A stretch of DNA of 64,000 nucleotides from assembly GCF_003864295.1 (NCBI RefSeq), contig NZ_BDQK01000001.1:790676-854675 (forward strand), in the 5' to 3' direction. A program made the translations under genes and the position numbers. Below are positions 1 through 64,000 of this stretch, one piece after another. This DNA comes from Aphanothece sacrum FPU1 (lineage in GTDB: Bacteria; Cyanobacteriota; Cyanobacteriia; Cyanobacteriales; Microcystaceae). The stretch's first letter is position 1; every line of letters starts with the position of its first letter. The notes under the pieces are model-generated. The model was given only the letters and a program-made list of their open reading frames with translations. It had not been told where the DNA came from and searched no databases.

Positions 1-523
1 ATTGATAACTAATTACTTGTCTTTTATAGACCTGTAAAACATTGTCAGTCAAATATTTTAAAGGATCAAAGATTACATAATAGCCCACCCCTGCATCTAG
101 ATAATCTTCTAGCTTAGTTCCCAATTCATTACCCACTTTATTAGAAACAATTTCAATGGCAATTTCTGGGGCTTTACCAAAATTCCAAGTAAAATAAGAA
201 CGGTTTTTCTTTTGACTCCAATCTTCAGGGCATTTTACCCTTAAACTTAACATCACATCTGGCACTAAAGGCGGTTTTTTATTAGCATAAAATAACCCTA
301 CATTGGCAGTGACTAAAAAAGGAATTTCTAAATTTAGGGAACTATAAGCAGAGGAAGTTAATAAACGTTGTTGTTTTTCTGAAATAAGATTATCCACTGG
401 TTGTTCATCCTCAATAATTAGTTCACTAATATCTGGTTCAGGCATTAATTCCCATTCTGTTTCAGATAAAGATGATTGATTTGTTATAGAATGATCTACA
501 GGAGAAGTTGTTGTTACATTCAT
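1..523 (-). CDS. Uma2 family endonuclease-like protein, cut by the window edge
   Basis: The frame opens with ATG at 523 on the minus strand behind an AGGAAAG ribosome site and stays open to base 1, so the C-terminus is missing. Translation starts MNVTTTSPVDHS, has an acidic stretch (PEPDISELIIEDEQ), then a core typical of the Uma2/DUF820 family: PLVPDVMLSLRV, GKAPEIAIEIVS and a YLDAGVGYYVIFDP segment. The conserved D and E-x-E positions of the PD-(D/E)XK fold are visible. Uma2 proteins are abundant in cyanobacteria and their role is unsettled (restriction-like or mobile-associated). A second, complete Uma2 gene lies at 43004-43558. Confidence 0.8.
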   Translation of the reverse strand, partial: MNVTTTSPVDHSITNQSSLSETEWELMPEPDISELIIEDEQPVDNLISEKQQRLLTSSAYSSLNLEIPFLVTANVGLFYANKKPPLVPDVMLSLRVKCPEDWSQKKNRSYFTWNFGKAPEIAIEIVSNKVGNELGTKLEDYLDAGVGYYVIFDPLKYLTDNVLQVYKRQVISYQ

Positions 524-540
524 AATCTTTCCTCGTTAAA

Positions 541-640
541 TTGATAATTAGTAACAGGCTAAAGCCTTATTCTACAAGAACTAAGTCCGACGAGCGCGGA
601 CTAAATTCTTGGTTGCGTAGGCAACTTTTGTTTATCTAGC
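541..640. repeat. MITE-like repeat relic with inverted modules
   Basis: This gene-free stretch contains AGGCTAAAGCCT, a GTCCGacgagcGCGGAC-type inverted module and GGTTGCGTAGGCAACtt. The same modules, in the opposite order, make up the 191-bp element at 31898-32088, and part of them recurs near 50174-50225. It looks like a degraded copy of one dispersed non-coding element. No coding potential is seen in 524-791. Confidence 0.55.
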
Positions 641-791
641 TTAACTATGAACGAGTTAAGGTCTATTATTTATGATAATTTAGCATAACATATACGGAAA
701 AACCAATTATTTTATCTTTATATCCTATTATCTTATAATAACAATATATTAGAAAGAAAAATTTTAAATTGTTTACAATGAAACCTGATAG

Positions 792-1886
792 TTAATTAAT
801 CCAAACACTTTCCCAAGGTGCGCCCCCTATTTCTAATCCGCCTAAAAAACTGGTAGCTTTAACAATTAAATTGCCTTGACTTTGACTCAATTCTAAGGTA
901 ATATTTCCTTGCATAGTATCCCGACATCTAAACTGTAAACCCTCAGCCGTAGGAACTCTAACATAATTGCCAGATTCTTCAGTAGTTCCGATAATTGTGA
1001 TGATAAAGTCTTGATTTTTTCCTTGCATTTCCCATTGTCCCCAAGGTTCAACTTGCCAGGATAATTTACTATTTCCTCTTTCAAATTCATAGAATTTTCC
1101 TTGATAATGTAAACCAATTAATCCCACTGATTCAGTTAAACCAAATACATCTCTAATGCCTCCTACTGCTGTTAATGCTAAGTCATATTCTTCAATAAAA
1201 CTATTACAATTAATCCAAAACCATTTCTGAGGAAAAGAACGACCCCAGTTTTTTTCACTATAAGCAGGTGCATCAATAAATTCGTATTTTTCCCCATTCC
1301 AATCAATATAACCTGTGGCGGTTCCCTGAGCCATTAATACTTGCCATCCGGGATCAAAAATAGGTAAATAAGACAGCCAACCTGCCGTTGCTTTTTGAGG
1401 CAAATCACGATTACCCCAACCATCAATTGGATTAATTTTATATTGCCAACGACAATAAAAATTATTTCGCTTATCACAAATATAACCTTGATTTAAAGTA
1501 TCAGTTGCTTGATAACCTTGTTTAATCTGTTGTTCAAAAATAACCGGATCAAGTAATTGCGGTTTAAGGGATAATTGAGTTTTGCCCCAATGACCTAATT
1601 CTAATTTATTTCTGTTAGCCCAAAAATTTCTAATATTAGGAAAAGTTCGACATAAATATTGATTATTTGCTCCTAAAATTTGGGCTGCACCACCACTATG
1701 AGGCTGATTACCGATAGGATCATCAATAGAATACATAAACCCAAAAGTCTGCCCCCATTGAGGTAACGTAACTCGATAGTACCAACCCTCAAAAAAACGT
1801 TGATCACTACCGTTCCAATGATAACCACTATGGGGAGTTTGACGAGAATTTTCCATCATTAATCCTACTTTTTTCCTGGTTTCCAA
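792..1886 (-). CDS. Tocopherol cyclase
   Basis: The 364-residue product matches the plant VTE1 / cyanobacterial tocopherol cyclase family in length and motifs. Visible motifs are GYHWNGSDQRFFEGWYYRV near the N-terminus, FGFMYSIDDP, YSEKNWGRSFPQKWFWINC in the middle and FLGGLEIGGAPWESVW at the end. The enzyme closes the chromanol ring of 2,3-dimethyl-6-phytyl-1,4-benzoquinol to give gamma-tocopherol, protecting thylakoid lipids from peroxidation. It has no signal peptide. A later ATG (residues 10-11, MM) gives a start closer to family members, so the first ten residues are uncertain. It is divergent from trpD, with about 145 bp of shared upstream DNA. Confidence 0.9.
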   Translation of the reverse strand: METRKKVGLMMENSRQTPHSGYHWNGSDQRFFEGWYYRVTLPQWGQTFGFMYSIDDPIGNQPHSGGAAQILGANNQYLCRTFPNIRNFWANRNKLELGHWGKTQLSLKPQLLDPVIFEQQIKQGYQATDTLNQGYICDKRNNFYCRWQYKINPIDGWGNRDLPQKATAGWLSYLPIFDPGWQVLMAQGTATGYIDWNGEKYEFIDAPAYSEKNWGRSFPQKWFWINCNSFIEEYDLALTAVGGIRDVFGLTESVGLIGLHYQGKFYEFERGNSKLSWQVEPWGQWEMQGKNQDFIITIIGTTEESGNYVRVPTAEGLQFRCRDTMQGNITLELSQSQGNLIVKATSFLGGLEIGGAPWESVWIN

Positions 1887-2031
1887 TTATATTGCTTAAA
1901 TTGTAAACCCAAGTTTTCGATAAACCAGCCCATATTTGATGATTCTTAGAAAAAACCTGTTAAACAGTTCTAGTAAAAGCGGCGATCGCCATGTACAATG
2001 AATCTAGATAATTTTGTAGGGTGCAAACACT

Positions 2032-3078
2032 GTGACTCTAGACTCTTCTAACCTCTGGCCCGAATTGTTGCAACAACTCCTTGATAAACAGTCTCTCTCT
2101 CAAACTCAAGGGGCCCAACTTATGCAAGGATGGCTTGATGAAGCCATTCCCCCTGTTTTATCGGGGGCTATTTTAACCGCTATTCAAGCGAATGGAGTAT
2201 CAGCTAATGAGTTAGCCGGAATGGCCCAAGTGTTGCAAGCACAGTCGTTATATCAAACCCCGATTAACCATTCTGACGCGATTATTGATACTTGCGGAAC
2301 GGGGGGGGATGGGGCCTCTACCTTTAATATATCTACTGCAGTGGCGTTTGTGGCTGCAGCAGCAGGGGTTAAGGTGGCTAAACATGGAAACCGTTCAGCT
2401 TCGAGTAAAGTGGGGTCTGCGGATGTTTTAGAATATTTAGGGGTAAATCTTGGGGCTTCTATAAGTCAGGTAGAAGGGGCTTTAAATGAAGTCGGTGTTA
2501 CCTTTTTATTTGCCCCTGGTTGGCATCCAGCGATGAAGCACGTTGCACCCTTGCGTAAAACTTTAAAAATACGAACGGTTTTTAATTTAATTGGCCCGTT
2601 GGTGAATCCGTTACGTCCTACAGGTCAAGTCATTGGAGTTTATTCGCCTCAATTTATTATACCTATGGCTGAAGCTTTGAATCAATTAGGTATCTCGAAA
2701 GCGATGGTTGTATATGGACGAGAAAAACTTGATGAGGCCGGGTTAGGAGATATAACAGATGTGGGTTTATTGAAGGATAAAACGGTTATTTCTGGGGAGT
2801 TAAACCCTGTTAAATTAGGATTAGAAACTGCGCCTTTAAGTAGTTTAAAAGGGGGAGATGTGCCAGAAAATGGGGCTATTCTCAAGGCAATTTTGCAAGG
2901 AAAAGGAACTCAATCTCAACAAGATGCAGTGGTGTTAAATGCGTGTTTAGCACTTCAGGTAGGGGATATTGTTCCTTGGGAAGACCATTATCAAGGAATT
3001 GAAATGGCGAGAGATATTCTTAATAGTGGAATTGCTTGGAAAAAATTAGAGGAATTAGTTAATTTTCTGCAACAATAA
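2032..3078 (+). CDS. trpD: Anthranilate phosphoribosyltransferase
   Basis: The product (348 aa, GTG start after a TAGGG motif) is a full-length TrpD. It transfers the phosphoribosyl group of PRPP to anthranilate, the second step of tryptophan synthesis. The family fingerprint [17 protein letters not shown] near residues 87-103 binds PRPP, and [18 protein letters not shown] follows. [13 protein letters not shown] marks the hinge and anthranilate-binding part. It stands alone here with no other trp genes, as is usual for the scattered trp genes of cyanobacteria. It converges with the DUF2887 genes across a perfect palindrome. Confidence 0.95.
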
Positions 3079-3110
3079 CATCAAAAAGTTCACCAAGTGC
3101 AGAATTTGTC

Positions 3111-3132
3111 GGGGTAATTCATGAATTACCCC
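3111..3132. terminator. Palindrome between convergent genes, possible bidirectional terminator
   Basis: A perfect 22-bp inverted repeat (arms GGGGTAATTCA / TGAATTACCCC) lies 33 bp after the trpD stop and just beyond the end of the convergent DUF2887 gene. It has no strong T-run, so terminator function is inferred from position. A similar sequence occurs near 17901-17922. Confidence 0.45.
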
Positions 3133-3140
3133 CATAGAAT

Positions 3141-4001
3141 TTATAAACTATTACTTAATTCCTCTGTAAACCATTGTCTTAAATCCTCCTCAGATTTAAA
3201 ATCAAGTAAAGCTTCTCCTAAATTTTCTAATTGTTCAATAGAAAGATGGTGAATTTGCTTGGATAAATCAGGATAAATTTGACCAATTCTACGATTGAGT
3301 TGACGGACAACCAAGTTAGCTTCCCCTTGTTGTTTTCCTTCTTCTCTCCCTTCTTCTCTCCCTTCTTCTCTCCCTTCTGCTTTAATCTCTTGATAGATAA
3401 CTGATTCTTTCATGATGTCCTCTCTTAACAAACGTTGAATGATGTCTTTACTTAATACTAACCCAGCGAGAATAGCTGTGGATGCTGCTACATTACTTTT
3501 TTCCCTCCTATCGGAAATTCTCTCTATTTTTTGGCTAATTTGTCTCAAGGTATTTTCTCGATTTGTGCTTTGACTTAACACCGCAAATGGCCATAATCCT
3601 GGAGAATGTAATAAACTTTCTGGGTCAACTTCCCAAAGACGAATCACCTGAAATTGATGACGACTCATACTTAATTCAAATATGTTTTGTCTGACTAATT
3701 CTGAGTCGCTTTTTCTTAAATAGATGACTACTTGAATCACTTCTTTTTGAGGATAACGGCGATAAATTCTCAGTCGATAATCTAACATTCTAAAAGGAAT
3801 ATCCTCATCTGGACTAGTTTGAAACTCAATATGTAATACCAAGTCTTCTGATTCCAAAAAGATTAAACTATCTGCTCTAATCGGTTCTAAGGATAATTCT
3901 GATGGCTTTAATTCTGTTAACTCCATGGGTTTTCCTAGTAACCAAGTAGCGATATCTTTGGTAAATTGAATGGCAATGAATTTACAAGTAGAATCGTACA
4001 T
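3141..4001 (-). CDS. DUF2887 (Rpn-like PD-(D/E)XK nuclease family) protein, copy 3 of 3
   Basis: Third and last gene of a tandem triplet read on the minus strand (286 aa). The N-terminal 200 residues are almost identical to the other two copies. They hold the putative nuclease core: D44 in IRADSLIFL and the E-x-Q of LHIEFQTS (E59, Q61), followed by DYRLRIYRRYP. The family is described as Rpn/transposase-like and is common in cyanobacteria; activity is inferred. This copy has three REEG units after KAEG (residues 211-222), the most of the three. Its C-terminus is diverged (EELSNSL). The spacer to the upstream copy is 18 bp. Confidence 0.8.
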   Translation of the reverse strand: MYDSTCKFIAIQFTKDIATWLLGKPMELTELKPSELSLEPIRADSLIFLESEDLVLHIEFQTSPDEDIPFRMLDYRLRIYRRYPQKEVIQVVIYLRKSDSELVRQNIFELSMSRHQFQVIRLWEVDPESLLHSPGLWPFAVLSQSTNRENTLRQISQKIERISDRREKSNVAASTAILAGLVLSKDIIQRLLREDIMKESVIYQEIKAEGREEGREEGREEGKQQGEANLVVRQLNRRIGQIYPDLSKQIHHLSIEQLENLGEALLDFKSEEDLRQWFTEELSNSL

Positions 4002-4019
4002 TTAATTGACCTATAATGC

Positions 4020-4850
4020 TTAATTACCTAATTCATCTATAAACCATTGTTTTAAATCCTCCTCAGATTTAAAATCGAGTAAAGCTTCTCCTAAATTTTC
4101 TAATTGTTCAATAGAAAGACGGTGAATTTGCTTGGATAAATCAGGAGAAATTTGACCAATTCTACGATTGAGTTGACGGACAACCAAGTTAGCTTCCCCT
4201 TGTTGTTTTCCTTCTTCTCTCCCTTCTGCTTTAATCTCTTGATAGATAACTGATTCTTTCATGATGTCCTCTCTTAACAAACGTTGAATGATGTCTTTCC
4301 TTAATACTAACCCAGCGAGAATAGCGGTTGATGCTGCTACATTACTTTTTTCCCTCCTATCGGAAATTCTCTCTATTTTTTGGCTAATTTGTTTCAAGGT
4401 CTTTTCTCGATTTGTGCTTTGACTTAACACCGCAAATGGCCATAATCCTGGAGAATGTAATAAACTTTCTGGGTCAACTTCCCAAAGACGAATCACCTGA
4501 AATTGATGACGACTCATACTTAATTCAAATATGTTTTGTCTGACTAATTCTGAGTCGCTTTTTCTTAAATAGATGACTACTTGAATCACTTCTTTTTGAG
4601 GATAACGGCGATAAATTCTCAGTCGATAATCTAACATTCTAAAAGGAATATCCTCATCTGGACTAGTTTGGAACTCAATATGTAATACCAAGTCTTCCGA
4701 TTCCAAAAAGATTAAACTATCTGCTCTAATCGGTTCTAAGGATAATTCTGATGGCTTTAATTCTGTTAACTCCATGGGTTTTCCTAGTAACCAAGTAGCT
4801 ATATCTTTGGTAAATTGAATGGCAATGAATTTACAAGTAGAATCGTACAT
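4020..4850 (-). CDS. DUF2887 (Rpn-like PD-(D/E)XK nuclease family) protein, copy 2 of 3
   Basis: Middle copy of the triplet (276 aa), the shortest because only one REEG unit precedes KQQGEAN. Otherwise it has the same core (D44, E59, Q61), the same VVIYLRKSD strand and the same SPGLWPFAVLSQSTNRE segment as its neighbours. Differences from copy 1 are few (NREKTLKQ for NRENTLRQ, LVLRKD for LVLSKD). The upstream spacer, TTAATTGACCTATAAT-like, is nearly the same as the one before copy 3, so the unit that duplicated includes the intergenic DNA. Function is as for the family: a putative nuclease, not demonstrated here. Confidence 0.8.
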   Translation of the reverse strand: MYDSTCKFIAIQFTKDIATWLLGKPMELTELKPSELSLEPIRADSLIFLESEDLVLHIEFQTSPDEDIPFRMLDYRLRIYRRYPQKEVIQVVIYLRKSDSELVRQNIFELSMSRHQFQVIRLWEVDPESLLHSPGLWPFAVLSQSTNREKTLKQISQKIERISDRREKSNVAASTAILAGLVLRKDIIQRLLREDIMKESVIYQEIKAEGREEGKQQGEANLVVRQLNRRIGQISPDLSKQIHRLSIEQLENLGEALLDFKSEEDLKQWFIDELGN

Positions 4851-4868
4851 TTAATTGACCTATAATTC

Positions 4869-5711
4869 TTAAATACCTAATTCATCTATAAACCATTGTT
4901 TTAAATCCTCCTCAGATTTAAAATCAAGTAAAGCTTCTCCTAAATTTTCTAATTGTTCAATAGAAAGACGGTGAATTTGCTTGGATAAATCAGGAGAAAT
5001 TTGACCAATTCTACGATTGAGTTGACGGACAACCAAGTTAGCTTCCCCTTGTTGTTTTCCTTCTTCTCTCCCTTCTTCTCTCCCTTCTGCTTTAATCTCT
5101 TGATAGATAACTGATTCTTTCATGATGTCCTCTCTTAATAAACGTTGAATGATGTCTTTACTTAATACTAACCCAGCGAGAATAGCTGTGGATGCTGCTA
5201 CATTACTTTTTTCCCTCCTATCGGAAATTCTCTCTATTTTTTGGCTAATTTGTCTCAAGGTATTTTCTCGATTTGTGCTTTGACTTAACACCGCAAATGG
5301 CCATAATCCTGGAGAATGTAATAAACTTTCTGGATCAACTTCCCAAAGACGAATCACCTGAAATTGATGACGACTCATACTTAATTCAAATATGTTTTGT
5401 CTGACTAATTCTGAGTCGCTTTTTCTTAAATAGATGACTACTTGAATCACTTCTTTTTGAGGATAACGGCGATAAATTCTCAGTCGATAATCTAACATTC
5501 TAAAAGGAATATCCTCATCTGGACTAGTTTGAAACTCAATATGTAATACCAAGTCTTCTGATTCCAAAAAGATTAAACTATCTGCTCTAATCGGTTCTAA
5601 GGATAATTCTGATGGCTTTAATTCTGTTAACTCCATGGGTTTTCCTAGTAACCAAGTAGCTATATCTTTGGTAAATTGAATGGCAATGAATTTACAAGTA
5701 GAATCGTACAT
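4869..5711 (-). CDS. DUF2887 (Rpn-like PD-(D/E)XK nuclease family) protein, copy 1 of 3
   Basis: First gene of the triplet in reading order (280 aa), with two REEG units. Its upstream DNA differs from the spacers before copies 2 and 3, so it carries the original promoter side, directly next to the end of amt (36 bp). Core residues D44, E59 and Q61 are intact. A coiled, charged C-terminal part (KAEGREEGREEGKQQGEA, then VVRQLNRRIGQI) is typical of DUF2887 proteins. The three genes probably form one transcript, since no terminator is seen in the 18-bp gaps. Confidence 0.8.
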   Translation of the reverse strand: MYDSTCKFIAIQFTKDIATWLLGKPMELTELKPSELSLEPIRADSLIFLESEDLVLHIEFQTSPDEDIPFRMLDYRLRIYRRYPQKEVIQVVIYLRKSDSELVRQNIFELSMSRHQFQVIRLWEVDPESLLHSPGLWPFAVLSQSTNRENTLRQISQKIERISDRREKSNVAASTAILAGLVLSKDIIQRLLREDIMKESVIYQEIKAEGREEGREEGKQQGEANLVVRQLNRRIGQISPDLSKQIHRLSIEQLENLGEALLDFKSEEDLKQWFIDELGI

Positions 5712-5747
5712 TTTTTTATAATTACAATAAAATAATCTAAAGATTTA

Positions 5748-7181
5748 TTATTCATTCTCCGCTTCTACAAATAAGGAATCTACACCTTTTATTTCTTCAT
5801 CTTCTGTCACTCTTAAACCCAGAACAGGACGAAAGCCAAAATTACTAGGATAGGATAAACGATAGCTTATCCAAGCGATGAATACCCAAGCTAAATAACT
5901 AAACGTTAAAGTAAATGCACCGACCATCATAAGTCCTATAATTTGAGCGAATAATAAATCAATTTCTCCGCCAAAAAGTAATCCCCCTCTAATATTTTGA
6001 TTTTGAGTAAACAGATATGACCAAGAGTAAGTTTGAGGGTCTAAGCTAAAAATTCCTACTGCTAATGTTCCCCAAATTCCGCAAGCAAAATGAACGGGAA
6101 CTGCACCAACAGGGTCATCAATTTCAGATTTTTCTAACAAAATAGTTGCGACTAAAACAATAATTCCTCCTATTATTCCAATGATAGCAGCACTATAAAT
6201 ACTGACAAAAGCACAGGAAGCAGTAATACTAACACATCCGGCTAAAATACCATTAATAATAAAAGATAAACTAGGTTTTTCATAAAATATCCAAGAGCAA
6301 GTAGTTGCGCTTAATGCACCAAATGCACCAAATGCACCGGCAATTAAAGTTGCTAATAAAATATGAGAAATAGCTTCAGCATTAGCAGATAAAGTTGACC
6401 CTGCATTAAACCCAAACCACCCTAACCAAAGAATAAAACAACCTAATGTGGCTAAACTTAAATTATCGGGATACATAGTAACAATTTTTTTACCATTAAA
6501 ACTGGTTTGTTTTATTGAACGTTTTTCGGTTTCTTTCCAGTCAACATATTTTCCTAATCTTGGTTTTAATAACCATGTTCCCGTTAATGCAGCACATCCT
6601 CCAACAAAATGAACAACCATTGACCCCGCAAAATCTCTAACCCCAAAATTATATAAAAATCCTCCTCCCCAAACCCAATGTCCTGCGATAGAATAAATGA
6701 TAACAAAGAGCGCACTAAACGCAACAAATACGCCGAATTTAATTCGTTCTGTTACTGCACCAGAAACAATTGTTGCTGCTGTTCCTGCAAAGGTTAATTG
6801 AAAGAAAAATTTAGCATATAAGGTAGCCTTTGACCAGTCTAAATCTAAAGCATTAAAACTGTCTTTTCCTAATAATAGAAAGCCTTCAACTCCTAGATAG
6901 TCTCCTCCATTGCCAAACATAAAAGCAAACCCAATAAACCAAAATATTAAGGTAGCAATAGAAAAGACAATAGTATTTTTAGCAAGGACATTAACAGAAC
7001 TTTTCTTCCGACAAAATCCTGTTTCTAACATAGCAAAACCACAGTTCATAAAGAACACTAAAGACCCTGTAATGAGTACCCAGATAGTGTCTACTGTTAC
7101 TTGTAAATTGTCTAATGTTAGTGAAGAACTTTCTTTTGCGATCGCGGCTGATATTCCCATCACTATCAGCCAAGTTATCAT
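5748..7181 (-). CDS. amt: Ammonium transporter (Amt family), 5' end interrupted by an insertion sequence
   Basis: The 477-residue product is an Amt/Mep/Rh transporter with about eleven membrane helices. Family motifs include MNCGFAMLETGFCRKKSSVN, VVHFVGGCAALTG and VPVHFACGIWGTLAVG, with the pore histidines of the last two. It imports ammonium at low concentration. The ATG at 7181 has no ribosome site and starts inside what looks like a signal peptide (MITWLIVMGISAAIA-KES). The frame continues upstream as KYICLF, up to the inverted repeat of the IS at 7200, and then into the IS. The native start and promoter were therefore probably displaced. Expression may depend on the IS or may be lost. Confidence 0.9.
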   Translation of the reverse strand: MITWLIVMGISAAIAKESSSLTLDNLQVTVDTIWVLITGSLVFFMNCGFAMLETGFCRKKSSVNVLAKNTIVFSIATLIFWFIGFAFMFGNGGDYLGVEGFLLLGKDSFNALDLDWSKATLYAKFFFQLTFAGTAATIVSGAVTERIKFGVFVAFSALFVIIYSIAGHWVWGGGFLYNFGVRDFAGSMVVHFVGGCAALTGTWLLKPRLGKYVDWKETEKRSIKQTSFNGKKIVTMYPDNLSLATLGCFILWLGWFGFNAGSTLSANAEAISHILLATLIAGAFGAFGALSATTCSWIFYEKPSLSFIINGILAGCVSITASCAFVSIYSAAIIGIIGGIIVLVATILLEKSEIDDPVGAVPVHFACGIWGTLAVGIFSLDPQTYSWSYLFTQNQNIRGGLLFGGEIDLLFAQIIGLMMVGAFTLTFSYLAWVFIAWISYRLSYPSNFGFRPVLGLRVTEDEEIKGVDSLFVEAENE

Positions 7182-7199
7182 AAATAAGCAAATATATTT

Positions 7200-8474
7200 G
7201 CTGGCGTGGGGACATAAAAATCTATAAGCTAGACTTAATCAGGGATATAGCCCGTCGTCCTCGTCGATAATAGGCGCGTTTTTCGGGGCTTAATTGCATT
7301 AATGCCTGGGCTTCAACGGTAAATAAATCACAAGAGTCAACCCAATCTTTTCCATGAAGACCGATATAAAAGTTACTGTGTCTCCGTCGCATTTTCTTGT
7401 TTTTTCTGACTCTCCCCACATATTTTGCCAATCCTTTCTCTTTAATAATTTTTCCAGAAAATGTTGCCATTGAATAAGCTAGAGTAATCAATATAATTAA
7501 GGAAGTAAGGCGATGTCCTGTTAATTTCGTTCTTTCTAAATCATAACCACCTTTCTTAAAATCCCGAAACATTTCCTCAATACAAAATCTCTTTTTATAA
7601 GCGTCAATCGTCTCATCAATACTGGTTAAATTTGTGATAATAAACCAAGCTTCTTTTGTCTCTATTCCTCTATACTTCTTTTTCCATTTCGCCACTATAT
7701 TACTGCCTATAAATCCTTTTGTTTTTGTAACTTTAACTCCTTGATAAAATAAAGACATTCCTGAAGATAATCCTAAATCTTTTAGTCGCGTCCACATTTC
7801 CTTTTCTACTTCAATATAGTTGCTTTTCTTCAATCTGAGTGCATAATAAACTCTTTTTTGTCCATGTAACCATTTTGCTAGTTCAACTGAGCAGAATTCT
7901 CTATCCCCTAAGACAACTATTTTATATTCTTTTAGAAAGAGTAATATTCGGGCTAATATACTTTTCTGTGTGTCAAAGTTACTATTACCGATGTGATCTA
8001 GCAACTCAAAATATAAGGGAATTCCTCTATTATCAATTACCAGACTTACCATCAAAATATTAATCAACCCCCATTGGGTTCTATCTATGGCAATATGTAA
8101 GACATCTCCTGTACTAAATGATTGCTTTAACCACTGTTTTATGATAGGTATCCATACTCCTTTAATTGTCAAACAAGGAATCTCGAAAAACCGTTTTAAC
8201 TTTTTTCTCTTACTTTCAAATAAAATGGGACTGGGAAAATAACTAGCTAACTCATAAAACCTAATTTTCCTATATACTTGCACTAATTCTATCATGATTA
8301 ACAGTATTAAATATTCCGATTTTTTCAGATACTTTGTTAAATGGTTGTTATAAATTTCTGGTAACATTTTGGGTTTAGACGGCGATCGCTAAAAAAAGAA
8401 CATTTTCTTTTTACCATGTTTTGCTCTTTTCGTCATCTGGTAAGGCTTTCAGGGTTTCATGTCCCCACGCCAGC
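7200..8474 (-). mobile_element. Complete IS4-family insertion sequence
   Basis: The element is bounded by 16-bp perfect terminal inverted repeats, GCTGGCGTGGGGACAT at 7200-7215 and its complement at 8459-8474. It contains one transposase gene that fills most of its 1275 bp. At most 2 bp (TT) are shared by the outer flanks, so no long target duplication of the IS4 type is seen. It sits in the first codons of amt. Intact ends and transposase suggest recent, possibly still active, transposition. Confidence 0.85.
7222..8367 (-). CDS. IS4-family DDE transposase
   Basis: This 381-aa transposase has the IS4 catalytic set: first Asp in IAIDRTQWGL, second Asp in VVLGDREFCS, and the Glu within the YREK signature YKKRFCIEEMFRDFK. 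It carries out cut-and-paste movement of the surrounding element. The reading frame is intact. The N-terminus (MLPEIYNNHLTKYLKKSEYLILLI) includes a likely DNA-binding helical part. The stop lies 7 bp inside the left inverted repeat. It is transcribed in the same direction as the interrupted amt gene, so read-through into amt is possible. Confidence 0.9.
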   Translation of the reverse strand: MLPEIYNNHLTKYLKKSEYLILLIMIELVQVYRKIRFYELASYFPSPILFESKRKKLKRFFEIPCLTIKGVWIPIIKQWLKQSFSTGDVLHIAIDRTQWGLINILMVSLVIDNRGIPLYFELLDHIGNSNFDTQKSILARILLFLKEYKIVVLGDREFCSVELAKWLHGQKRVYYALRLKKSNYIEVEKEMWTRLKDLGLSSGMSLFYQGVKVTKTKGFIGSNIVAKWKKKYRGIETKEAWFIITNLTSIDETIDAYKKRFCIEEMFRDFKKGGYDLERTKLTGHRLTSLIILITLAYSMATFSGKIIKEKGLAKYVGRVRKNKKMRRRHSNFYIGLHGKDWVDSCDLFTVEAQALMQLSPEKRAYYRRGRRAISLIKSSL

Positions 8475-8479
8475 TTAAA

Positions 8480-8500
8480 GGGCATAATAATATTATGCCC
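8480..8500. repeat. Dispersed GGGCATAAT palindrome
   Basis: A perfect inverted repeat, GGGCATAATA-A-TATTATGCCC, directly beside the right end of the IS and followed by CTACAG. A close relative, GTAGGGGTATAAT... with its complement, is found at 36114-36141 between pstB and a DUF29 gene. It probably belongs to a small dispersed hairpin family. Confidence 0.5.
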
Positions 8501-8569
8501 CTACAGACTAGGTTGTAAAATAATTATCATTTGTTATAGTAAAATAAATAGTAGTAGAGGTGGCTTATT

Positions 8570-8824
8570 ATGTCTGTTCCAATAACGATAGAAAGCATAG
8601 AAAAGCACATTCGTAGAGCAGAAGCTACTGGTGTTCCTGAAGCAGAAATTGATGAACTTCGGCAGTTTTTAGATAAATTAAAAACGCCTGGGTTTAAACT
8701 TCCAGAACAAAACAGCGTAAATCTTCAAATAATTCAACAGGATGGACAAAAAATAATTCGCTTTTCTACTTCATCTCTCATCTCAGATGAAGACTTTGAA
8801 GGATTGGATATTAAGCCTGTATAA
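8570..8824 (+). CDS. Small conserved-type hypothetical protein
   Basis: An 84-residue reading frame with a good ribosome site (AGAGGTGG, 8-9 bp before ATG). The N-terminal half is predicted helical and charged (ESIEKHIRRAEATGVPEAEIDELRQFLDKLK). The C-terminal half is a short beta-like segment (VNLQIIQQDGQKIIRFSTSSL). I do not recognise the family. It stands alone between the IS and the convergent NB-ARC gene. Its own start signal and biased codon use argue that it is real. Confidence 0.55.
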   Translation: MSVPITIESIEKHIRRAEATGVPEAEIDELRQFLDKLKTPGFKLPEQNSVNLQIIQQDGQKIIRFSTSSLISDEDFEGLDIKPV

Positions 8825-8909
8825 TGGGCTATCAATTATTGTAGTGCGCGAGATAAAAATCATACCATATATTCGCAATGACAATATAGGTTTAATTATC
8901 ACCACCTAC

Positions 8910-10130
8910 TTAACTATCAACATACAGTTTAACTAATTTTTGAATAATAAAACCAGCTTCACTCCTTTCTATTAATGCTCGTTTAGTCAGAGAAGCAACC
9001 CCATCAGTTAAACCCGGTTGTTTAATTTCTTGTCTAAGTTGAGCAAACATAACAGGATTTTCCACCTTAGCTAAATACTGAATAATCGCTTTTTCAACCT
9101 CAGATAACCTTTCATATTGCATCTCTATCAACAAATTAACATCACTAAAATTTCTCGTTGCATACTCTAAAAAATCAGTAATATTACCCCCAAATACCTC
9201 TTTAATTCTTGCTCCTACTAACTTTAAGAATAGAGGATTACCCCGATAAAGTTGTTCTATTTCTGTCAATTCATTCTCTTTACCTAATATTCCTTGTTCT
9301 TGAAAAATTGAGTCAATTTCTTTTTCTTTTAAGCCACTTAAATATAGAGAGTTTACTTGTCTTTGACGATTTTCTAAATAATCAAAATCACTAGGTTTTT
9401 CTCGATTAATCATCAGTAAACAACTATTATGAGGTGCTTCACTTATACGTCTCCATAACTTTTGATAATCTTCGTATCCATCTTTATACTTTCCTGCTAA
9501 CGCTTCTTTACAAAAAATTTCCTCTACATCATCCAATAATAATAAACAGCGATACTTCCTTAAACTATCAATTAATCTAGCTAATCCTTTCTCTAAACTC
9601 GGTAAAACTAGGCCTAAAGAATGATTATTTAATCCCTTAAGAATATCTTCTAATAAATTAATGAGATTGGGTGCAGATTTTAAAGAACGATAAATAATAA
9701 CATCAAATTTATCCTCATTATCCTGAGCAAACTTTACCCCTAAAGCTGTCTTCCCCATTCCCACTATTCCTGATAGACAAATCAGACGAAATTTATCAGT
9801 TATTATCCATTTTTCTAAAGTATTTAATTCCTCATTTCTACCATAAAAAGTCTGATCATCAATCTCAGGTGCAGTACCCCAGTCATGACTAATTTCTCCC
9901 TCAACCTCTACATTTTCATTCTCAGAAATCTCTTGCCAATCTAACCATAATGCGCGGCAAATGTCCTGAAATTTTTCACTCCCAACCCCTTCACTATTAA
10001 AAAATTTAGTAATAGTTGCTCTTGATATATAAAGACGATCAGCCAAAATAGTTTTACTGGTAAAATTGCTTTTTTGAAGTGCTAATTCGACTTTTTTAAC
10101 GTACTCTGGTTTAACCCGCAGTTTAGACAT
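8910..10130 (-). CDS. HTH - NB-ARC STAND ATPase without C-terminal repeats
   Basis: Residues 1-65 form a helical DNA-binding-like domain (TSKTILADRLYISRATITKFFNSEGVG). WGTAPEIDDQTFYGRNEEL, the usual linker motif of cyanobacterial NACHT/NB-ARC proteins, follows near 84-102. The ATPase has Walker A GIVGMGKTAL (121-130) and Walker B CLLLLDDVEEIF (195-206). After a helical domain with a GNPLFLKL motif it ends in a winged-helix-like segment at residue 406. Relatives normally continue with WD40 or TPR sensor repeats, absent here. Such proteins are signalling or conflict-system ATPases. With HTH and ATPase only, it may be a regulator or a truncated sensor. No effector gene is adjacent. Confidence 0.75.
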   Translation of the reverse strand: MSKLRVKPEYVKKVELALQKSNFTSKTILADRLYISRATITKFFNSEGVGSEKFQDICRALWLDWQEISENENVEVEGEISHDWGTAPEIDDQTFYGRNEELNTLEKWIITDKFRLICLSGIVGMGKTALGVKFAQDNEDKFDVIIYRSLKSAPNLINLLEDILKGLNNHSLGLVLPSLEKGLARLIDSLRKYRCLLLLDDVEEIFCKEALAGKYKDGYEDYQKLWRRISEAPHNSCLLMINREKPSDFDYLENRQRQVNSLYLSGLKEKEIDSIFQEQGILGKENELTEIEQLYRGNPLFLKLVGARIKEVFGGNITDFLEYATRNFSDVNLLIEMQYERLSEVEKAIIQYLAKVENPVMFAQLRQEIKQPGLTDGVASLTKRALIERSEAGFIIQKLVKLYVDS

Positions 10131-10170
10131 ACAATATGATAAAAGCTTGGTAATTACAGTATAATCATGT

Positions 10171-10388
10171 GTAGGGACACGGCGATAGTCCGTTAATGGT
10201 TTAAATCAAAAAATTATGAATGCCGTGTCCCCTAATGGTTTGAATCAAAAAATTATGAATGCCGTGTCCCCTAATGGTTTAAATCATAAAATTATTAATG
10301 CCCTGTTCCCACAGTATAATCGTGTGTATGGACACGGCGATAGTCCGTTAATGGTTTACATCAAAAATTATAAATGCCGTGTCCCTAC
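10171..10388. repeat. Array of about 39-bp repeats bounded by an inverted GTAGGGACACGGC motif
   Basis: Units with ATGCCGTGTCCCCTAATGG followed by TTTRAATCAAAAAATTATGA repeat two to three times in tandem. A partial second block starts at about 10327. GTAGGGACACGGC at 10171 faces GCCGTGTCCCTAC near 10375-10387. The array contains an open frame made only of repeat sequence, which is not considered a gene. It lies between the NB-ARC gene and rbcS. Confidence 0.7.
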
Positions 10389-10405
10389 AAACCTACCCAA
10401 ATGCA

Positions 10406-10431
10406 TAGGGGTCAACGGCCGTTGACCCCTA
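10406..10431. repeat. Perfect palindrome of the GGTCAACGGCCGTTGACC family
   Basis: A 26-bp perfect palindrome with core GGTCAACGGCCGTTGACC flanked by TAGG and CCTA. It lies just beyond the end of the RuBisCO operon. The same element occurs at about 14153, 25211, 26893, 33341 (variant) and 60323 in this window. Position after the operon allows a terminator role, but no T-run follows. Confidence 0.75.
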
Positions 10432-10456
10432 CAGTAAACTTTAAACTAATTAGATC

Positions 10457-10792
10457 TTAGTATCCACGAGCAGTAGGTTTATGAACAATAAAACTCATGG
10501 TTTGACATTGTTTAATATTGTCAAAAGCAATAACGCGGATATAAGAATCGGGATACTCAGAACGACATTCCCGAACTTCTGCTAATACTTCTTGAGGAGA
10601 AGAAGCACTAAACAAAGGTAATTTCCACATTGTCCAGAAGTAAGTGGTGGGTTCAGGTTTTTGTTCAAATTCCACCGCAGGATGAAACCCTTGATCCAAC
10701 ATATATTGAATCTGTTTAACAATTTGTTGGTCAGTTAAAGGAGGTAAATAAGAAAAAGTTTCGTAACGATTCTCTTTAGGTAATGTTTTCAT
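10457..10792 (-). CDS. rbcS: RuBisCO small subunit
   Basis: At 111 residues this is the usual cyanobacterial form IB small subunit. The start [24 protein letters not shown], the segment [21 protein letters not shown] and the C-terminus with [23 protein letters not shown] are diagnostic. Eight copies cap the L8 core of ribulose-bisphosphate carboxylase in the carboxysome. It is the last gene of the rbcL-rbcX-rbcS operon, 44 bp after rbcX. Confidence 0.97.
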
Positions 10793-10836
10793 TGTTTGTT
10801 GATTCCTATCTCAATTAATCACAGTTAAACATGGTT

Positions 10837-11229
10837 TTAGTCATCATTGTCCGACTCATAATAGTCAGGATGACAAGATGAGGAGACAGAAGACGACTTA
10901 GTAAGCCTTTCCAATAGCTGACGACGGTGTTCCATATTCGCCTGACCCATTTGAGCGCGCACCATATCTGGTAAAAATTCCAGAATTTCTTCGGCGAGAT
11001 GTTCGCGCACCGTAAGAATCCGCAACACCAGTTCCTTATTATCCGTCATCAACCCGGAGACAAATGCTTCTCCCTGTTGAATATCATGAGAGCATACATA
11101 CTGTCTCAACCAAATGGCTTGAGTCGGATTGGTTTCAGATAATTGGTCAATAATGACACGAACAGCTTGATAGGTTAGGTAACTTTGTAAAACGCTTGCC
11201 GTGTCTTGTGCAATTTTCTTAGGATACAT
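10837..11229 (-). CDS. rbcX: RuBisCO assembly chaperone RbcX
   Basis: A 130-residue all-helical chaperone that binds the C-terminal tail of RbcL and helps assemble L8 before RbcS docks. The family segments MYPKKIAQDTASVLQSYLTYQAVR and QLSETNPTQAIWLRQY are present, and the usual disordered tail here is rich in S and D (SSSVSSSCHPDYYESDNDD). Its position between rbcL and rbcS is the classical beta-cyanobacterial order and supports co-expression. Confidence 0.96.
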   Translation of the reverse strand: MYPKKIAQDTASVLQSYLTYQAVRVIIDQLSETNPTQAIWLRQYVCSHDIQQGEAFVSGLMTDNKELVLRILTVREHLAEEILEFLPDMVRAQMGQANMEHRRQLLERLTKSSSVSSSCHPDYYESDNDD

Positions 11230-11311
11230 CAGTGCCTACCTGTCCCTCTTGGGACATTGTTGTTAGTTAATAGTGTTTGATATTCCCTAAAAACTAACAA
11301 CTAAACCCAAA

Positions 11312-12730
11312 TTAGAGTGTATCCATTGCCTCAAACTCAAACTTGATTTCTTTCCAAAGTTCACAAGCGGCAGCTAGTTCAGGACTCCAACGGCAAGCTT
11401 CCCGAATAACGTCATTACCTTCACGAGCTAGGTTACGACCTTCGTTACGAGCTTGGAGACAAGCTTCAAGAGCAACACGGTTAGCGGTTGCACCAGGAGC
11501 ATTACCCCAGGGGTGTCCTAAAGTACCACCACCGAACTGTAAACAAGAATCATCGCCAAAGATGTCTACTAACGCGGGCATATGCCATACGTGGATACCA
11601 CCAGAAGCAACAGGCATGGTTCCAGGCATAGAAGCGTAGTCTTGGGTGAAGAAAATACCGCGAGCGCGATCTTCTTCAACGTAATCTTCACGCATGAGAT
11701 CCACAAATCCCATAGTGATACCCCGTTCTCCTTCTAGTTTACCTACAACGGTTCCAGAATGGAGGTGATCACCACCAGACAAACGTAAACACTTAGCTAA
11801 AACGCGGAAGTGAATACCATGATTTTTCTGACGGTCAATAACCGCGTGCATCGCACGGTGAATGTGTAGTAATAAACCATTGTCACGACAATACTTAGAC
11901 AAAGTGGTGTTCGCAGTGAAACCACCTGTTAAAAAGTCGTGCATGATAATGGGAGTTTTGATCTCTTTAGCAAATTCTGCCCGTTTGAGCATTTCTTCGC
12001 AAGTACCAGCCGTAACGTTGAGGTAGTGACCTTTAACCTCATTGGTTTCAGCTTGAGCTTTTTGGATAGCATCTTGTACAAACAAGAAGCGATCGCGCCA
12101 ACGCATGAAGGGCTGAGAGTTGATGTTTTCGTCGTCTTTGGTGAAGTCTAAACCACCGCGTAAGCACTCATAAACGGCGCGTCCATAGTTTTTAGCAGAC
12201 AGACCGAGTTTAGGCTTAATGGTACAACCAAGTAAAGGACGACCATATTTGTTTAATTTGTCCCGTTCAACGGTGATACCGTGAGGAGGGCCAGGGAAGG
12301 TTTTGATTAAAGCTACAGGGAAACGAATATCTTCTAAACGTAATGCCCGTAATGCTTTGAACCCGAAAACGTTACCTACTAAAGAGGTGAGAACGTTAGT
12401 TACAGATCCTTCTTCAAATAAATCTAAAGGATAAGCAATAAAGCAAAAATACTGATTATCTTCGTTAGGAACGGGTTCGATATCATAACAACGACCTTTA
12501 TAACGATCTAAGTCGGTTAAGTTATCTGTCCAAACCGTTGTCCAAGTTCCGGTGGAAGATTCTGCTGCTACTGCTGCACCTGCTTCTTCAGGAGGAACAC
12601 CCGGTTGGGGGGTCATGCGGAAGCACGCCAGAAGGTCGGTATCTTTGGGGGTGTAGTCGGGGGTGTAATAGGTCAGGCGGTAATCTTGTACGCCAGCTTT
12701 GAACCCTGATTTAGCGGTGGCTTGTGCCAT
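11312..12730 (-). CDS. rbcL: RuBisCO large subunit, form IB
   Basis: The 472-residue catalytic subunit fixes CO2 on ribulose 1,5-bisphosphate. Catalytic features are intact: the carbamylated lysine with its metal ligands in [17 protein letters not shown], the KPKLGLS lysine, loop 6 in [11 protein letters not shown], and [13 protein letters not shown]. Translation starts at ATG 12730 behind a strong GGAGG site. About 370 bp of gene-free DNA lies upstream before the remnant at 13099, leaving room for a regulated promoter and a long leader. It heads the rbcL-rbcX-rbcS operon. Codon use looks biased to preferred codons, as expected for a very highly expressed gene. Confidence 0.98.
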
Positions 12731-13098
12731 TTAGTCATTCCTCCGTGAATGGGCATCGTTAATTTCTCATTTATCAGCTTGTAAGTCGCTCTCAACTCAC
12801 TCGCCATAAAGAAAATATTAGAAAGTTATTCGGCTGCTAGAAGTCGTTCTTGCTAACCGTTAATTTACTTATCTGTTCTTCGAGTCCTAATCATATCATG
12901 AGAGGTTGATCGTTTTAACATTCTCTTTACCGCTAATTTTGTATTTTTATATTACAATTTGTAGACAGTCTGATTAATTTAACTGATACATCCTGGAAAC
13001 CCTGATTCGTCCTCATCAGCTAGGTTTTCTCCTATATCAGATGTTGGATCGTTTATCCTAAAATTTTTATAAATAGTTACATAAGTTGAATGAGTTGC
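12731..13098. promoter_or_regulatory. Upstream region of the RuBisCO operon
   Basis: This 368-bp region has no gene. It must hold the rbcL promoter and leader, because the next gene upstream (larE) reads the same way more than 550 bp away. The first 25 bp hold the GGAGG ribosome site. I could not assign -35/-10 boxes or CbbR/RbcR-type sites with confidence. Confidence 0.5.
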
Positions 13099-13221
13099 CT
13101 AAGTATGATTGCTTAGTGCCTGAGAACCATATAAAACTAAGTTGATTAATTTATCGTCGTAGAGTTTTGCTAATTCTTGGCGAAATTCTGTGATGATTTT
13201 GTGTAATTTTTGGGTTGTTGC
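13099..13221 (-). pseudogene. Remnant of a MNT-type nucleotidyltransferase gene
   Basis: The minus strand reads HKIITEFRQELAKLYDDK followed by LINLVLYGSQALSNHT and a stop. This resembles the N-terminal helix and first strand of small MNT-fold nucleotidyltransferases, in which GSQARG and a D-x-D follow. Here the frame stops right after GSQAL, and there is no start codon before the upstream stop. It appears to be a decayed antitoxin-like gene stranded between larE and rbcL. An intact relative type (mntA) is at 45310-45702. Confidence 0.45.
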
Positions 13222-13284
13222 TCATTACATCATTAATCTCATTAAATTTTGCTATTTCTATATTAATTGACCTTGAATTAATCG

Positions 13285-14115
13285 TTATCTCAAGTTTAAC
13301 TCCCTTCCCAGTTCTGGGATAACTTGATTTAATTTACCACTACGATAGCCTTCTAAGTCGAGGGTGACATACATAAAACCATAGCCTTGAAATTGGGCGA
13401 CTAATAGGGATAAATCGATATTAACCACAAATTCCTTAATAATTTCGGGGGGTAACTCAATTTTGGCCGTATCTTCTTGAGAACGTACCCTGAGATTTTG
13501 ATATCCTAATTGACGTAAGTAGATCTCGGCCCGTCCAACTCGTTGTAGTTTGGCCACCGTAATTTCTTCTCCATAGGGAAAACGGGAACTTAAACAAGGT
13601 TGGGCCGGTTTATTCCACCAGGGAAGTCCTAATTCTTGGGAGAGTTGACGTACTTCTACTTTACTCATACCCACTTCAGCTAATGGCGATCGCGCCCCTC
13701 TTTCTTTGGCGGCTTGAATGCCTGGCCGATAGTCTTGTAAGTCATCGGCATTGACCCCATCTACTACATAAGGATAACCTTTTTTTAGGGCTAAGGGTTT
13801 GAGGGTGTCGTGGAGTTCACTTTTGCAGAAGTAGCAACGGTTGACAGGGTTTGCTGTATAATTAGGGTTCTCCATTTCCTGGGTGATTACTAATTCATGG
13901 GGAATACCAATGGTCTGCGCTTGAATTTTGGCTTCTTCTAAGTCTTCCGGGAGTAAAGAGGGTGACACCGCAGTAATAGCTAAAGCGCGATCGCCTAAAG
14001 TATCATAGGCAATTTTAGCCACTAGGGTACTATCTATTCCCCCAGAATAGGCAATTAAGGCCCGTTCCATTTGGCTAAAAAGATTTTGTAATTGGGTTAG
14101 TTTAGATTCAAGCAT
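13285..14115 (-). CDS. larE: ATP-dependent sacrificial sulfur transferase LarE
   Basis: A 276-residue PP-loop protein. The ATP-binding motif AYSGGIDSTLVAK lies at residues 22-34. The cysteine pair of NRCYFCKSELHDTL is near residue 95, and QPCLSSRFPYGEEIT is near 182. LarE adenylates and thiolates the pyridinium carboxylate precursor of the nickel-pincer nucleotide cofactor, giving up its own cysteine sulfur (or using a cluster when more cysteines are present). The later-acting partner larC is in the same window, 33 kb away. No larB or larA was found. Its GTGACAT-rich surroundings show no clear operon partner. Confidence 0.9.
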   Translation of the reverse strand: MLESKLTQLQNLFSQMERALIAYSGGIDSTLVAKIAYDTLGDRALAITAVSPSLLPEDLEEAKIQAQTIGIPHELVITQEMENPNYTANPVNRCYFCKSELHDTLKPLALKKGYPYVVDGVNADDLQDYRPGIQAAKERGARSPLAEVGMSKVEVRQLSQELGLPWWNKPAQPCLSSRFPYGEEITVAKLQRVGRAEIYLRQLGYQNLRVRSQEDTAKIELPPEIIKEFVVNIDLSLLVAQFQGYGFMYVTLDLEGYRSGKLNQVIPELGRELNLR

Positions 14116-14152
14116 TATTTTAATTTAATTAAATAAATTCATTGTTATTCGA

Positions 14153-14180
14153 GTAGGGGTCAACGGCCCTTGACCCCTAC
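14153..14180. repeat. Imperfect copy of the GGTCAACGGCCGTTGACC palindrome
   Basis: GTAGGGGTCAACGG at the left faces CCCTTGACCCCTAC at the right, with one central mismatch against the perfect family members (CCCTT for CCGTT). It separates larE from the upstream histidine kinase gene. Confidence 0.65.
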
Positions 14181-14191
14181 AAATAAATTGA

Positions 14192-15484
14192 TTATATTGG
14201 TAAATGAAGGGTAAAACAAGAACCTTTTCCTTCTTCTGAAGTTAGGGTGATATCTCCTCCGTGAAGTTGAGCTAATTTACGAGACAGAGTTAATCCTAAA
14301 CCGGTTCCTTTATGTTTACGACTCAGAGAATTCTGAATTTGTTGAAAGGGTTGAAATAATTTATTTTGATCAGCTTCTTTGATACCAATTCCTGTATCGA
14401 TAACTGAAAAGGTTATTTTTTCAATATGTCGTTGAACCGCCAGAGTTACTGACCCTTTTTCTGTAAATTTAATAGCATTAGATAGTAAATTAAGAAGAAT
14501 TTGTTTGATACGTCTTTGATCTACCGTGCAGAAATCAATGGTTTCTCCTAGTTCTAAAATTAGGTCTAGATTTTGTTCTTTAGCTTTAGCTTCAACCATA
14601 GAAAAAGCCGATAAACATAAATCTTCTACTGCAACAGTTTCAACAAATATTTCTTCTCGATCAGCCTCAATTTTAGAAAGATCTAAGAAATCATTCACCA
14701 ATGCTAATAAATGTTGACCAGAAACAGCAATTCCATTAGCATACTGTTTTTGTTTCTCATTTAACGGCCCGTAAAGTTCCTCTTTCAACATTTTAGAGAA
14801 CCCCAAAATTCCGGTTAAGGGAGTCCGTAATTCATGATTCATGTGAGAAAGATAGTCACTCTTATTTTGACAAGCAGATTTTAATTGTTGATTTTCTACC
14901 TCAAGTTGATTGACTTTTTCTTGTAACTCTATTTGATATAGAATAAGAGAAATTTGATCAGTAATTATTTCTAATATTTGTATTTCTTCGGGCGTAAAAA
15001 TTTTACTTGATTCTTTATCAGCTAATATTAAATGTCCAAAAAACTCCCCTTTTCTAAAGACAGGAACAGTAACAATTATTTTGCGATCAAAAGATTCTAT
15101 TAACTCTTGTTTCTTGGAATAGGGAATTAGATGATTGGATAGACAAAATTGATAAACTTGACGGTCACAAGAACAGTGAGATAAGTTAGTCCAATTTTGA
15201 CAAGGAAAAATCTGCTTTAATGGATTAACGTTTATTTCCTTAATCGGCCACTTTTGATAAATCTCACTGTTAACTTCTTTTTCCTCTAATAAGATTACCT
15301 GATCAACTTGAAAACATTGCCCTAAAATCGATAAAATAGGTACAATTTTTTCCTGTGGATCAAGGAAACTGTTGACGATATGTTTGATTTGAGAGAATAA
15401 TCCTTGAGGCCAACTGTCTACAACTTGCTTCATTGGTTGCATTTGCTCAAGGATAGTTGAATATTTCTTTACCAAAGTCTGCAC
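14192..15484 (-). CDS. Soluble GAF-domain sensor histidine kinase
   Basis: A 430-residue kinase without membrane segments. Residues about 45-185 form a GAF domain with a clustered set of cysteines (FPCQNWTNLSHCSCDRQ, YQFCLSN) that could hold a redox centre or bilin; that is speculative. A coiled linker (residues 188-205) leads to the HisKA box SHMNHELRTPLTG with H217. HATPase motifs follow: N box LLNLLSNAIKF, G1 DTGIGI, F/G2 KHKGTGLGL. No response regulator is adjacent; an orphan OmpR-type regulator is at 49332-50033. It reads in the same direction as larE, 76 bp upstream of it. Confidence 0.88.
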   Translation of the reverse strand: MQTLVKKYSTILEQMQPMKQVVDSWPQGLFSQIKHIVNSFLDPQEKIVPILSILGQCFQVDQVILLEEKEVNSEIYQKWPIKEINVNPLKQIFPCQNWTNLSHCSCDRQVYQFCLSNHLIPYSKKQELIESFDRKIIVTVPVFRKGEFFGHLILADKESSKIFTPEEIQILEIITDQISLILYQIELQEKVNQLEVENQQLKSACQNKSDYLSHMNHELRTPLTGILGFSKMLKEELYGPLNEKQKQYANGIAVSGQHLLALVNDFLDLSKIEADREEIFVETVAVEDLCLSAFSMVEAKAKEQNLDLILELGETIDFCTVDQRRIKQILLNLLSNAIKFTEKGSVTLAVQRHIEKITFSVIDTGIGIKEADQNKLFQPFQQIQNSLSRKHKGTGLGLTLSRKLAQLHGGDITLTSEEGKGSCFTLHLPI

Positions 15485-15713
15485 GAGTTTTTAGTCCTTA
15501 TGAATCTCTTGTTGCCACTACTCTTTTAAGTATATAGGTAAATTATCCAAATTATGTTTCACCATACCATAATAATTCTCTATGAGGTAGTAAAAAATAA
15601 ACATAACCGTCATGATCACAGAATACTCGAAGGTATAAACAGGCAATAGATAAGGTTAGGAGTATTTGTTAAGATTTGTTTATGGTTGTTTTATCCCTTA
15701 CTTACTTCTTCTT

Positions 15714-16487
15714 TTAAAATTGCCTACGGGAAAAGATTAAACTAGCAATTGTTAAAAGCAAGACAATATATAAACCTCCATACAAAGCATTGTTTAATAA
15801 GTCAATTCCACTGGGTAATAAACCATAAGTTGCTGTATTTTTTAGATTAAACCGTTCTAAATCAGGGACAATGAGATAGATAGTACGAGTTACACTTTCT
15901 ACAGTGGGATTTTGACTAATGGTTCCTAATTTCAATAAATCACTACTTACATGGCCAATAAAGTAAACACCAAAACTCAAAAGTGTAGCTAAAATTGAAC
16001 TGGTAAACACTCCAAAAACTATAGCTACGGCGGTTAATAAAGCCAGTTCTATAAACAAATATAATTGAGCAATAATGAGGCTAAGAGGGGAAAATGTGAT
16101 TTTAGCCCAAGTGAGTAAACCCAGATATATCACGGTCATAATTGAGATCATAACCAATAAAACCCCACTGAGTCCCAAATGTTTGCCAATAATTAATTCT
16201 GTCCGACTCAAGGGTTTAGGAATTAATACTAAAACTGTTCGTTTTTCAATTTCTTTATTGATCAATGCTGTGCCGACAAAAATAGCTACAATTGCTCCTA
16301 AAAAAGCGGTTGAACCTAATCCCACATCTAGAAATATTTTACTATCAGTACCAACAGAAATTTCAGGAAGTAAGCGCAAAGACAAAGTTAGTACAAGAGC
16401 AAAAAACCCAATTACATAAAGAATGCGATCGCGGATCACTTCTCTAAATCCATTGGTAGCAATGACCCAAATTCTGACTAAATTCAT
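15714..16487 (-). CDS. ABC-2 type transporter permease
   Basis: A 257-residue integral membrane protein with about six helices. It fits the ABC-2/NosY-like permease family: an N-terminal helix after IWVIATNGFREVIRDRILYV, then a long helix with TAFLGAIVAIFVGTALI, then the cytoplasmic motif NKEIEKRTVLVLIPKPLSR typical of this family. No ATPase gene is adjacent, so the substrate and partner are unknown. It is divergent from the MOSC gene at 16583, with 95 bp between starts. Confidence 0.85.
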   Translation of the reverse strand: MNLVRIWVIATNGFREVIRDRILYVIGFFALVLTLSLRLLPEISVGTDSKIFLDVGLGSTAFLGAIVAIFVGTALINKEIEKRTVLVLIPKPLSRTELIIGKHLGLSGVLLVMISIMTVIYLGLLTWAKITFSPLSLIIAQLYLFIELALLTAVAIVFGVFTSSILATLLSFGVYFIGHVSSDLLKLGTISQNPTVESVTRTIYLIVPDLERFNLKNTATYGLLPSGIDLLNNALYGGLYIVLLLTIASLIFSRRQF

Positions 16488-16582
16488 AATACCTAAATTA
16501 TTAGTAGGGGTTGGATTACTGATATTATAATCTTACAAGAAACTGGTAAAATAGAGAAGTTATCTTAAACTTTATTAAGCTC

Positions 16583-17389
16583 ATGTCAAATTTTAATAAC
16601 AACCCCTATCTTGCTCATATTTTTATCTATCCCATTAAATCTCTAGATGGGATATGGATTCCTCAATCAACTATACTTGATAGTGGAGCCTTGACCTATG
16701 ATAGACAATGGGCTATTTTTGATGATAATGACAGATTTGTTAACGGAAAACGCAATAATAAAATTTATCAATTAAGAACCTCTTTTAATACTCAAGTGAC
16801 CCAAGTTTTTCTACAAGTAGAAGGCAGTAAGGAGAAAATTGAGTTTAATTTGCAGACAGAAAGAAAAGAAATAGAGGTTTTTCTTAGCGACTTTTTGGGC
16901 TTTTCAGTTCATTTAAAAGAGAATAAAATTACGGGTTTCCCTGATGATACGAATGCCTCTGGTCCAACAATAATTAGTACCGCCACTATTGAAGCAATTG
17001 CTAATTGGTTTCCTAATATAGAGTTTGCTGAAATCAGAAGAAGATTAAGAGCAAATTTAGAAATTAATGGAGTTCCTGCATTTTGGGAAGATCAATTATT
17101 TGCCAATCAAAATCAATGGGTTAATTTTCGTATTGGTCAGATAAATTTTCAAGGAATTAACCCTTGTCAACGTTGTATTGTGCCTACAAAAAATTCTCAA
17201 ACAGGAGAAGTTACTAATAATTTTCAAAGCCAGTTTATTACCAAGAGAAAAGACACCTTACCTCCTTGGGTTAACCCTAGTCAATTTAATCACTTTTATC
17301 GAGTTAGTGTCAATACAAAAATTGTAGATTCAGCCCTAGACAAAGTTTTAAAAGTAGGTGATAAAATTGAAATTATAGGAGTAGGGTAG
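16583..17389 (+). CDS. MOSC domain protein with MOSC-N beta-barrel
   Basis: A 268-residue protein. The N-terminal MOSC_N barrel carries IFIYPIKSLDGI and LTYDRQWAIFDDND. The C-terminal MOSC domain has RRRLRANLEI and the conserved cysteine motif GINPCQRCIVPTKNSQTGE. MOSC proteins bind molybdenum cofactor sulfur and transfer it or act in N-hydroxylated compound reduction (YcbX/mARC type). No reductase partner is next to it. The start at 16583 has a plausible but weak ribosome site. Confidence 0.88.
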   Translation: MSNFNNNPYLAHIFIYPIKSLDGIWIPQSTILDSGALTYDRQWAIFDDNDRFVNGKRNNKIYQLRTSFNTQVTQVFLQVEGSKEKIEFNLQTERKEIEVFLSDFLGFSVHLKENKITGFPDDTNASGPTIISTATIEAIANWFPNIEFAEIRRRLRANLEINGVPAFWEDQLFANQNQWVNFRIGQINFQGINPCQRCIVPTKNSQTGEVTNNFQSQFITKRKDTLPPWVNPSQFNHFYRVSVNTKIVDSALDKVLKVGDKIEIIGVG

Positions 17390-17396
17390 GATTTTT

Positions 17397-17544
17397 GTAG
17401 GGGCGGGTTTAGCTAAAACTTTTGTTACTCAACCATTACGACTATATCAAAACCCGCCCCTCTTTTATGATTATCACAAAGAAGTTGAATAAACCGGCCC
17501 CTCTTTTATGATGCTCACAAAGAAATTGAATAAACCCGTCCCTA
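17397..17544. repeat. GTAGGGGCGGGTTT / AAACCCGCCCCT repeat cluster
   Basis: GTAGGGGCGGGTTT on the left faces CAAAACCCGCCCCTCTTT. Further partial right arms follow (AAACCGGCCCCTCTTTTATG and AAACCCGTCCCTA). The element has the features of the related loci at 36670-36781 and 39061-39171, including TTTTATGATG and TCACAAAG. It lies at the convergent end of the MOSC and PepSY-TM genes. Confidence 0.65.
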
Positions 17545-17823
17545 TTCATTAAAATTTCTTATTTGTAACCAGATTAAAATTCCCGTTATCCCTAACATAA
17601 TAACCCCTAATGCATTGATAAAAGGATAAATAATCTCCAAATTTACCACTCCAAATTTACCTCGATGGATATCTAATAACCAGTAAAATTGTTGACTATT
17701 TCCTGTTAACTGTGCCACTTGAAATAATGACCCGGTAAGAGCAGTCAATAACAAAGGAAATAACATTAAAGGAGCAACAGTATAATGTAAGTAACGAAGC
17801 CGTTGTCTATTCATAATCAACAT
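17542..17823 (-). CDS. Small PepSY-associated membrane protein
   Basis: A 93-residue protein with two membrane helices. It starts NRQRLRYLHYTVAPLMLFPLLLTALTG, includes WLLDIHRGKFG and ends with a helix containing GVIMLGITGILIW. This is the two-helix PepSY_TM arrangement found in shortened cyanobacterial members. PepSY-TM proteins are linked to iron uptake or membrane reductase functions, but this short form is uncharacterised. The end overlaps the repeat cluster at 17397-17544. An alternative start is the second ATG (MNRQRL). Confidence 0.7.
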   Translation of the reverse strand: MLIMNRQRLRYLHYTVAPLMLFPLLLTALTGSLFQVAQLTGNSQQFYWLLDIHRGKFGVVNLEIIYPFINALGVIMLGITGILIWLQIRNFNE

Positions 17824-17952
17824 TAATAAAGATTAAAAAGGATAACTAAGAATTATGATAGACTAACATTACACAGGACTTACCCACAGATCTTAGTTAT
17901 AGGGGCAATTCATAAATTACCCACACAAAAAACACTTTAGAGGATGAAATTA

Positions 17953-18561
17953 ATGAAGCAAGTTAAAACAATTTCTGGACGTGGAATCCCCTTAGTGGGA
18001 GATGATATTGACACCGATCGCATTATTCCGGCCCGTTTTTTACGGTGTGTCACCTTTGACGGTTTAGGAGAACAGGTGTTTGCCGATGATCGAGTTCAAC
18101 TCAAAGGACAACACCCCTTTGATCTTCCCCAATATCAGGAAGCTCATATTTTGGTCGTTAACAGTAATTTTGGCTGCGGTTCATCACGAGAACACGCACC
18201 CCAAGCGATTATGCGTTGGGGTATTCAAGTCATACTCGGAGAAAGTTTTGCAGAAATCTTTTTTGGTAACTGTACTGCTAATGGCATTCCCTGTGTTACC
18301 ATGCAATCGACAGATCTTAAAACCCTACAAAATTTATTAAAAACAGATCCCCAATCTCAACTTAAGGTAGATTTAGAAGGAATGCAAGTCCATTGTGGAG
18401 AGTGGACGGCTCCAATTTTTATGGGAGAAGGATCTCGTCAAACCTTGTTAGAGGGAACCTGGGATACTTGTGGACAGTTGGTAGAAAATATTGCAGAGAT
18501 TAAAACAATGGCCCCCAAATTACCCTATTTATCTTGGAATTCGGCTGTATCTCTTAGCTAA
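17953..18561 (+). CDS. leuD: 3-isopropylmalate dehydratase small subunit
   Basis: LeuD pairs with LeuC to isomerise 2- to 3-isopropylmalate in leucine synthesis. The swivel-domain motifs are present: GDDIDTDRIIPARFL near the N-terminus, VVNSNFGCGSSREHAP in the middle, FAEIFFGNCTANGIPCV after it. The frame opens at 17944, but AGAGG directly abuts that ATG. The second ATG at 17953 has correct spacing to AGAGG and gives the more usual N-terminus MKQVKTISGRG, so it is preferred. leuC is not in the window. Confidence 0.93.
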   Translation: MKQVKTISGRGIPLVGDDIDTDRIIPARFLRCVTFDGLGEQVFADDRVQLKGQHPFDLPQYQEAHILVVNSNFGCGSSREHAPQAIMRWGIQVILGESFAEIFFGNCTANGIPCVTMQSTDLKTLQNLLKTDPQSQLKVDLEGMQVHCGEWTAPIFMGEGSRQTLLEGTWDTCGQLVENIAEIKTMAPKLPYLSWNSAVSLS

Positions 18562-18667
18562 TTCCTTGACTAAATACTCTGGCTTTGATCTAAAACATAC
18601 ACTAAGAGCAATCCCTTAAGATACAGTTGTAATATATTAACAAATATAAAGCAACTGATATTATGAT

Positions 18668-19663
18668 ATGTCAAACTCAGGTCTGATGATACCGGACTTT
18701 ATGAATGCTGAGGAATTGATCTGGGAATATAATCAGGGTAAAAGAGATTTTAGTCGATTAGATCTGCAAAGAACCGATCTCATTCAAGTAAGTCTCACAG
18801 ACGCTAATTTAAGCCGAAGTTCTTTAGAATGGGCTAATTTAAGTGGTAGTGATTTAAGTCGTACTAATCTAAATCGAGCCGATTTAATCCACGCTCAACT
18901 CATTAGTGCTAAATTAGTCGGAGCCGATTTAACGGGGGCTGACCTGAGTTACGCTGATCTCAGTTGGGTTGATTTAGAATCAGCTATCCTTGTTAATGCT
19001 GATTTAAGTTATGCCAATCTTAAGCAAACTAATCTTAGTTATGCCGATCTCAGAAGTGCTAACCTTAGAGGAGCTAACCTCAGTGGTGCTATCCTCAGTG
19101 ATGCTAGACTAGGTCGGGCTGATCTAAGCGAGTCCAATCTGAGTGGGGTAAATCTTACGGGGGCTAATCTGAGTCGGGCTGATTTTACGGGGGCGGATCT
19201 GAGCAAAGTTGATCTTAGTAATGCTAACCTTTACAAAGCAGATCTTAGTAATAGTAAACTCCGTAACGCTGACTTACAAGAGGCATTTTTGCAAGGGGCT
19301 AATTTTAGTGGTACTAATTTGAAAGGGGCTAATCTTACAGGGGCTGTATTACGACAGATTAATCTAAGTTTAGTTACCTTATCTGAATTTAATCTACGGG
19401 CGATTACTTTGGCTAGTGAAATTGACCTGAGTTCTGCTAATCTAAAAGGAGCTAATTTAACTGGAGCAATTTTGCGTCATGCTAATCTTGGTTATGGATT
19501 ACTTCATCAAATTAATTTAATTGGTGGAAATCTTCGAGGTGCTAATTTAATTGATGCCTCTTTAAGAAGTTGTGATCTTCGCAATGCTAATTTAAGCAAT
19601 AGTAATATCAATGAAATTAACTTAACAGAAGCTACTATGCCAGATGGTAGTCTTCATCCTTAA
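18668..19663 (+). CDS. Pentapeptide repeat protein
   Basis: This 331-residue protein consists almost entirely of A(D/N)LXX pentapeptides from about residue 30 to the end (DLSRTNLNRADL, ADLTGADLSYADL and so on), which fold into a right-handed quadrilateral beta-helix. The first 25 residues are different (MSNSGLMIPDFMNAEELIWEY). There is a short break in the regularity near residues 230-260. No signal peptide or membrane helix is present, so it is probably cytoplasmic. Specific function cannot be read from sequence. It precedes the glycosyltransferase-like gene by 29 bp. Confidence 0.85.
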   Translation: MSNSGLMIPDFMNAEELIWEYNQGKRDFSRLDLQRTDLIQVSLTDANLSRSSLEWANLSGSDLSRTNLNRADLIHAQLISAKLVGADLTGADLSYADLSWVDLESAILVNADLSYANLKQTNLSYADLRSANLRGANLSGAILSDARLGRADLSESNLSGVNLTGANLSRADFTGADLSKVDLSNANLYKADLSNSKLRNADLQEAFLQGANFSGTNLKGANLTGAVLRQINLSLVTLSEFNLRAITLASEIDLSSANLKGANLTGAILRHANLGYGLLHQINLIGGNLRGANLIDASLRSCDLRNANLSNSNINEINLTEATMPDGSLHP

Positions 19664-19692
19664 CTAACAGCTTTAAATTAATAATTATTATC

Positions 19693-20697
19693 ATGATTAA
19701 TGGAATTTATACCCTGGCTAATGATGTTGTTTACGATCAATTGATTGCTTTACTCAATAGTATCGAAGTTAATGTAGATCCTAATTTTCCTGTATGTGTA
19801 ATTCCTTATGATGATCGTTTAGAAAAAGTTAAACAAGAAATTAATAAAAGAAGTAATGTACAACTTTTAGACAATCCTAATATTATTGCTCGTTGGGAAC
19901 AATTTGCACAACAAATTTGGGATGCACACCCGTTTGTAAGGCAAGAATGGGATGCTAGAGGCATTACAGGGGTTAATCGTTTAGGGATGCACCGACGATT
20001 TTGTGCCTTTGATTCTGAAAGTCCTTTTGACAATTTTATTTATTTTGATGGGGATGTTTTAGTTCTCAATTCTCTTGATTATATTTTTGATAAATTAAAA
20101 GACAAAGATTTTCTAGTTTATGATTTTCAATATAAAGATCCTAGTCATGTTTATAATGTAAATTCTAGTAAATTATTAGAAATATTTTCTCAAGAACGTA
20201 TCAATCAAGAAATTTTTTGTGCTGGTTTTTATGCTTCTAAAAAAGGCTTATTTCCCTCAGAAAAAAGAGCTTGGCTTGTTGAACAACTTCAAGCAGGAGA
20301 AGCAGAAATCTTATATCCTAATGGGCCAGATCAATCTATTTTAAACTATATGGTAATGCGGGGACAAGTAAATGCTTATAATTTTGCTTTAAATTTACCC
20401 CACCAACAAAAAACGGGTTGTGCGGTTACATCTGGGCATTTTGACTATCGGGATAATTTACTGTACGATAAAGGTCAACTTTTAACCTATCTTCATTATA
20501 TTGGAATCCCTAGTTATGCTTTTACTAATTTATGTGCAGGAGAAAATTTAGCATTTCCTTATCGGGAAATATTTTTACACTATCGCTATCTCCATGAACC
20601 CGAAAATATACCCAATTTTTCGGGAAAAGCGAAACCTTATAATCCTCCACCTACTTGGGGAGAAAAATTACTAAATAAACTCAAAATAAACCGTTAA
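19693..20697 (+). CDS. Npun_R2821/R2823-type glycosyltransferase-like protein, paralogue 1
   Basis: A 334-residue protein with a GT-A-like fold of the GT8 kind. The N-terminus MINGIYTLANDVVYDQLIALLNSIE and the strand VCVIPYDDR precede a metal-site motif in NFIYFDGDVLVLNSLDYIF (D-G-D). An acceptor-side motif NGPDQSILNYMV and a terminal HYRYLHEPE follow. The family is known only as Npun_R2821/Npun_R2823-like; sugar transfer is inferred. The paralogue at 20895 shares the order of motifs but only moderate identity. The two are separated by a MITE-like element. Confidence 0.75.
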   Translation: MINGIYTLANDVVYDQLIALLNSIEVNVDPNFPVCVIPYDDRLEKVKQEINKRSNVQLLDNPNIIARWEQFAQQIWDAHPFVRQEWDARGITGVNRLGMHRRFCAFDSESPFDNFIYFDGDVLVLNSLDYIFDKLKDKDFLVYDFQYKDPSHVYNVNSSKLLEIFSQERINQEIFCAGFYASKKGLFPSEKRAWLVEQLQAGEAEILYPNGPDQSILNYMVMRGQVNAYNFALNLPHQQKTGCAVTSGHFDYRDNLLYDKGQLLTYLHYIGIPSYAFTNLCAGENLAFPYREIFLHYRYLHEPENIPNFSGKAKPYNPPPTWGEKLLNKLKINR

Positions 20698-20705
20698 TAA
20701 TGACA

Positions 20706-20804
20706 TTATATAGCAATCAGGAATGATTTATGAGATGTTTATAATCCCGGCGTTCCCTCAAAGTTAGATATTTTTTTTACAACTCATAAGTTATTGCTAT
20801 ATAA
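20706..20804. repeat. MITE-like element with 12-bp inverted ends
   Basis: TTATATAGCAAT at 20706-20717 is exactly complemented by ATTGCTATATAA at 20793-20804, enclosing about 75 bp without coding capacity. It lies between the two paralogous glycosyltransferase-like genes. Element length (99 bp) and perfect ends fit a miniature inverted-repeat element mobilised by an unknown transposase. Confidence 0.6.
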
Positions 20805-20894
20805 TTGATTTTGTTTACCTTCTGGTAGTTTTGTCTTAAAGGTTATATGATAAAAGAAATTATAATCTGATTTATCATTTGAGGAGATAAATAG

Positions 20895-21815
20895 ATGACT
20901 CGTGGAATTTATATTACAGCCAATGATAAAGTGACTGAACAGACTATCGCTTTACTCAATAGTATTAGACTATATGATCAAGAAACACCAATTGTCTTAA
21001 TTCCCTATGATGATAATTATCATAATATTATCCAACTGTTAACTGAAAGTTATGGGGTTACTCTCTATCCAGATTTAGATTTTATTGAACGTCTATCTAA
21101 AAATCTTTATAATATTTTTGGTCAAGATTTTTTTGCTCGTCCTAATCAATTTCGTAAACAAGCTTGTTGGTTTGGTGAATTTGATGAATTTCTTTATATA
21201 GACACAGATATTGTTGTCTTTAAAAAGATAATTGAAGATCTTGATTATTTTACTGACTATGATTTTATTTCCTATGATTATCAACATAAGGCAGGAATTA
21301 GAAATGTTTTCTCTCCTAAAATCATTGAAGAAAAAGTATTTACGAGTGAAGAACTTCAAGATATATTTAATGGCGGGTTTTGGGCTTCTAAAAAGAACTT
21401 GATTTCCGAAGAAACAATTTATCAAATATTTGCTGAATGTGCTGCACATATTGATTATTTTGATTTTACTAATAAAACTTCGGATCAACCCATTATTAAT
21501 TATCTGATTCTCAAGCAAATTAAACGTCGATTTAATTTAGCTCGTCAATCTGATAAAAATCCTGGTAATTGGGCGGGAAGTCCACATTTTGAAGAAAAAG
21601 ATCATATTTTAATTGATCCTAAAACCGCAAAAAGTCTTCACTATCTTCATTGGGCTGGCATTAAAATAACTCCTGGCTGTCCTTATTGGGATATTTGGAA
21701 ATATTATCGTTATCTGGGAGAAAATACTCCTTCTGATGCTGAATTAACACCCAAAAATAAGGGAGGTAAAGTTACCTTTTTTAATCAGATTAAACGAATA
21801 TTTAAGAGAAAGTAA
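20895..21815 (+). CDS. Npun_R2821/R2823-type glycosyltransferase-like protein, paralogue 2
   Basis: A 306-residue paralogue of the gene at 19693 with a strong ribosome site (GAGGAG before ATG). It shares RGIYITANDKVTEQTIALLNSIR, the VLIPYDD strand, the metal motif DEFLYIDTDIVVFKKI (D-T-D), FNGGFWASKKNL and SDQPIINYLI. It ends with a basic tail (FNQIKRIFKRK). A GT-A sugar transferase is inferred. The pair probably act in the same glycan or glycolipid path. Only 5 bp separate it from the following hydrolase gene, so the two are likely co-transcribed. Confidence 0.75.
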   Translation: MTRGIYITANDKVTEQTIALLNSIRLYDQETPIVLIPYDDNYHNIIQLLTESYGVTLYPDLDFIERLSKNLYNIFGQDFFARPNQFRKQACWFGEFDEFLYIDTDIVVFKKIIEDLDYFTDYDFISYDYQHKAGIRNVFSPKIIEEKVFTSEELQDIFNGGFWASKKNLISEETIYQIFAECAAHIDYFDFTNKTSDQPIINYLILKQIKRRFNLARQSDKNPGNWAGSPHFEEKDHILIDPKTAKSLHYLHWAGIKITPGCPYWDIWKYYRYLGENTPSDAELTPKNKGGKVTFFNQIKRIFKRK

Positions 21816-21820
21816 TTATC

Positions 21821-22666
21821 ATGGAAGATGGATTTATTTTCACTAATGGCATTCAACTTCATTACAAAACTCAAGGTCAAGGCAAACTAATGTTAATGTT
21901 GCATGGATTTCCTGAATTTTGGTACTCTTGGCGATATCAAATTACTGAATTTGCTCAAGATTATAAGGTAGTCGCGCTTGATTTAAGAGGCTATAATGAC
22001 AGTGACAAACCTAAAGACTTAGCTGCCTATAAAATTGATGTATTAGTTGAAGATATAGCGGGAGTAATTACAGGTTTAGGCTATGATAATTGTATCCTAG
22101 TTAGTCATGATTGGGGAGGTGCGATCGCTTGGAATTTTGCTTATACTTATCCTGAGATGATCGAAAAGTTTATTGTGATGAATCTTCCTCATCCTGCTAA
22201 ATTTAGTCAAGGTCTAAAAACACGCCAACAATTATTAAAAAGTTGGTATATATTTTGGTTCCAAATTCCTTACTTACCTGAAAGGAGTTTGCAAGCTAAT
22301 AATTATCAATCAATTGCCAATATATTTCAAAAAACAGCCATCGATAAAACGGCTTTTAGTCAAAAAGATTTAGATGCTTATAAAAAAGCTGCGGCTAAAC
22401 CTGGGGCCTTAACTGCTATGTTAAATTACTATCGTAATATTTTTAAATGCTTATTAAAATCTCCCAAAGAATGGCAAAAAATTTCTTTACCTATTCTGAT
22501 GATTTGGGGAGAGAATGATACAGCTTTAGGGAAAGAACTAACCTATGGAACTGAAGAATATTGTATTGATTTTACTCTTAAATATATCCCTAACTGTAGT
22601 CATTGGGTACAGCAAGAACAACCTAAATTAGTTAATGAGTATATGAGAGAATTTTTAAACAGATAA
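21821..22666 (+). CDS. Alpha/beta hydrolase, epoxide hydrolase-like
   Basis: This 281-residue alpha/beta hydrolase has an epoxide hydrolase or haloalkane dehalogenase layout. The oxyanion motif HGFPEFWYSW is at about residue 28. The nucleophile is Asp in VSHDWGGAIAW near residue 95, the acid is in IWGENDTALG, and the base is His in PNCSHWVQQEQP. An Asp rather than Ser nucleophile excludes ordinary esterases. The substrate is unknown. It follows the glycosyltransferase-like gene by 5 bp. Confidence 0.85.
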   Translation: MEDGFIFTNGIQLHYKTQGQGKLMLMLHGFPEFWYSWRYQITEFAQDYKVVALDLRGYNDSDKPKDLAAYKIDVLVEDIAGVITGLGYDNCILVSHDWGGAIAWNFAYTYPEMIEKFIVMNLPHPAKFSQGLKTRQQLLKSWYIFWFQIPYLPERSLQANNYQSIANIFQKTAIDKTAFSQKDLDAYKKAAAKPGALTAMLNYYRNIFKCLLKSPKEWQKISLPILMIWGENDTALGKELTYGTEEYCIDFTLKYIPNCSHWVQQEQPKLVNEYMREFLNR

Positions 22667-22693
22667 CCTTAAACCCTAGATAATTGTTAATTC

Positions 22694-22795
22694 ATATAGG
22701 ACTTACGCGCAAACCCTAAATGTAGTAGGATGCGTTCCCAACGCATCCTACTACATTTAGATCGTTTAAAATCGTTTTATTCGTAAATCCTGTCA
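22694..22795. repeat. MITE-like hairpin element
   Basis: A perfect 19-bp stem with a CCC loop (AAATGTAGTAGGATGCGTT and its complement, 22718-22758) sits between outer ends AGGACTTACG and CGTAAATCCT, which are complementary at nine of ten positions. No coding frame. It lies between the hydrolase and a small conserved gene. Confidence 0.6.
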
Positions 22796-22877
22796 TATTA
22801 ATAATTTTGTCTAATTTGTTCTCAAAGTGACTTAATCAGATAAACTAGAAGAATAGTAAGTTTAAGAGGTAGAAACA

Positions 22878-23051
22878 ATGGGACGAAAAGCGAAACTAAA
22901 ACAACGGAAAAAATCTCAAATAAATTTATCTAAACCTGAGTTAATAGATTCTGATCAATTTGTTCAACATCTAGAAAGACAAGGTTATTCTTTGAAAAAG
23001 CCTAACCTTGCTCCTGAAGTCCCACAAAAGCGTATTGAACCTCAAATTTAA
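22878..23051 (+). CDS. Short basic hypothetical protein (57 aa)
   Basis: ATG at 22878 follows an AAGAGGT ribosome site and opens a 57-codon frame: MGRKAKLKQRKKSQINLSK, then ELIDSDQFVQHLERQGYSLK, ending QKRIEPQI. The strongly basic N-terminus and amphipathic helix look like a small nucleic-acid- or ribosome-associated cyanobacterial protein, but I do not recognise a named family. It ends 12 bp before nagB and reads the same way, so it probably shares that transcript. Confidence 0.6.
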   Translation: MGRKAKLKQRKKSQINLSKPELIDSDQFVQHLERQGYSLKKPNLAPEVPQKRIEPQI

Positions 23052-23063
23052 CTCCTCAAATCA

Positions 23064-23831
23064 ATGATATCTCAGGAACAATTGACCATTGACACTCTAT
23101 CGGTTAATATTTATAATAGCGAAGAAGAATTAGCAGTAGGAGCCGCCCAAATTGGACAAAAATACCTAGAAGATTTGTTAAAAAGAAAGGGTGAAGCAGC
23201 TATCTTGTTAGCGACAGGTAACTCTCAGCTTAAATTTCTCGATATTTTAATCAAGTCCCAAAAAATCGATTGGAGTCGTATTACCTTATTTCATTTAGAT
23301 GAATACTTAGGAATTAAGGGAGAAAACCCAGCAAGTTTTCATTTTTATCTCCATGAAAGAGTAGGAAAAAGAATTCAACCAAAAGCGTTTCATTACCTTC
23401 AAGGAGATGCTTTAGAACCCATCGCCGAATGTGATCGCTACAGTAAACTGTTACAAGCACAACCCCTCGATTTATGTTGTTTGGGAGTGGGAACCAATGG
23501 TCATTTAGCTTTCAACGAACCTCAAGTTGCTAACTTGAATGATTCCCGATTGGTTAAATTAGTTCATTTAGATGGACAAACCCGGTGGATACAAGTCAAT
23601 CAGGGACACTTTTCTCATTTTGACCAAGTGCCTCAATATGCTTTTACACTGACTCTCCCAGCCATACTTTCTGCTAAGAAAATTCTCTGTCTGGCACCAG
23701 GAAAAGCAAAGGCACAGATCATTCAAGAAATACTTACAAGATCAATTTGTCAGACTCGTCCTGGGTCTATTTTACGGCAGCATAAAAATGCTACTTTATG
23801 TTTGGACAGAGAATCAGCAAGTTTGCTCTAA
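23064..23831 (+). CDS. nagB: Glucosamine-6-phosphate deaminase-like protein
   Basis: A 255-residue enzyme of the NagB/6-phosphogluconolactonase superfamily. ILLATGNSQLKFLDIL is the phosphate-binding loop. FHLDEYLGI carries the general acid-base Asp, and LCCLGVGTNGHLAFNEP is the NagB signature with its catalytic His. It converts glucosamine 6-phosphate to fructose 6-phosphate and ammonia, linking amino-sugar turnover to central metabolism. Paralogous isomerases cannot be excluded. Confidence 0.85.
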   Translation: MISQEQLTIDTLSVNIYNSEEELAVGAAQIGQKYLEDLLKRKGEAAILLATGNSQLKFLDILIKSQKIDWSRITLFHLDEYLGIKGENPASFHFYLHERVGKRIQPKAFHYLQGDALEPIAECDRYSKLLQAQPLDLCCLGVGTNGHLAFNEPQVANLNDSRLVKLVHLDGQTRWIQVNQGHFSHFDQVPQYAFTLTLPAILSAKKILCLAPGKAKAQIIQEILTRSICQTRPGSILRQHKNATLCLDRESASLL

Positions 23832-23865
23832 TACGCCCATTATAACAATTTTCCCAGGAAGATAA

Positions 23866-24090
23866 CTACTCAATGACCTCTAGTTCATTATCTCGAAAAT
23901 GAGCTTTAAATCGCTTTTCAAACTGAACTAAAATAGGAAAATTCGCACTTACGGGTCTTCCTTGCCAATTCGTCACTAATTCAATGAGTTCTCCCTCCAT
24001 TCCCTTGATATCAAAAGGTTCTTTCTTGTGATTGGGGTGGTGGTACACAATAACAGATACATTAACACGGACGCGATCGCCAACTTTCAT
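23866..24090 (-). CDS. ftrV: Ferredoxin-thioredoxin reductase variable chain
   Basis: The 74-residue product has the size and motifs of the FTR variable (alpha) subunit: MKVGDRVRVNVSVIVYHHP, then GMEGELIELVTNWQGRPVSANFPI and the end HFRDNELEVIE. It forms an SH3-like barrel that caps the catalytic chain and stabilises the thin FTR disc. FTR passes electrons from photosystem I-reduced ferredoxin to thioredoxins. The catalytic subunit gene is not adjacent. Confidence 0.93.
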   Translation of the reverse strand: MKVGDRVRVNVSVIVYHHPNHKKEPFDIKGMEGELIELVTNWQGRPVSANFPILVQFEKRFKAHFRDNELEVIE

Positions 24091-24189
24091 ATTTAATAAC
24101 TCTCTAGGTTAATTCTCCGACAAGCTTAATTAAGGGGAAGATAAGCAACCTTACCATTTTTACATAGAGTGTCGTTGATCAGCGACAGA

Positions 24190-25167
24190 TTAGAGATTTA
24201 ATCCCCTGATCAAGTCCGTGACTTCTTTGTCACAGGGTTGAGCAGCGATCGCTCCTGGTTTGGTGGTAGTAAGTGCGCCTACTGCACTAGCATAGGTTAA
24301 GACTTCTTTAACCATTATCTCATCTTCTAAAACGCGATCGCCCATTAAACAACATTGATGGAGAAATCCGGCCACAAAACTATCTCCTGCTCCGGTTGTA
24401 TCTACAACGTTAACCGGAAAGGCTGGGATTTGTCCTTGATTTTCCCCTAGATAATAAGTACCGCCTTTTTCTCCTGCGGTGACTAATATTCCTGTAACAT
24501 TGGGAAATTTTTGGGCGATTTCTTTGGCATTTTCTGTCTTAAATAATTCTTGTGCTTCTTCTAGGGAACATTTGATAAAATCAACTTGGTGCAATACCTC
24601 TATTATTAGGGGTTCTGCTATCTCTAAATTGTCCCAGAAGACGGGTCGCCAGTTAATATCGACAAAAACTTTAACTTGATGCTTTTTGGCCAGTTCTATA
24701 GCTTGATAAATAGCTTTTTTACTTTTAGGATAAGCAAGTTCTAGGGTTCCTATGACTAAATATTTAGCATTAATAAAAAGAGACTCTGGTAGGTTTTGAG
24801 CTAATAATTTAGTATCAGCGAATTGAGCAGTATCAATATTACCGAAACCAGCAAAATGACGTTCACCAGTGAGGGAACGAGTTACATAAATTTGTCGAGT
24901 CGGTGCTGTAGGATGACGTTGAACTCCTGTTATAGTGACCCCAATTTCTTCTAAAAGAGAAACTAATTGATCTCCATAGTTATCGGAACCAATACATCCT
25001 ATAAATGCGGCTGGAGTTCCTAGTTTAATTAAAGCACAAGCCACGTTAGCAGGTGCGCCCCCTGGATAAGCTGTCCATGAGGTAACATCAATTAATTCTT
25101 TGCCTAATTGATCTGCTAGACAGTCAAAGAGAATTTCACCTAAACAGATTATTTCAGGATTAGTCAT
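24190..25167 (-). CDS. PfkB-family carbohydrate kinase, probable fructokinase
   Basis: A 325-residue ribokinase-fold enzyme. The N-terminal LGEILFDCLAD and TAYPGGAPANVACALIKLG contact the sugar. VFVDINWRPVFWD fits fructokinases. The C-terminal VDTTGAGDSFVAGFLHQC holds the anion hole and catalytic Asp. ATP-dependent phosphorylation of fructose to fructose 6-phosphate is the most likely reaction, consistent with nagB nearby, although other sugars cannot be excluded. Confidence 0.87.
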   Translation of the reverse strand: MTNPEIICLGEILFDCLADQLGKELIDVTSWTAYPGGAPANVACALIKLGTPAAFIGCIGSDNYGDQLVSLLEEIGVTITGVQRHPTAPTRQIYVTRSLTGERHFAGFGNIDTAQFADTKLLAQNLPESLFINAKYLVIGTLELAYPKSKKAIYQAIELAKKHQVKVFVDINWRPVFWDNLEIAEPLIIEVLHQVDFIKCSLEEAQELFKTENAKEIAQKFPNVTGILVTAGEKGGTYYLGENQGQIPAFPVNVVDTTGAGDSFVAGFLHQCCLMGDRVLEDEIMVKEVLTYASAVGALTTTKPGAIAAQPCDKEVTDLIRGLNL

Positions 25168-25709
25168 TTTTTCAGATGATTTCCTTTAATACAATAATAA
25201 CGGAACCAGAGGTAGGGGTCAACGGCCGTTGACCCCTACCTTAAAAGATAATTTAAAGTTATTGATTTAAACATTTTATTTGAAAATTTCAATAGCTTAA
25301 CATTTGTTAAACTTGACAAGACTTGAGAATTATTAGCAATAAGTAACGAGTTTGCGCCATTTATGGTATGATAAAAATTATTAAACATCTACAGCACGTT
25401 TGTCTTGCCCTAAAAATAGTCTTATAAGTATCATTCTTTCGTTGTCTTCATCTAAGTCTGATCTGTTTTAGAGCTATTTTCTGGTTATTTCCCTCTTTAT
25501 TTTGAGCAAATGTATTAAAATGCCACTAAGTATCATTGCTTATGGATTGACAAAATAGCCAAGATATGTAGTAAAGAAAATCAAGAATTGTCTAACTTCA
25601 AAATTTAACATCAAAATAATTAAGATAATTTTCGATCAATGTGTTAGAAATGGTTCTTTTTTGGGATTATTAGAGATAAGCCCATTGTAAGACTCAGTAG
25701 GACACAATT
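25168..25709. repeat. Long intergenic region with a perfect 30-bp palindrome at 25211-25240
   Basis: Of this 542-bp stretch only the perfect 30-bp palindrome (core GGTCAACGGCCGTTGACC, outer GGTAGG/CCTACC) is recognisable. It is the longest perfect member of the family in the window. The remaining sequence is AT-rich, without an open frame of note, and lies upstream of both the kinase and the HsdR-N nuclease. It presumably includes their promoters. Confidence 0.6.
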
Positions 25710-26837
25710 ATGGATTTAGTTGACAGATTAAAAGGGATCGCGCAGCAGGTTGATAAGCTACAGTCCCAAATTCAAAATGAGCAAGCCACGAAGACAGCTT
25801 TTATTATGCCTTTTATCCAAGCATGGGGGTATGATGTCTTTAATCCCATAGAAGTTCATCCTGAATATACAGCAGATTTACCAGGATTAAAAGGGGAAAA
25901 AGTTGACTATGCTATTTGTTTAAACGATAAACCCATCATCTTAATTGAGTGTAAATGGTGTGGGGATAATCTTGAGAACCCTAAACATAATTCCCAACTT
26001 CATCGATATTTTCATTCAACAGAAGCGAAGTTTGGTGTCTTAACGAATGGTATTATCTATCGGTTTTATACTGATACAGATAAAGACAATATAATGGATG
26101 ATAAACCGTTCTTTGAATTTAATGTTTTAAATTTTGATGAATCTTCACTCAATGAACTCAAGCGGTTTTCTAAGTCTAACTTTAATCTTGATGATCTTGA
26201 AAATGTTGCTAGAAACCTTTTATATACCAAAGAAATTAAACGGGTAATTTCTGAGCAATTATCTAATCCTTGCACTGATTTTGTTAAATTTTTTGTTACT
26301 CATGTTTACTCTGGAAGAATGACATCTGGCGTGATCGAGAAGTTCACAGAAATTACTCAGCGTTCTCTTAAAGAATATATTAATGAACGGATTAAAGAAC
26401 GTTTGGAATCTGCCATTAACAATGATAGTTCTTCTAGCTTTATGCAAGACTTATCCTCCCGTGATAATTTAGAAGAAATAATATCTGATTCTGAAGATAA
26501 CGGAATTGTGACAACAGCAGAAGAATTAGAAGGATTTTATATGATTAAGTCAATACTGAGAGAAGTCGTTGACACCTCTCGAATTCAGTATAAAGACACG
26601 AAAGCTTATTTTGGGATTAACTTGGATGGAAAAGTAAAACAAACAGTTTGTCGTCTGCGGTTTAATGAAAGAACTGGCCATAAAACTATTTCTATTCTTG
26701 ATAATACTGATTTCAAGAAAGAAGCAACAACAACTATCGAAAATTTAGATCAGATTTATGGTGTTGCTGAATTTATCAAAGCAAGAGTTAAGTATCTCAC
26801 AAAAGATAGCTATGCAAATCAACCAGAAAAAGTATAA
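25710..26837 (+). CDS. Solitary HsdR-N type nuclease domain protein
   Basis: A 375-residue protein. Residues 1-15 form a coiled start, and residues about 25-135 form a type I restriction HsdR N-terminal-like nuclease domain: QAWGYDVFNPIEVHPEY, then the catalytic set D66 in GEKVDYAIC and E80-x-K82 in ILIECKW, then FGVLTNGIIYRFYTD. The C-terminal half is helical and ends in a beta domain (TSRIQYKDTKAYFGINLDGK). No HsdM, HsdS or helicase lies next to it, so it is not a complete type I system. Similar standalone proteins are widespread and uncharacterised. The type II toxin-antitoxin pair that follows suggests a defence-rich spot. Confidence 0.75.
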   Translation: MDLVDRLKGIAQQVDKLQSQIQNEQATKTAFIMPFIQAWGYDVFNPIEVHPEYTADLPGLKGEKVDYAICLNDKPIILIECKWCGDNLENPKHNSQLHRYFHSTEAKFGVLTNGIIYRFYTDTDKDNIMDDKPFFEFNVLNFDESSLNELKRFSKSNFNLDDLENVARNLLYTKEIKRVISEQLSNPCTDFVKFFVTHVYSGRMTSGVIEKFTEITQRSLKEYINERIKERLESAINNDSSSSFMQDLSSRDNLEEIISDSEDNGIVTTAEELEGFYMIKSILREVVDTSRIQYKDTKAYFGINLDGKVKQTVCRLRFNERTGHKTISILDNTDFKKEATTTIENLDQIYGVAEFIKARVKYLTKDSYANQPEKV

Positions 26838-26892
26838 GTTTTATAGCTTAAGCTCTATTTTATCCCAAAGCTAGGTTAAATAGAGTTATTAT

Positions 26893-26920
26893 GTAGGGGT
26901 CAACGGCCGTTGACCCCTAC
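26893..26920. repeat. Perfect palindrome of the GGTCAACGGCCGTTGACC family
   Basis: A 28-bp perfect palindrome with outer GTAGG/CCTAC located 55 bp beyond the nuclease gene and before the toxin-antitoxin pair. Same family as 10406, 25211 and 60323. Confidence 0.75.
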
Positions 26921-26974
26921 TTTTGCATTCAATAAACATTACCAGAATATAATCAATCATTAACAATAACTACT

Positions 26975-27184
26975 ATGACAATTAAAAAGCAACTCATCCA
27001 AGAAATTGAAGATATTCCTGATTCTCTTTTAGCGCAATTACTTGACTATTTACTCTTTCTTAAAAAACGACATATTGAAGAAGACATTACCGAAGAAGAA
27101 CGCGCTAACATCATTGCCTCTGAGTTTGCTTATCAATCAGGAGATTATTTAACCCTTGAAGAATATGAGGCTAGTCAAAATTGA
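26975..27184 (+). CDS. Antitoxin of a RelE/ParE pair
   Basis: A 69-residue acidic protein: MTIKKQLIQEIEDIPDSLLAQLLDYLLFLKKRHIEEDI with a disordered acidic tail (ITEEERANII, YLTLEEYEASQ). Such proteins act as antitoxins of RelE/ParE-type toxins in cyanobacteria. The first part is a helical dimerisation domain. Its stop overlaps the toxin start (TTGA), which couples translation of the two. Confidence 0.75.
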   Translation: MTIKKQLIQEIEDIPDSLLAQLLDYLLFLKKRHIEEDITEEERANIIASEFAYQSGDYLTLEEYEASQN

Positions 27185-27435
27185 GCTATCATATTATTAT
27201 TCCTAAACCTGTTCAAAAGCAACTAGACGACTTACCTAAAAAACAACGTCAACGCATAATTGCGGATATTCAACTTCTTGCGGATATCCCTCGTCCTAAT
27301 GGAGTCAGGAAACTTAAAGGATACGATAATACTTATCGTATCCGAATCGGCGACTATCGCGTTATTTACAAAATTCAGGATAAAGAAGTGTTGATTCTGA
27401 TATTAAGTTGTACTCATCGTAAAGATGCTTACTAA
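27181..27435 (+). CDS. RelE/ParE-family toxin
   Basis: An 84-residue toxin with the RelE fold: YHIIIPKPVQKQLDDLPKKQRQRI, then LADIPRPNGVRKLKGYDNTYRIRIGDYRVIYKI, ending ILILSCTHRKDAY. The RIRIGDYRVIY segment and terminal H-R-K-x-x-Y are characteristic. It starts with TTG at 27181, overlapping the antitoxin stop by 4 bp. RelE members cleave mRNA at the ribosome and ParE members poison gyrase; the H-R-K-D-A-Y end favours the RelE branch. Confidence 0.85.
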   Translation: MSYHIIIPKPVQKQLDDLPKKQRQRIIADIQLLADIPRPNGVRKLKGYDNTYRIRIGDYRVIYKIQDKEVLILILSCTHRKDAY

Positions 27436-27440
27436 ACACA

Positions 27441-27468
27441 AAAAATAACATATTGGTGTGTTATTTTT
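27441..27468 (+). terminator. Hairpin terminator after the toxin-antitoxin pair
   Basis: AAAAATAACA and TGTTATTTTT form a 10-bp stem with an 8-nt loop, starting 6 bp after the toxin stop. The right arm ends in a T-run, as in an intrinsic terminator. Confidence 0.65.
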
Positions 27469-27615
27469 AAATTCTATAATGCTTCTTTAGTCGAAAGTTG
27501 TATTAACTTGAATTTAAAGCAATATCCACCTAATACGATGTCATTCAAAAAAAGATCTAAAAACTTGTAAGAATTGAGGCATAATTGATCCTCAGAGCCT
27601 ATCAATTCATGAATT

Positions 27616-28608
27616 ATGATTGAAGTCGAACACCTCAGCAAAATTTACGGTGCAACTGCCGCCATTCAAGATGTAGATTTTTCCGTTGAAAGTGGAGAAA
27701 TTCTCGGATTTTTGGGGCCAAATGGTGCAGGAAAAACCACCACCATGCGAATTTTAAGCGGGTATATTCCTGCCACCACCGGAACCGCTAAAATAGCAGG
27801 ATATGATGTCCATGAACAGTCAATGGAAGTGCGACGACGCATAGGTTATCTTCCTGAAACTCCCCCTTTGTATCCTGATATGACGGTAGAAGGATTTTTA
27901 TTGTTTGTGGCACGCATAAAAGGGGTAGTAGCAGGCGATCGCGTTTCTAGGGTAAACTGGGCAATTGAACGTTGTCAATTAGGAGAAAAGCGTAAAGTTT
28001 TAATTCGGAAACTTTCTAAAGGTTATAAACAAAGGGTAGGCATTGCTCAAGCGATTGTACATGATCCTCCGGCGATTATTTTAGATGAACCTACCGTCGG
28101 ATTAGATCCGAAACAAATCATAGAAGTTCGCAATCTAATTAAGAGTTTAGCGGGGGAACATACGATTATTTTGTCTACTCATATTTTGCCAGAAGTGAGT
28201 ATGACTTGTGATCGCGTTGCCATTATTAATAGGGGTAAAGTTGTTGCTACAGATACCCCAAATAATTTAATGTCTCATCTGACACAAAGAGGAGGATATG
28301 AACTAGAACTTGAAGGAGATATGACGAAAATAGAATCATTATTGAACAATATTCCGGGAGTTTTTAAGATTCAGATTAATCCTGAAATAACAGATAATGA
28401 GTCTGATCGTTATTTAGTTCATGTGATGACTGAATCAGACATAGAAATAGGACGAGATATTGCTAATTTAATTGTCAATGAAGGATTAGGATTATATGAA
28501 ATGCGTCGCAGTCGTGCTACTTTAGAAGATGTGTTTTTAGATCTAATTACGGAAGAATCAGGAATTGAAACTAAAAATGAAGAAACATCACCCATTACTG
28601 AAGATTAA
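27616..28608 (+). CDS. ABC transporter ATPase of a Gld-like system
   Basis: A 330-residue ABC ATPase. Walker A is FLGPNGAGKTTTMRIL, the signature is LSKGYKQRVGIAQAI, and Walker B is AIILDEPTVGLDPKQI with the switch H in STHILPEVS. It has an extra C-terminal regulatory part of about 100 residues ending in TLEDVFLDLITEESG, as in GldA/NosF-like proteins. It begins a four-gene set with a permease, a GldG-like protein and a DUF4340 protein, presumably transporting or remodelling something at the envelope. Confidence 0.9.
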   Translation: MIEVEHLSKIYGATAAIQDVDFSVESGEILGFLGPNGAGKTTTMRILSGYIPATTGTAKIAGYDVHEQSMEVRRRIGYLPETPPLYPDMTVEGFLLFVARIKGVVAGDRVSRVNWAIERCQLGEKRKVLIRKLSKGYKQRVGIAQAIVHDPPAIILDEPTVGLDPKQIIEVRNLIKSLAGEHTIILSTHILPEVSMTCDRVAIINRGKVVATDTPNNLMSHLTQRGGYELELEGDMTKIESLLNNIPGVFKIQINPEITDNESDRYLVHVMTESDIEIGRDIANLIVNEGLGLYEMRRSRATLEDVFLDLITEESGIETKNEETSPITED

Positions 28609-28623
28609 AACAAAATAATTACT

Positions 28624-29409
28624 ATGATTTTCACCAATTTAAGTGCTATTTTCCGCAAAGAATTTCAAAGTTATTTTACTTCTTCATTTGCTTATATTAT
28701 CGCTGCCGTATTTTGGCTAATTTCTGGGTTATTTTTTGGACTAATTTTAGAGAATATCATCACTAGCGTGGCCTTTGCTGAAAAGAGTGGACAATTACCA
28801 ACCTCAGTTGATGTTGCTAGTGAATTCTTACAAAGTTTTTTAGGGATCATTATTTCCCTATTATTAGTGTTATTACCGGCCTTATCTATGGGATTATATT
28901 CTGAAGAACGTAAACGAGGAACCTTAGAATTATTAGCGACTTCTCCAGTGACTAACTGGGTGGTTGCGGTGGGTAAATTATTAGGGGTTGTTTGCTTTTT
29001 TATTGTCTTAATGATCCCACTTTGGATTTATGAAACAATTGTTTTTAGTAGTGCTAATCCTCCCGTTAATCTTAATGTAATATTAATTGCTCATGGGGGA
29101 TTATTTTTAGTGGCAACTGCCATACTTTCTTTAGGGATGTTTATTTCTTCCTTAACAGATAGTTCAATTTTGGCGTATATTCTGACCTTTGTTCTGGTTT
29201 TATTCTTGTGGATAACTGATGCGATCGCTGGTAATCTTAAAGAACCACTGAGTAGTATCTTATCTCATCTTTCCTTATTTGATCGTTACAATGACTTAGT
29301 GAATGGAGTTGTAGATACCAGCAGTTTAGTATTATTTGCAAGTTATATTTTTCTAGGGATTTTTCTAACTGCACAATCTATTGAAACTTTTAGATTTCAG
29401 AGATCTTAA
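28624..29409 (+). CDS. ABC-2 permease, GldF-like
   Basis: A 261-residue membrane protein with six predicted helices, starting IFRKEFQSYFTSSFAYIIAAVFWL. It carries the family motif MGLYSEERKRGTLELLATSPVTNW in the cytoplasmic loop. Lengths and motif match the GldF branch of ABC-2 permeases. It lies 15 bp after the ATPase gene and 13 bp before the GldG-like gene, so they form an operon. The substrate is unknown. Confidence 0.88.
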   Translation: MIFTNLSAIFRKEFQSYFTSSFAYIIAAVFWLISGLFFGLILENIITSVAFAEKSGQLPTSVDVASEFLQSFLGIIISLLLVLLPALSMGLYSEERKRGTLELLATSPVTNWVVAVGKLLGVVCFFIVLMIPLWIYETIVFSSANPPVNLNVILIAHGGLFLVATAILSLGMFISSLTDSSILAYILTFVLVLFLWITDAIAGNLKEPLSSILSHLSLFDRYNDLVNGVVDTSSLVLFASYIFLGIFLTAQSIETFRFQRS

Positions 29410-29422
29410 TTCTTAAACATAA

Positions 29423-31198
29423 ATGAAGATGAATAAATTTTCTAATTATCTTAAACTGTTAAAATATTTCTATATTCCTGGTTTAATACTAGGAGTTTCG
29501 GGTTTAGTGGCTAATATAACCACTAAAACTTGGTCTCCTCTTTATTTAGGGTTAGTGATCGGTGGTGGCATTCTATTAGTCATTTGGTTAGGGTATATTT
29601 TACTAAATTCTCAAGGGTTTTGGCAAAAAAGATCGACCCAAGCAGGAACCAATACTCTGGTCACAACTATTTCCTTATTGGTTATTTTAGGACTGATTAA
29701 TTTTTTAGCTATTCGATATGCTAAGCGAATTGATTTTAGTGAAAATCAACTATTTACCTTGTCACCCCAAAGTCAAGAAGTGGTGCAAAATCTCAAAGAA
29801 CCCGTAAAAATTTGGATTTTTGATAAAGAAACCAATCCCAAGGACAAAGATTTATTAGAAAACTATCGTAGGTACAATAATAAGTTTGAATTTGAAGTAA
29901 TTGATCCAGATCAAAAAATTGCCTTAACAAAAGAGTTTAATGTCAAATCATTAGGAGATGTTTATTTGCAATATGGAGACAAAAAACAAATAGTTCAAAC
30001 CTTAATTGCTTTTAATAATAGGGAACCTTTATCAGAAATTAAATTAACTAATGCTATTGAAAAGATACAAAAAAATTATACCCCAATTATCTATGTTCTT
30101 CAAGGTCATGGAGAAACGACCCTAGAAGAAGCAGAAAAAGATAGTATGTCTCTTGCTATTAGTAGTCTTAAAGATAAAGGATATGAAGTTCAACCCCTTA
30201 ATTTAGTGGAACGTTCAGAAATTCCTCAAGATGCAGATGTTATCATTATTGCTGGGCCAAAACGTAAATTATTTGAGCAAGAAGTTCAAGCATTAAAGAC
30301 TTATTCCGATCAAGGTGGTAACTTATTATTATTACTTGATCCGAATACAGATCCAGGATTAGAACCTCTTTTAAAAGAATGGGGTATTCAATTAGATAAT
30401 AGAATTATTATTGATGGATCTGGATCGGGAAATTTAGTCGGTTTAGGCCCCACTACTCCGATTATTACTACTTATGGTGATCATCCTATTACCAAAGAAT
30501 TTGGTCAAGGAATTTCTTTTTATCCGGTGTCTCGTCCTATTGATACTGTTGAGGTAAAAGATGTCACAGCAACCGCTTTATTAGTCACTAATGAACAAAT
30601 GTGGGCCGAAAGTGATTTAACCTCTGAAGATGTATCATTTGACCCTAAAACGGATATTGCTGGCCCCTTTGATCTAGGGGTAGCATTAACGAAAAAGATT
30701 GATCCTGAAGATAATAAAACTGCTTCACCTAATAAAGAGTCTACGTCTACAACTTCACCTGAAACAAAAGCAAGTCCTACACCTAATAAAGTAGAGGAAA
30801 AATCTTCAACTACTTCACCTAATAAGGAGTCTACGTCTACAGAGTCATCTGAGACAAAATCAAGTCCTAATGCTAGTCCAAACGATGATAAAAAGCTTGA
30901 GTCATCAGAGAAAACAGATGTCAAAAAAACAGAATCTCGTCTGGTAATTATAGGAAATTCTAGTTTTGCTAATAACAATTTATTTGGTCAACAACTCAAC
31001 GGAGATATATTTTTGAATTCTGTGCAATGGTTAGGAAATAAAGATGAACAACTCTTATCTATTCGTCCGAAAGAAGCTAAAAATCGTCGCATTAACTTAA
31101 CAAGTTTTCAAGCAAATCTACTCGCTTTACTCGCTTTAGTTATTGTTCCTTTATCTGCTTTAGTCGCAGCAGGAATTACTTGGTGGCGTAAAAGATAA
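29423..31198 (+). CDS. GldG-like auxiliary component with a Ser/Thr/Pro-rich linker
   Basis: A 591-residue protein with two N-terminal membrane helices (about 10-65), a third at 80-100 and a large periplasmic domain. In the domain, VKIWIFDKETNPKDKDLLENY is a thioredoxin-like fold and IIYVLQGHGETTLEEAEKDSMS follows. A C-terminal helix ends ITWWRKR. Residues about 430-505 hold a low-complexity linker rich in S, T, P, K and E in which SPNKESTST and ETK-SSP-like units occur twice, encoded by nearly repeated DNA at about 30726-30880. GldG proteins act with the ABC transporter in gliding bacteria; in cyanobacteria the role is unclear. Confidence 0.85.
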   Translation: MKMNKFSNYLKLLKYFYIPGLILGVSGLVANITTKTWSPLYLGLVIGGGILLVIWLGYILLNSQGFWQKRSTQAGTNTLVTTISLLVILGLINFLAIRYAKRIDFSENQLFTLSPQSQEVVQNLKEPVKIWIFDKETNPKDKDLLENYRRYNNKFEFEVIDPDQKIALTKEFNVKSLGDVYLQYGDKKQIVQTLIAFNNREPLSEIKLTNAIEKIQKNYTPIIYVLQGHGETTLEEAEKDSMSLAISSLKDKGYEVQPLNLVERSEIPQDADVIIIAGPKRKLFEQEVQALKTYSDQGGNLLLLLDPNTDPGLEPLLKEWGIQLDNRIIIDGSGSGNLVGLGPTTPIITTYGDHPITKEFGQGISFYPVSRPIDTVEVKDVTATALLVTNEQMWAESDLTSEDVSFDPKTDIAGPFDLGVALTKKIDPEDNKTASPNKESTSTTSPETKASPTPNKVEEKSSTTSPNKESTSTESSETKSSPNASPNDDKKLESSEKTDVKKTESRLVIIGNSSFANNNLFGQQLNGDIFLNSVQWLGNKDEQLLSIRPKEAKNRRINLTSFQANLLALLALVIVPLSALVAAGITWWRKR

Positions 31199-31203
31199 GT
31201 AAA

Positions 31204-31267
31204 TAGGGGCGGGTTTTTAACCAAAATCAATGGTTTTAACATATTTGTTAAATAAACCAGCCCGTAC
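31204..31267. repeat. Partial GGGGCGGGTTT repeat
   Basis: ATAGGGGCGGGTTTTT on the left faces AATAAACCAGCCCGTAC on the right, an eroded copy of the GTAGGGGCGGGTTT family. It separates the GldG-like and DUF4340 genes and may form a hairpin in the transcript. Confidence 0.5.
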
Positions 31268-31294
31268 ATAAATAATAAGTAAATCTAGAAAAAT

Positions 31295-31882
31295 ATGAAA
31301 TTACAGAAGACAACGTTAGGATTATTTATCACTGCCATTTTATTTGGAGGGGGTGTTTATATTCATGAAATACAAAATGAGTCTAAGCAAGAAGAAACCC
31401 AGTCTCAAGAAAAAAAGGTGTTTGACTTTGAAGAAAAAGACATTAAAATTTTGACCATTGAAACTCAAGGAAAGACCCTAAAATTTGAAAAGACTCAAAA
31501 TTCTCAAAAACCTTGGCAAATGAAAGAACCAGAAGATAAAGTAGGGAATGATGCGATAATTTCTTTCTTAACTAATTTATTAGCAAGTGAAAAAATCAAG
31601 CGTAGTTTTAAAGTGCCAACAAATCAAAAAAAAGATTATGGTTTAGAGAAACCATTAGGGATAATAAAGGTTGAATTAAATGATAAAACTCAACATCAAT
31701 TAATATTAGGAAGTCCCGATTTTCAAGGAGAACTAATTTATGCCCAAGTTGATCCAGAAACTCAGTCACAAGAACAAATAACTATTAGTTTAGTCCCGAA
31801 AAATTTTCAATATGCTTTAGAGAGAAAACCCGAAGAATGGTTACAATTAGAACCTAAACCAGAACCATCTAACTCTAAGTAA
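31295..31882 (+). CDS. DUF4340 domain protein
   Basis: A 195-residue protein with one N-terminal membrane anchor (LGLFITAILFGGGVYIHEI) and a periplasmic DUF4340 domain. In that domain, KILTIETQGKTLKFEKTQ, PWQMKEPEDKVGNDAIISFL and YGLEKPLGIIKVEL are typical. DUF4340 proteins usually accompany GldF/GldG-like ABC systems, and this is the fourth gene of the set here. Function is unknown beyond this association. The C-terminus is short for the family. Confidence 0.82.
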   Translation: MKLQKTTLGLFITAILFGGGVYIHEIQNESKQEETQSQEKKVFDFEEKDIKILTIETQGKTLKFEKTQNSQKPWQMKEPEDKVGNDAIISFLTNLLASEKIKRSFKVPTNQKKDYGLEKPLGIIKVELNDKTQHQLILGSPDFQGELIYAQVDPETQSQEQITISLVPKNFQYALERKPEEWLQLEPKPEPSNSK

Positions 31883-31897
31883 GATTTATGTAAAAAA

Positions 31898-32088
31898 CGG
31901 TTCTACAGGACAAGTTATGCTAAATTATTACAAATAATAGGCTTAAACCCTTAAGGGTTAAGCTATACAAACAAAGGTTGCCTACGCAACCTATAATTTA
32001 GTCCGCGAAGGCGGACGCTCGTTTTTATAGAATAAGGCTTTAGCCTTTTATTAATTATTAGTTTAGCATAGTAAGTCCTGTAGAACCG
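31898..32088. mobile_element. MITE with about 27-bp inverted ends and internal palindromes
   Basis: The left end CGGTTCTACAGGAC-aag-TTATGCTAAA matches the complement of the right end TTTAGCATAGTAAGTCCTG with a few mismatches. Inside are GGTTGCCTACGCAACC, GTCCGCGAAGGCGGAC and AAGGCTTTAGCCTT, three separate palindromes. There is no open frame. Relics of the same family are at 541-640 and 50174-50225. The size (191 bp) suggests a non-autonomous element. Confidence 0.7.
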
Positions 32089-32188
32089 AATCATTGATTT
32101 ATGTAAAAAACCCGCCCCTACATGATGCTTACCAAATTCAATTTTGTGGAACGCCGCATCTTGCGGCGTTCCACAGTTATATCTTAAA

Positions 32189-32229
32189 TTTAAACTTTAG
32201 TTAATTACATCTTAACCTTATTTTAAGTC
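32189..32229 (+). promoter_or_regulatory. Pho box: four 8-bp repeats at 11-bp spacing, upstream of pstS
   Basis: TTTAAACT, GTTAATTA, CTTAACCT and TTTAAGTC start at 32189, 32200, 32211 and 32222, each 11 bp apart. This fits the cyanobacterial SphR consensus PyTTAAPyPy(T/A) repeated with 3-bp gaps; CTTAACCT is an exact match. A TATATT -10-like box follows at 32238-32243. This predicts induction of the pst operon under phosphate starvation, and a transcription start after the TTG codon at 32244. Confidence 0.65.
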
Positions 32230-32318
32230 AAATAAAGTATATTTTGTCTGGCATTGCCAGATTGATTAATAGGGCAATAAATGAAAGTATTAACACTAGG
32301 AATTTTTTGATTCAAAAC

Positions 32319-33335
32319 ATGATGCTGTTTACATTTTCTAAAGTCAATCAGGTCTTAACAATTTCTGCTACTACCTTGATCCTTGCCCTGGGAGCGACAG
32401 GAGAAGCAATGGCCCAGGCACTAAACGGTGCTGGTGCTTCCTTTCCTGCTCCTCTGTATCAACGTTACTTTGCTGAATATAAGAAAGCCACCGGAGTTAC
32501 TGTCAATTATAACTCTGTAGGAAGTGGAGCCGGAATTCGTCAATTTATTGCGGAAACAGTTGATTTTGGAGCAACTGATGCTGCCCCTTCAGGATCAGAA
32601 AAAAGCCAAATGAAACGGGGAGTTCTTTTAGTTCCCACCGCAGGCGGCGCAGTTGCATTAGTTTATAATCTTCAAGGAGCCGGAAAAATCCAAATTTCTC
32701 GTCAGGTACTCCCGAAAATTTTTAGTGGTGAAGTTACTAACTGGAAGCAAGTTGATTCTAAACTGCCGAGTAAACCGATCAAAGTAGTTGTTCGTGCTGA
32801 TGGTAGCGGAACCACAGAAATTTTTACCAGCCATTTAAGTGCCATTAGTCCTGCTTTTAAGTCGAAAATAGGAGCAAGTAAAGAACCTAACTGGGGATTT
32901 ACCGTGCTTAAAGGTCCCAAAAATGATGGAGTTGCGGCACTGGTGAAGCAAACTGATGGCGCGATCGGTTATGTACAAGATACCTTTGCTCGTAAAAACG
33001 AAGGGGCAACCATGCAAACGGCTAAAGTTCAAAATAAAGCCGGAAAATTCGTAGAACCGAGTTTAGCTGAAGCCAATAAAGCGATGGCTGGAATTACCTT
33101 TAATGCTGATTTTACCGCTAACGTGGATGATCCTAAAGATGGTTATCCCATTATGGGAATGACTTGGTTATTAGTATCTAAACAATACAAAGATGCTGGA
33201 CAAGCGGCTCAAATCAAGAAATTGATGAAATGGATTCTTTCTAGCGGTCAAAATTTGAATAATGAGTTGGAATTTACCCGTATTCCTGCCTCCGTTGCTC
33301 AAAAAGTATCTGCTGCTGTGGATAAAATCAAGTAG
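32319..33335 (+). CDS. pstS: Phosphate-binding protein PstS
   Basis: The periplasmic phosphate receptor of the Pst transporter. After a signal peptide (LTISATTLILALGATGEAMAQ) the mature protein starts LNGAGASFPAPLYQRYFAEYKK. The phosphate-site loops VGSGAGIRQF, DFGATDAAPSG and VRADGSGTTEIF are present. The frame is open from TTG at 32244, but that codon lies about where the transcript would start behind the Pho box. ATG at 32319 (or 32322) places the signal peptide correctly, giving 338 residues. First gene of pstS-pstC-pstA-pstB. Confidence 0.93.
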   Translation: MMLFTFSKVNQVLTISATTLILALGATGEAMAQALNGAGASFPAPLYQRYFAEYKKATGVTVNYNSVGSGAGIRQFIAETVDFGATDAAPSGSEKSQMKRGVLLVPTAGGAVALVYNLQGAGKIQISRQVLPKIFSGEVTNWKQVDSKLPSKPIKVVVRADGSGTTEIFTSHLSAISPAFKSKIGASKEPNWGFTVLKGPKNDGVAALVKQTDGAIGYVQDTFARKNEGATMQTAKVQNKAGKFVEPSLAEANKAMAGITFNADFTANVDDPKDGYPIMGMTWLLVSKQYKDAGQAAQIKKLMKWILSSGQNLNNELEFTRIPASVAQKVSAAVDKIK

Positions 33336-33340
33336 TACCT

Positions 33341-33368
33341 GTAAGGGCAAACGGCCGTTTGCCCCTAC
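33341..33368. repeat. Compensated variant of the palindrome family, between pstS and pstC
   Basis: GGGCAAACGGCCGTTTGCCC replaces the usual GGTCAACGGCCGTTGACC core. The two changed positions are changed on both arms, so the symmetry is kept. It is 6 bp after the pstS stop, so in the mRNA it would form a hairpin that could protect pstS mRNA or reduce read-through into pstC. Confidence 0.7.
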
Positions 33369-33381
33369 CACTTAAAACATT

Positions 33382-34356
33382 ATGGCCAATTTTTCAGACC
33401 CCATTGATAGCCAACAGGCAATAATTAATGACCTCACAACTACTAAAGGAGCAAGTGTATGGGGCGATCGCTTATTTACCGTCTTGGTTAGAGGTTTAGC
33501 CTTCTCAGGAAGCTTGTTTTTGTTGTTGATAGGGTGGATCGTGTTTCAAGATGCCCAACCCGCTATGAAAGCTTTTGGGTTAGGTTTTTTTTGGAGTCAA
33601 GATTGGGATGTGGGAAAACTACAATTTGGTGGTTTACCCTATATTTACGGAACCTTAGTCAGTTCTGCCCTAGCTTTATTCTTTGCCGTTCCCTTGGGTT
33701 TAGCCGTTGCTTTAACTACCAGTGAGAATTTTGTGCCAGACTGGGTGCGATCGCCTGTTGCTTTTCTAGTAGAATTAATTGCCTCTATTCCTAGCGTCAT
33801 TATTGGACTATGGGGTATATTTATCTTGATTCCCATATTAAAGCCGCTACAAGAGGTGTTATTTAAGACTTTTGCTTGGTTTCCCCTGTTTAGTACCGAA
33901 CCCTTTGGCCCGAGTACCTTAATAGCAGGAGTGGTATTAGGGATCATGATTTTACCCACCATTGCCGCTATTGGTCGGGATGCCTTACGGGCCGTTGCAC
34001 CAGAGTTACGCAGTGCGTCAATGGCTTTGGGTGCGACGCGATGGGAAACCATTTTCCGGGTTCTGTTACCGACGGCCAGTTCCGGTATTATTGGTGCGAT
34101 TATTTTGGCGTTAGGACGGGCGTTAGGGGAGACAATGGCAGTTACTATGGTTATTGGGAATTCAACCATCATTAGCCCCTCTTTAATTGCCCCTGGTTAT
34201 ACAATTCCTGCGGTGTTAGCCAATCAATTTCCTGAAGCTTTTGAAGAACTGCATATTGGTGCTTTGATGTATTTGGCCCTGATTCTGTTTATTATTACCC
34301 TAGTAGTTAACAGTCTGGCCGTTCTCTTGGTTGAATTAGTCAAATCTAATCGTTAA
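33382..34356 (+). CDS. pstC: Phosphate ABC transporter permease PstC
   Basis: A 324-residue inner-membrane permease with six helices. The family motifs are present: IASIPSVIIGLWGIFIL, and the EAA-type cytoplasmic loop near RSASMALGATRWETIFRVLLP. With PstA it forms the phosphate channel. The end HIGALMYLALILFIITLVVNSLA is typical. The start ATG at 33382 lies 46 bp after pstS. Confidence 0.95.
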   Translation: MANFSDPIDSQQAIINDLTTTKGASVWGDRLFTVLVRGLAFSGSLFLLLIGWIVFQDAQPAMKAFGLGFFWSQDWDVGKLQFGGLPYIYGTLVSSALALFFAVPLGLAVALTTSENFVPDWVRSPVAFLVELIASIPSVIIGLWGIFILIPILKPLQEVLFKTFAWFPLFSTEPFGPSTLIAGVVLGIMILPTIAAIGRDALRAVAPELRSASMALGATRWETIFRVLLPTASSGIIGAIILALGRALGETMAVTMVIGNSTIISPSLIAPGYTIPAVLANQFPEAFEELHIGALMYLALILFIITLVVNSLAVLLVELVKSNR

Positions 34357-34360
34357 TATT

Positions 34361-35242
34361 ATGGTACAAAAATCCCCAGATGATTCTGAACTATTTAGCC
34401 CTTTATCTCCCCTGAGAAATAGTTTTAGTTTGGGGATGACTATTTTAGCTTTTATCCTGACATTTATCGCCTTACTGCCCTTATTTGCCATTGTTTGGGA
34501 AATTACCCGTCAAGGTTTACCTCAGTTGAGTTGGGAAGTATTTACTTCTTTACCCTCACCTCCTGGAGTGGAAAATGAAGCTAACGGCTTTGCTAATGCC
34601 ATTGTCGGTAGTTTAACAATGGTGGGACTAGCAGCGTTATTAAGTGTACCGTTAGGGGTGATGACCGGAATTTTTGTGTCAGAATTTGCTAAAGGTTCAG
34701 TTGTGGCCAATACTATCCGCTTTGTCAGTGCCGTTTTAAGCAGCGTTCCTTCCGTTATTGTGGGCGTATTTGCTTATGGGGTTTTAGTTATTACCACTAA
34801 GAAATTTTCGGCAGTGGCTGGAGGTTTAGCCTTAGGGGTGATCATGTTACCCATTATTTCCCTAACCACCGAAGAAGCACTTAAAGCAGTTCCTATGTCC
34901 TATCGTCTAGGGTCAGCCGCATTAGGTGGGGCCAGGTTTACCACGATTTTTCGGTTAATTATTCCTGCTGCTTTACCTTCTATCACTACGGGAGTATTAT
35001 TAGCAGTAGCTAGGGCGGCCGGAGAAACAGCACCTTTGATGTTTACTGCTTTATTTAGTCAATTTTGGGCAGAAGGACTCTGGAATCCCACTCCTTCTCT
35101 ACCTGTCTTAATTTATACTTACGCTAGTTCCCCTTTTCCCGACCAAAACGCCATCGCTTGGACAGCTTCTTTGGTGCTGCTATTTTTAGTATTAATTACT
35201 AACTTGTTATCCCGTTTTATTATTCGTCAGCGTCAATCCTAA
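34361..35242 (+). CDS. pstA: Phosphate ABC transporter permease PstA
   Basis: A 293-residue permease with six helices. [18 protein letters not shown] and the loop [24 protein letters not shown] are PstA-type, and [18 protein letters not shown] is diagnostic. It starts 4 bp after pstC and is followed by pstB after 7 bp. It pairs with PstC. Confidence 0.95.
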
Positions 35243-35249
35243 TTTTATC

Positions 35250-36059
35250 ATGATTTCCACTACTAAGTTAACCCCTAACACTCAATTAAATTCTTCCGCT
35301 TTATTGATTGAAAATGTCAATTTTTGGTACGGAACCAAACAGGCATTAACCGATATTTCTTTGAATATTCCTCAAGAAAAAGTAACTGCAATGATAGGCC
35401 CTTCTGGCTGTGGTAAATCTACTTTATTAAAATCTCTTAACCGTATTGGAGAATTAGAAGGAAAAGTCAAAGTAACTGGAAGCATTAGATTTTTAGGACA
35501 AGATATTTATCATAAACGGGTTAATATTAATACCTTACGGCGACAAATTGGAATGGTTTTTCAACGACCCAATCCTTTTGCCACAAGTATTTACGAAAAT
35601 ATTGCCTATGGAATTAGAATTTTTCGTTCTGTAAGTCGAGGAGAACTAGACGCACAAGTAGAGTCTGCTTTACAAGGGGCAGCCTTGTGGGAAGAAGTTA
35701 AAGATAGTCTCAATAAATCAGCATTAGGACTATCAGGAGGACAACAACAAAGATTATGTATTGCTAGGGCCTTAGCCGTTAATCCTAAAGTTTTGTTGAT
35801 GGATGAACCTTGTTCGGCCCTTGACCCACTTTCTACCCTAAAAATTGAAGAATTAATTCATGGTCTTAAAACTCATTTAACGATCATAATTGTCACTCAT
35901 AATATGCAGCAAGCCTCACGGGTGTCTGATTATACAGCGTTTTTTAACACAGATGAAAGTCGTATAGGCAAATTAATTGAATTTGGAACTACTGAAAAGA
36001 TATTTACTGATGCAAATCATTCTCAAACTAGAGATTATGTAGCCGGAAGATTCGGGTAA
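35250..36059 (+). CDS. pstB: Phosphate ABC transporter ATPase PstB
   Basis: The 269-residue ATPase has Walker [17 protein letters not shown], signature [17 protein letters not shown] and Walker [14 protein letters not shown]. The PstB-type [17 protein letters not shown] is also present. It energises phosphate uptake by PstCA. This set has no phoU. The end of the operon is followed by a hairpin repeat at 36114-36141. Confidence 0.96.
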
Positions 36060-36113
36060 AGATTAGCAGTTCCGTAGGGGTTTAACATGGTTAAGTTCCT
36101 AATACAGTACGGT

Positions 36114-36141
36114 GTAGGGGTATAATATATTATGCCCCTAC
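36114..36141. repeat. GTAGGGG-TATAAT palindrome
   Basis: A near-perfect 28-bp inverted repeat, GTAGGGGTATAATA and TATTATGCCCCTAC, with a G-T pair near the middle, 54 bp after pstB. Related to the hairpin at 8480-8500. Its position suits an operon-end mRNA structure. Confidence 0.55.
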
Positions 36142-36171
36142 TAATTTTTGTATAATAGTTTTTAGCGATAA

Positions 36172-36666
36172 ATGACTACTGAGAGCAAAAAAATGAAAGC
36201 AAGTGATTTAATAACTTCAAATCTCAGAGAACTTTATGAAACCGATTATTTAGCTTGGTATGAAACCACTTTAGAAATCATCAAATCTCGTTGTTTAGAT
36301 GAATTAGATTTAGATAGTTTAAGTGAGGTATTAGAAGACTTGGTTAGGGACACAAAGCGTAGTGGTGCAAGTTTTTTAGAACAAATTATTAGACATTTAC
36401 TAATGATTCAATATTGGGAAACAGAAAGAGAGTATAATTATCGTCATTGGGCCGGTGAAGTGGTTAATTTTCGGAATCAATTAGAAATAGATATGACTAC
36501 TAATTTATACAAATATCTTAAGGATAATCTCAATAAAATTTACCAAAGATCACTTAAATACGTCATCGTTAAAACTGGTTTGAAAAAAGAGAAATTCCCA
36601 GAAGAATGCCTCTATACCTTAGAACAGTTAATTGATAGTAACTGGTTTCCAAGTGTCGATGAATAG
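36172..36666 (+). CDS. DUF29 family protein
   Basis: A 164-residue protein of the all-helical DUF29 family, frequent in cyanobacteria. LYETDYLAWYETTLEIIKSR, then LDLDSLSEVLEDLVRDTKRS, then LIRHLLMIQYW-like helix and RHWAGEVVNFRNQLE are the family landmarks. The function is unknown; DUF29 genes occur in many copies and are often near mobile elements. The ATG at 36172 has a weak ribosome site; the second ATG (residue 8, MKASDLI) is an alternative start. Confidence 0.8.
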   Translation: MTTESKKMKASDLITSNLRELYETDYLAWYETTLEIIKSRCLDELDLDSLSEVLEDLVRDTKRSGASFLEQIIRHLLMIQYWETEREYNYRHWAGEVVNFRNQLEIDMTTNLYKYLKDNLNKIYQRSLKYVIVKTGLKKEKFPEECLYTLEQLIDSNWFPSVDE

Positions 36667-36669
36667 CAG

Positions 36670-36781
36670 TTTCGTAGGGGCGGTTTTTTTACATAACTCC
36701 ATGATGTTCACAAAAAAATCAAATCAACCCGCCCCTCTTTTATGATGTTCACTCATTGCTATTAGGATTTTGGCGATCGCC
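36670..36781. repeat. Left copy of a 112-bp dispersed repeat
   Basis: Starts TTTCGTAGGGGCGG, contains CCCGCCCCTCTTTTATGATG and ACTCATTGCTATTAGGATTTT, and ends GGCGATCGCC. The block at 39061-39171 is nearly the same sequence in the same orientation. It is the left flank of the toxin-antitoxin unit. Confidence 0.75.
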
Positions 36782-36801
36782 TCTAAAAATAACAGGTTTA
36801 A
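36773..36801. repeat. Direct repeat, left of the HigB/HigA-like pair
   Basis: GCGATCGCCTCTAAAAATAA plus CAGGTTTAA matches the 29-bp copy at 37520-37548 at 25 of 29 positions. The two bracket the toxin-antitoxin genes and nothing else. Confidence 0.65.
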
Positions 36802-36806
36802 CCGAC

Positions 36807-37106
36807 TTAGGAGGCATTGATCACGGGTTCAATGGAGATTTGTAAGCCCAAAGCCCCGACGATTTTGCTTACCGTTGAAAATTGTGGATTCCCTGACTCT
36901 AAAAGTGCCTTGTACAGACTTTCCCTTCCTAGCTCAGTTGAGTCCGCCACTTGACTCATTCCTTGATTAGCTCGTATCACATTTCTCAAGGCGAGATAAA
37001 ACTCTTCAAGTGAGCCTTCATGCAGCGCATCATTGAGATAGAGAGCCACATATTCTGGATCTTGTAAATCACTATCCAAGCTTTCGTGCATACTTTTGAG
37101 CTTCAT
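36807..37106 (-). CDS. HigA-like antitoxin (HTH)
   Basis: Ninety-nine residues from ATG 37106, chosen because GGAGGG lies 10 bp upstream; a longer open frame begins at 37235 but lacks such a site. The product has LYLNDALHEGSLEEFYLALRN and then an HTH domain (MSQVADSTELGRESLYKALLES, NPQFSTVSKIVGALGLQISI) typical of the antitoxins paired with RelE/HigB-like killer proteins. The start lies inside the end of the toxin gene, so the two are translationally coupled and the toxin is read first. Confidence 0.85.
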   Translation of the reverse strand: MKLKSMHESLDSDLQDPEYVALYLNDALHEGSLEEFYLALRNVIRANQGMSQVADSTELGRESLYKALLESGNPQFSTVSKIVGALGLQISIEPVINAS

Positions 37107-37452
37107 CCTTATATTCCCTCCATATAGCTTTGGCTTGGGCGATGTCCTTCTTTTGGCTACTTTTGTCCCCACCCCCAATAAGAACAATGACTGTATTTCC
37201 GATACGTGCAAAATAAACTCGATATCCTGCTCCAAAATGAAGTCGTAGTTCGTAAACCCCTTCCCCTACTGATTCGGTATCCCCAAAGTTGCCTAGTTCA
37301 ATTCGATCTAAACGCCGTCTAACTCGAACTTTGGTTACTTTATCCCTAAGGGAATCGTACCATTCTTCAAACGGGACTTTTCCCTCATCAGTCTCCAAGA
37401 GCTTGATTTCAATTATGGATTCCATTGGGGTACTGTATCCTACCAGATACAT
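37072..37452 (-). CDS. HigB/RelE-like toxin (addiction module killer protein)
   Basis: The 126-residue product is a RelE-superfamily killer protein: EGKVPFEEWYDSLRDKVTKVRVRRRLDRIELGNFGD with VGEGVYELRLHFGAGYRVYFAR and a VIVLIGGGDKSSQKKDIAQAK end. These are standard motifs of the toxin-first module. It probably cleaves mRNA on the ribosome. The start is uncertain: ATG at residue 10 (position 37425, MESIIEIKLLE) matches family lengths better than the first ATG. Confidence 0.87.
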   Translation of the reverse strand: MYLVGYSTPMESIIEIKLLETDEGKVPFEEWYDSLRDKVTKVRVRRRLDRIELGNFGDTESVGEGVYELRLHFGAGYRVYFARIGNTVIVLIGGGDKSSQKKDIAQAKAIWREYKDEAQKYARKLG

Positions 37453-37519
37453 TCTAGGTCAACAAACCTCGTCTCTGTCAACCCTATCACAATTTAATTG
37501 TATTACTTTTTTGCTTTTA

Positions 37520-37548
37520 GAGATCGCTCCTAAAAATAACAGGGTTAA
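37520..37548. repeat. Direct repeat, right of the HigB/HigA-like pair
   Basis: The counterpart of 36773-36801 (25 of 29 bases identical). It is followed by AAATATATCAAAATGTCACA, and the same sequence follows the 39061-39171 repeat at 39181. The remaining 37549-37814 is strongly AT-rich, contains no gene and presumably holds the promoter of the prepilin-like gene. Confidence 0.65.
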
Positions 37549-37814
37549 ATATATCAAAATGTCACAAATTCAAGCTATAAAATCCGTATTTTTACTATTA
37601 ATTTACTTAATTATCCGTATTATTACTGTTAATATTTACCTAATAAAATTATTATTAATATAATCTTTATTAATTTTATTAAATGCTTCATAAAAACTTT
37701 AAAAATTAGCTCTTAATAAGCAAAAATTTTTTCGTAAATACTTGCAAATTGAAAAAATTTATGCTAACTTAGTTTCAGTAAGAATTCTTAAGTATTAATC
37801 ATTAATAAACTATC

Positions 37815-39038
37815 ATGAAACTATTAAAACTCTTGTCACTTATTAAAAAGAATCGTTCTAACTCTGGGTTTGGTTTGGCAGAACTATTAATCGCAGCTTC
37901 CTTAACTTCAGTGGTTGTTAGTGCAGCAGGATTTGGATTAGTTAACATATTAGCAGCGAATAATAAAGCATCAGCAAAGGCCACTATTCAATACAATTCA
38001 AATCGGGCCCTTGAATTTATGAGCGATGAAGTAAAACCAGGAATAAAAGTTGAATCTGATGCAGTGGCTGCTTTAGCTGAAGCACCAGACTTTACTCTTC
38101 CTAATGGTGCAAAACCGATTTTAGTTATTCAATTAGCTAACGTTCCTCAACGGATTATTTACTATACAAAACCGGCTACAAATCCTTGGATTGGCCCAAC
38201 TGTTATTGAGCGATGGGGGCCAGCTTTAAATGAGAAGGGAAAATATGATAGTACCGAAATTAATAATCCCCAAAATTGGCAATCACAAGTCATAATTGAT
38301 CAGATTGATAACAAATCCATAACCCCAAATTGTTCACCAAATTGGCAACCCACTAATCCGAATCCTGTTCAAGGTTTTAATGCTTGTGTTGATCCCACAC
38401 AAAAACTTGTCAAAATAAATTTAGCCACTACAGTTAATAATCGAACTTGGCGTGAAAATGTTGTTTATAAAGTAGAAACCCTGGCCTTTGCGAGAGCATA
38501 CATAACACAAAATATTTCTCAGACTGTGCTGGGTTTTAACATTGTTAATAACCAATTAACTGTTAATCAAGCTGCTAACTTAAAATTTGAAGTATTAGGG
38601 GGTGAGATTACTTGTGGTGCAGGAGGGGTCAAAATTCCAGTTACAACAAAACTTTACATGAATGGAACTCAAAAAACTTGGAATACAGATTCACCTTTAA
38701 ACTTACCAACTCAACCAGCAGGAACAACTTTTGATGTGACATCAATTTCAGGAAATGGTTCAATTTGTGACGGATTTAGCCTAACAGCTTCTAGCAAGGA
38801 TTCCAACACGCCACAAGTTAAAGTTCTCGTCAATGGAGATCCTATTCCTAATATTAGACCTTTTGCTAATCAAAATACCATTGAGTTCTTTTTACAAAAG
38901 TACATTGAAAACGGAAAAATTAAAATTGCAGATAACCAAGTGATTTATCTATTTGAATTAGGAACAACTAATCAAAGCAGTTCCGCATTTGATTTGCAAG
39001 ACAATGTTGTACTAGCAACAGTTAACCCAGTCAATTAA
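37815..39038 (+). CDS. Prepilin-like protein with type IV N-methylation motif
   Basis: A 407-residue protein. The short basic leader ends SNSG, followed by FGLAELLIAASLTSVVVSAAGFGL: cleavage after G18 would leave F at +1 and E at +5, as required by prepilin peptidase and pilin assembly. The remainder is a large secreted part with cysteines (NCSPNW, FNACVDP, ITCGAGG, GSICDGF) that may form disulfides. It is much bigger than a major pilin and resembles PilW-like minor pilins or pseudopilins. No pilus gene is nearby, so the assigned machine is unknown. The AT-rich upstream region is its own promoter. Confidence 0.75.
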   Translation: MKLLKLLSLIKKNRSNSGFGLAELLIAASLTSVVVSAAGFGLVNILAANNKASAKATIQYNSNRALEFMSDEVKPGIKVESDAVAALAEAPDFTLPNGAKPILVIQLANVPQRIIYYTKPATNPWIGPTVIERWGPALNEKGKYDSTEINNPQNWQSQVIIDQIDNKSITPNCSPNWQPTNPNPVQGFNACVDPTQKLVKINLATTVNNRTWRENVVYKVETLAFARAYITQNISQTVLGFNIVNNQLTVNQAANLKFEVLGGEITCGAGGVKIPVTTKLYMNGTQKTWNTDSPLNLPTQPAGTTFDVTSISGNGSICDGFSLTASSKDSNTPQVKVLVNGDPIPNIRPFANQNTIEFFLQKYIENGKIKIADNQVIYLFELGTTNQSSSAFDLQDNVVLATVNPVN

Positions 39039-39060
39039 GGAAATGCACTTAAGGGCGGGT

Positions 39061-39171
39061 TTTCGTAGGGGCGGGTTTTTTACAGAAATTATGATTCTCA
39101 CAAAAAAGTTAAATAAACCCGCCCCTCTTTTATGATGTTCACTCATTGCTATTAGGATTTTAGCGATCGCC
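39061..39171. repeat. Right copy of the dispersed repeat, without toxin-antitoxin insert
   Basis: Matches 36670-36781 almost throughout, including GCCCCTCTTTTATGATGTTC and ACTCATTGCTATTAGGATTT. Directly after it comes CAAATATATCAAAATGTAAC, which in the other locus occurs only after the toxin-antitoxin unit. The rest of the 306-bp gap (39172-39344) is the upstream region of the dehydrogenase gene. Confidence 0.75.
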
Positions 39172-39344
39172 ATTGAAGTCAAATATATCAAAATGTAACA
39201 AATGTAACTAATTAAGTTGAAGTCGGGTAAAGCTAGAGAAAGATCTTAAAAATTCCCAACAATTCCCTTAACTTTATTGAGGCGACAGCAGACTAGGAAA
39301 GGGAAACATTGAATCTTGAATCATTTGGGAATGGGAGGACTATT

Positions 39345-40712
39345 ATGGGTATCGCTACAGTTAACCCCGCCACAGGAGAAACGCTGAAAATCTTTGAACC
39401 ACTCAGTGCCAAAGAGATCGACCTTAAAATCGCTTTAGGTTCAGCCACATTTCAACAATACCGCAAAACCTCAATTGAGCAACGGGGTCAATGGTTATAC
39501 CAAGCAGCCGACATATTAGAACGAGATAGTCGTAAATTTGGGGAACTGATGACCCTAGAAATGGGAAAACCCATTAAAAGCGCGATCGCCGAAGTTAACA
39601 AATGTGCCTTAGTTTGTCGCTATTATGCGGAAAATGCCGCCGCATTCCTGCAAGATGTTCCCGTCACCACCGATGCAACTAGCAGTTTCATTCGTTATCA
39701 ACCATTAGGAATAATTTTAGCGATCATGCCCTGGAATTTTCCCTTTTGGCAAGTCTTGCGCTTTGCTGCCCCTGCCTTAATGGCCGGTAACGTAGGCCTA
39801 CTTAAACACGCCTCTAACGTGCCACAATGCGCCTTAGCCATAGAATCTATCATTAATGAGGCCGGCTTCCCTGTAGGGGCATTTCAAACCCTATTAGTAG
39901 GGGCATCCCAAGTCGAATCTATTATCAACGATGATCGAGTCAAAGCGGCCACCCTAACCGGAAGTGAATTTGCTGGGGCAAGTTTAGCCGCAGCGGCCGG
40001 CAAACAAATCAAGAAAACTGTCTTAGAATTAGGAGGTAGTGATCCGTTTATTGTCTTAGACAGTGCCGATATTGAAACAGCAGCCACCACCGCAGTTACA
40101 GCAAGAATGCTCAATAATGGTCAATCTTGTATCGCTGCTAAACGGTTTATTGTCGTCGAGTCAGTGGCGAATCAATTTGAGGCCTTATTAGTCGAAAAAT
40201 TCCAGGCACTGAAAGTCGGTGATCCCATGTTAGAGGATACGGACATAGGCCCCTTAGCCACATCTTCCATGTTATTAGAAATTGCCGAACAAGTTCAAGA
40301 AACAGTGACAAAAGGGGGGAAAATTCTAATAGGGGGTCAAGTGATCAGCGATCGCCCAGGTAACTTTTATCTGCCAACTATTTTGACAGATATTCCCGTA
40401 AATTCTCCTGGTTATAACGATGAATTCTTTGGGCCCGTTGCTTTGCTCTTTCGGGTGAAAGATCTAGATGAAGCCATTGAATTAGCTAATAGTACCATTT
40501 TTGGATTAGGAGCGAGTGGATGGACAAATAATCGGGCCCAACAAGAACGACTGATCGATGAAATTGAAGCCGGATGTGTCTTTATTAATGGCATGGTCAA
40601 ATCTGATCCTCGTTTACCTTTTGGGGGAATTAAGCGTTCAGGATATGGACGGGAATTAAGCATTCAAGGGATGCAAGAATTCTTGAATGTTAAAACTGTA
40701 TGGATAAAATGA
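39345..40712 (+). CDS. Succinate-semialdehyde dehydrogenase
   Basis: An aldehyde dehydrogenase of 455 residues. The frame opens with TTG at 39309, but ATG 39345 has a strong GGGAGGAC site and starts with the expected MGIATVNPATGE. Signatures are the cofactor segment IMPWNFPFWQVLRFAAPALMAGN, VLELGGSDPFIV with the active-site Glu, and NNGQSCIAAKR with the nucleophilic Cys. The end FGGIKRSGYGRELS is typical. The product is succinate. The next gene produces its substrate, so the pair replaces 2-oxoglutarate dehydrogenase in the TCA cycle. Confidence 0.92.
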   Translation: MGIATVNPATGETLKIFEPLSAKEIDLKIALGSATFQQYRKTSIEQRGQWLYQAADILERDSRKFGELMTLEMGKPIKSAIAEVNKCALVCRYYAENAAAFLQDVPVTTDATSSFIRYQPLGIILAIMPWNFPFWQVLRFAAPALMAGNVGLLKHASNVPQCALAIESIINEAGFPVGAFQTLLVGASQVESIINDDRVKAATLTGSEFAGASLAAAAGKQIKKTVLELGGSDPFIVLDSADIETAATTAVTARMLNNGQSCIAAKRFIVVESVANQFEALLVEKFQALKVGDPMLEDTDIGPLATSSMLLEIAEQVQETVTKGGKILIGGQVISDRPGNFYLPTILTDIPVNSPGYNDEFFGPVALLFRVKDLDEAIELANSTIFGLGASGWTNNRAQQERLIDEIEAGCVFINGMVKSDPRLPFGGIKRSGYGRELSIQGMQEFLNVKTVWIK

Positions 40713-40854
40713 TCAAATGATCCTCTAGAACAGTTTCTGACAAATATCTTTCGTTAAATTAGATCAATGCAAAACTTCCACATAATTTTATCAATGGGAA
40801 TAAGATTTTCGGGAGTTAGGATCAATAAACAAGCACAATTTAGGGACAAAACAA

Positions 40855-42507
40855 ATGGGGGAATTAACAACGGCTGAACTATTGGTTCAATGCCTAGAAA
40901 ATGAAGGAGTGGAGTATATCTTTGGACTTCCCGGAGAAGAAAATCTGCACATTCTTGAAGCCCTGAAACACTCCTCAATTCAATTTATTACCACTCGTCA
41001 CGAACAAGGGGCCGCTTTTATGGCCGATGTTTATGGACGACTCACAGGGAAAGCAGGAGTCTGTCTGTCTACTTTGGGGCCAGGGGCCACTAATTTGATG
41101 ACAGGGGTAGCAGATGCTAACCTTGATGGTGCGCCTTTGGTAGCTATTACCGGCCAAGTGGGAACCGATAGAATGCACATTGAATCTCATCAATACCTAG
41201 ATTTAGTGGCCATGTTCGCCCCTGTGACCAAATGGAATAAACAAATTGTCCGGCCTAGTATTACCCCAGAAGTTACTCGTAAAGCCTTTAAAGTGGCTCA
41301 AAGTGAGAAACCAGGGGCTGTTCATATCGATTTACCCGAAAATATCGCGGCTATGCCTGTAGTTGGCCAACCTTTAAGACGGGATGCTCAAGAAAAGACT
41401 TACGCTTCTTATCGTAGTCTTAATGCGGCAGCGATGGCTATTTCTAAGGCGAAAAATCCTTTGATTTTAGTAGGAAATGGTACAATTCGGGCTGATGCTA
41501 CTGAAGCGTTAACGGAGTTTGTCACCAGTTTAAATATTCCGGTAGCGAATACGTTTATGGGGAAAGGGGCCGTTCCTTATACTCATCCTCTGTCGTTGTG
41601 GACAGTGGGACTACAACAACGGGATTTAATTACTTGTGCTTTTGAACAAAGCGATTTAGTGATTGCGGTGGGATATGATTTGATTGAATATTCTCCAAAA
41701 AGATGGAATCCTGAAGGTACAACCCCTATTATTCATATTGGTATGGCCCCGGCAGAAATTGACAGCAGTTATATTCCTTTGGTGGAAGTTGTCGGGGATA
41801 TTTCTGATTCATTAATGGATATTCTCAAACGGGCTGATCGTCAAGGAAAATCAGGTTCTCTGTCCACCGGGTTACGCACAGAGTTAGTGACAGAATATGA
41901 ACGTTATGCTCATGATGACGGATTTCCTGTTAAACCGCAAAAGATTATCTATGATCTGCGCCAAGTGATGGGGCCTCAAGATATCGTTATTTCTGATGTG
42001 GGGGCCCATAAAATGTGGATGGCCCGTCATTATCATTCGGATTGTCCTAATACTTGTATTATTTCTAATGGGTTTGCGGCCATGGGTATTGCCATTCCTG
42101 GGGCGATCGCCGCTAAATTAGTTCATCCTGATCGGAAGGTAGTAGCGGTGACGGGGGATGGGGGTTTTATGATGAACTCTCAAGAGTTAGAAACTGCTTT
42201 GCGAGTGGGAACGCCTTTTGTTACCTTAATTTTCAATGACGGTGGTTATGGATTAATTGAATGGAAACAAATTAATCAATTTGGTGAGTCTGCTTTCATT
42301 AAGTTTACTAATCCTGATTTTGTTAAATTTGCCGAAAGTATGGGATTAAAAGGTTATCGAGTTGAGTCTGCGGCAGATTTAATTCCTACTTTGAAAATGG
42401 CTTTAGAACAAAATGTTCCAGTAGTTATTGATTGTCCGGTTGATTATGAGGAAAATATCCGTTTCTCTCAAAAAGCTGGCGATTTAAGTTGTCAAGTTTG
42501 GGAATAA
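40855..42507 (+). CDS. Acetolactate synthase-like ThDP enzyme, probable 2-oxoglutarate decarboxylase
   Basis: A 550-residue three-domain ThDP enzyme. The PYR domain has FGLPGEENLHILEAL with HEQGAAFMADVYGRLTG carrying the catalytic Glu. A middle domain is near residues 190-330. The PP domain has the ThDP/Mg site VTGDGGFMMNSQELETAL and FNDGGYGLIEW. It resembles the Synechococcus PCC 7002 2-oxoglutarate decarboxylase, annotated as acetolactate synthase, which together with the preceding dehydrogenase closes the TCA cycle. Acetolactate synthase activity cannot be excluded from sequence alone. The gap to the dehydrogenase is 142 bp. Confidence 0.85.
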   Translation: MGELTTAELLVQCLENEGVEYIFGLPGEENLHILEALKHSSIQFITTRHEQGAAFMADVYGRLTGKAGVCLSTLGPGATNLMTGVADANLDGAPLVAITGQVGTDRMHIESHQYLDLVAMFAPVTKWNKQIVRPSITPEVTRKAFKVAQSEKPGAVHIDLPENIAAMPVVGQPLRRDAQEKTYASYRSLNAAAMAISKAKNPLILVGNGTIRADATEALTEFVTSLNIPVANTFMGKGAVPYTHPLSLWTVGLQQRDLITCAFEQSDLVIAVGYDLIEYSPKRWNPEGTTPIIHIGMAPAEIDSSYIPLVEVVGDISDSLMDILKRADRQGKSGSLSTGLRTELVTEYERYAHDDGFPVKPQKIIYDLRQVMGPQDIVISDVGAHKMWMARHYHSDCPNTCIISNGFAAMGIAIPGAIAAKLVHPDRKVVAVTGDGGFMMNSQELETALRVGTPFVTLIFNDGGYGLIEWKQINQFGESAFIKFTNPDFVKFAESMGLKGYRVESAADLIPTLKMALEQNVPVVIDCPVDYEENIRFSQKAGDLSCQVWE

Positions 42508-42526
42508 AATTTAGATTCTATGTAAC

Positions 42527-42553
42527 TGTAGGGTGGGCAATGCCCACCTTACA
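42527..42553. terminator. Hairpin between convergent genes
   Basis: TGTAGGGTGGGCA and TGCCCACCTTACA form a stem with one mismatch 20 bp beyond the decarboxylase stop. It probably acts as a terminator for both strands, although no long T-run follows on the plus strand. Confidence 0.5.
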
Positions 42554-42557
42554 AAAT

Positions 42558-42806
42558 TTAGGAAACTTTTTCAATTGAAATTCTCCCCTCAACCTTCTCA
42601 TATTCATCTTCTAACAACCACAATTTTGCTTCTTCATAACTAGAACAAGCATAAATAAGATGATAATTGTCTTTCGGATCATAAATAGCAAAATTATCCT
42701 GATCATCTCCTAATAACATCAAAACATAAGGAGGTATAGCTGTAGAATCAATCCAAACTTCAGTTAAGATCCAATTATTAACTAGGTCTAGTTCGGGGGA
42801 TAGCAT
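42558..42806 (-). CDS. Small hypothetical protein
   Basis: An 82-residue, acidic, probably cytoplasmic protein (MLSPELDLVNNWILTEVWID, then PYVLMLLGDDQDNFAIYDPKDNYHLIYACSSYEEAKLWLLEDEYEKVEGR). I do not recognise the family; the NYHLIYACSSYEEAKLWL part looks like a small alpha-beta fold. Its start overlaps the end of another short frame (42778-42912) on the same strand, which suggests a compact two-gene unit. Confidence 0.5.
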   Translation of the reverse strand: MLSPELDLVNNWILTEVWIDSTAIPPYVLMLLGDDQDNFAIYDPKDNYHLIYACSSYEEAKLWLLEDEYEKVEGRISIEKVS

Positions 42807-42912
42807 GATACTTGTCTTTGGTTACTTTTATTTCTCCATAATACAAAGGAATTTGAGTTCCATCAATTTTAAATACATGAACAAATCCCTCTTTATTTAA
42901 TAATCGCCGCAT
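42778..42912 (-). CDS. Short frame or gene fragment upstream of the 82-residue gene
   Basis: The minus strand reads MRRLLNKEGFVHVFKIDG, then TQIPLYYGEIKVTKDKYHAI and a stop. The open stretch extends further upstream with NLTLDTRHIPKHLPNTPE but without ATG, GTG or TTG, so either a non-standard start is used or this is the tail of a decayed gene. Codon usage is plausible. I give it as a low-confidence call. Confidence 0.3.
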   Translation of the reverse strand: MRRLLNKEGFVHVFKIDGTQIPLYYGEIKVTKDKYHAIPRTRPS

Positions 42913-43003
42913 TTCAGGTGTATTAGGAAGATGTTTAGGAATGTGTCTGGTATCTAGGGTTAAATTACGATTAATCCCAGTTATTATTTATACTTCATTA
43001 GGA

Positions 43004-43558
43004 TCAATCCCTAAAAATCTGATTAACATTAATTTTAATTTCAGGAAAAGCTAAAGGTGATACCGTTTCTTCTAATGATAATATTATCTCATTTTGATAA
43101 ATTCCATTGAGGGGAAAACGATAAACAATTAACTGTTTATTTTTAACATCAACAACCCAATAATCTTGAATTTCTGCGGTAGCGTAAGTGTCTCTTTTTT
43201 CTGACGTATCAAACCCTAAAGTAGAATAAGATATCTCTATTAATAAGTAAATATCTTCAGGATACGGATGATGGGAACGATACATTGAATGGGGAAGACG
43301 AACAACAGCAATATCTGGTTCCGGTTCCGAATTAGAAATAGTAATCGGTCTAGCTTCTCTAATCCAAGCAAATCCTTGAGTCAATCGACGTAAATGATTA
43401 GCAAAAGTTTCTCCGAGATAAGCTTGTTCTGTTCCTTCGGGAGACATTTCTAAAATAATTCCGTTAATTAACTCTACTTGGCGATTATTTAATAAACCAT
43501 ATTCTATCATTTTATGATAGTCTTCAACTGAAAATTTAGCAGTTGTTAATGTCACCAT
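43004..43558 (-). CDS. Uma2 family endonuclease-like protein
   Basis: A 184-residue complete Uma2 protein. Family landmarks are YHKMIEYGLLNNRQVELINGIILEMSPEG, the core PEPDIAVVRLP with D, then YLLIEISYSTLGFDTSEKRDTYATAEIQDYWVVDV with the E-x-S and K. The fold is PD-(D/E)XK-like. In-frame motifs are all intact. The biological role of this very common cyanobacterial family is unclear. An out-of-frame FLGIDPNEV segment follows the stop, so a late C-terminal frameshift is possible. Confidence 0.85.
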   Translation of the reverse strand: MVTLTTAKFSVEDYHKMIEYGLLNNRQVELINGIILEMSPEGTEQAYLGETFANHLRRLTQGFAWIREARPITISNSEPEPDIAVVRLPHSMYRSHHPYPEDIYLLIEISYSTLGFDTSEKRDTYATAEIQDYWVVDVKNKQLIVYRFPLNGIYQNEIILSLEETVSPLAFPEIKINVNQIFRD

Positions 43559-43620
43559 CTCTTTAACTATAGACTAAAAATTTTGAAGCTAACGTAAATC
43601 TACATAAAATAAGATTAAAT

Positions 43621-43640
43621 CCGTTAGAATTTTCTAACGG
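43621..43640 (-). terminator. Hairpin at the end of the small membrane protein gene
   Basis: CCGTTAGAAT and TTTCTAACGG pair with 8 bp of stem (CCGTTAGA / TCTAACGG). On the minus strand it is followed by ATTTAATC, a weak T-stretch. The stop codon of the small gene falls in the stem. Confidence 0.45.
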
Positions 43641-43767
43641 AATAGTTTTTAGTTTCATGCTTTATCTCTAACTTGATTATTCTTCTTGTTCAGTATAAAA
43701 CAGGGTATCCACTACTAACGCTAATAAGATTAAACTAAAGGCTACGATGAGGATTAAGGTAATCATT
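43624..43767 (-). CDS. Candidate 47-residue single-helix membrane protein
   Basis: ATG at 43767 is preceded by an excellent AGGAGG ribosome site. The frame reads MITLILIVAFSLILLALVVD with TLFYTEQEEIIKLEIKH following. An N-terminal membrane helix with a charged cytoplasmic tail resembles the many tiny membrane proteins of cyanobacterial photosystems and complexes, but it matches none that I can name. The stop lies within a hairpin (CCGTTAGAATTTTCTAACGG, 43621-43640) that may terminate transcription. Confidence 0.5.
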
Positions 43768-43912
43768 TTGTTTGAACCTCCTTGTTTTTACTTTCTTCTT
43801 TTTTTATAACTCATTTTTTATGAATATATAGAAAATTTAATAAAGACTTTAACTCTTAAGCAATCTTTTTTGTCAATATTCTTTGACTTAATGAGAATTT
43901 AACCTAAAGTTA

Positions 43913-44818
43913 CTATAGCAATAATCCTAATCCTGCTGCTATCACTTCTGCTAAAATACTGATAATTCTAAAGATAGCAATAGGAGTTAAAATAATACCG
44001 ATAGGAATAGTAGATTGTTGCAGTAAAGCGATAATAGTTGCTTCAAATACACCGATTCCGCCAGGTGCGCCAGGAATAACTAAACCGAGTAACCAAGCAA
44101 AACTAAAGGCACTTAATAACACAGGAATTTGTTTAATTGATATTGACATAAATGCCATTAAAACTAAAATAAATCCTAATCCTCTTAATAATAAAAATAT
44201 AATTTCTCCTAATAAATAAATACTTGGATATTTGTCTATATGTAAAGGGTCGTTTTTCTTGTTTTTATTTCGTTTATTTTTTTGAGTAAAAGTAATTAAT
44301 TTATTAAAAAAAAATGGATGAATACTCAATAAAATAATCAATAAGCTGAAGATTTGTAGGGTTAACACATAAAAATTTGATGTAGTTTTAATTACCCCAA
44401 TAAAATGACTAGATAAAGCGATTAATAAAGCAGCACTAGCCATTAATAATGGTTCTAATAACACGCTTAAACTAGCAACAGCAAGAGAAGCACCTTTTTT
44501 AGATACGGCGGAAATACGCCCATAAAAATGACCCACATTACCTGGTAAATATTTAGCAATATTAGTGATTAAATATATCTTTAAAGCCCATAAAATACTC
44601 ACAGGTTGTTTAAATCCTTTGAGGATTAATAACCAGACAAAACCTGACCAAATATGAGCAATTAAAGTAATAATTAAAGCTAATGATAATAATGTCCATC
44701 CCTGAGAATCAAGGGTAACTGACGTAACAGTTTGCCAATTAGTTTTAACAGTTTTAGTAATAAAAAATAAAGTTAATCCTAGAATTATCCATCGTAAATA
44801 AGGTTTAATTAATGACAT
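43913..44818 (-). CDS. UPF0104 / lysylphosphatidylglycerol synthetase-like membrane protein
   Basis: A 301-residue integral membrane protein of about eight helices in the flippase-like (UPF0104, AglD/MprF N-terminal-like) family. WRIILGLTLFF-like first helix, then YLITNIAKYLPGNVGHFYGRI and VIPGAPGGIGVFEATIIALL are the conserved parts. The family is linked to lipid or polyprenyl-lipid transport or modification. The MprF catalytic domain is absent. It is upstream of the small membrane protein gene and follows the HepT/MntA pair in reading order. Confidence 0.8.
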   Translation of the reverse strand: MSLIKPYLRWIILGLTLFFITKTVKTNWQTVTSVTLDSQGWTLLSLALIITLIAHIWSGFVWLLILKGFKQPVSILWALKIYLITNIAKYLPGNVGHFYGRISAVSKKGASLAVASLSVLLEPLLMASAALLIALSSHFIGVIKTTSNFYVLTLQIFSLLIILLSIHPFFFNKLITFTQKNKRNKNKKNDPLHIDKYPSIYLLGEIIFLLLRGLGFILVLMAFMSISIKQIPVLLSAFSFAWLLGLVIPGAPGGIGVFEATIIALLQQSTIPIGIILTPIAIFRIISILAEVIAAGLGLLL

Positions 44819-44854
44819 AAGTTTGTTATCGCATGATTCTCTGGAGAAAAATAT

Positions 44855-45307
44855 TTATTTATATTGTTCAATAAAGGTAGCAAATGCTTGACATTCTAAG
44901 ATAATCTGAGATAATATAAATGGAGAATTATCTACTAGAGGATGAAGTTTTTCCGACTCAAATTCAAAAGCATAAATATTCCGCACTACATGACGTAATC
45001 CTCGATAATCTTCTAATATTTTACGGGTATTAAAAGAAATAACAGCCGGTCGTTTATGATCTATTTCTAGACTCATTTGTTCAAGTAGTTGTTGATGCAA
45101 ATTTGCTCTTTGTGGAACATGATTATCGATTTCTCTAGCAATTCGTTCTAAAAGTCGTTCTATTCCATTATAAAAATTATGCAAATTTAAGGCTACACTA
45201 TCTAAATAAAGCTGATCATCTGTTTGTTTAAATTTCTCCCAAGCTTGTAATGTTCGACTAATAGAACGCTCAATTGATAATAATTCATGTTTAATCTCGT
45301 TTGCCAG
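44855..45307 (-). CDS. hepT: HepT-like toxin (HEPN) with a non-ATG start
   Basis: The continuous frame from 45307 reads LANEIKHELLSIERSISR, TLQAWEKFKQTDDQLYLDS, VALNLHNFYNGIERLLERI, and so on for about 150 residues. It includes the active-site-like RHVVRNIYAF (R-x4-N-x-Y). This is the expected full length of a HepT-type HEPN ribonuclease. However, no ATG or GTG exists before the first TTG at 45184, which would cut off 41 conserved residues. CTG at 45307, right after the mntA stop, is the likeliest start by position. It is either an unusual start or a toxin whose start was lost by mutation. Confidence 0.65.
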   Translation of the reverse strand: MANEIKHELLSIERSISRTLQAWEKFKQTDDQLYLDSVALNLHNFYNGIERLLERIAREIDNHVPQRANLHQQLLEQMSLEIDHKRPAVISFNTRKILEDYRGLRHVVRNIYAFEFESEKLHPLVDNSPFILSQIILECQAFATFIEQYK

Positions 45308-45309
45308 TT

Positions 45310-45702
45310 TTAAGTATCTTTTGCTAAAATTTTTATTCCTTTTTTTTCAATGATTTCTCTCAGTTGAGTTTGACAAGTTTCTCCGTCTATTAAATCCACT
45401 TTAAACTCATCACTAATTCCTGTTACCATTCCCACTGCTTGATAAAATTGTTCAGCAGAAATACCCCAAACAGCTAAATCAATATCCGAGTAAGCATCAA
45501 ACCAATTAGGATCAGTTAAAGAACCAAAAATAATGACTTGTTTTGCTTGATATTTTGAACGTAATAAATCAGCTAAATTTTGGGCTAATTTCCAAGCTTT
45601 TTCCCTTCTTTGAGATAAGTCAAGATTAGGAGGCTCAGTTTTGTCATCAAGTTGATAATATTTCCATTCTTCAGGGGTTAATTCAAGGGCTGTTTTATTC
45701 AT
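45310..45702 (-). CDS. mntA: MntA-like minimal nucleotidyltransferase antitoxin
   Basis: A 130-residue MNT protein. The nucleotidyltransferase motif is VIIFGSLTDPNWFDAYSDIDLAVWG with G60-S61 and D73-x-D75, and a third Asp is in KVDLIDGE. MntA neutralises HepT by adding AMP units to a tyrosine of the toxin. The stop overlaps the beginning of the hepT frame, fitting the usual antitoxin-first pair. It is divergent from the FkbM gene. Confidence 0.85.
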   Translation of the reverse strand: MNKTALELTPEEWKYYQLDDKTEPPNLDLSQRREKAWKLAQNLADLLRSKYQAKQVIIFGSLTDPNWFDAYSDIDLAVWGISAEQFYQAVGMVTGISDEFKVDLIDGETCQTQLREIIEKKGIKILAKDT

Positions 45703-45837
45703 CTTTAGTGATTTTGATATACTTTTTAGTTATCTAGTATAGATTATACCATTAATTTTTTTAATAATCAATTGTTTTTGGCTTAAGATATGATATGCTA
45801 TTTTACTATATATAAGTTTTTAGTCAAATAGGTTATT

Positions 45838-46620
45838 ATGGTGAATTTAGAGAACTTAAAACGTATTATTATCAGAACTCCCCTAGAAAATCCAGCTAAG
45901 TCATTAAGATCTTTATTGGGGATTACACAATATTATAAAAATCCTGAACTTCGAGAGATTTATCGAGAGTCAGATAGACTAGATAATATTTTTAAAAGTG
46001 TGATTTTACCTGATTTTAATTGTATAGATATAGGATGTCATTTAGGCTCAACATTGAGTCAGATTATTCAGTTAGCACCACAAGGACATCACATTGCTTT
46101 TGAACCTATTCCTTATAAGGCTAAATGGCTAAAGCAAAAATTTCCAGAAGTCGAAATTAAAGAAGTAGCGTTGAGTGATTCAAGCAATGAAGTTGATTTT
46201 TATGTAGATAAAACTAAATCGGGATTTAGTGGACTTCATCAACATAGAAAAAAGGCTGAAGAAATCGAAAAAATAACCGTTCATTGTGATCAACTTGATG
46301 AAGTTATCTCTCCTGATTATCGTATCGATTTTATTAAAGTAGACGTTGAAGGAGGAGAATTAGCAGTTTTAAAAGGGGCAAAAAATACATTATCTAAATT
46401 TCATCCAATTATTTTATTTGAGTGTACATTATCGGGACTTTCTAGCTTTAATTTTACTTCTCAAGAGGTTTTTGATTTTTTAACAACTCAGTATTCTTAT
46501 CAAATTTTCCTGCCTAAAGACTTTCTTGAAAATGGGAAGCCTTTAACTTATGATGAATTTAATAATGCTTTACAATATCCCTTTAAGGCATTTAATTTCA
46601 TTGCCATATATTCTAATTAA
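45838..46620 (+). CDS. FkbM family methyltransferase
   Basis: A 260-residue SAM-dependent O-methyltransferase. Motif I is FNCIDIGCHLGSTLSQII, the acidic end of strand 2 is HIAFEPIPYKAKWLKQKF, and the FkbM signature is RIDFIKVDVEGGELAVLKGA with ILFECT following. Such enzymes methylate sugars or polyketides, often on surface glycans. No glycan genes are beside it. It converges with larC across a long inverted repeat. Confidence 0.85.
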   Translation: MVNLENLKRIIIRTPLENPAKSLRSLLGITQYYKNPELREIYRESDRLDNIFKSVILPDFNCIDIGCHLGSTLSQIIQLAPQGHHIAFEPIPYKAKWLKQKFPEVEIKEVALSDSSNEVDFYVDKTKSGFSGLHQHRKKAEEIEKITVHCDQLDEVISPDYRIDFIKVDVEGGELAVLKGAKNTLSKFHPIILFECTLSGLSSFNFTSQEVFDFLTTQYSYQIFLPKDFLENGKPLTYDEFNNALQYPFKAFNFIAIYSN

Positions 46621-46755
46621 AAATAGATTAATAAGCTAAGACGCATTTAAAATGGTTATAGATAATTTCAGTACAAAAGTTCAAACTCTTTCTCCCTGCT
46701 CCCTTCCTCCGGCGCTCCCTTGCAGTCTCAACTACCAATTTAGATTCGTGACAGC

Positions 46756-46830
46756 TTAGACATCTCCCCAAATTAACTTCAAACCATTATATTATAATGG
46801 TTTGAAGTTAGGTTTCTTGGAAATGTCTAA
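46756..46830. repeat. MITE-like long inverted repeat covering the larC stop
   Basis: A perfect 16-bp stem AACTTCAAACCATTAT with an ATT loop (46775-46809) is nested in imperfect outer arms TTAGACAT and ATGTCTAA (46756 and 46823). The right arm supplies the stop codon of the larC C-terminal frame (TAG, 46827-46829). This suggests insertion at the end of the gene, or a bidirectional terminator between convergent genes. Confidence 0.6.
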
Positions 46831-47306
46831 TGATTTTCAAACCAAGCATCTAAAGCCATTTTTTGAATCATCCTTAAGGGTTGATGAAACTGTCTGGCTA
46901 ATTCTGCACAATCTTCATATTCTGGTTGTACATTAATAATTATCTCATCTTGACTCGCTACCTTAACCCTAACTTTGCCATACTCTATCTCAACTTCTTG
47001 AATTTCTCGCTCTAAAATAGTTCTATTTTGTCTTAACTGACGAATCCCTAATGTTGTTGTTTCCTTAAAAATAATTTGTTCACAGTCAGACACTTTATCT
47101 AAAGGACAAATAACCGTCAATAAAATTCCAGGACGGGACTTTTTCATATTAATAGACTGAGTAAAAACATCTAAGGCCCCCACCTGAAATAAAGTCTCAA
47201 AAATATAGCCAATAACTTGAGGACTTAAATCATCAATTTGTGTCTCTAATACCGCAATAGTATCTACATTAGTGTTTTTTTTTCCTCCATACTTTCCCCA
47301 ATCCAA
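46827..47306 (-). CDS. larC: LarC C-terminal part, in the -1 frame
   Basis: The frame encodes the second half of Lar[41 protein letters not shown], then [15 protein letters not shown] and [22 protein letters not shown]. It is -1 relative to the upstream frame and overlaps it by 43 bp. An internal ATG at 47306 (MDWGKYGG) could also give this half alone. Fused through the slippery A9 run it would give a LarC of about 410 residues, the normal length. LarC inserts nickel into the pincer cofactor with CTP. No error evidence other than the homopolymer is visible. Confidence 0.85.
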
Positions 47307-48058
47307 AGACGTAAAATATTAGGAATAGATAACTCTTGTGAACCGGCCCCTAAACCCACTTTTTCTAACTTCATTTGAGGAGATTCACCAAAACTTAATG
47401 CTAGACTAATAGCGATCGCGGCCCCAGTCGGTGTCACTAATTCTTTGTCAATACCATTACTATAAATAGGTACTTGACGGGACTCCCATAACTTCATCAC
47501 TGCCGGAACAGGTACAGGTAAACGCCCATGGGCCGCCCAAACCGTCCCTCCACCCGTAGGCATCCCAGAACAGTATAACCCCTCAATATCCAACCAATCT
47601 AAGCCCAAACAAGTCCCCACAATGTCTACAATGGCATCTGTAGCCCCCACCTCATGAAAATGTACCTTGGACGGTGCAACCCCATGAACAGCCCCTTCTG
47701 CTATGGCTAATTGACGAAACACCTCTAGACTCCATTGAGTCGCCCTGGGGGGGAGTTTTGCTTGTTCAATCATCAATTCTATCTCAGGTAAATGACGAGC
47801 GGGCGGATGATGGCTATGATGGTGATGGGGAGACTCGTGTGTATGGGGAGTCGAGGTAACTAATTCTACATGAACCTTAGTAGCTAATTGTCCCTGACGG
47901 TGAACCTTTTCAGCCCAAAGACGGTATTCATCAGCTATTCCTAACCCCTGAAGTTGCTCAATTAAGTATTCTAAAGGAACACCGCTATCAACCAAGGCCC
48001 CTAAACACATATCTCCAGCAATACCCGTCGGACACTCTAAATAGGCTATTTTTTTCAT
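47264..48058 (-). CDS. larC: LarC N-terminal part (nickel insertion)
   Basis: A 264-residue frame starting [32 protein letters not shown], the standard LarC opening. A His-rich stretch near residues 72-86 ([18 protein letters not shown]) suits nickel handling. [15 protein letters not shown] and [22 protein letters not shown] follow. The frame stops at MEEKKTLM, shortly after an A9 run where the ribosome could slip -1 into the C-terminal frame. In other bacteria, LarC is known to be made by programmed frameshifting. It is divergent from the YciO gene with only 4 bp between starts. Confidence 0.88.
47275..47283 (-). other. larC: A9 slippery run in larC
   Basis: On the minus strand the reading frame is ATG GAG GAA AAA AAA ACA, containing a phased A-AAA-AAA heptamer (X XXY YYZ). 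A -1 slip yields AAC ACT AAT GTA and continues in the C-terminal frame. A sequence-length error or transcriptional slippage in the nine-base run would have the same effect. Confidence 0.7.
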
Positions 48059-48062
48059 AACA

Positions 48063-48716
48063 ATGGCTACTCTATATACACTTCATCCTTATAATCCTCA
48101 ACCTCGTCGTATTGAAGAAATTTGTCAATCCCTAAGACAAGGGGCGATTATGCTTTATCCTACTGATACAGTTTATGCGATCGGTTGCGATCTTAATAGC
48201 AAATCTGCCGTACAACGAGTCAGACAAATCAAGCAATTATCTAATGATAAACCCTTGACGTTCCTGTGTTCTTCTCTCTCAAATATTTCTGAATATGCTT
48301 CCGTTAGTGATAGCGCTTATCGTATTATGAAAAGGTTAATTCCTGGCCCCTATACCTTTGTTCTTCCTACTACCAAATTAGTGCCTAAATTGGTCATGAG
48401 TCCTAAACGGAAAACCACAGGTATTCGTGTTCCTGATCATCCCATTTGTCAGACCTTATTGCAAGGCTTAGGTAATCCTATTATTTCTACTTCTGCCCAT
48501 TTAGCAGACGAAACAGGAGGTTTTCCAACTATTGGGTTAGATAAATTTCTCTTATTTGACGAATTGGATAAACAGGTAGATTTAATTATTGATAATGAAT
48601 TAGAACCTGGGTTTGATGTCTCTACCATTGTAGATATGACCGGTGATACTCCTATGGTGATTCGTAAGGGGTTAGGATGGGAAGAATTACAAAATTGGGT
48701 AACTGTTACCGTTTAA
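48063..48716 (+). CDS. YciO/YrdC-family protein
   Basis: A 217-residue member of the Sua5/YciO/YrdC family. The strand [18 protein letters not shown], the segment [20 protein letters not shown], then [19 protein letters not shown] and [14 protein letters not shown] are all present. Sua5/TsaC makes threonylcarbamoyl-AMP for the t6A modification. YciO-branch proteins have weak or no such activity, and the [10 protein letters not shown] stretch (instead of K-R-P) favours YciO. It starts 5 bp after the divergent larC start. Confidence 0.8.
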
Positions 48717-48770
48717 AGGTACACTAGATAGCAATTATTTTTCTTGTTATTTTATCTATAACAATTTCCT

Positions 48771-49316
48771 ATGAAAGTGACTCCTACTGCTATTCCTGAT
48801 GTTTTGATTATTGAACCCCGTGTTTTTGGCGATGATCGAGGCTTTTTTTACGAAAGTTATAATCATCAACAGTTTATCGATGCTACAGGAGTTACTATCA
48901 ATTTTGTGCAAGATAATCACTCCCGTTCCTTAAAAAATGTGTTGCGAGGATTACATTATCAAATTCAGCAACCTCAAGGAAAATTAGTCAGAGTTGTGGT
49001 GGGAGAAGTGTTTGATGTTGCAGTAGATATTCGTCAAAGTTCCCCGACTTTTGGCCAATGGGTAGGATGTCTTTTGAGTGCGGAAAATAAGCGGCAATTT
49101 TGGGTTCCTCAAGGATTTGCTCACGGTTTTTTAGTAGTTTCAGATGTGGCAGAATTTTTGTATAAAACTACTGATTATTATGCCCCTCAGTATGAGAGAA
49201 GTATTGCTTGGAATGAGCCTGAAATTGGTATTGAATGGCCCTTAAACGAAGATCCTATCCTATCGGGTAAAGATCAAGTTGCTGTTTCTTTAAAAGAAGC
49301 AGAATTATTCCCATAG
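48771..49316 (+). CDS. rfbC: dTDP-4-dehydrorhamnose 3,5-epimerase
   Basis: The 181-residue product is a cupin-fold RfbC/RmlC. Signatures are PRVFGDDRGFFYESYN, FVQDNHSRSLKNVLRGLHYQ with the catalytic His, FDVAVDIRQSSPTFG and FWVPQGFAHGFLV, then DYYAPQYERSIAWNEPEIGIEWP. It converts the keto sugar for dTDP-L-rhamnose, a surface-glycan precursor. The other rml genes are not in this window. It is 15 bp upstream of the response regulator. Confidence 0.92.
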   Translation: MKVTPTAIPDVLIIEPRVFGDDRGFFYESYNHQQFIDATGVTINFVQDNHSRSLKNVLRGLHYQIQQPQGKLVRVVVGEVFDVAVDIRQSSPTFGQWVGCLLSAENKRQFWVPQGFAHGFLVVSDVAEFLYKTTDYYAPQYERSIAWNEPEIGIEWPLNEDPILSGKDQVAVSLKEAELFP

Positions 49317-49331
49317 TTTTTATTCAAAATC

Positions 49332-50033
49332 ATGAATATTTTAATTGTTGAAGATCAGAACGAAATCGCTAAATTGATTCGAGATACCTTAGAAAGAGAG
49401 TCATTTTCTTGTCAAATCGCGTCCGATGGGATGGCCGCATTAGAACTATTTCAACAACAACAACCGGATTTAATTATCCTTGATTTAATGTTGCCAAAAT
49501 TAGATGGACTAGAAGTTTGTACCCGAATTCGTCAAAAACAAACAGTAAAAGACCCTTATATCCTTATGTTAACCGCAAAAGGAGAAGAAATAGATCGGGT
49601 AATTGGATTGTCAACAGGGGCCGATGATTATTTAGTTAAACCTTTTAGTCCTATCGAATTAGTTGCTAGAGTTAGGGCCTTATTACGACGGAGTTTACGT
49701 CATGAAATAAAACTTAATAATATTTATCAAAGTTCTCATTTTACAGTTGATTTAGATCGTCATATTGCTACTTATAAATTAGATAATCAAGAAGAAACCT
49801 TAGAATTAACTACACTAGAATTTAGTTTATTATCTACTTTTATGAGTTATACAGGAAGGGTATGGAGTCGCAGTCAACTCATAGAAAAATTGTGGGGAGA
49901 TGACTTTTTTGGAGATGAAAGAGTCGTAGATACTCATGTTAGAAGATTACGCAAAAAAATAGAACCTGACCCCGCTAACCCTTCCTTTATTAAGACTGTC
50001 GTTGGAGTGGGATATAAATTTGAAGACCATTAA
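49332..50033 (+). CDS. OmpR-family response regulator
   Basis: A 233-residue regulator. The receiver has the acidic pocket IVEDQ, phosphoacceptor D51 in LIILDLMLPK, and LVKPFSPIELVARV. The winged-helix output has LELTTLEFSLLSTFMSYTGRVWSRSQLIEKLWG and VDTHVRRLRKKIE. No kinase is adjacent, so it is an orphan here. A SphR/RpaA-like role cannot be assigned from sequence. It may belong with the GAF kinase at 14192, but that is only a possibility. Confidence 0.92.
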   Translation: MNILIVEDQNEIAKLIRDTLERESFSCQIASDGMAALELFQQQQPDLIILDLMLPKLDGLEVCTRIRQKQTVKDPYILMLTAKGEEIDRVIGLSTGADDYLVKPFSPIELVARVRALLRRSLRHEIKLNNIYQSSHFTVDLDRHIATYKLDNQEETLELTTLEFSLLSTFMSYTGRVWSRSQLIEKLWGDDFFGDERVVDTHVRRLRKKIEPDPANPSFIKTVVGVGYKFEDH

Positions 50034-50371
50034 TTTAACCCCTACGGGGTCAACTTAAAATGAAACCCCAAGACACACAAGCTTTCCCACCATCCCACCC
50101 ACACCCTGCCAAGGGTGGGGTTAACTGTAGAAAGCCTGCCTACCTGTATTTACCCCAGGCTAATTTTACATAAAGTCCGCGAAGGCGGACTTTGTTACTA
50201 TAGCCACAGGCTTTAGCCTGTCGGCATTTTGGACTAAGTTGACACCAATGACAGTCGTTGACCCTTACCATCTCGTCCCTATCATGCTTATTAAATTTTG
50301 ACAAGGTTCCTTGCTTTTTTTTTACATAAAGATTAAAATAATTTACATAAGTTTACATAACCCCTGCAATT
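50034..50371. repeat. Gene-free region with MITE-like modules
   Basis: The stretch contains GTCCGCGAAGGCGGAC (50175-50190) and CAGGCTTTAGCCTGTC (about 50206-50221), the modules found in the element at 31898-32088. CCACCCACACC and GGTGGGGTT make another inverted pair near 50096-50131. No gene is seen before the small frame at 50372. Confidence 0.55.
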
Positions 50372-50524
50372 ATGAATATCCTAATGCTTGAACTCGTTGC
50401 TATTGTGTCTATGGCGATCGCCATCAAAACCCTTCAGACACAAAAACAGACTGAAACCATAATTATAGCTGTTCGTACCAATGAAACTTTGATTAATGAG
50501 AGAAATGTTAGAAAAATTAATTAG
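50372..50524 (+). CDS. Candidate 50-residue membrane-anchored protein
   Basis: ATG at 50372 opens a 50-codon frame: MNILMLELVAIVSMAIAIKT and then a charged part ending RNVRKIN. One membrane helix is expected. Its last 29 bases overlap the start of the DUF2949 gene in another frame, which would couple their translation. The ribosome site is weak, so the call is moderate. Confidence 0.4.
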   Translation: MNILMLELVAIVSMAIAIKTLQTQKQTETIIIAVRTNETLINERNVRKIN

Positions 50525-50681
50525 TTTTTTACAAGATGAATTAGACGTTCCTAAAGAACAAATTAACCTTGCGTTGCGTCATACCCAAGCAATTCCTAAC
50601 CAATTACCCATGCAATTATGGCAATATGGGTTAATTAACATGGGTCAATTAGAAAAGATTTTTGATTGGTTAGAATCATAA
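50496..50681 (+). CDS. DUF2949 protein
   Basis: The 61-residue product fits DUF2949, a small cyanobacterial family: LEKLISFLQDELDVPKEQINLALRHTQAIPNQLPMQLWQYGLI, then LGQLEKIFDWLE-like end. The helix-rich protein has no known function. It overlaps the preceding candidate frame. A GAGAG motif precedes the start. Confidence 0.75.
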   Translation: MREMLEKLISFLQDELDVPKEQINLALRHTQAIPNQLPMQLWQYGLINMGQLEKIFDWLES

Positions 50682-50689
50682 AATGATGT

Positions 50690-50812
50690 AAGGGCGAGTT
50701 TATTTAACTTTTGGTTTAGAATCATAAGATCATGTCAAAAACCCTCCGGCGGGTTTATCTAGTTTTTTGGTGAGAATCATGGATTTATGTAAAAAACCCA
50801 CCCCTACGAAAA
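50690..50812. repeat. Eroded GGGGCGGGTTT repeat
   Basis: Partial units of the family seen at 17397 and 39061: AAGGGCGAGTTTATTTAAC, GGCGGGTTTATCTAGTTTTT and AAAAAACCCACCCCTACG. It separates the DUF2949 and DUF2499 genes. Confidence 0.5.
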
Positions 50813-50854
50813 TTATCCCCTACTGTTAACAACTTATACCTATCTGAATTATTA

Positions 50855-51157
50855 ATGAATGCTTTATCAATTCCAACTTGGATAGTTCATGTTTCTAGTG
50901 TTATTGAATGGGTTGCTGCTATTTGGTTAGTGTGGACTTATGCCGAAGTTAGTGGTAATCGTTATTGGCAATGGTTATCATGGGGAATGTTACCCGCTTT
51001 ATTAAGTGCCACCTGTGCTTGTACTTGGCACTTTTTTGATAATGCTGACTCCTTAACTTGGTTAGTTACCTTACAAGCTGCCATGACAGTTGTGGGAAAT
51101 TTTACCCTTTTTGGTGCAGCTTGGTGGATTTATAAACAGTCCCAATTAAACATTTAA
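50855..51157 (+). CDS. DUF2499 membrane protein
   Basis: A 100-residue protein with three helices, member of DUF2499, conserved in cyanobacteria and plastids. MNALSIPTWIVHVSSVIEWVAAIWLVW, then LPALLSATCACTWHFFDN and WLVTLQAAMTVVGNFTLF are the characteristic blocks. It lies 9 bp before the DUF3593 gene, the usual neighbour. The function is unknown, presumably in the thylakoid or photosynthetic membrane. Confidence 0.85.
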   Translation: MNALSIPTWIVHVSSVIEWVAAIWLVWTYAEVSGNRYWQWLSWGMLPALLSATCACTWHFFDNADSLTWLVTLQAAMTVVGNFTLFGAAWWIYKQSQLNI

Positions 51158-51166
51158 TACTCAATC

Positions 51167-51466
51167 ATGATAATTTCTAAAGATACTTTATTTGGGGTTT
51201 CTCTATTTCCTTATTTAGGATTTTTATGGTTTATGACCCGTTGTCACCAAACCCCTAGATTAGCGTTAATTGGCTTTTATGTATTATTAATCTTTGTGGC
51301 GGTAACTATTCCAGCCGGAATTTATGCTAAAGTTCACTATCACGAAGCATTGGCTAATATTGATTGGTTACATGGCAGTGCCGAATCTTTTTTAAGTATA
51401 TCTAATATTTTAGTTGTCTTGGGATTTCGTCAAGCTATTATTAATCAACAAAAAGAGAAAACCTAG
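51167..51466 (+). CDS. DUF3593 membrane protein
   Basis: A 99-residue three-helix protein of the DUF3593 family (LFGVSLFPYLGFLWFMTR, LIFVAVTIPAGIYAKVHY, EALANIDWLHGSAESFLSISN). It co-occurs with DUF2499 in cyanobacteria and algae, which the 9-bp gap here confirms. They likely make one membrane unit of unknown function. Its end is 13 bp before the DUF4160 start. Confidence 0.85.
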   Translation: MIISKDTLFGVSLFPYLGFLWFMTRCHQTPRLALIGFYVLLIFVAVTIPAGIYAKVHYHEALANIDWLHGSAESFLSISNILVVLGFRQAIINQQKEKT

Positions 51467-51479
51467 AAGAAGTTTTGTG

Positions 51480-51740
51480 ATGCCAGAAATAAGCCGTTTT
51501 TTAGGAATTATTATCACAATGTATTACAATGACCATCCGCCTCCTCATTTCCATGTCCGTTATAACCAACAAAAAGCGATTATTGACATAGAAAACTTTT
51601 CTATTATTGAAGGAAAATTAACGCCTAGAGTCCTTGGTTTAGTCATCGAATGGGCTGGCATTCATCAAACTGAATTACGGGAAAACTGGCAACGAGCGAG
51701 ACAACAACAACCCTTAGAACAGATTCAACCTTTAGAGTAA
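51480..51740 (+). CDS. DUF4160 protein
   Basis: An 86-residue protein starting at ATG 51480. The longer frame from 51414 overlaps the DUF3593 gene and has no ribosome site. Family motif: MPEISRFLGIIITMYYNDHPPPHFHVRY with its HPPPHFH signature, then GLVIEWAGIHQTELRENW. DUF4160 proteins often sit with DUF2442 proteins in a two-gene module and may be toxin-antitoxin-like; that is inferred. It is 3 bp before the DUF2442 gene. Confidence 0.8.
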   Translation: MPEISRFLGIIITMYYNDHPPPHFHVRYNQQKAIIDIENFSIIEGKLTPRVLGLVIEWAGIHQTELRENWQRARQQQPLEQIQPLE

Positions 51741-51743
51741 AAT

Positions 51744-52019
51744 ATGTTAAAAGATATTATTGAAGTTCAACCTAGAGAAAATTATCAACTTTATATTAAA
51801 TTTGAAGATGAAAAAGAGGGAATTGTTGACATTACCAAATTAGTCCAATTTACAGGAATCTTTGAACGATTAAAAGAATTAAACTATTTTCAATCCGTCA
51901 AACTTAACCCAGAATGGGGAACAATTTATTGGGAAAATGGCGCAGATTTAGATCCGGATGTCTTGTATTCAATAGTAACGGGTGAAACAATTTATCAAGA
52001 TAAATCAAGAGCAATATGA
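51744..52019 (+). CDS. DUF2442 protein
   Basis: The 91-residue product belongs to DUF2442: ENYQLYIKFEDEKEGIVDITKLVQFTGIFERL, then VKLNPEWGTIYWENGADLDPDVLY. It is the usual companion of DUF4160. Its stop overlaps the ggt start by 4 bp (ATGA), so the three genes are probably read as one transcript. Confidence 0.8.
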   Translation: MLKDIIEVQPRENYQLYIKFEDEKEGIVDITKLVQFTGIFERLKELNYFQSVKLNPEWGTIYWENGADLDPDVLYSIVTGETIYQDKSRAI

Positions 52020-53746
52020 AGAAAATTACTAGACTATTTTCGGTTGTTTTATCTATCAATATTACAACAATTGATGTTATTGCCCAAGATGTTCCTATCT
52101 ACGATTCTCAAGCAATTTTTCATCCCGTTATTAGCAAAAATGGCATGGTTGCTTCCCAAGAAGATTTAGCAACTCAAGCAGGATTAGAAGTATTAAAAGA
52201 AGGAGGAAATGCGATTGATGCAGCAGTAACTGTTGGCTTTACTTTAGCCGTTACTTTACCACGTGCTGGTAATTTAGGGGGTGGAGGATTTATGTTAATT
52301 CACTTAACTAAGCAACAACAAACCATTGCCCTTGATTATAGAGAAAAAGCCCCCCTTGCTGCTACAGAAAATATGTTTCTTGATGAAAATAGCAACGTTG
52401 ATCAAAAAAAAGTAAGATTTAGTCATCAAGCTGTCGGGGTTCCCGGTACGGTTGCCGGGTTAGCAATGGCCTTAGAAAAATATGGCACAATTTCACTAAA
52501 AAGAGCTTTAGAACCAGCCATAAAACTAGCAGAAAATGGCATAATTGTTGATGAAGATTTGTATAATTCTCTAATCTTTTCAAGAAGAAATTTACAGAAA
52601 AATCCGGCTAGTTTGGCTATTTTTTATAAATCTGATGGAAGTCCTTACCAAATCGGAGAGAATTTAAAACAAACAGACTTAGCAAATAGTCTTAAATTAA
52701 TTGCAAAACAAGGAATTAAAGCCTTTTATCAAGGGGATATTGCTGATAAGATTGTGGCGGATATGGAAGCAAATAATGGATTAATTACGAAAGAAGATTT
52801 AGCCAAATATCAGCCAATTATTCGAGAACCGATTGTCGGAAATTATCGCGGATATCAAGTCTATTCTATGCCACCGCCAAGTTCTGGTGGTGTTCATTTA
52901 GTGCAGATATTAAATATCTTAGAAAACTTTCCTATTCAGTCTTTAGGACAGAATACCGCCTCCACCCTTCATCTAATGGTTGAAGCGATGAAATTTGCCT
53001 ACTCAGATAGGTTTAAGTTTATGGGAGATTGGGATGTTATCAACATTCCTATTCCTCGCCTAATTTCTAAAAATTATGGGAATAGCTTATCAAAAAAGAT
53101 TAATTTACAACGAGCAACTCCTAGTCAAAATATTCTGCCTCACCCGATTTTTCAATCAAATGAAAGTAAAGAAACAACTCATTATTCTGTAATGGATCGT
53201 TACGGAAACGCAGTAGCCAATACCTATACCTTAAACTTTAGTTATGGAACGGGTATAATGGCCAAAGGAACAGGAATTTTATTAAATAATGAAATGGATG
53301 ATTTTGCGGCTAAACCTGGGGTTCCTAACGCGTCTCAACTGATTGGAAGTGAAGGCAATAAAATTGCGCCTGAAAAACGAATGCTCAGTTCAATGACTCC
53401 CACTATTGTGATGAAAGAGGGAAAACCTTGGTTAGTTACAGGAAGTCCAGGGGCCAGTCGTATTATTACTACTACTTTACAAATTATTATGAATGTTATC
53501 GATCATAAAATGAATATTGCCGAAGCGACAAATGCTCCGCGAATCCATCACCAATGGTATCCTGATCAAGTTCAGGTAGAACGAGGAATTAATAAGGATA
53601 CAATTGAGTTATTAGAAAAGAAAGGTCATAAGATAATTAAAAGTAGTTTTGCTATGGGAAGTACCCAAAGTATTATGTATGAAAAGGGCCGGTTTTATGG
53701 AGCCTCTGATACTCGACAACCAGGAGCATTAACATTAGGATATTAA
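52016..53746 (+). CDS. ggt: Gamma-glutamyltransferase
   Basis: A 576-residue periplasmic gamma-glutamyltranspeptidase precursor. The N-terminus is a signal peptide (residues 1-23, LFSVVLSINITTIDVIA). The catalytic Thr, which is also the autocleavage site, is T388 in KETTHYSVMD, matching E. coli T391. Substrate-site motifs GNAIDAAVTVGFTLAVT, PRAGNLGGGGFML and SSMTPTIVM are intact, as is GSPGASRI. It cleaves gamma-glutamyl bonds, as of glutathione. It is joined at the 5' side to DUF2442 by an ATGA overlap and converges with the next gene by 4 bp. Confidence 0.93.
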   Translation: MKKITRLFSVVLSINITTIDVIAQDVPIYDSQAIFHPVISKNGMVASQEDLATQAGLEVLKEGGNAIDAAVTVGFTLAVTLPRAGNLGGGGFMLIHLTKQQQTIALDYREKAPLAATENMFLDENSNVDQKKVRFSHQAVGVPGTVAGLAMALEKYGTISLKRALEPAIKLAENGIIVDEDLYNSLIFSRRNLQKNPASLAIFYKSDGSPYQIGENLKQTDLANSLKLIAKQGIKAFYQGDIADKIVADMEANNGLITKEDLAKYQPIIREPIVGNYRGYQVYSMPPPSSGGVHLVQILNILENFPIQSLGQNTASTLHLMVEAMKFAYSDRFKFMGDWDVINIPIPRLISKNYGNSLSKKINLQRATPSQNILPHPIFQSNESKETTHYSVMDRYGNAVANTYTLNFSYGTGIMAKGTGILLNNEMDDFAAKPGVPNASQLIGSEGNKIAPEKRMLSSMTPTIVMKEGKPWLVTGSPGASRIITTTLQIIMNVIDHKMNIAEATNAPRIHHQWYPDQVQVERGINKDTIELLEKKGHKIIKSSFAMGSTQSIMYEKGRFYGASDTRQPGALTLGY

Positions 53747-54084
53747 GCCACAATTGAAGATTCAGAACAAGAGGTTATTGTCACTCCAATATTTACATTT
53801 AGCTCTTTAAGCAGAACTGAGTAAATAGTAGTTAAATTATCCATGGTAGGATTACCTTTAGCTGATAGCATTCGATGAAGACTTTTACTTGGCTTAGAAG
53901 TTTGGATGGCAAGTTCTTCAAAACCTATAGTTGAATTTACTAAATCTCTCAATATAAGTCTTGCAGTGTCTGGTTCACCATTAAGAAAAAGACATGTAGC
54001 TTCATCAAGCAAGGCCTTAGCAAATTCAGTATCTTGATTGACTCGCTTATTAACTGTTTCTTTAAAATCTCTAGTTAGTGCCAT
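53743..54084 (-). CDS. Orphan HTH antitoxin-like protein
   Basis: A 113-residue protein (VNKRVNQDTEFAKALLDEATCLFLNGEPDTARLILRDL) with a helix-turn-helix in ELAIQTSKPSKSLHRMLSAKG. It resembles the HigA-type antitoxin of toxin-antitoxin modules. No toxin gene adjoins it, since the DNA on either side encodes ggt and a gap of about 220 bp. Either a solitary regulator or the remainder of a module. The stop overlaps the ggt stop by 4 bp. Confidence 0.65.
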   Translation of the reverse strand: MALTRDFKETVNKRVNQDTEFAKALLDEATCLFLNGEPDTARLILRDLVNSTIGFEELAIQTSKPSKSLHRMLSAKGNPTMDNLTTIYSVLLKELNVNIGVTITSCSESSIVA

Positions 54085-54305
54085 GATAACTACCTCTTGT
54101 TAGCCTGTTTTTTTCTCTTTTGTAAGATATTCTTGAACTTTCATCTTAGTCTTTATAGTAACTTATATGTTACTTCTAGTCAAGTTTTTTTTCTGATAAG
54201 ATCGTAGATATTGATTTATTTTAAATCCCTTTGCGTCTTTGCGCGAGATTAAACCCCCAATCTCTTATAATGAATTAGGCTCTACACCTAGCCATTTTAA
54301 ATTCC

Positions 54306-55280
54306 ATGACCAAAAACGAACGCCGAACTTTTCTGTTGGACTTTGAAAAACCTTTGTGGGAGTTAGAAGCCCGTATTAATCAAATTCGGGAACTAGCAGA
54401 GGAAAATAATGTCGATGTCTCTGAGCAAATCGCCCAACTCGAAAGTCGTGCTGATAATTTACGTCAAGAAATTTTTAGTACACTTAACCCTTCCCAACGT
54501 CTCCAATTAGCCCGTCATCCCCGTCGCCCCAGTACTCTCGATTATATCCAATCCATCGCCGATGAATGGTTTGAATTACATGGCGATCGCGGGGGATACG
54601 ATGATCCAGCTTTAGTCGGAGGTGTGGCCCGTTTAGGAGGTCGTCCGGTGGTAATTATGGGCCATCAAAAAGGACGAGATACTAAAGATAATGTAGCTCG
54701 TAACTTTGGCATGGCCGCCCCTGGAGGCTATCGAAAAGGCCTGCGCCTCATGGAACACGCTAATCAATTTGGAATGCCCATAATCACCTTTATTGATACT
54801 CCTGGGGCCTGGGCCGGCGTAGAAGCAGAAAAATTAGGGCAAGGAGAAGCGATCGCCTATAATCTACGACAAATGTTTCGCTTTGATGTGCCAATTATTT
54901 GTACAGTTATTGGAGAAGGGGGTTCCGGTGGGGCCTTAGGTATTGGAGTTGGCGATCGCTTACTAATGCTCGAACACGCTGTTTATACTGTAGCTACTCC
55001 AGAAGCTTGTGCGGCTATTTTGTGGAAAGACGCGAAAAAATCCCCTCAAGCGGCCGTTGCCCTCAAAATTACCTCTGGAGATTTAAAAGAGTTAGGTATT
55101 GTTGATGAAGTGGTGGTTGAACCTTCTGGTGGGGCCCACGCTAAACCCCTAGAAACCGCTTCTCACCTTAAGCAAACTCTTTTAAGAAATCTTGAAGAAC
55201 TCTTTACAATGAGTGGGCAACAACGCAAGGAATTACGTTATCAAAAATTCCGCAAAATAGGGGTATTTTTAGATAAATGA
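54306..55280 (+). CDS. accA: Acetyl-CoA carboxylase carboxyltransferase subunit alpha
   Basis: AccA, 324 residues. It begins [30 protein letters not shown]. The crotonase-fold core has [53 protein letters not shown] and [21 protein letters not shown]. With AccD it moves the carboxyl group from biotin to acetyl-CoA, the first committed step of fatty-acid synthesis. The usual length is matched. It stands alone, as in most cyanobacteria. Confidence 0.97.
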
Positions 55281-55380
55281 GCCTTATTTTTGACTTTTTT
55301 GAGGTTTACTCAAGAAAATTCCATTAGTTTTGGGAATCAGAAGTAAAAATGTTATAATAATCAAAGTAAACATTTGTAAC

Positions 55381-55579
55381 AGTTTTTTAAGCTAAAGAGG
55401 GAAACCGAAAAGAAACTAGGGTAGGTTTTACCCCAGTTTACTGTTTACATCCTGAGCTTAAGAGACTTCTTTCGCTAAGGGAATGACCTTGCATTTAATC
55501 AGGTTTCCCAGAGAAAGACTTTTTCGATGAGAGTGTGTTACCTCACTCATCGATGGATTTTATAGAGTCCGCATTATAT
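55381..55579 (+). ncRNA. Structured non-coding region upstream of the SDR and folE genes
   Basis: GGGAAACC (about 55399) pairs with GGTTTCCC (about 55502), enclosing a hairpin AAACTAGGGTA / TTACCCCAGTTT (about 55413-55439). A second hairpin CGATGAG / CTCATCG at 55525-55552 follows. The whole sits 28 bp before the ATG of the SDR gene, so it could be a leader, a small RNA or a regulatory element. I recognise no known family, and it is uncertain that it is transcribed. Confidence 0.35.
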
Positions 55580-55580
55580 C

Positions 55581-56309
55581 ATGAATTCTTCCTCAAGTCA
55601 ACTGCGAGCCATTATTACAGGAGCCAGTAGTGGGATCGGCAAAGCGACCGCTTTAAGGTTTGCCCAAGCCGGAATTAATGTAGCTCTTGTGAGCCGTTCG
55701 TCCCAGAGGTTAGAATCAGTTGCTCAAGCTGCCCGACAACTAGGGGTTGAAGCCAAAGCCTACGTTATAGACTTGAGCCAACTATCAGAAATACCGGCCA
55801 AGATTCAAGAAATTATCCCTGATTTTGGTGGTGTTGAAATTATAGTCAATAACGCGGGAATGGGCTACACCAATTTGTTAAGAGAAACCTCTTTAGCTGA
55901 TTGGCAACAGGTAATGGACTTGAATCTAACCAGTGTGTTTCAGTGCGTTCAAGGGGTATTACCTTATATGCGCGATCGCCACCAAGGAACCATAATCAAT
56001 GTGGGTTCTGTGGTTGCTCAACAGCCGTTTCCCAGTTGGGGGGCTTATGGTGTGAGCAAAGCGGGTTTAGTGGCTTTTTCCAAAGTCTTAGGGATGGAAG
56101 AAAGAGCCAATGGAATCCGGGTTGTGACAATTAATCCTGCCGCCGTTAATACTTCTCTTTGGGATAGTGATACGGTACAGGTCGATGTTAATGGGATTGA
56201 TATGCTAACTCCCGATATCATTGCTCAGACTATTCTTCATGCGGCCCTCTTACCAGCCGAAGCCGTAATTGAACAAATGACGATTTTACCAAATCCTCGA
56301 ATCTTATAA
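55581..56309 (+). CDS. Short-chain dehydrogenase/reductase
   Basis: A 242-residue classical SDR. The NAD(P) motif is IITGASSGIGKATALRFAQAG, the NNAG motif is IIVNNAGMGY, and the catalytic Y-x3-K is in WGAYGVSKAGLVAF, preceded by the Ser of INVGSVVAQ. The substrate is unknown. Fixed neighbourhood with folE (27 bp downstream) suggests a pterin-related reductase, but this is inference. Confidence 0.88.
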   Translation: MNSSSSQLRAIITGASSGIGKATALRFAQAGINVALVSRSSQRLESVAQAARQLGVEAKAYVIDLSQLSEIPAKIQEIIPDFGGVEIIVNNAGMGYTNLLRETSLADWQQVMDLNLTSVFQCVQGVLPYMRDRHQGTIINVGSVVAQQPFPSWGAYGVSKAGLVAFSKVLGMEERANGIRVVTINPAAVNTSLWDSDTVQVDVNGIDMLTPDIIAQTILHAALLPAEAVIEQMTILPNPRIL

Positions 56310-56336
56310 TCCTCCATTAGAATTTTATTTCAACTT

Positions 56337-57065
56337 ATGACTATAGCGTCTTCCAACGGAATTAATCGGACTAACTCGAATCCTTCTAATGGTTCTGACC
56401 TTCTTAGCCCTAATCTAGCGGAGAAAGTTTATACGCGACCTGATCGCAATACCCATAACGGAAACCCTCCTCAGATTCATCCTACACCTGATATTAGCAA
56501 AGAGAAGATGATGGAAGCGGTACGAACCATGTTACTAGGAGTCGGAGAAGATCCTGATCGTGAAGGACTGCTCAAAACCCCCAAACGAGTAGCAGAAGCG
56601 ATGCAGTTTCTTACTCAAGGATATAATCAATCCTTAGAGGAGTTAGTTAATGATGCCATCTTTGATGAAGGCCATAGCGAGATGGTACTTGTACGAGACA
56701 TCAATTTTTTTAGTTTGTGTGAACACCATATGTTACCTTTTATGGGAAGGGCCCATGTTGCTTATATCCCCAATCAAAAGGTAGTGGGACTGAGTAAGTT
56801 AGCGAGAATCGTGGAGATGTATTCTCGTCGTTTGCAAGTACAAGAACGTCTCACTCGTCAGATTGCAGAGGCGATTCAAGAGATTTTAGAACCACAGGGG
56901 GTAGCTGTTGTGATGGAAGCGACTCATATGTGTATGGTGATGCGGGGGGTACAAAAACCAGGATCTTGGACTGTTACGAGTGCGATGGTGGGGTTATTCC
57001 AAGAGGAACAAAAAACTCGTGAAGAATTCCTGAATTTAATTCGTCATCAACCGAATTTTTTTTAA
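56337..57065 (+). CDS. folE: GTP cyclohydrolase I
   Basis: A 242-residue GTP cyclohydrolase I with an N-terminal extension of about 55 residues. Core motifs: [36 protein letters not shown], then [22 protein letters not shown] with zinc ligands Cys and His, and [20 protein letters not shown] with the third zinc ligand. It makes 7,8-dihydroneopterin triphosphate, precursor of tetrahydrofolate and the cyanobacterial pterin glycosides. A strong terminator follows. Confidence 0.96.
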
Positions 57066-57100
57066 CAGACACTTTGAAAAGTGTAACTACTAAAACAAAG

Positions 57101-57127
57101 CCCGCCTGCGCGGGCTGATTTATTTTT
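57101..57127 (+). terminator. Strong intrinsic terminator after folE
   Basis: AGCCCGC and GCGGGCT arms (AGCCCGCCTGCGCGGGCT) form a tight GC-rich stem, followed by GATTTATTTTTT. The stem is 35 bp past the folE stop and carries a T-run, as in a typical intrinsic terminator. Confidence 0.85.
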
Positions 57128-57180
57128 TAAAGACACTTGATAACTCTGAACTCCTAACACCGAACTTAGGTTATTAACTT

Positions 57181-57340
57181 GTAGGGGCATGGCAATAATA
57201 AGTTGATGGTTTTCAGAACAAACTCACTATTAACTTGTAGGGGCATGGCAATAATAAATTAATGATTTTCAGAACAATATAACTAATGCCATGCCCCTAC
57301 CGTATTAATTTGTCGGGGCCTGGCGATAATGAGTTATCAA
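57181..57340. repeat. Tandem and inverted GTAGGGGCATGGC repeats
   Basis: GTAGGGGCATGGCAATAATA at 57181 is repeated in direct orientation at 57237, with 56-bp spacing that includes TTTTCAGAACAA. An inverted arm GCCATGCCCCTAC ends at about 57300, and a degraded copy GTCGGGGCCTGGCGATAAT follows at 57313. No gene is present between folE and the HTTM gene; the 300-bp stretch is made of such repeats. Confidence 0.65.
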
Positions 57341-57431
57341 GTAACGATTATTGGATAAATAATACTTCTATGCAAAGAACTTTGCCTAACTGTCATAATT
57401 CAGAAAATCCTAATGATCAATTCTCATTAGA

Positions 57432-59282
57432 TCAATCTAAACAAGATTGTTGCCATTGAATAATTTTTTCTACATTTTGGGGAGTACCTGGAGGAACAGT
57501 TCTCTCTTTCATAAAGAAAATATTGATACTAGCGAGTTGTTTATCTCCTTGGTGTTTACTATTCCACTGACGACATAAATAGGCCCCATAATGAGGATAT
57601 AATTTTTTGCCCATCGCTCGATTAAGATTAATAAAATAGACTCGCCATTGTATCGTTTTATAAAGGTTTCTACGCTGTTTAACAGTAGGTTTTTCCCAAC
57701 TAACAGGACTATCTTCTTGAAGAAGATTAACTTCAGTGCCATCCTTAAGTTTTCCAATAATAACGTGCCAACCATCATCTCTTGGAGGTGCAGGAGCAAA
57801 AATACTCCAAGATTGGTCTAAACGAGTTACATGACTAAGAATATCAATAGTTTGAAATGTTTTTTTGTGTAAAACTTTATAGACTAAACTAACCCAATCA
57901 TTTTGGGATGCTACCCTACGTTGAACTGTTTGGTTAACGAAACTTTTGAGATTCCAAATTGTTGTTAAAAATAATAAGACTAAGGTAATAATATTTAAAG
58001 GTAAAGATGATTTAATTTCCAGGGTACGAAACTTTAAAGGTTTAGTAAATAGACCAGCTTTTTTGCGATTTTTGGCTATTACTTCATAAAATTTTGTTCC
58101 TACTTTAATCACGGGTTGCCATCTAAGTAAGGGCGTTAACATCCTAAATATTGGCGATAAACTACAGACATAAACAATACCTTCAAACTTAAAATGTCGA
58201 TTTTCTTGCCAATCTACTACAACCCAAGAATTTTTAGCTAACATATCAGCATAAATTGACTCATTATCCTGAGCAACTAACAGGGGTGTCCCTGGCAAAA
58301 TTAAAAATGTTCGTATTAAATGAACAACTTTCTTGCAAAAACCGCAGTCTAAATCGTAATAAATAGTTAATCCTTGACGTTGTGGAGTCTTAATATTATT
58401 GACGGCTCCATCCCATATTACACTAGGAATTAAAGCCAACCAATTAATAATACTGATATAGCTTAAACCTCCAATAGAGAAAGACAATTCAAAACCGATA
58501 TGTAACAGAATAAATGAGATAATCGCAACACAACGGAAAAAATTGGTACGGAAGGGAATAAATAACATTAACGGCCCTAACCATTCAAATCCAAGAGCAG
58601 CAAAGGTAAGAACTCTCTGAAAAGGAATAGGTAAGCCTAATAAAAATTGACCAAATTCCGTAACATATTGGTCAAAACTCAAGGAATAATAAACCCCGTC
58701 TCCATCAGGCCACCAAATAGGACTTTGAGATTTATAGGCAGCTGACCATATATAAATAAAACAAAGCTGAATAATAAAGGCAACTGTCGCTCCACTTACT
58801 ATCCTTTTAGGCAAAGGTTTTGTCGAAGAATTAAGCGCGCTATCAATGGAATAAGTAGCTCCCAAAGGTAAAAACATCGCCCAAAAAAGCATCGCTCGCA
58901 GAACATCATCTCCAGCAAAAATTAAAGCAGGATTTCTATTTTGTAAGGAAATATTTAAAGCCCAAGTTGCTATAATTGCCAGTTGTGTGCGATAACCAAC
59001 TAATAGGGCTAGAGCGATTAAAAAAGCTACGCAAAATAGTAAGACTTGAAACAAAAAATGACCGTTAAGCAGATGAAGTGACCAATACCAAGGATTTAGT
59101 AATTCTTTGCTTAAAGCGGCTCCTGGAAGTACTCCAGCATCCGTATAATGGGCGTTTAAACCTTGACTCCTGCTAATGAGATCGGCGATCGCAATTAAAG
59201 CTAAACCGATACGAAATACAGCTAAGGAACGCAAGTCTAGCCCAAATATAGCGGTTAATTTAGAGGTAGCTTGATCATTCAT
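57432..59282 (-). CDS. HTTM membrane domain fused to a DCC thiol-disulfide domain
   Basis: A 616-residue fusion. Residues about 1-290 form an HTTM-type membrane domain of about seven helices (VFRIGLALIAIADLI, then ALALLVGYRTQLAIIATWAL and LWAMFLPLGAT-like). Residues about 303-420 hold a DCC (DUF393) domain with the signature YYDLDCGFCKKVVHL, C313-x2-C316. A final helix at about 435 leads to an exported C-terminal part (WSIFAPAPPRDDGW, then VNLLQEDSPVSWEKP). HTTM relatives include vitamin K-dependent gamma-carboxylase, but the catalytic residues of that enzyme are not evident. It forms an operon with the SGNH-like gene upstream. Confidence 0.78.
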   Translation of the reverse strand: MNDQATSKLTAIFGLDLRSLAVFRIGLALIAIADLISRSQGLNAHYTDAGVLPGAALSKELLNPWYWSLHLLNGHFLFQVLLFCVAFLIALALLVGYRTQLAIIATWALNISLQNRNPALIFAGDDVLRAMLFWAMFLPLGATYSIDSALNSSTKPLPKRIVSGATVAFIIQLCFIYIWSAAYKSQSPIWWPDGDGVYYSLSFDQYVTEFGQFLLGLPIPFQRVLTFAALGFEWLGPLMLFIPFRTNFFRCVAIISFILLHIGFELSFSIGGLSYISIINWLALIPSVIWDGAVNNIKTPQRQGLTIYYDLDCGFCKKVVHLIRTFLILPGTPLLVAQDNESIYADMLAKNSWVVVDWQENRHFKFEGIVYVCSLSPIFRMLTPLLRWQPVIKVGTKFYEVIAKNRKKAGLFTKPLKFRTLEIKSSLPLNIITLVLLFLTTIWNLKSFVNQTVQRRVASQNDWVSLVYKVLHKKTFQTIDILSHVTRLDQSWSIFAPAPPRDDGWHVIIGKLKDGTEVNLLQEDSPVSWEKPTVKQRRNLYKTIQWRVYFINLNRAMGKKLYPHYGAYLCRQWNSKHQGDKQLASINIFFMKERTVPPGTPQNVEKIIQWQQSCLD

Positions 59283-59285
59283 CGT

Positions 59286-60242
59286 TTATCGCTCGGTTTT
59301 AGCTTTGAGAAGGCCTAAGTCGGTGAGGACAGGTTTTAGTTGTTGGGCTAGTTGTCTTGATCTAATTTTGCGGGCTTCTGGGATAAGGTGATGATGGGTA
59401 TCAGCGAACAACCTAGAATCAGTTTTTAGGTTATAAGAGGTTTTATCGTAGACCAGAGGGGCAATTTTACCCAGATTTTCCACAATATTCTTCATGTTAC
59501 CAACTGTTTGGGCATCAGTCTTGGCATAGACCCACGGGAGAGACAATACTAGGGTAGCTCCTTTAGCTTCCACTTCTTGGCGGAATTGGGTAATACGGGA
59601 GATCGCGTGTGGAGAAATAGGTTGACGTATCGACCATTGCCACCATTTTCCCTTGCGATATTTGGCTTCTTCGGGATCACCTCTTTTTGTAATAGGATCA
59701 GAATAATAACCTGTAATTTTGCCTGTTTCGAGCAATTCTATAGTAGATTTAGTGATAGATCTTAAGGAAGGAACCCCCAACATCCAAGCTGCTTGAGTTA
59801 ACTCTTTTGGGGGAACTCCCCCTAAACCCGGTCGTCCAGTAGCCAAACCAAAGGGTGCTGAGCGTTCTAATAAACCATCCTCGTCAAGAAGAATTAGGTC
59901 TTCAGGAATTAGTAGTACAATATCCCCTGGACGCACTGATTCTAAAATAGTTGGCAGAATGACATTCAGACCTACCGGCCCATCTAACCCCATATTCATG
60001 ACGGGGATACCTAATTTCTGCTCGATGATTTCGGAATTAATGGAATGGTGGGCCCCTGAACCTCCCATAATGATCAGCCTTTGCGGGGCTTTGATTTCGG
60101 CAGCTAATACTACCTTATGAAAGTACATGGCTCGTAATGAGCTTAATTCGCCACCACCAGAATATACATTATAAACAAATCCAATTGACCAAGCTGCACT
60201 TGCTGCCACAAACCAGGGAAGAAGTTTAAAAATTTTCGGCAT
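59286..60242 (-). CDS. Membrane-anchored SGNH-like protein
   Basis: A 318-residue protein with an N-terminal membrane helix (PWFVAASAAWSIGFVYNVYS) and a periplasmic SGNH-like domain. LIIMGGSGAHHSINSEIIEQKLG near 56-78 is the block I position, though a G-S replaces the classical GDS. IPVMNMGLDGPVGLN is block II-like. LFADTHHHLIPEAR near 283 supplies an Asp-x2-His pair. Similar DltD/AlgX-like proteins modify glycans by O-acetylation or esterification. The gene precedes the HTTM-DCC gene by 3 bp, so the two are co-transcribed. Catalytic function is inferred. Confidence 0.7.
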   Translation of the reverse strand: MPKIFKLLPWFVAASAAWSIGFVYNVYSGGGELSSLRAMYFHKVVLAAEIKAPQRLIIMGGSGAHHSINSEIIEQKLGIPVMNMGLDGPVGLNVILPTILESVRPGDIVLLIPEDLILLDEDGLLERSAPFGLATGRPGLGGVPPKELTQAAWMLGVPSLRSITKSTIELLETGKITGYYSDPITKRGDPEEAKYRKGKWWQWSIRQPISPHAISRITQFRQEVEAKGATLVLSLPWVYAKTDAQTVGNMKNIVENLGKIAPLVYDKTSYNLKTDSRLFADTHHHLIPEARKIRSRQLAQQLKPVLTDLGLLKAKTER

Positions 60243-60322
60243 AGGCCATCACTGTCATGACGAATAAATCTTATTGTAGTCTATGTTTGTTGGGTTTCGT
60301 GCCTCAACCCAACCTACAAACA

Positions 60323-60365
60323 GTAGGGGTCAACGGCCGTTGACCCCTAGGCCGTTGACCCCTAC
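60323..60365. repeat. Palindrome of the GGTCAACGGCCGTTGACC family with an extra half
   Basis: A full copy with core GGTCAACGGCCGTTGACC is followed immediately by another right half, GGCCGTTGACCCCTAC. The structure suggests slippage or unequal recombination at the palindrome. It is located between the divergent SGNH-like gene and the membrane glycosyltransferase gene. Confidence 0.75.
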
Positions 60366-60430
60366 AACAAAGATACATCTTAGGGTATAATGTGTCGGTT
60401 ATGGAGTGTGTTAGTTTTCCTGGATTTGAG

Positions 60431-62254
60431 ATGAAAATTGGAAACAACGGAATTCCTTGGGGAATTATCTTTGCTGGAATGTTATTTTCCCTATATTTAG
60501 TCTGGCAAATTCCCAATGGAGTCTATTTTAGTGGTGATGGTGGACTAAAGGCTTTATTAGCTCAGCAATTGAGTGCTGGAGTGTTTCATTTTGACCTTGT
60601 AAAACCTTCAGAAATCTGGATACAAAAGCTTTGGTCTGAAGGATTATATGCTTATCAGGAACCATTTGTCTATTATTTAAACAACCGATATTTTATTACA
60701 TTTCCCTTTCCTTTTTCTTTAGTTACTGCTCCTTTTTATGCCTTATTTGGTTATCGTGGGTTGTATATTGTTCCCTTGGTTGCAACTTGGGTTATTTGGG
60801 GTACTTTTTATGGGATGTGTCAACGTTTTAAGTTAAATCTTTTTAATACTTCACTGGCTTTATTTATTCTCATATTTGCTTCTAATTTAACCTTATATAG
60901 TGCTATGTATTGGGAGCATACTCTAGCAGTTGCTCTTTGTTTTGCAGGAATGGCAATTTTATTTAGTCCTACAGAAACAGGAAATTTATCAAGCAAAAAT
61001 GTAATTTTAAGTGGCTGTTTAATTGGGTTTTCAGCTTGGGTACGTTCCGAATTTTTTGCTATGGTAGCAACTCTGACTTTTTTGGGATGTTTATTAACCA
61101 TATTAAATCATAATTACTTTCAAAATATTAGAGAAAAAATTAAATTAAATCAGTCTTATTTCTCAGTTCAAAAATTAATATTTTTTTTAATTTCCCTCTT
61201 TACTACCGTTGGGTTATTTTTTCTGTCTAATCAACTAATATATGGTCATTTTTTAGGAATTCATGCTCTACAAATAGTTGAAGGTTTTACCTTGGCTAGA
61301 CGGCTAAAAGAGGCTTGGGAGAGTCTTCAAGAAATTAGTCTAACCTTTTTTGAATATTTTCCTATTGCCATTTTTCCCCTGTTATATATATTTCTTAATT
61401 TACTTAAAAAAGCCACTAATAAAGTTGGTGTTGGTTTGGTAATTATTGGCTTACTTTTCTTGATTTCTCTCCAAGGAGTGACTCTGGTTCTAAACTGGAA
61501 AACAAACGACTTAAGCGCAATTAAAAATTGGGTGAAACAGTGGGGTATTTTATTATTTATATGTGCCAGTTGGCTATATTTATTAAGAAAAGTGGATGTT
61601 AAAGTAACTCCTAGAATGATCTTAATTTATGGCATTTGTATATTGTTTACGGTAGGTGTTGCCTTATTAGTAGATTCTGGTTCAGATGAGATTGCAGTAG
61701 GTGGCAAACAGTGGGGGCAAAGATATTTGTTAATTCTGCTTCCTTTCGTCTCTTTAATGGGAGTACAACAATTAAATGTTATCAAAGAAAATTCCCCATC
61801 TATCCCTCATAATATTAGTTTATTTTTCGTAGGTATTCTGTTAATAATAAGTTGTCACAAGAATCTTTATGAAGGTACTGTATTTTTTCAAAAAGCTCAT
61901 GAAGGTGTTGCACCTGCCATTGAAGCATTGCAAAAAAATTCTAATCGTATCATTGTAGTCTCTCATCAATATGCTGCACAAGTGTTAGAGTCTCCTTTAA
62001 GGAAAAATAAAATTTTCTTCCGCATAGAAAACAGTCAAAATTTAGTTAAACTAGGTAATGCTTTAGTGGAAAATAATCAATCTAGTTTTATCTATGTTTG
62101 CTATCCCCATCGTGAATGTAAACTTCCTCAAGAAAGTCCCGAAAATTGGAAATTTGCCGTTGAGGGTCAAAATTTTCAGATAAAAATGTTAAGTTTGGGT
62201 AAGATAGGTAAATATCCCATGTATGAAGTAGCAATCAAACCAATTAGAATATAG
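60431..62254 (+). CDS. Multi-membrane glycosyltransferase-like protein
   Basis: An integral membrane protein of about 607 residues with a dozen helices. The frame opens with GTG at 60392, but ATG 60431 (MKIGNNGIPWGIIFAGMLFSL) begins just before the first helix and is preferred. After the first helix comes a periplasmic loop with GVYFSGDGGLKALLAQQL, where the acidic pair D-G-D resembles the catalytic site of PMT/ArnT-type GT-C enzymes. YNNRYFITFPFPFSLVTAPFYALFG-like and NLTLYSAMYWEHTLAVALCFAGM are also family-like. The sugar donor is probably polyprenyl-linked; that is an inference. Confidence 0.65.
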   Translation: MKIGNNGIPWGIIFAGMLFSLYLVWQIPNGVYFSGDGGLKALLAQQLSAGVFHFDLVKPSEIWIQKLWSEGLYAYQEPFVYYLNNRYFITFPFPFSLVTAPFYALFGYRGLYIVPLVATWVIWGTFYGMCQRFKLNLFNTSLALFILIFASNLTLYSAMYWEHTLAVALCFAGMAILFSPTETGNLSSKNVILSGCLIGFSAWVRSEFFAMVATLTFLGCLLTILNHNYFQNIREKIKLNQSYFSVQKLIFFLISLFTTVGLFFLSNQLIYGHFLGIHALQIVEGFTLARRLKEAWESLQEISLTFFEYFPIAIFPLLYIFLNLLKKATNKVGVGLVIIGLLFLISLQGVTLVLNWKTNDLSAIKNWVKQWGILLFICASWLYLLRKVDVKVTPRMILIYGICILFTVGVALLVDSGSDEIAVGGKQWGQRYLLILLPFVSLMGVQQLNVIKENSPSIPHNISLFFVGILLIISCHKNLYEGTVFFQKAHEGVAPAIEALQKNSNRIIVVSHQYAAQVLESPLRKNKIFFRIENSQNLVKLGNALVENNQSSFIYVCYPHRECKLPQESPENWKFAVEGQNFQIKMLSLGKIGKYPMYEVAIKPIRI

Positions 62255-62273
62255 TAATAGTATTTAGACAAAA

Positions 62274-62732
62274 ATGACCCAACCAACTGAACTTTCCACA
62301 ATAATTCAAGAAATTGTCTATAATGGCGAGACACTAGCTATTATCATTCCCTCTGAATTTGATGAACCTGGTATTCATTTCTTTACTCCCGATAGTTTCT
62401 CTCAACAACTGGCCTATATGAAGCATCCGACGGGTAAATCTATTATGCCCCACGTTCATAATCAGGTGCGTCGGGAAGTATTTTACACTCAGGAAGTTCT
62501 CGTACTAAAAAAAGGCAAGCTGCGGGTCGATTTTTTTAACGATAATCAAGAATATTTAGAAAGTCGTATCCTCAAAGCTGGAGATGTGATTCTTTTAATT
62601 AAAGGAGGACATGGTTTTGAAGTATTAGAAGCGGTAGAAATGATTGAAGTTAAACAAGGGCCCTATGTTGGGGATGGAGACAAAACCCGTTTTCCCAGTA
62701 TAGATAATAACCAGATAAAAATTACAGAGTGA
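62274..62732 (+). CDS. Cupin-fold protein of a glycan cluster
   Basis: A 152-residue cupin. HVHNQVRREVFYTQEVLVLKKGKLRVDFF contains the metal-site-like H-x-H and later VILLIKGGHGFEVLEAVEMIEVKQGPYVG gives the second motif. Such cupins occur next to sugar aminotransferase genes and may be sugar-nucleotide isomerases or binding proteins. It starts 20 bp after the glycosyltransferase gene and ends 11 bp before the aminotransferase, so it is in an operon. Confidence 0.75.
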   Translation: MTQPTELSTIIQEIVYNGETLAIIIPSEFDEPGIHFFTPDSFSQQLAYMKHPTGKSIMPHVHNQVRREVFYTQEVLVLKKGKLRVDFFNDNQEYLESRILKAGDVILLIKGGHGFEVLEAVEMIEVKQGPYVGDGDKTRFPSIDNNQIKITE

Positions 62733-62742
62733 GTTAATTGTA

Positions 62743-63858
62743 ATGGAGTTTATACCCGTTAATCAGCCCCTACTTAATGGTAAGGAAAAACAATATCTTA
62801 ACGAATGTATTGACACTGGTTGGATTTCCTCAGAAGGCCCTTTTGTCAAGAAGTTTGAAGAAGATTTTGCCGCACGAATGGGGCGAAAATATGGCATTGC
62901 TGTTTCTAATGGTTCTGTAGCTATTGATGCGGCCATTGTTGCTTTGGGTATTGGCCCTGGGGATGAGGTTATTCTGCCAACTTTTACTATTATCTCCTGT
63001 GGTGCAGCTATAGTACGAGCAGGGGCTATTCCCGTCGTCGTAGACTCCCACCCTCAAACCTGGAATATGGATATTAGTAAGCTTGAGGCTAAGATTACCC
63101 CCAAAACTAAAGCTATTATGGTAGTTCATATCTACGGATTACCTGTAGATATGGTTCCATTATTAGAACTAGCCCACAAGTACGGTTTAAAGATAATTGA
63201 AGATGCGGCCGAAATGCACGGCCAAACCTATCAAGGGCAACCCTGCGGTAGTTTTGGAGAAATTAGCACCTTTAGCTTCTATCCTAACAAACACCTGACT
63301 ACTGGGGAAGGAGGGATGATTCTAACCGACGATGAGACTTTGGCCGAACGCTGTCGTTCTTTACGGAATTTATGCTTTCAACCTCAGCAACGTTTCATTC
63401 ATGAGGAGTTAGGTTGGAATCTACGTTTTACTAACCTTCAAGCGGCAGTAGGACTAGCTCAACTGGAACGGTTAGATGAATTTGTGATTCGTAAACGTCG
63501 CATGGGAAAATATTATACTGAACTATTGGCTGATATTGCTGACTTAGAACTGCCAATTCCTCAAACTGAGTACGCTGATAATATTTATTGGGTATATGGG
63601 ATAGTATTAAAAGATAATGTACCGTTTGATGCGGCTGAAGCGATGAAGAAGTTGCGCGACTATAATATTGGAACTCGTCCCTTCTTTTGGTGTATGCACG
63701 AACAACCTGTTTTTCATAAAATGAGATTATTGCTCAATGAGTCTTGTCCGGTAGCAGAAAGGTTAGCCCGTCGGGGATTCTATGTACCCAGTGGATTAGG
63801 GTTAACAGATGAGCAAATAGAACGAGTTGCACAAGTTCTCAAGGAAATTTTTAAGTAG
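62743..63858 (+). CDS. DegT/DnrJ/EryC1-family sugar aminotransferase
   Basis: A 371-residue PLP enzyme. The start MEFIPVNQPLLNGKEKQYLNECIDTGWISSEGPFVKKFE, the PLP-binding lysine in FSFYPNKHLTTGEGGMIL and the WNLRFTNLQAAVGLAQLERLDEFV segment are typical of NDP-sugar C4 aminotransferases such as GDP-perosamine synthase. It likely makes an amino sugar for surface glycan. The upstream membrane glycosyltransferase and cupin support this. The exact sugar is not determined. Confidence 0.9.
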   Translation: MEFIPVNQPLLNGKEKQYLNECIDTGWISSEGPFVKKFEEDFAARMGRKYGIAVSNGSVAIDAAIVALGIGPGDEVILPTFTIISCGAAIVRAGAIPVVVDSHPQTWNMDISKLEAKITPKTKAIMVVHIYGLPVDMVPLLELAHKYGLKIIEDAAEMHGQTYQGQPCGSFGEISTFSFYPNKHLTTGEGGMILTDDETLAERCRSLRNLCFQPQQRFIHEELGWNLRFTNLQAAVGLAQLERLDEFVIRKRRMGKYYTELLADIADLELPIPQTEYADNIYWVYGIVLKDNVPFDAAEAMKKLRDYNIGTRPFFWCMHEQPVFHKMRLLLNESCPVAERLARRGFYVPSGLGLTDEQIERVAQVLKEIFK

Positions 63859-64000
63859 GGTGGATTAGACGCGACCATGATTTTGAGGGAAAACTAATAA
63901 ATTTTAGGGCGCGTCGTAACCCACCATTTCCACAAAATCTTGTGTTTATTAGGATTTGGGTTTGTTAGGTTTCGTTCCTCAAACGCCACTTCCTCTACTT
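63859..64000. repeat. Repeat-rich end of window
   Basis: GGTGGATTAGACGCGAC is faced by GCGCGTCGTAACCCACC, an inverted pair across about 70 bp. TTTGGGTTTGTTAGGTTTCG at the very end resembles the block near 60284-60300. No gene begins before the edge. Confidence 0.45.

Follow-up and report, generated by a model that had tools for sequence, protein, structure and literature searches.

A conserved run of nine adenines at the frame junction of a split larC in Aphanothece sacrum and Crocosphaera, a predicted site of programmed recoding

The larC gene of Aphanothece sacrum FPU1 is written in two overlapping reading frames that meet at a run of nine adenines (A9), and this run recurs, with the same codon phase and the same frame offset, in all nine split genes of one well-supported clade that unites A. 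sacrum with members of the Crocosphaera group. Both halves of the gene evolve under purifying selection. Given this pattern, we regard the run as a recoding site and consider it probable that larC is functional and relies on programmed recoding for its expression, with the slip taking place at the ribosome. The ribosomal slip, its efficiency, and the role of full-length LarC as the relevant product are what we infer from the comparisons set out below.

larC is written in two overlapping frames

All coordinates are positions in the window, the 64-kb stretch of A. sacrum FPU1 DNA that was analysed, which belongs to a draft assembly of 20 contigs. The first larC frame starts at 48058 and stops at 47264, and a frame at −1 to it carries the remainder of the gene to 46827. 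The following features define the locus.

47264–48058, minus strand: N-terminal frame of larC (LarC1), 264 aa without a slip; TIGR00299 above cut-off; PF01969 positions 1–240
46827–47306, minus strand: C-terminal frame of larC (LarC2), −1 relative to the first frame; 159 aa from the first TTG; NF052512 above cut-off; PF01969 positions 237–374
47275–47283, minus strand: A9 run, the predicted slip site, identical in 9/9 split genes of the clade
47276–47282, minus strand: heptamer A_AAA_AAA, in codon phase, single copy
47264–47266, minus strand: TAG stop that ends the N-terminal frame
47284–47288, minus strand: GGAGG directly 5′ of the A9 run, absent from the clade's eight remaining split genes

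The N-terminal ORF ends with the minus-strand codons ATG GAG GAA AAA AAA ACA CTA ATG TAG. A first-pass annotation of this DNA had proposed that larC is split at an A9 run with a phased slippery heptamer, and the locus agrees with it, with exactly nine A's and the heptamer at the positions given above. The 43-bp overlap that it assigned to the −1 frame corresponds to the distance from the first TTG of the C-terminal frame to the TAG; from stop to stop the overlap is 55 bp, the LarC2 frame being open up to 47318 (163 aa stop to stop). It had also anticipated a LarC of about 410 residues after a −1 slip, and the product joined at A_AAA_AAA is indeed 410 aa long and aligns over its full length with the unsplit LarC proteins of relatives. 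Together, the two frames span PF01969, the nickel-insertion family, from end to end, and membership in the LarC family is indicated by both domain models (TIGR00299 and NF052512), which score above their cut-offs. Among solved structures, LarC 12bi is a single chain of 414 residues that matches both halves, and 6bwo is LarC2 alone; the split point of larC falls on the LarC1/LarC2 domain boundary. Because the gene is written in two overlapping frames, a full LarC requires a slip, either by the ribosome or by RNA polymerase.

Upstream, a Sua5/YciO gene (48063–48716, PF01300) lies head to head with larC, with 4 nt between its start codon and that of larC at 48058. This divergent pairing occurs at 141 loci, some of them from the same genome, at distances from −24 nt (an overlap, in Microcystis) to 760 nt, and therefore the larC promoter may sit within the neighbouring gene. 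Elsewhere in the window, a HepT-like gene (44855–45184, minus strand, PF20797) stands beside a gene for a nucleotidyltransferase-domain protein (45310–45702, minus strand, PF18765), a pair that looks like a HEPN/MNT toxin-antitoxin system.

The run, its phase and the frame offset are conserved in one clade

The family to which A. sacrum belongs is represented by 50 genomes, its own included. The C-terminal part was matched in 45 of them, nine with a split gene and 36 with a gene in one frame. The nine split genes are that of the window, that of G007 and seven from the genus g14 (the Crocosphaera group), among them Crocosphaera watsonii WH 8501 (G017, on a 720-kb contig) and strain SU3 (G039). 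All nine carry exactly A9 with a G before and a C after it, in the same phase and with the same −1 offset, which is the alignment of close relatives that the first-pass annotation had called for. The Crocosphaera genome G040 stands outside the split/unsplit comparison, its contig ending before the junction. A tenth clade member, the Crocosphaera MAG MO_192.B18 (G043, g14), lacks two bases just 5′ of the run, and its larC is a single open frame of 489 codons; this gene is one of the 36 one-frame genes. Among named loci (80 kept of 295), seven are split, all of them in the Crocosphaera group, and 73 are in one frame. For G048, G013 and G210, larC was not found, though close relatives carry it.

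In a LarC tree of 104 chosen rows (obtained by a quick search, with 28 of the 34 split Pseudanabaenaceae genes described below and with the frame-broken gene of G095 entered as unsplit), the nine split genes and the in-frame G043 form one clade with SH-aLRT support of 98, nested inside unsplit relatives. This arrangement bears on a test that the first-pass annotation had set for its own proposal, namely that it would be refuted by relatives whose larC is one unbroken frame lacking the A run. Taken literally, such relatives exist, 36 of the 45 family matches being in one frame, yet the proposal of recoding stands, because the split genes group together in a single clade with good support.

Both halves are under selection and synonymous change is lowest at the junction

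Over 36 pairs, the median pN/pS is 0.18 in the N-terminal part and 0.20 in the C-terminal part (median dS 0.63 and 0.69, respectively), indicating purifying selection on both. The 11-codon window at the junction shows 1.3% synonymous differences as against 30.3% overall and is the minimum of the 405 windows along the joined gene. Part of this stretch, the 8–14 nt 3′ of the run, is translated in both frames up to the stop, and this alone reduces synonymous change at the junction; the codons 5′ of the run are read in a single frame. The A's alone make a weaker argument, because 4 of 10 invariant lysine columns are always AAA.

The run also stands out against its genome. Runs of nine A's or T's number three in the 64-kb window, which holds none longer. 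Over 400 kb of the same contig, ORFs of at least 150 codons contain five sense-strand A runs of nine or more, compared with 17.5 (s.d. 3.0) after synonymous shuffling, and no T runs, compared with 8.9. The corresponding count of A runs in C. watsonii is 20, compared with 35.8 after shuffling, and 13 of these 20 lie within one repeated gene family. Between genes, too, A or T runs of nine are few (3 within 90 kb of the A. sacrum contig), so their scarcity extends beyond coding sequence. Long A and T runs are thus avoided in this genome, and the larC A9 is nonetheless retained. With A9, phase and offset shared by 9/9 split genes, both halves under selection and the synonymous minimum at the site, the split reflects neither an error nor a dead gene, and on this comparative evidence we take the larC A9 to be a real, conserved recoding site. 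The same findings, together with the close relative that reads in frame, uphold the first-pass proposal of recoding at this position.

Two further runs were seen along the way. A second run of nine A's in the window (44306–44314, plus strand) is T9 in the sense of the ORF 43913–44818 (LPG_synthase_TM), which is a single open frame. On contig C323 of C. watsonii (G017:C323), IS-like ORFs of 534 nt (e.g., 24547–25080; four copies in 400 kb) have a sense A9 that lies 33 nt before the stop and is accompanied by a long open −1 frame, which is likely to be another A9 recoding site in this species.

larC is split at the same boundary in other cyanobacterial lineages

In a survey of the class with PF01969, 376 of 388 genomes, taken from a larger group, had a match (among the matches listed). 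Frames were read in 54 re-searched genomes, 34 from Pseudanabaenaceae and 20 others, with single-match genomes left out and the larC halves located by a profile built from one sequence. The second group of split genes belongs to a family that we take to be Pseudanabaenaceae, because three of its members have plasmid contigs identical to those of Pseudanabaena galeata CCNP1313, Pseudanabaena sp. PCC 7367 and Synechococcus sp. PCC 7502. Of the 37 genomes of this family with larC (among the matches listed), 34 have the gene in two frames and three, all of genus g138, have it unsplit; the break falls on the same domain boundary as in the clade of the window. All 34 junctions were read: 27 have A9, four A10 and one A8, and the remaining two have A_AAA_AAG followed at once by a stop. 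The A8 gene has an offset of +1 instead of −1, so that within a single genus (g161) L091 (G357) combines A8 with +1 and L096 (G342) combines A9 with −1; the A8 of L091 is either an artefact of assembly or a site that operates through the loss of an A. G308 has an additional frame break upstream, and L080 (G347:C17:476200–478600) is accompanied by a second, LarC2-only copy about 7 kb away on the same contig.

Stable hairpins 3′ of the run were found in 14 of the 34 Pseudanabaenaceae genes, with z ranging from about −3 to −11. When six related stems were compared, with L101 as reference, two-sided changes that keep a pair were seen in L102 (two), L092 (one) and L077 (two); broken pairs were absent from L102 and present in L077 (three), L085 (one) and L103 (one), while L092 has one one-sided change. 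Directly 3′ of the A run, loci such as L090, L101 and L102 carry near-perfect palindromes of about 23–25 bp within the coding sequence. Such a palindrome with a T run on the opposite strand looks like an intrinsic terminator, and these elements could be stimulators, terminators or inserted repeats.

The 20 other genomes yielded a third split with A9, in G279 of another family (f34), whose sister beside it is unsplit. Overall, 41 of the 44 split genes carry A9–A10, and an uninterrupted run of exactly seven A's occurs in none. Among the same 20 genomes, larC is in one frame by way of a long linker in G066, G069, G072, G118 and G126; its halves lie on separate contigs in G144, G166, G227, G309, G360 and G418; G261 has the N-terminal half alone; and the gene is broken elsewhere in G108, G172, G274 and G325. 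Frame breaks with no run at all, near the junction in G095 and G299 and upstream of it in G429, look like errors or fresh mutations. We rejected a single origin for the splits in the clade of the window and in Pseudanabaenaceae, as unsplit genes separate the two in the LarC tree. The minimum number of changes between split and unsplit on this tree is five, a count that is blind to gain versus loss. LarC1/LarC2 recoding seems to have arisen more than once in cyanobacteria.

Slippage by the ribosome is favored over other explanations

Two readings do away with slippage altogether, and neither fares well. A sequencing error or a decaying gene might be suspected in a draft of 20 contigs, homopolymers being error-prone, and run-less frame breaks in larC do occur (G095, G299 and G429, above). 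An error was rejected nevertheless, as the identical run and offset recur in nine genomes, among them that of C. watsonii WH 8501, where larC lies on a 720-kb contig, and so was a pseudogene, given the purifying selection on the C-terminal part (pN/pS of 0.20) and the presence of larB and larE in the same genome; we give this reading hardly any credence. Scarcely better placed is the idea that LarC1 and LarC2 are two proteins, the second made by reinitiation, that act in a complex. The window does offer a TTG, placed 43 nt ahead of where the N-terminal stop ends, with GGAGG nearby, and the split coincides with a domain boundary. However, from 60 nt before the N-terminal stop to the conserved TQxDD motif, the C-terminal frame is devoid of ATG, GTG and TTG in 12 of the 44 split genes, and it contains an ATG in eight. 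As no start codon is conserved, reinitiation was rejected as a general route to LarC2, and a separate LarC2 made in this way is very unlikely. In addition, unsplit relatives make a single chain, and G043 has returned to, or kept, one frame.

This leaves slippage, for which we think the ribosome the probable agent. Ribosomes that do not slip would read GAA AAA AAA ACA CTA ATG TAG and release LarC1, the N-terminal domain, and a fraction of ribosomes would move one base back on A_AAA_AAA and continue with AAC ACT AAT GTA and onward. The shifted ribosomes would produce a 410-residue LarC1-LarC2, the nickel-inserting enzyme of nickel-pincer cofactor synthesis. For −1 frameshifting one would look for an in-phase X_XXY_YYZ heptamer within the frame overlap, which is present as A_AAA_AAA, and for a conserved site with lowered synonymous change, which is what the junction presents. 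Stimulators, which are common at such sites but not obligatory, were not detected in the clade of the window. A downstream hairpin was rejected, with z between −1.5 and +0.6 in 9/9 genes, and no Shine-Dalgarno-like element is common to the nine split genes; GGAGG was discarded as a conserved stimulator of this type, since it is confined to the window.

Alternatively, RNA polymerase might add one A, or drop two, at A9, such that part of the mRNA would encode full-length LarC for ordinary reading. Ribosomal and transcriptional slippage yield the same protein and are indistinguishable from sequence; we lean to the ribosome and regard slippage by the polymerase as possible, though less likely. Unbroken runs of at least nine A's or T's are the expected substrate of transcript slippage, and A9 is found in 9/9 genes of the clade. 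The predominance of A9–A10, with no pure run of seven, also fits the polymerase, because seven in phase suffice for the ribosome, and the clade of the window has neither structure nor shared stimulator. The avoidance of long A and T runs in its own genome points the same way, and avoidance at nine A's is described for many bacterial genomes, along with slippage at A9 in Thermus dnaX (PMC1088944). Moreover, heptamers without stimulators are reported to reach only about ten times the background of 0.055% in Escherichia coli (PMC4066793), which counts against the ribosome.

The polymerase meets its difficulties in Pseudanabaenaceae. Two genes of this family have A_AAA_AAG, a site too short for polymerase slippage under the usual rule. 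The hairpins 3′ of the run in 14/34 genes count against a slip by the polymerase as well, because it reaches the hairpin only after slipping. DUF111, which we take to be the old name of PF01969/LarC, is a family for which frameshifting has been tested. In an E. coli reporter, its cassettes shifted at rates of as much as 39% (Antonov et al. 2013, PMC3711429), and the same report gives shifts of 10, 40 and 63% for Mg-chelatase cassettes with 7, 9 and 11 A's. In the plastid atpB gene, A runs are described as recoded mostly by ribosomes, with no transcript slippage above a limit of ~5–15% (PMC8254509). Our preference for the ribosome rests on these four lines: the A_AAA_AAG sites and hairpins of Pseudanabaenaceae, the DUF111 result, the dependence of Mg-chelatase on the number of A's, and plastid atpB. 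These cyanobacterial sites offer a natural comparison of A-run recoding without and with a hairpin, and a close one-frame relative is at hand.

larC in the context of the nickel-pincer cofactor

Both larB and larE were found in the A. sacrum genome, the latter within the window.

13285–14115, minus strand: larE, ORF; TIGR00268 above cut-off at G000:C1:804002–804778

By contrast, larA is absent from A. sacrum and from all seven genomes checked (7/7). The presence of larB and larE without larA is consistent with the remark that many cyanobacteria make the nickel-pincer cofactor without LarA (PMC11796402), in which the LarC of Synechocystis is described as demonstrably active. For the joined LarC of A. 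sacrum, nickel insertion is a prediction. The first-pass annotation had supposed that the slip may control nickel-pincer synthesis, and such control would likewise be an inference. More tentatively, the LarC1/LarC2 boundary could be a recurrent target of recoding, at which A9–A10 would have been gained independently at least three times (in the Crocosphaera clade, in Pseudanabaenaceae and in one f34 species) because a separate His-rich LarC1, presumably a nickel handler, is useful beside LarC. The slip rate would then set the ratio, and the cofactor would serve an enzyme other than LarA; we consider this proposal conceivable rather than likely. Should LarC1 have a function by itself, this would provide a handle on what the nickel-pincer cofactor does in organisms that lack LarA.

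Comparison with known systems

In Lactobacillus plantarum, the LarC1 and LarC2 frames are reportedly joined by programmed frameshifting. L. plantarum has larA, which the seven genomes checked here lack. Closer at hand, the DUF111 cluster of PMC3711429 belongs to the same family and shares the two-ORF annotation, with programmed frameshifting reported. The main text of that paper gives neither the organisms nor the sites or shift directions tested, and describes no conservation across a Crocosphaera or Pseudanabaenaceae clade. In a limited search, we found no literature on larC/DUF111 recoding in these cyanobacteria, the family being covered by PMC3711429 alone. Recoding of this gene family is therefore already known; what is new here is its clade-wide conservation, the close relative in one frame, the recurrence at the domain boundary and the hairpin contrast. 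In practical terms, the suspicion of a pseudogene is lifted, and the two-gene annotation conceals a single enzyme throughout entire clades (nine genomes in the family of A. sacrum and 34/37 Pseudanabaenaceae with larC, among the matches listed).

Three further systems resemble larC in part. The chlD gene of Mg-chelatase (PMC9227772, PMC3711429) is, like larC, a metal-insertion gene, a single message of which yields both a short and a long product, as predicted for larC, and its cassettes of 2013 depended on the A run; the proteins are unrelated, however, and the short product of chlD is described as a known subunit, whereas the role of LarC1 alone is putative. Thermus dnaX shares the nine sense-strand A's, but its slip is reported to shorten the standard product (PMC1088944), whereas that of larC would lengthen it. 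Finally, plastid atpB (PMC8254509) resembles larC in that an A run is recoded by an expression machinery derived from cyanobacteria, the difference being that the recoding reported for atpB rescues a mutant allele, while the larC run is a conserved natural site.
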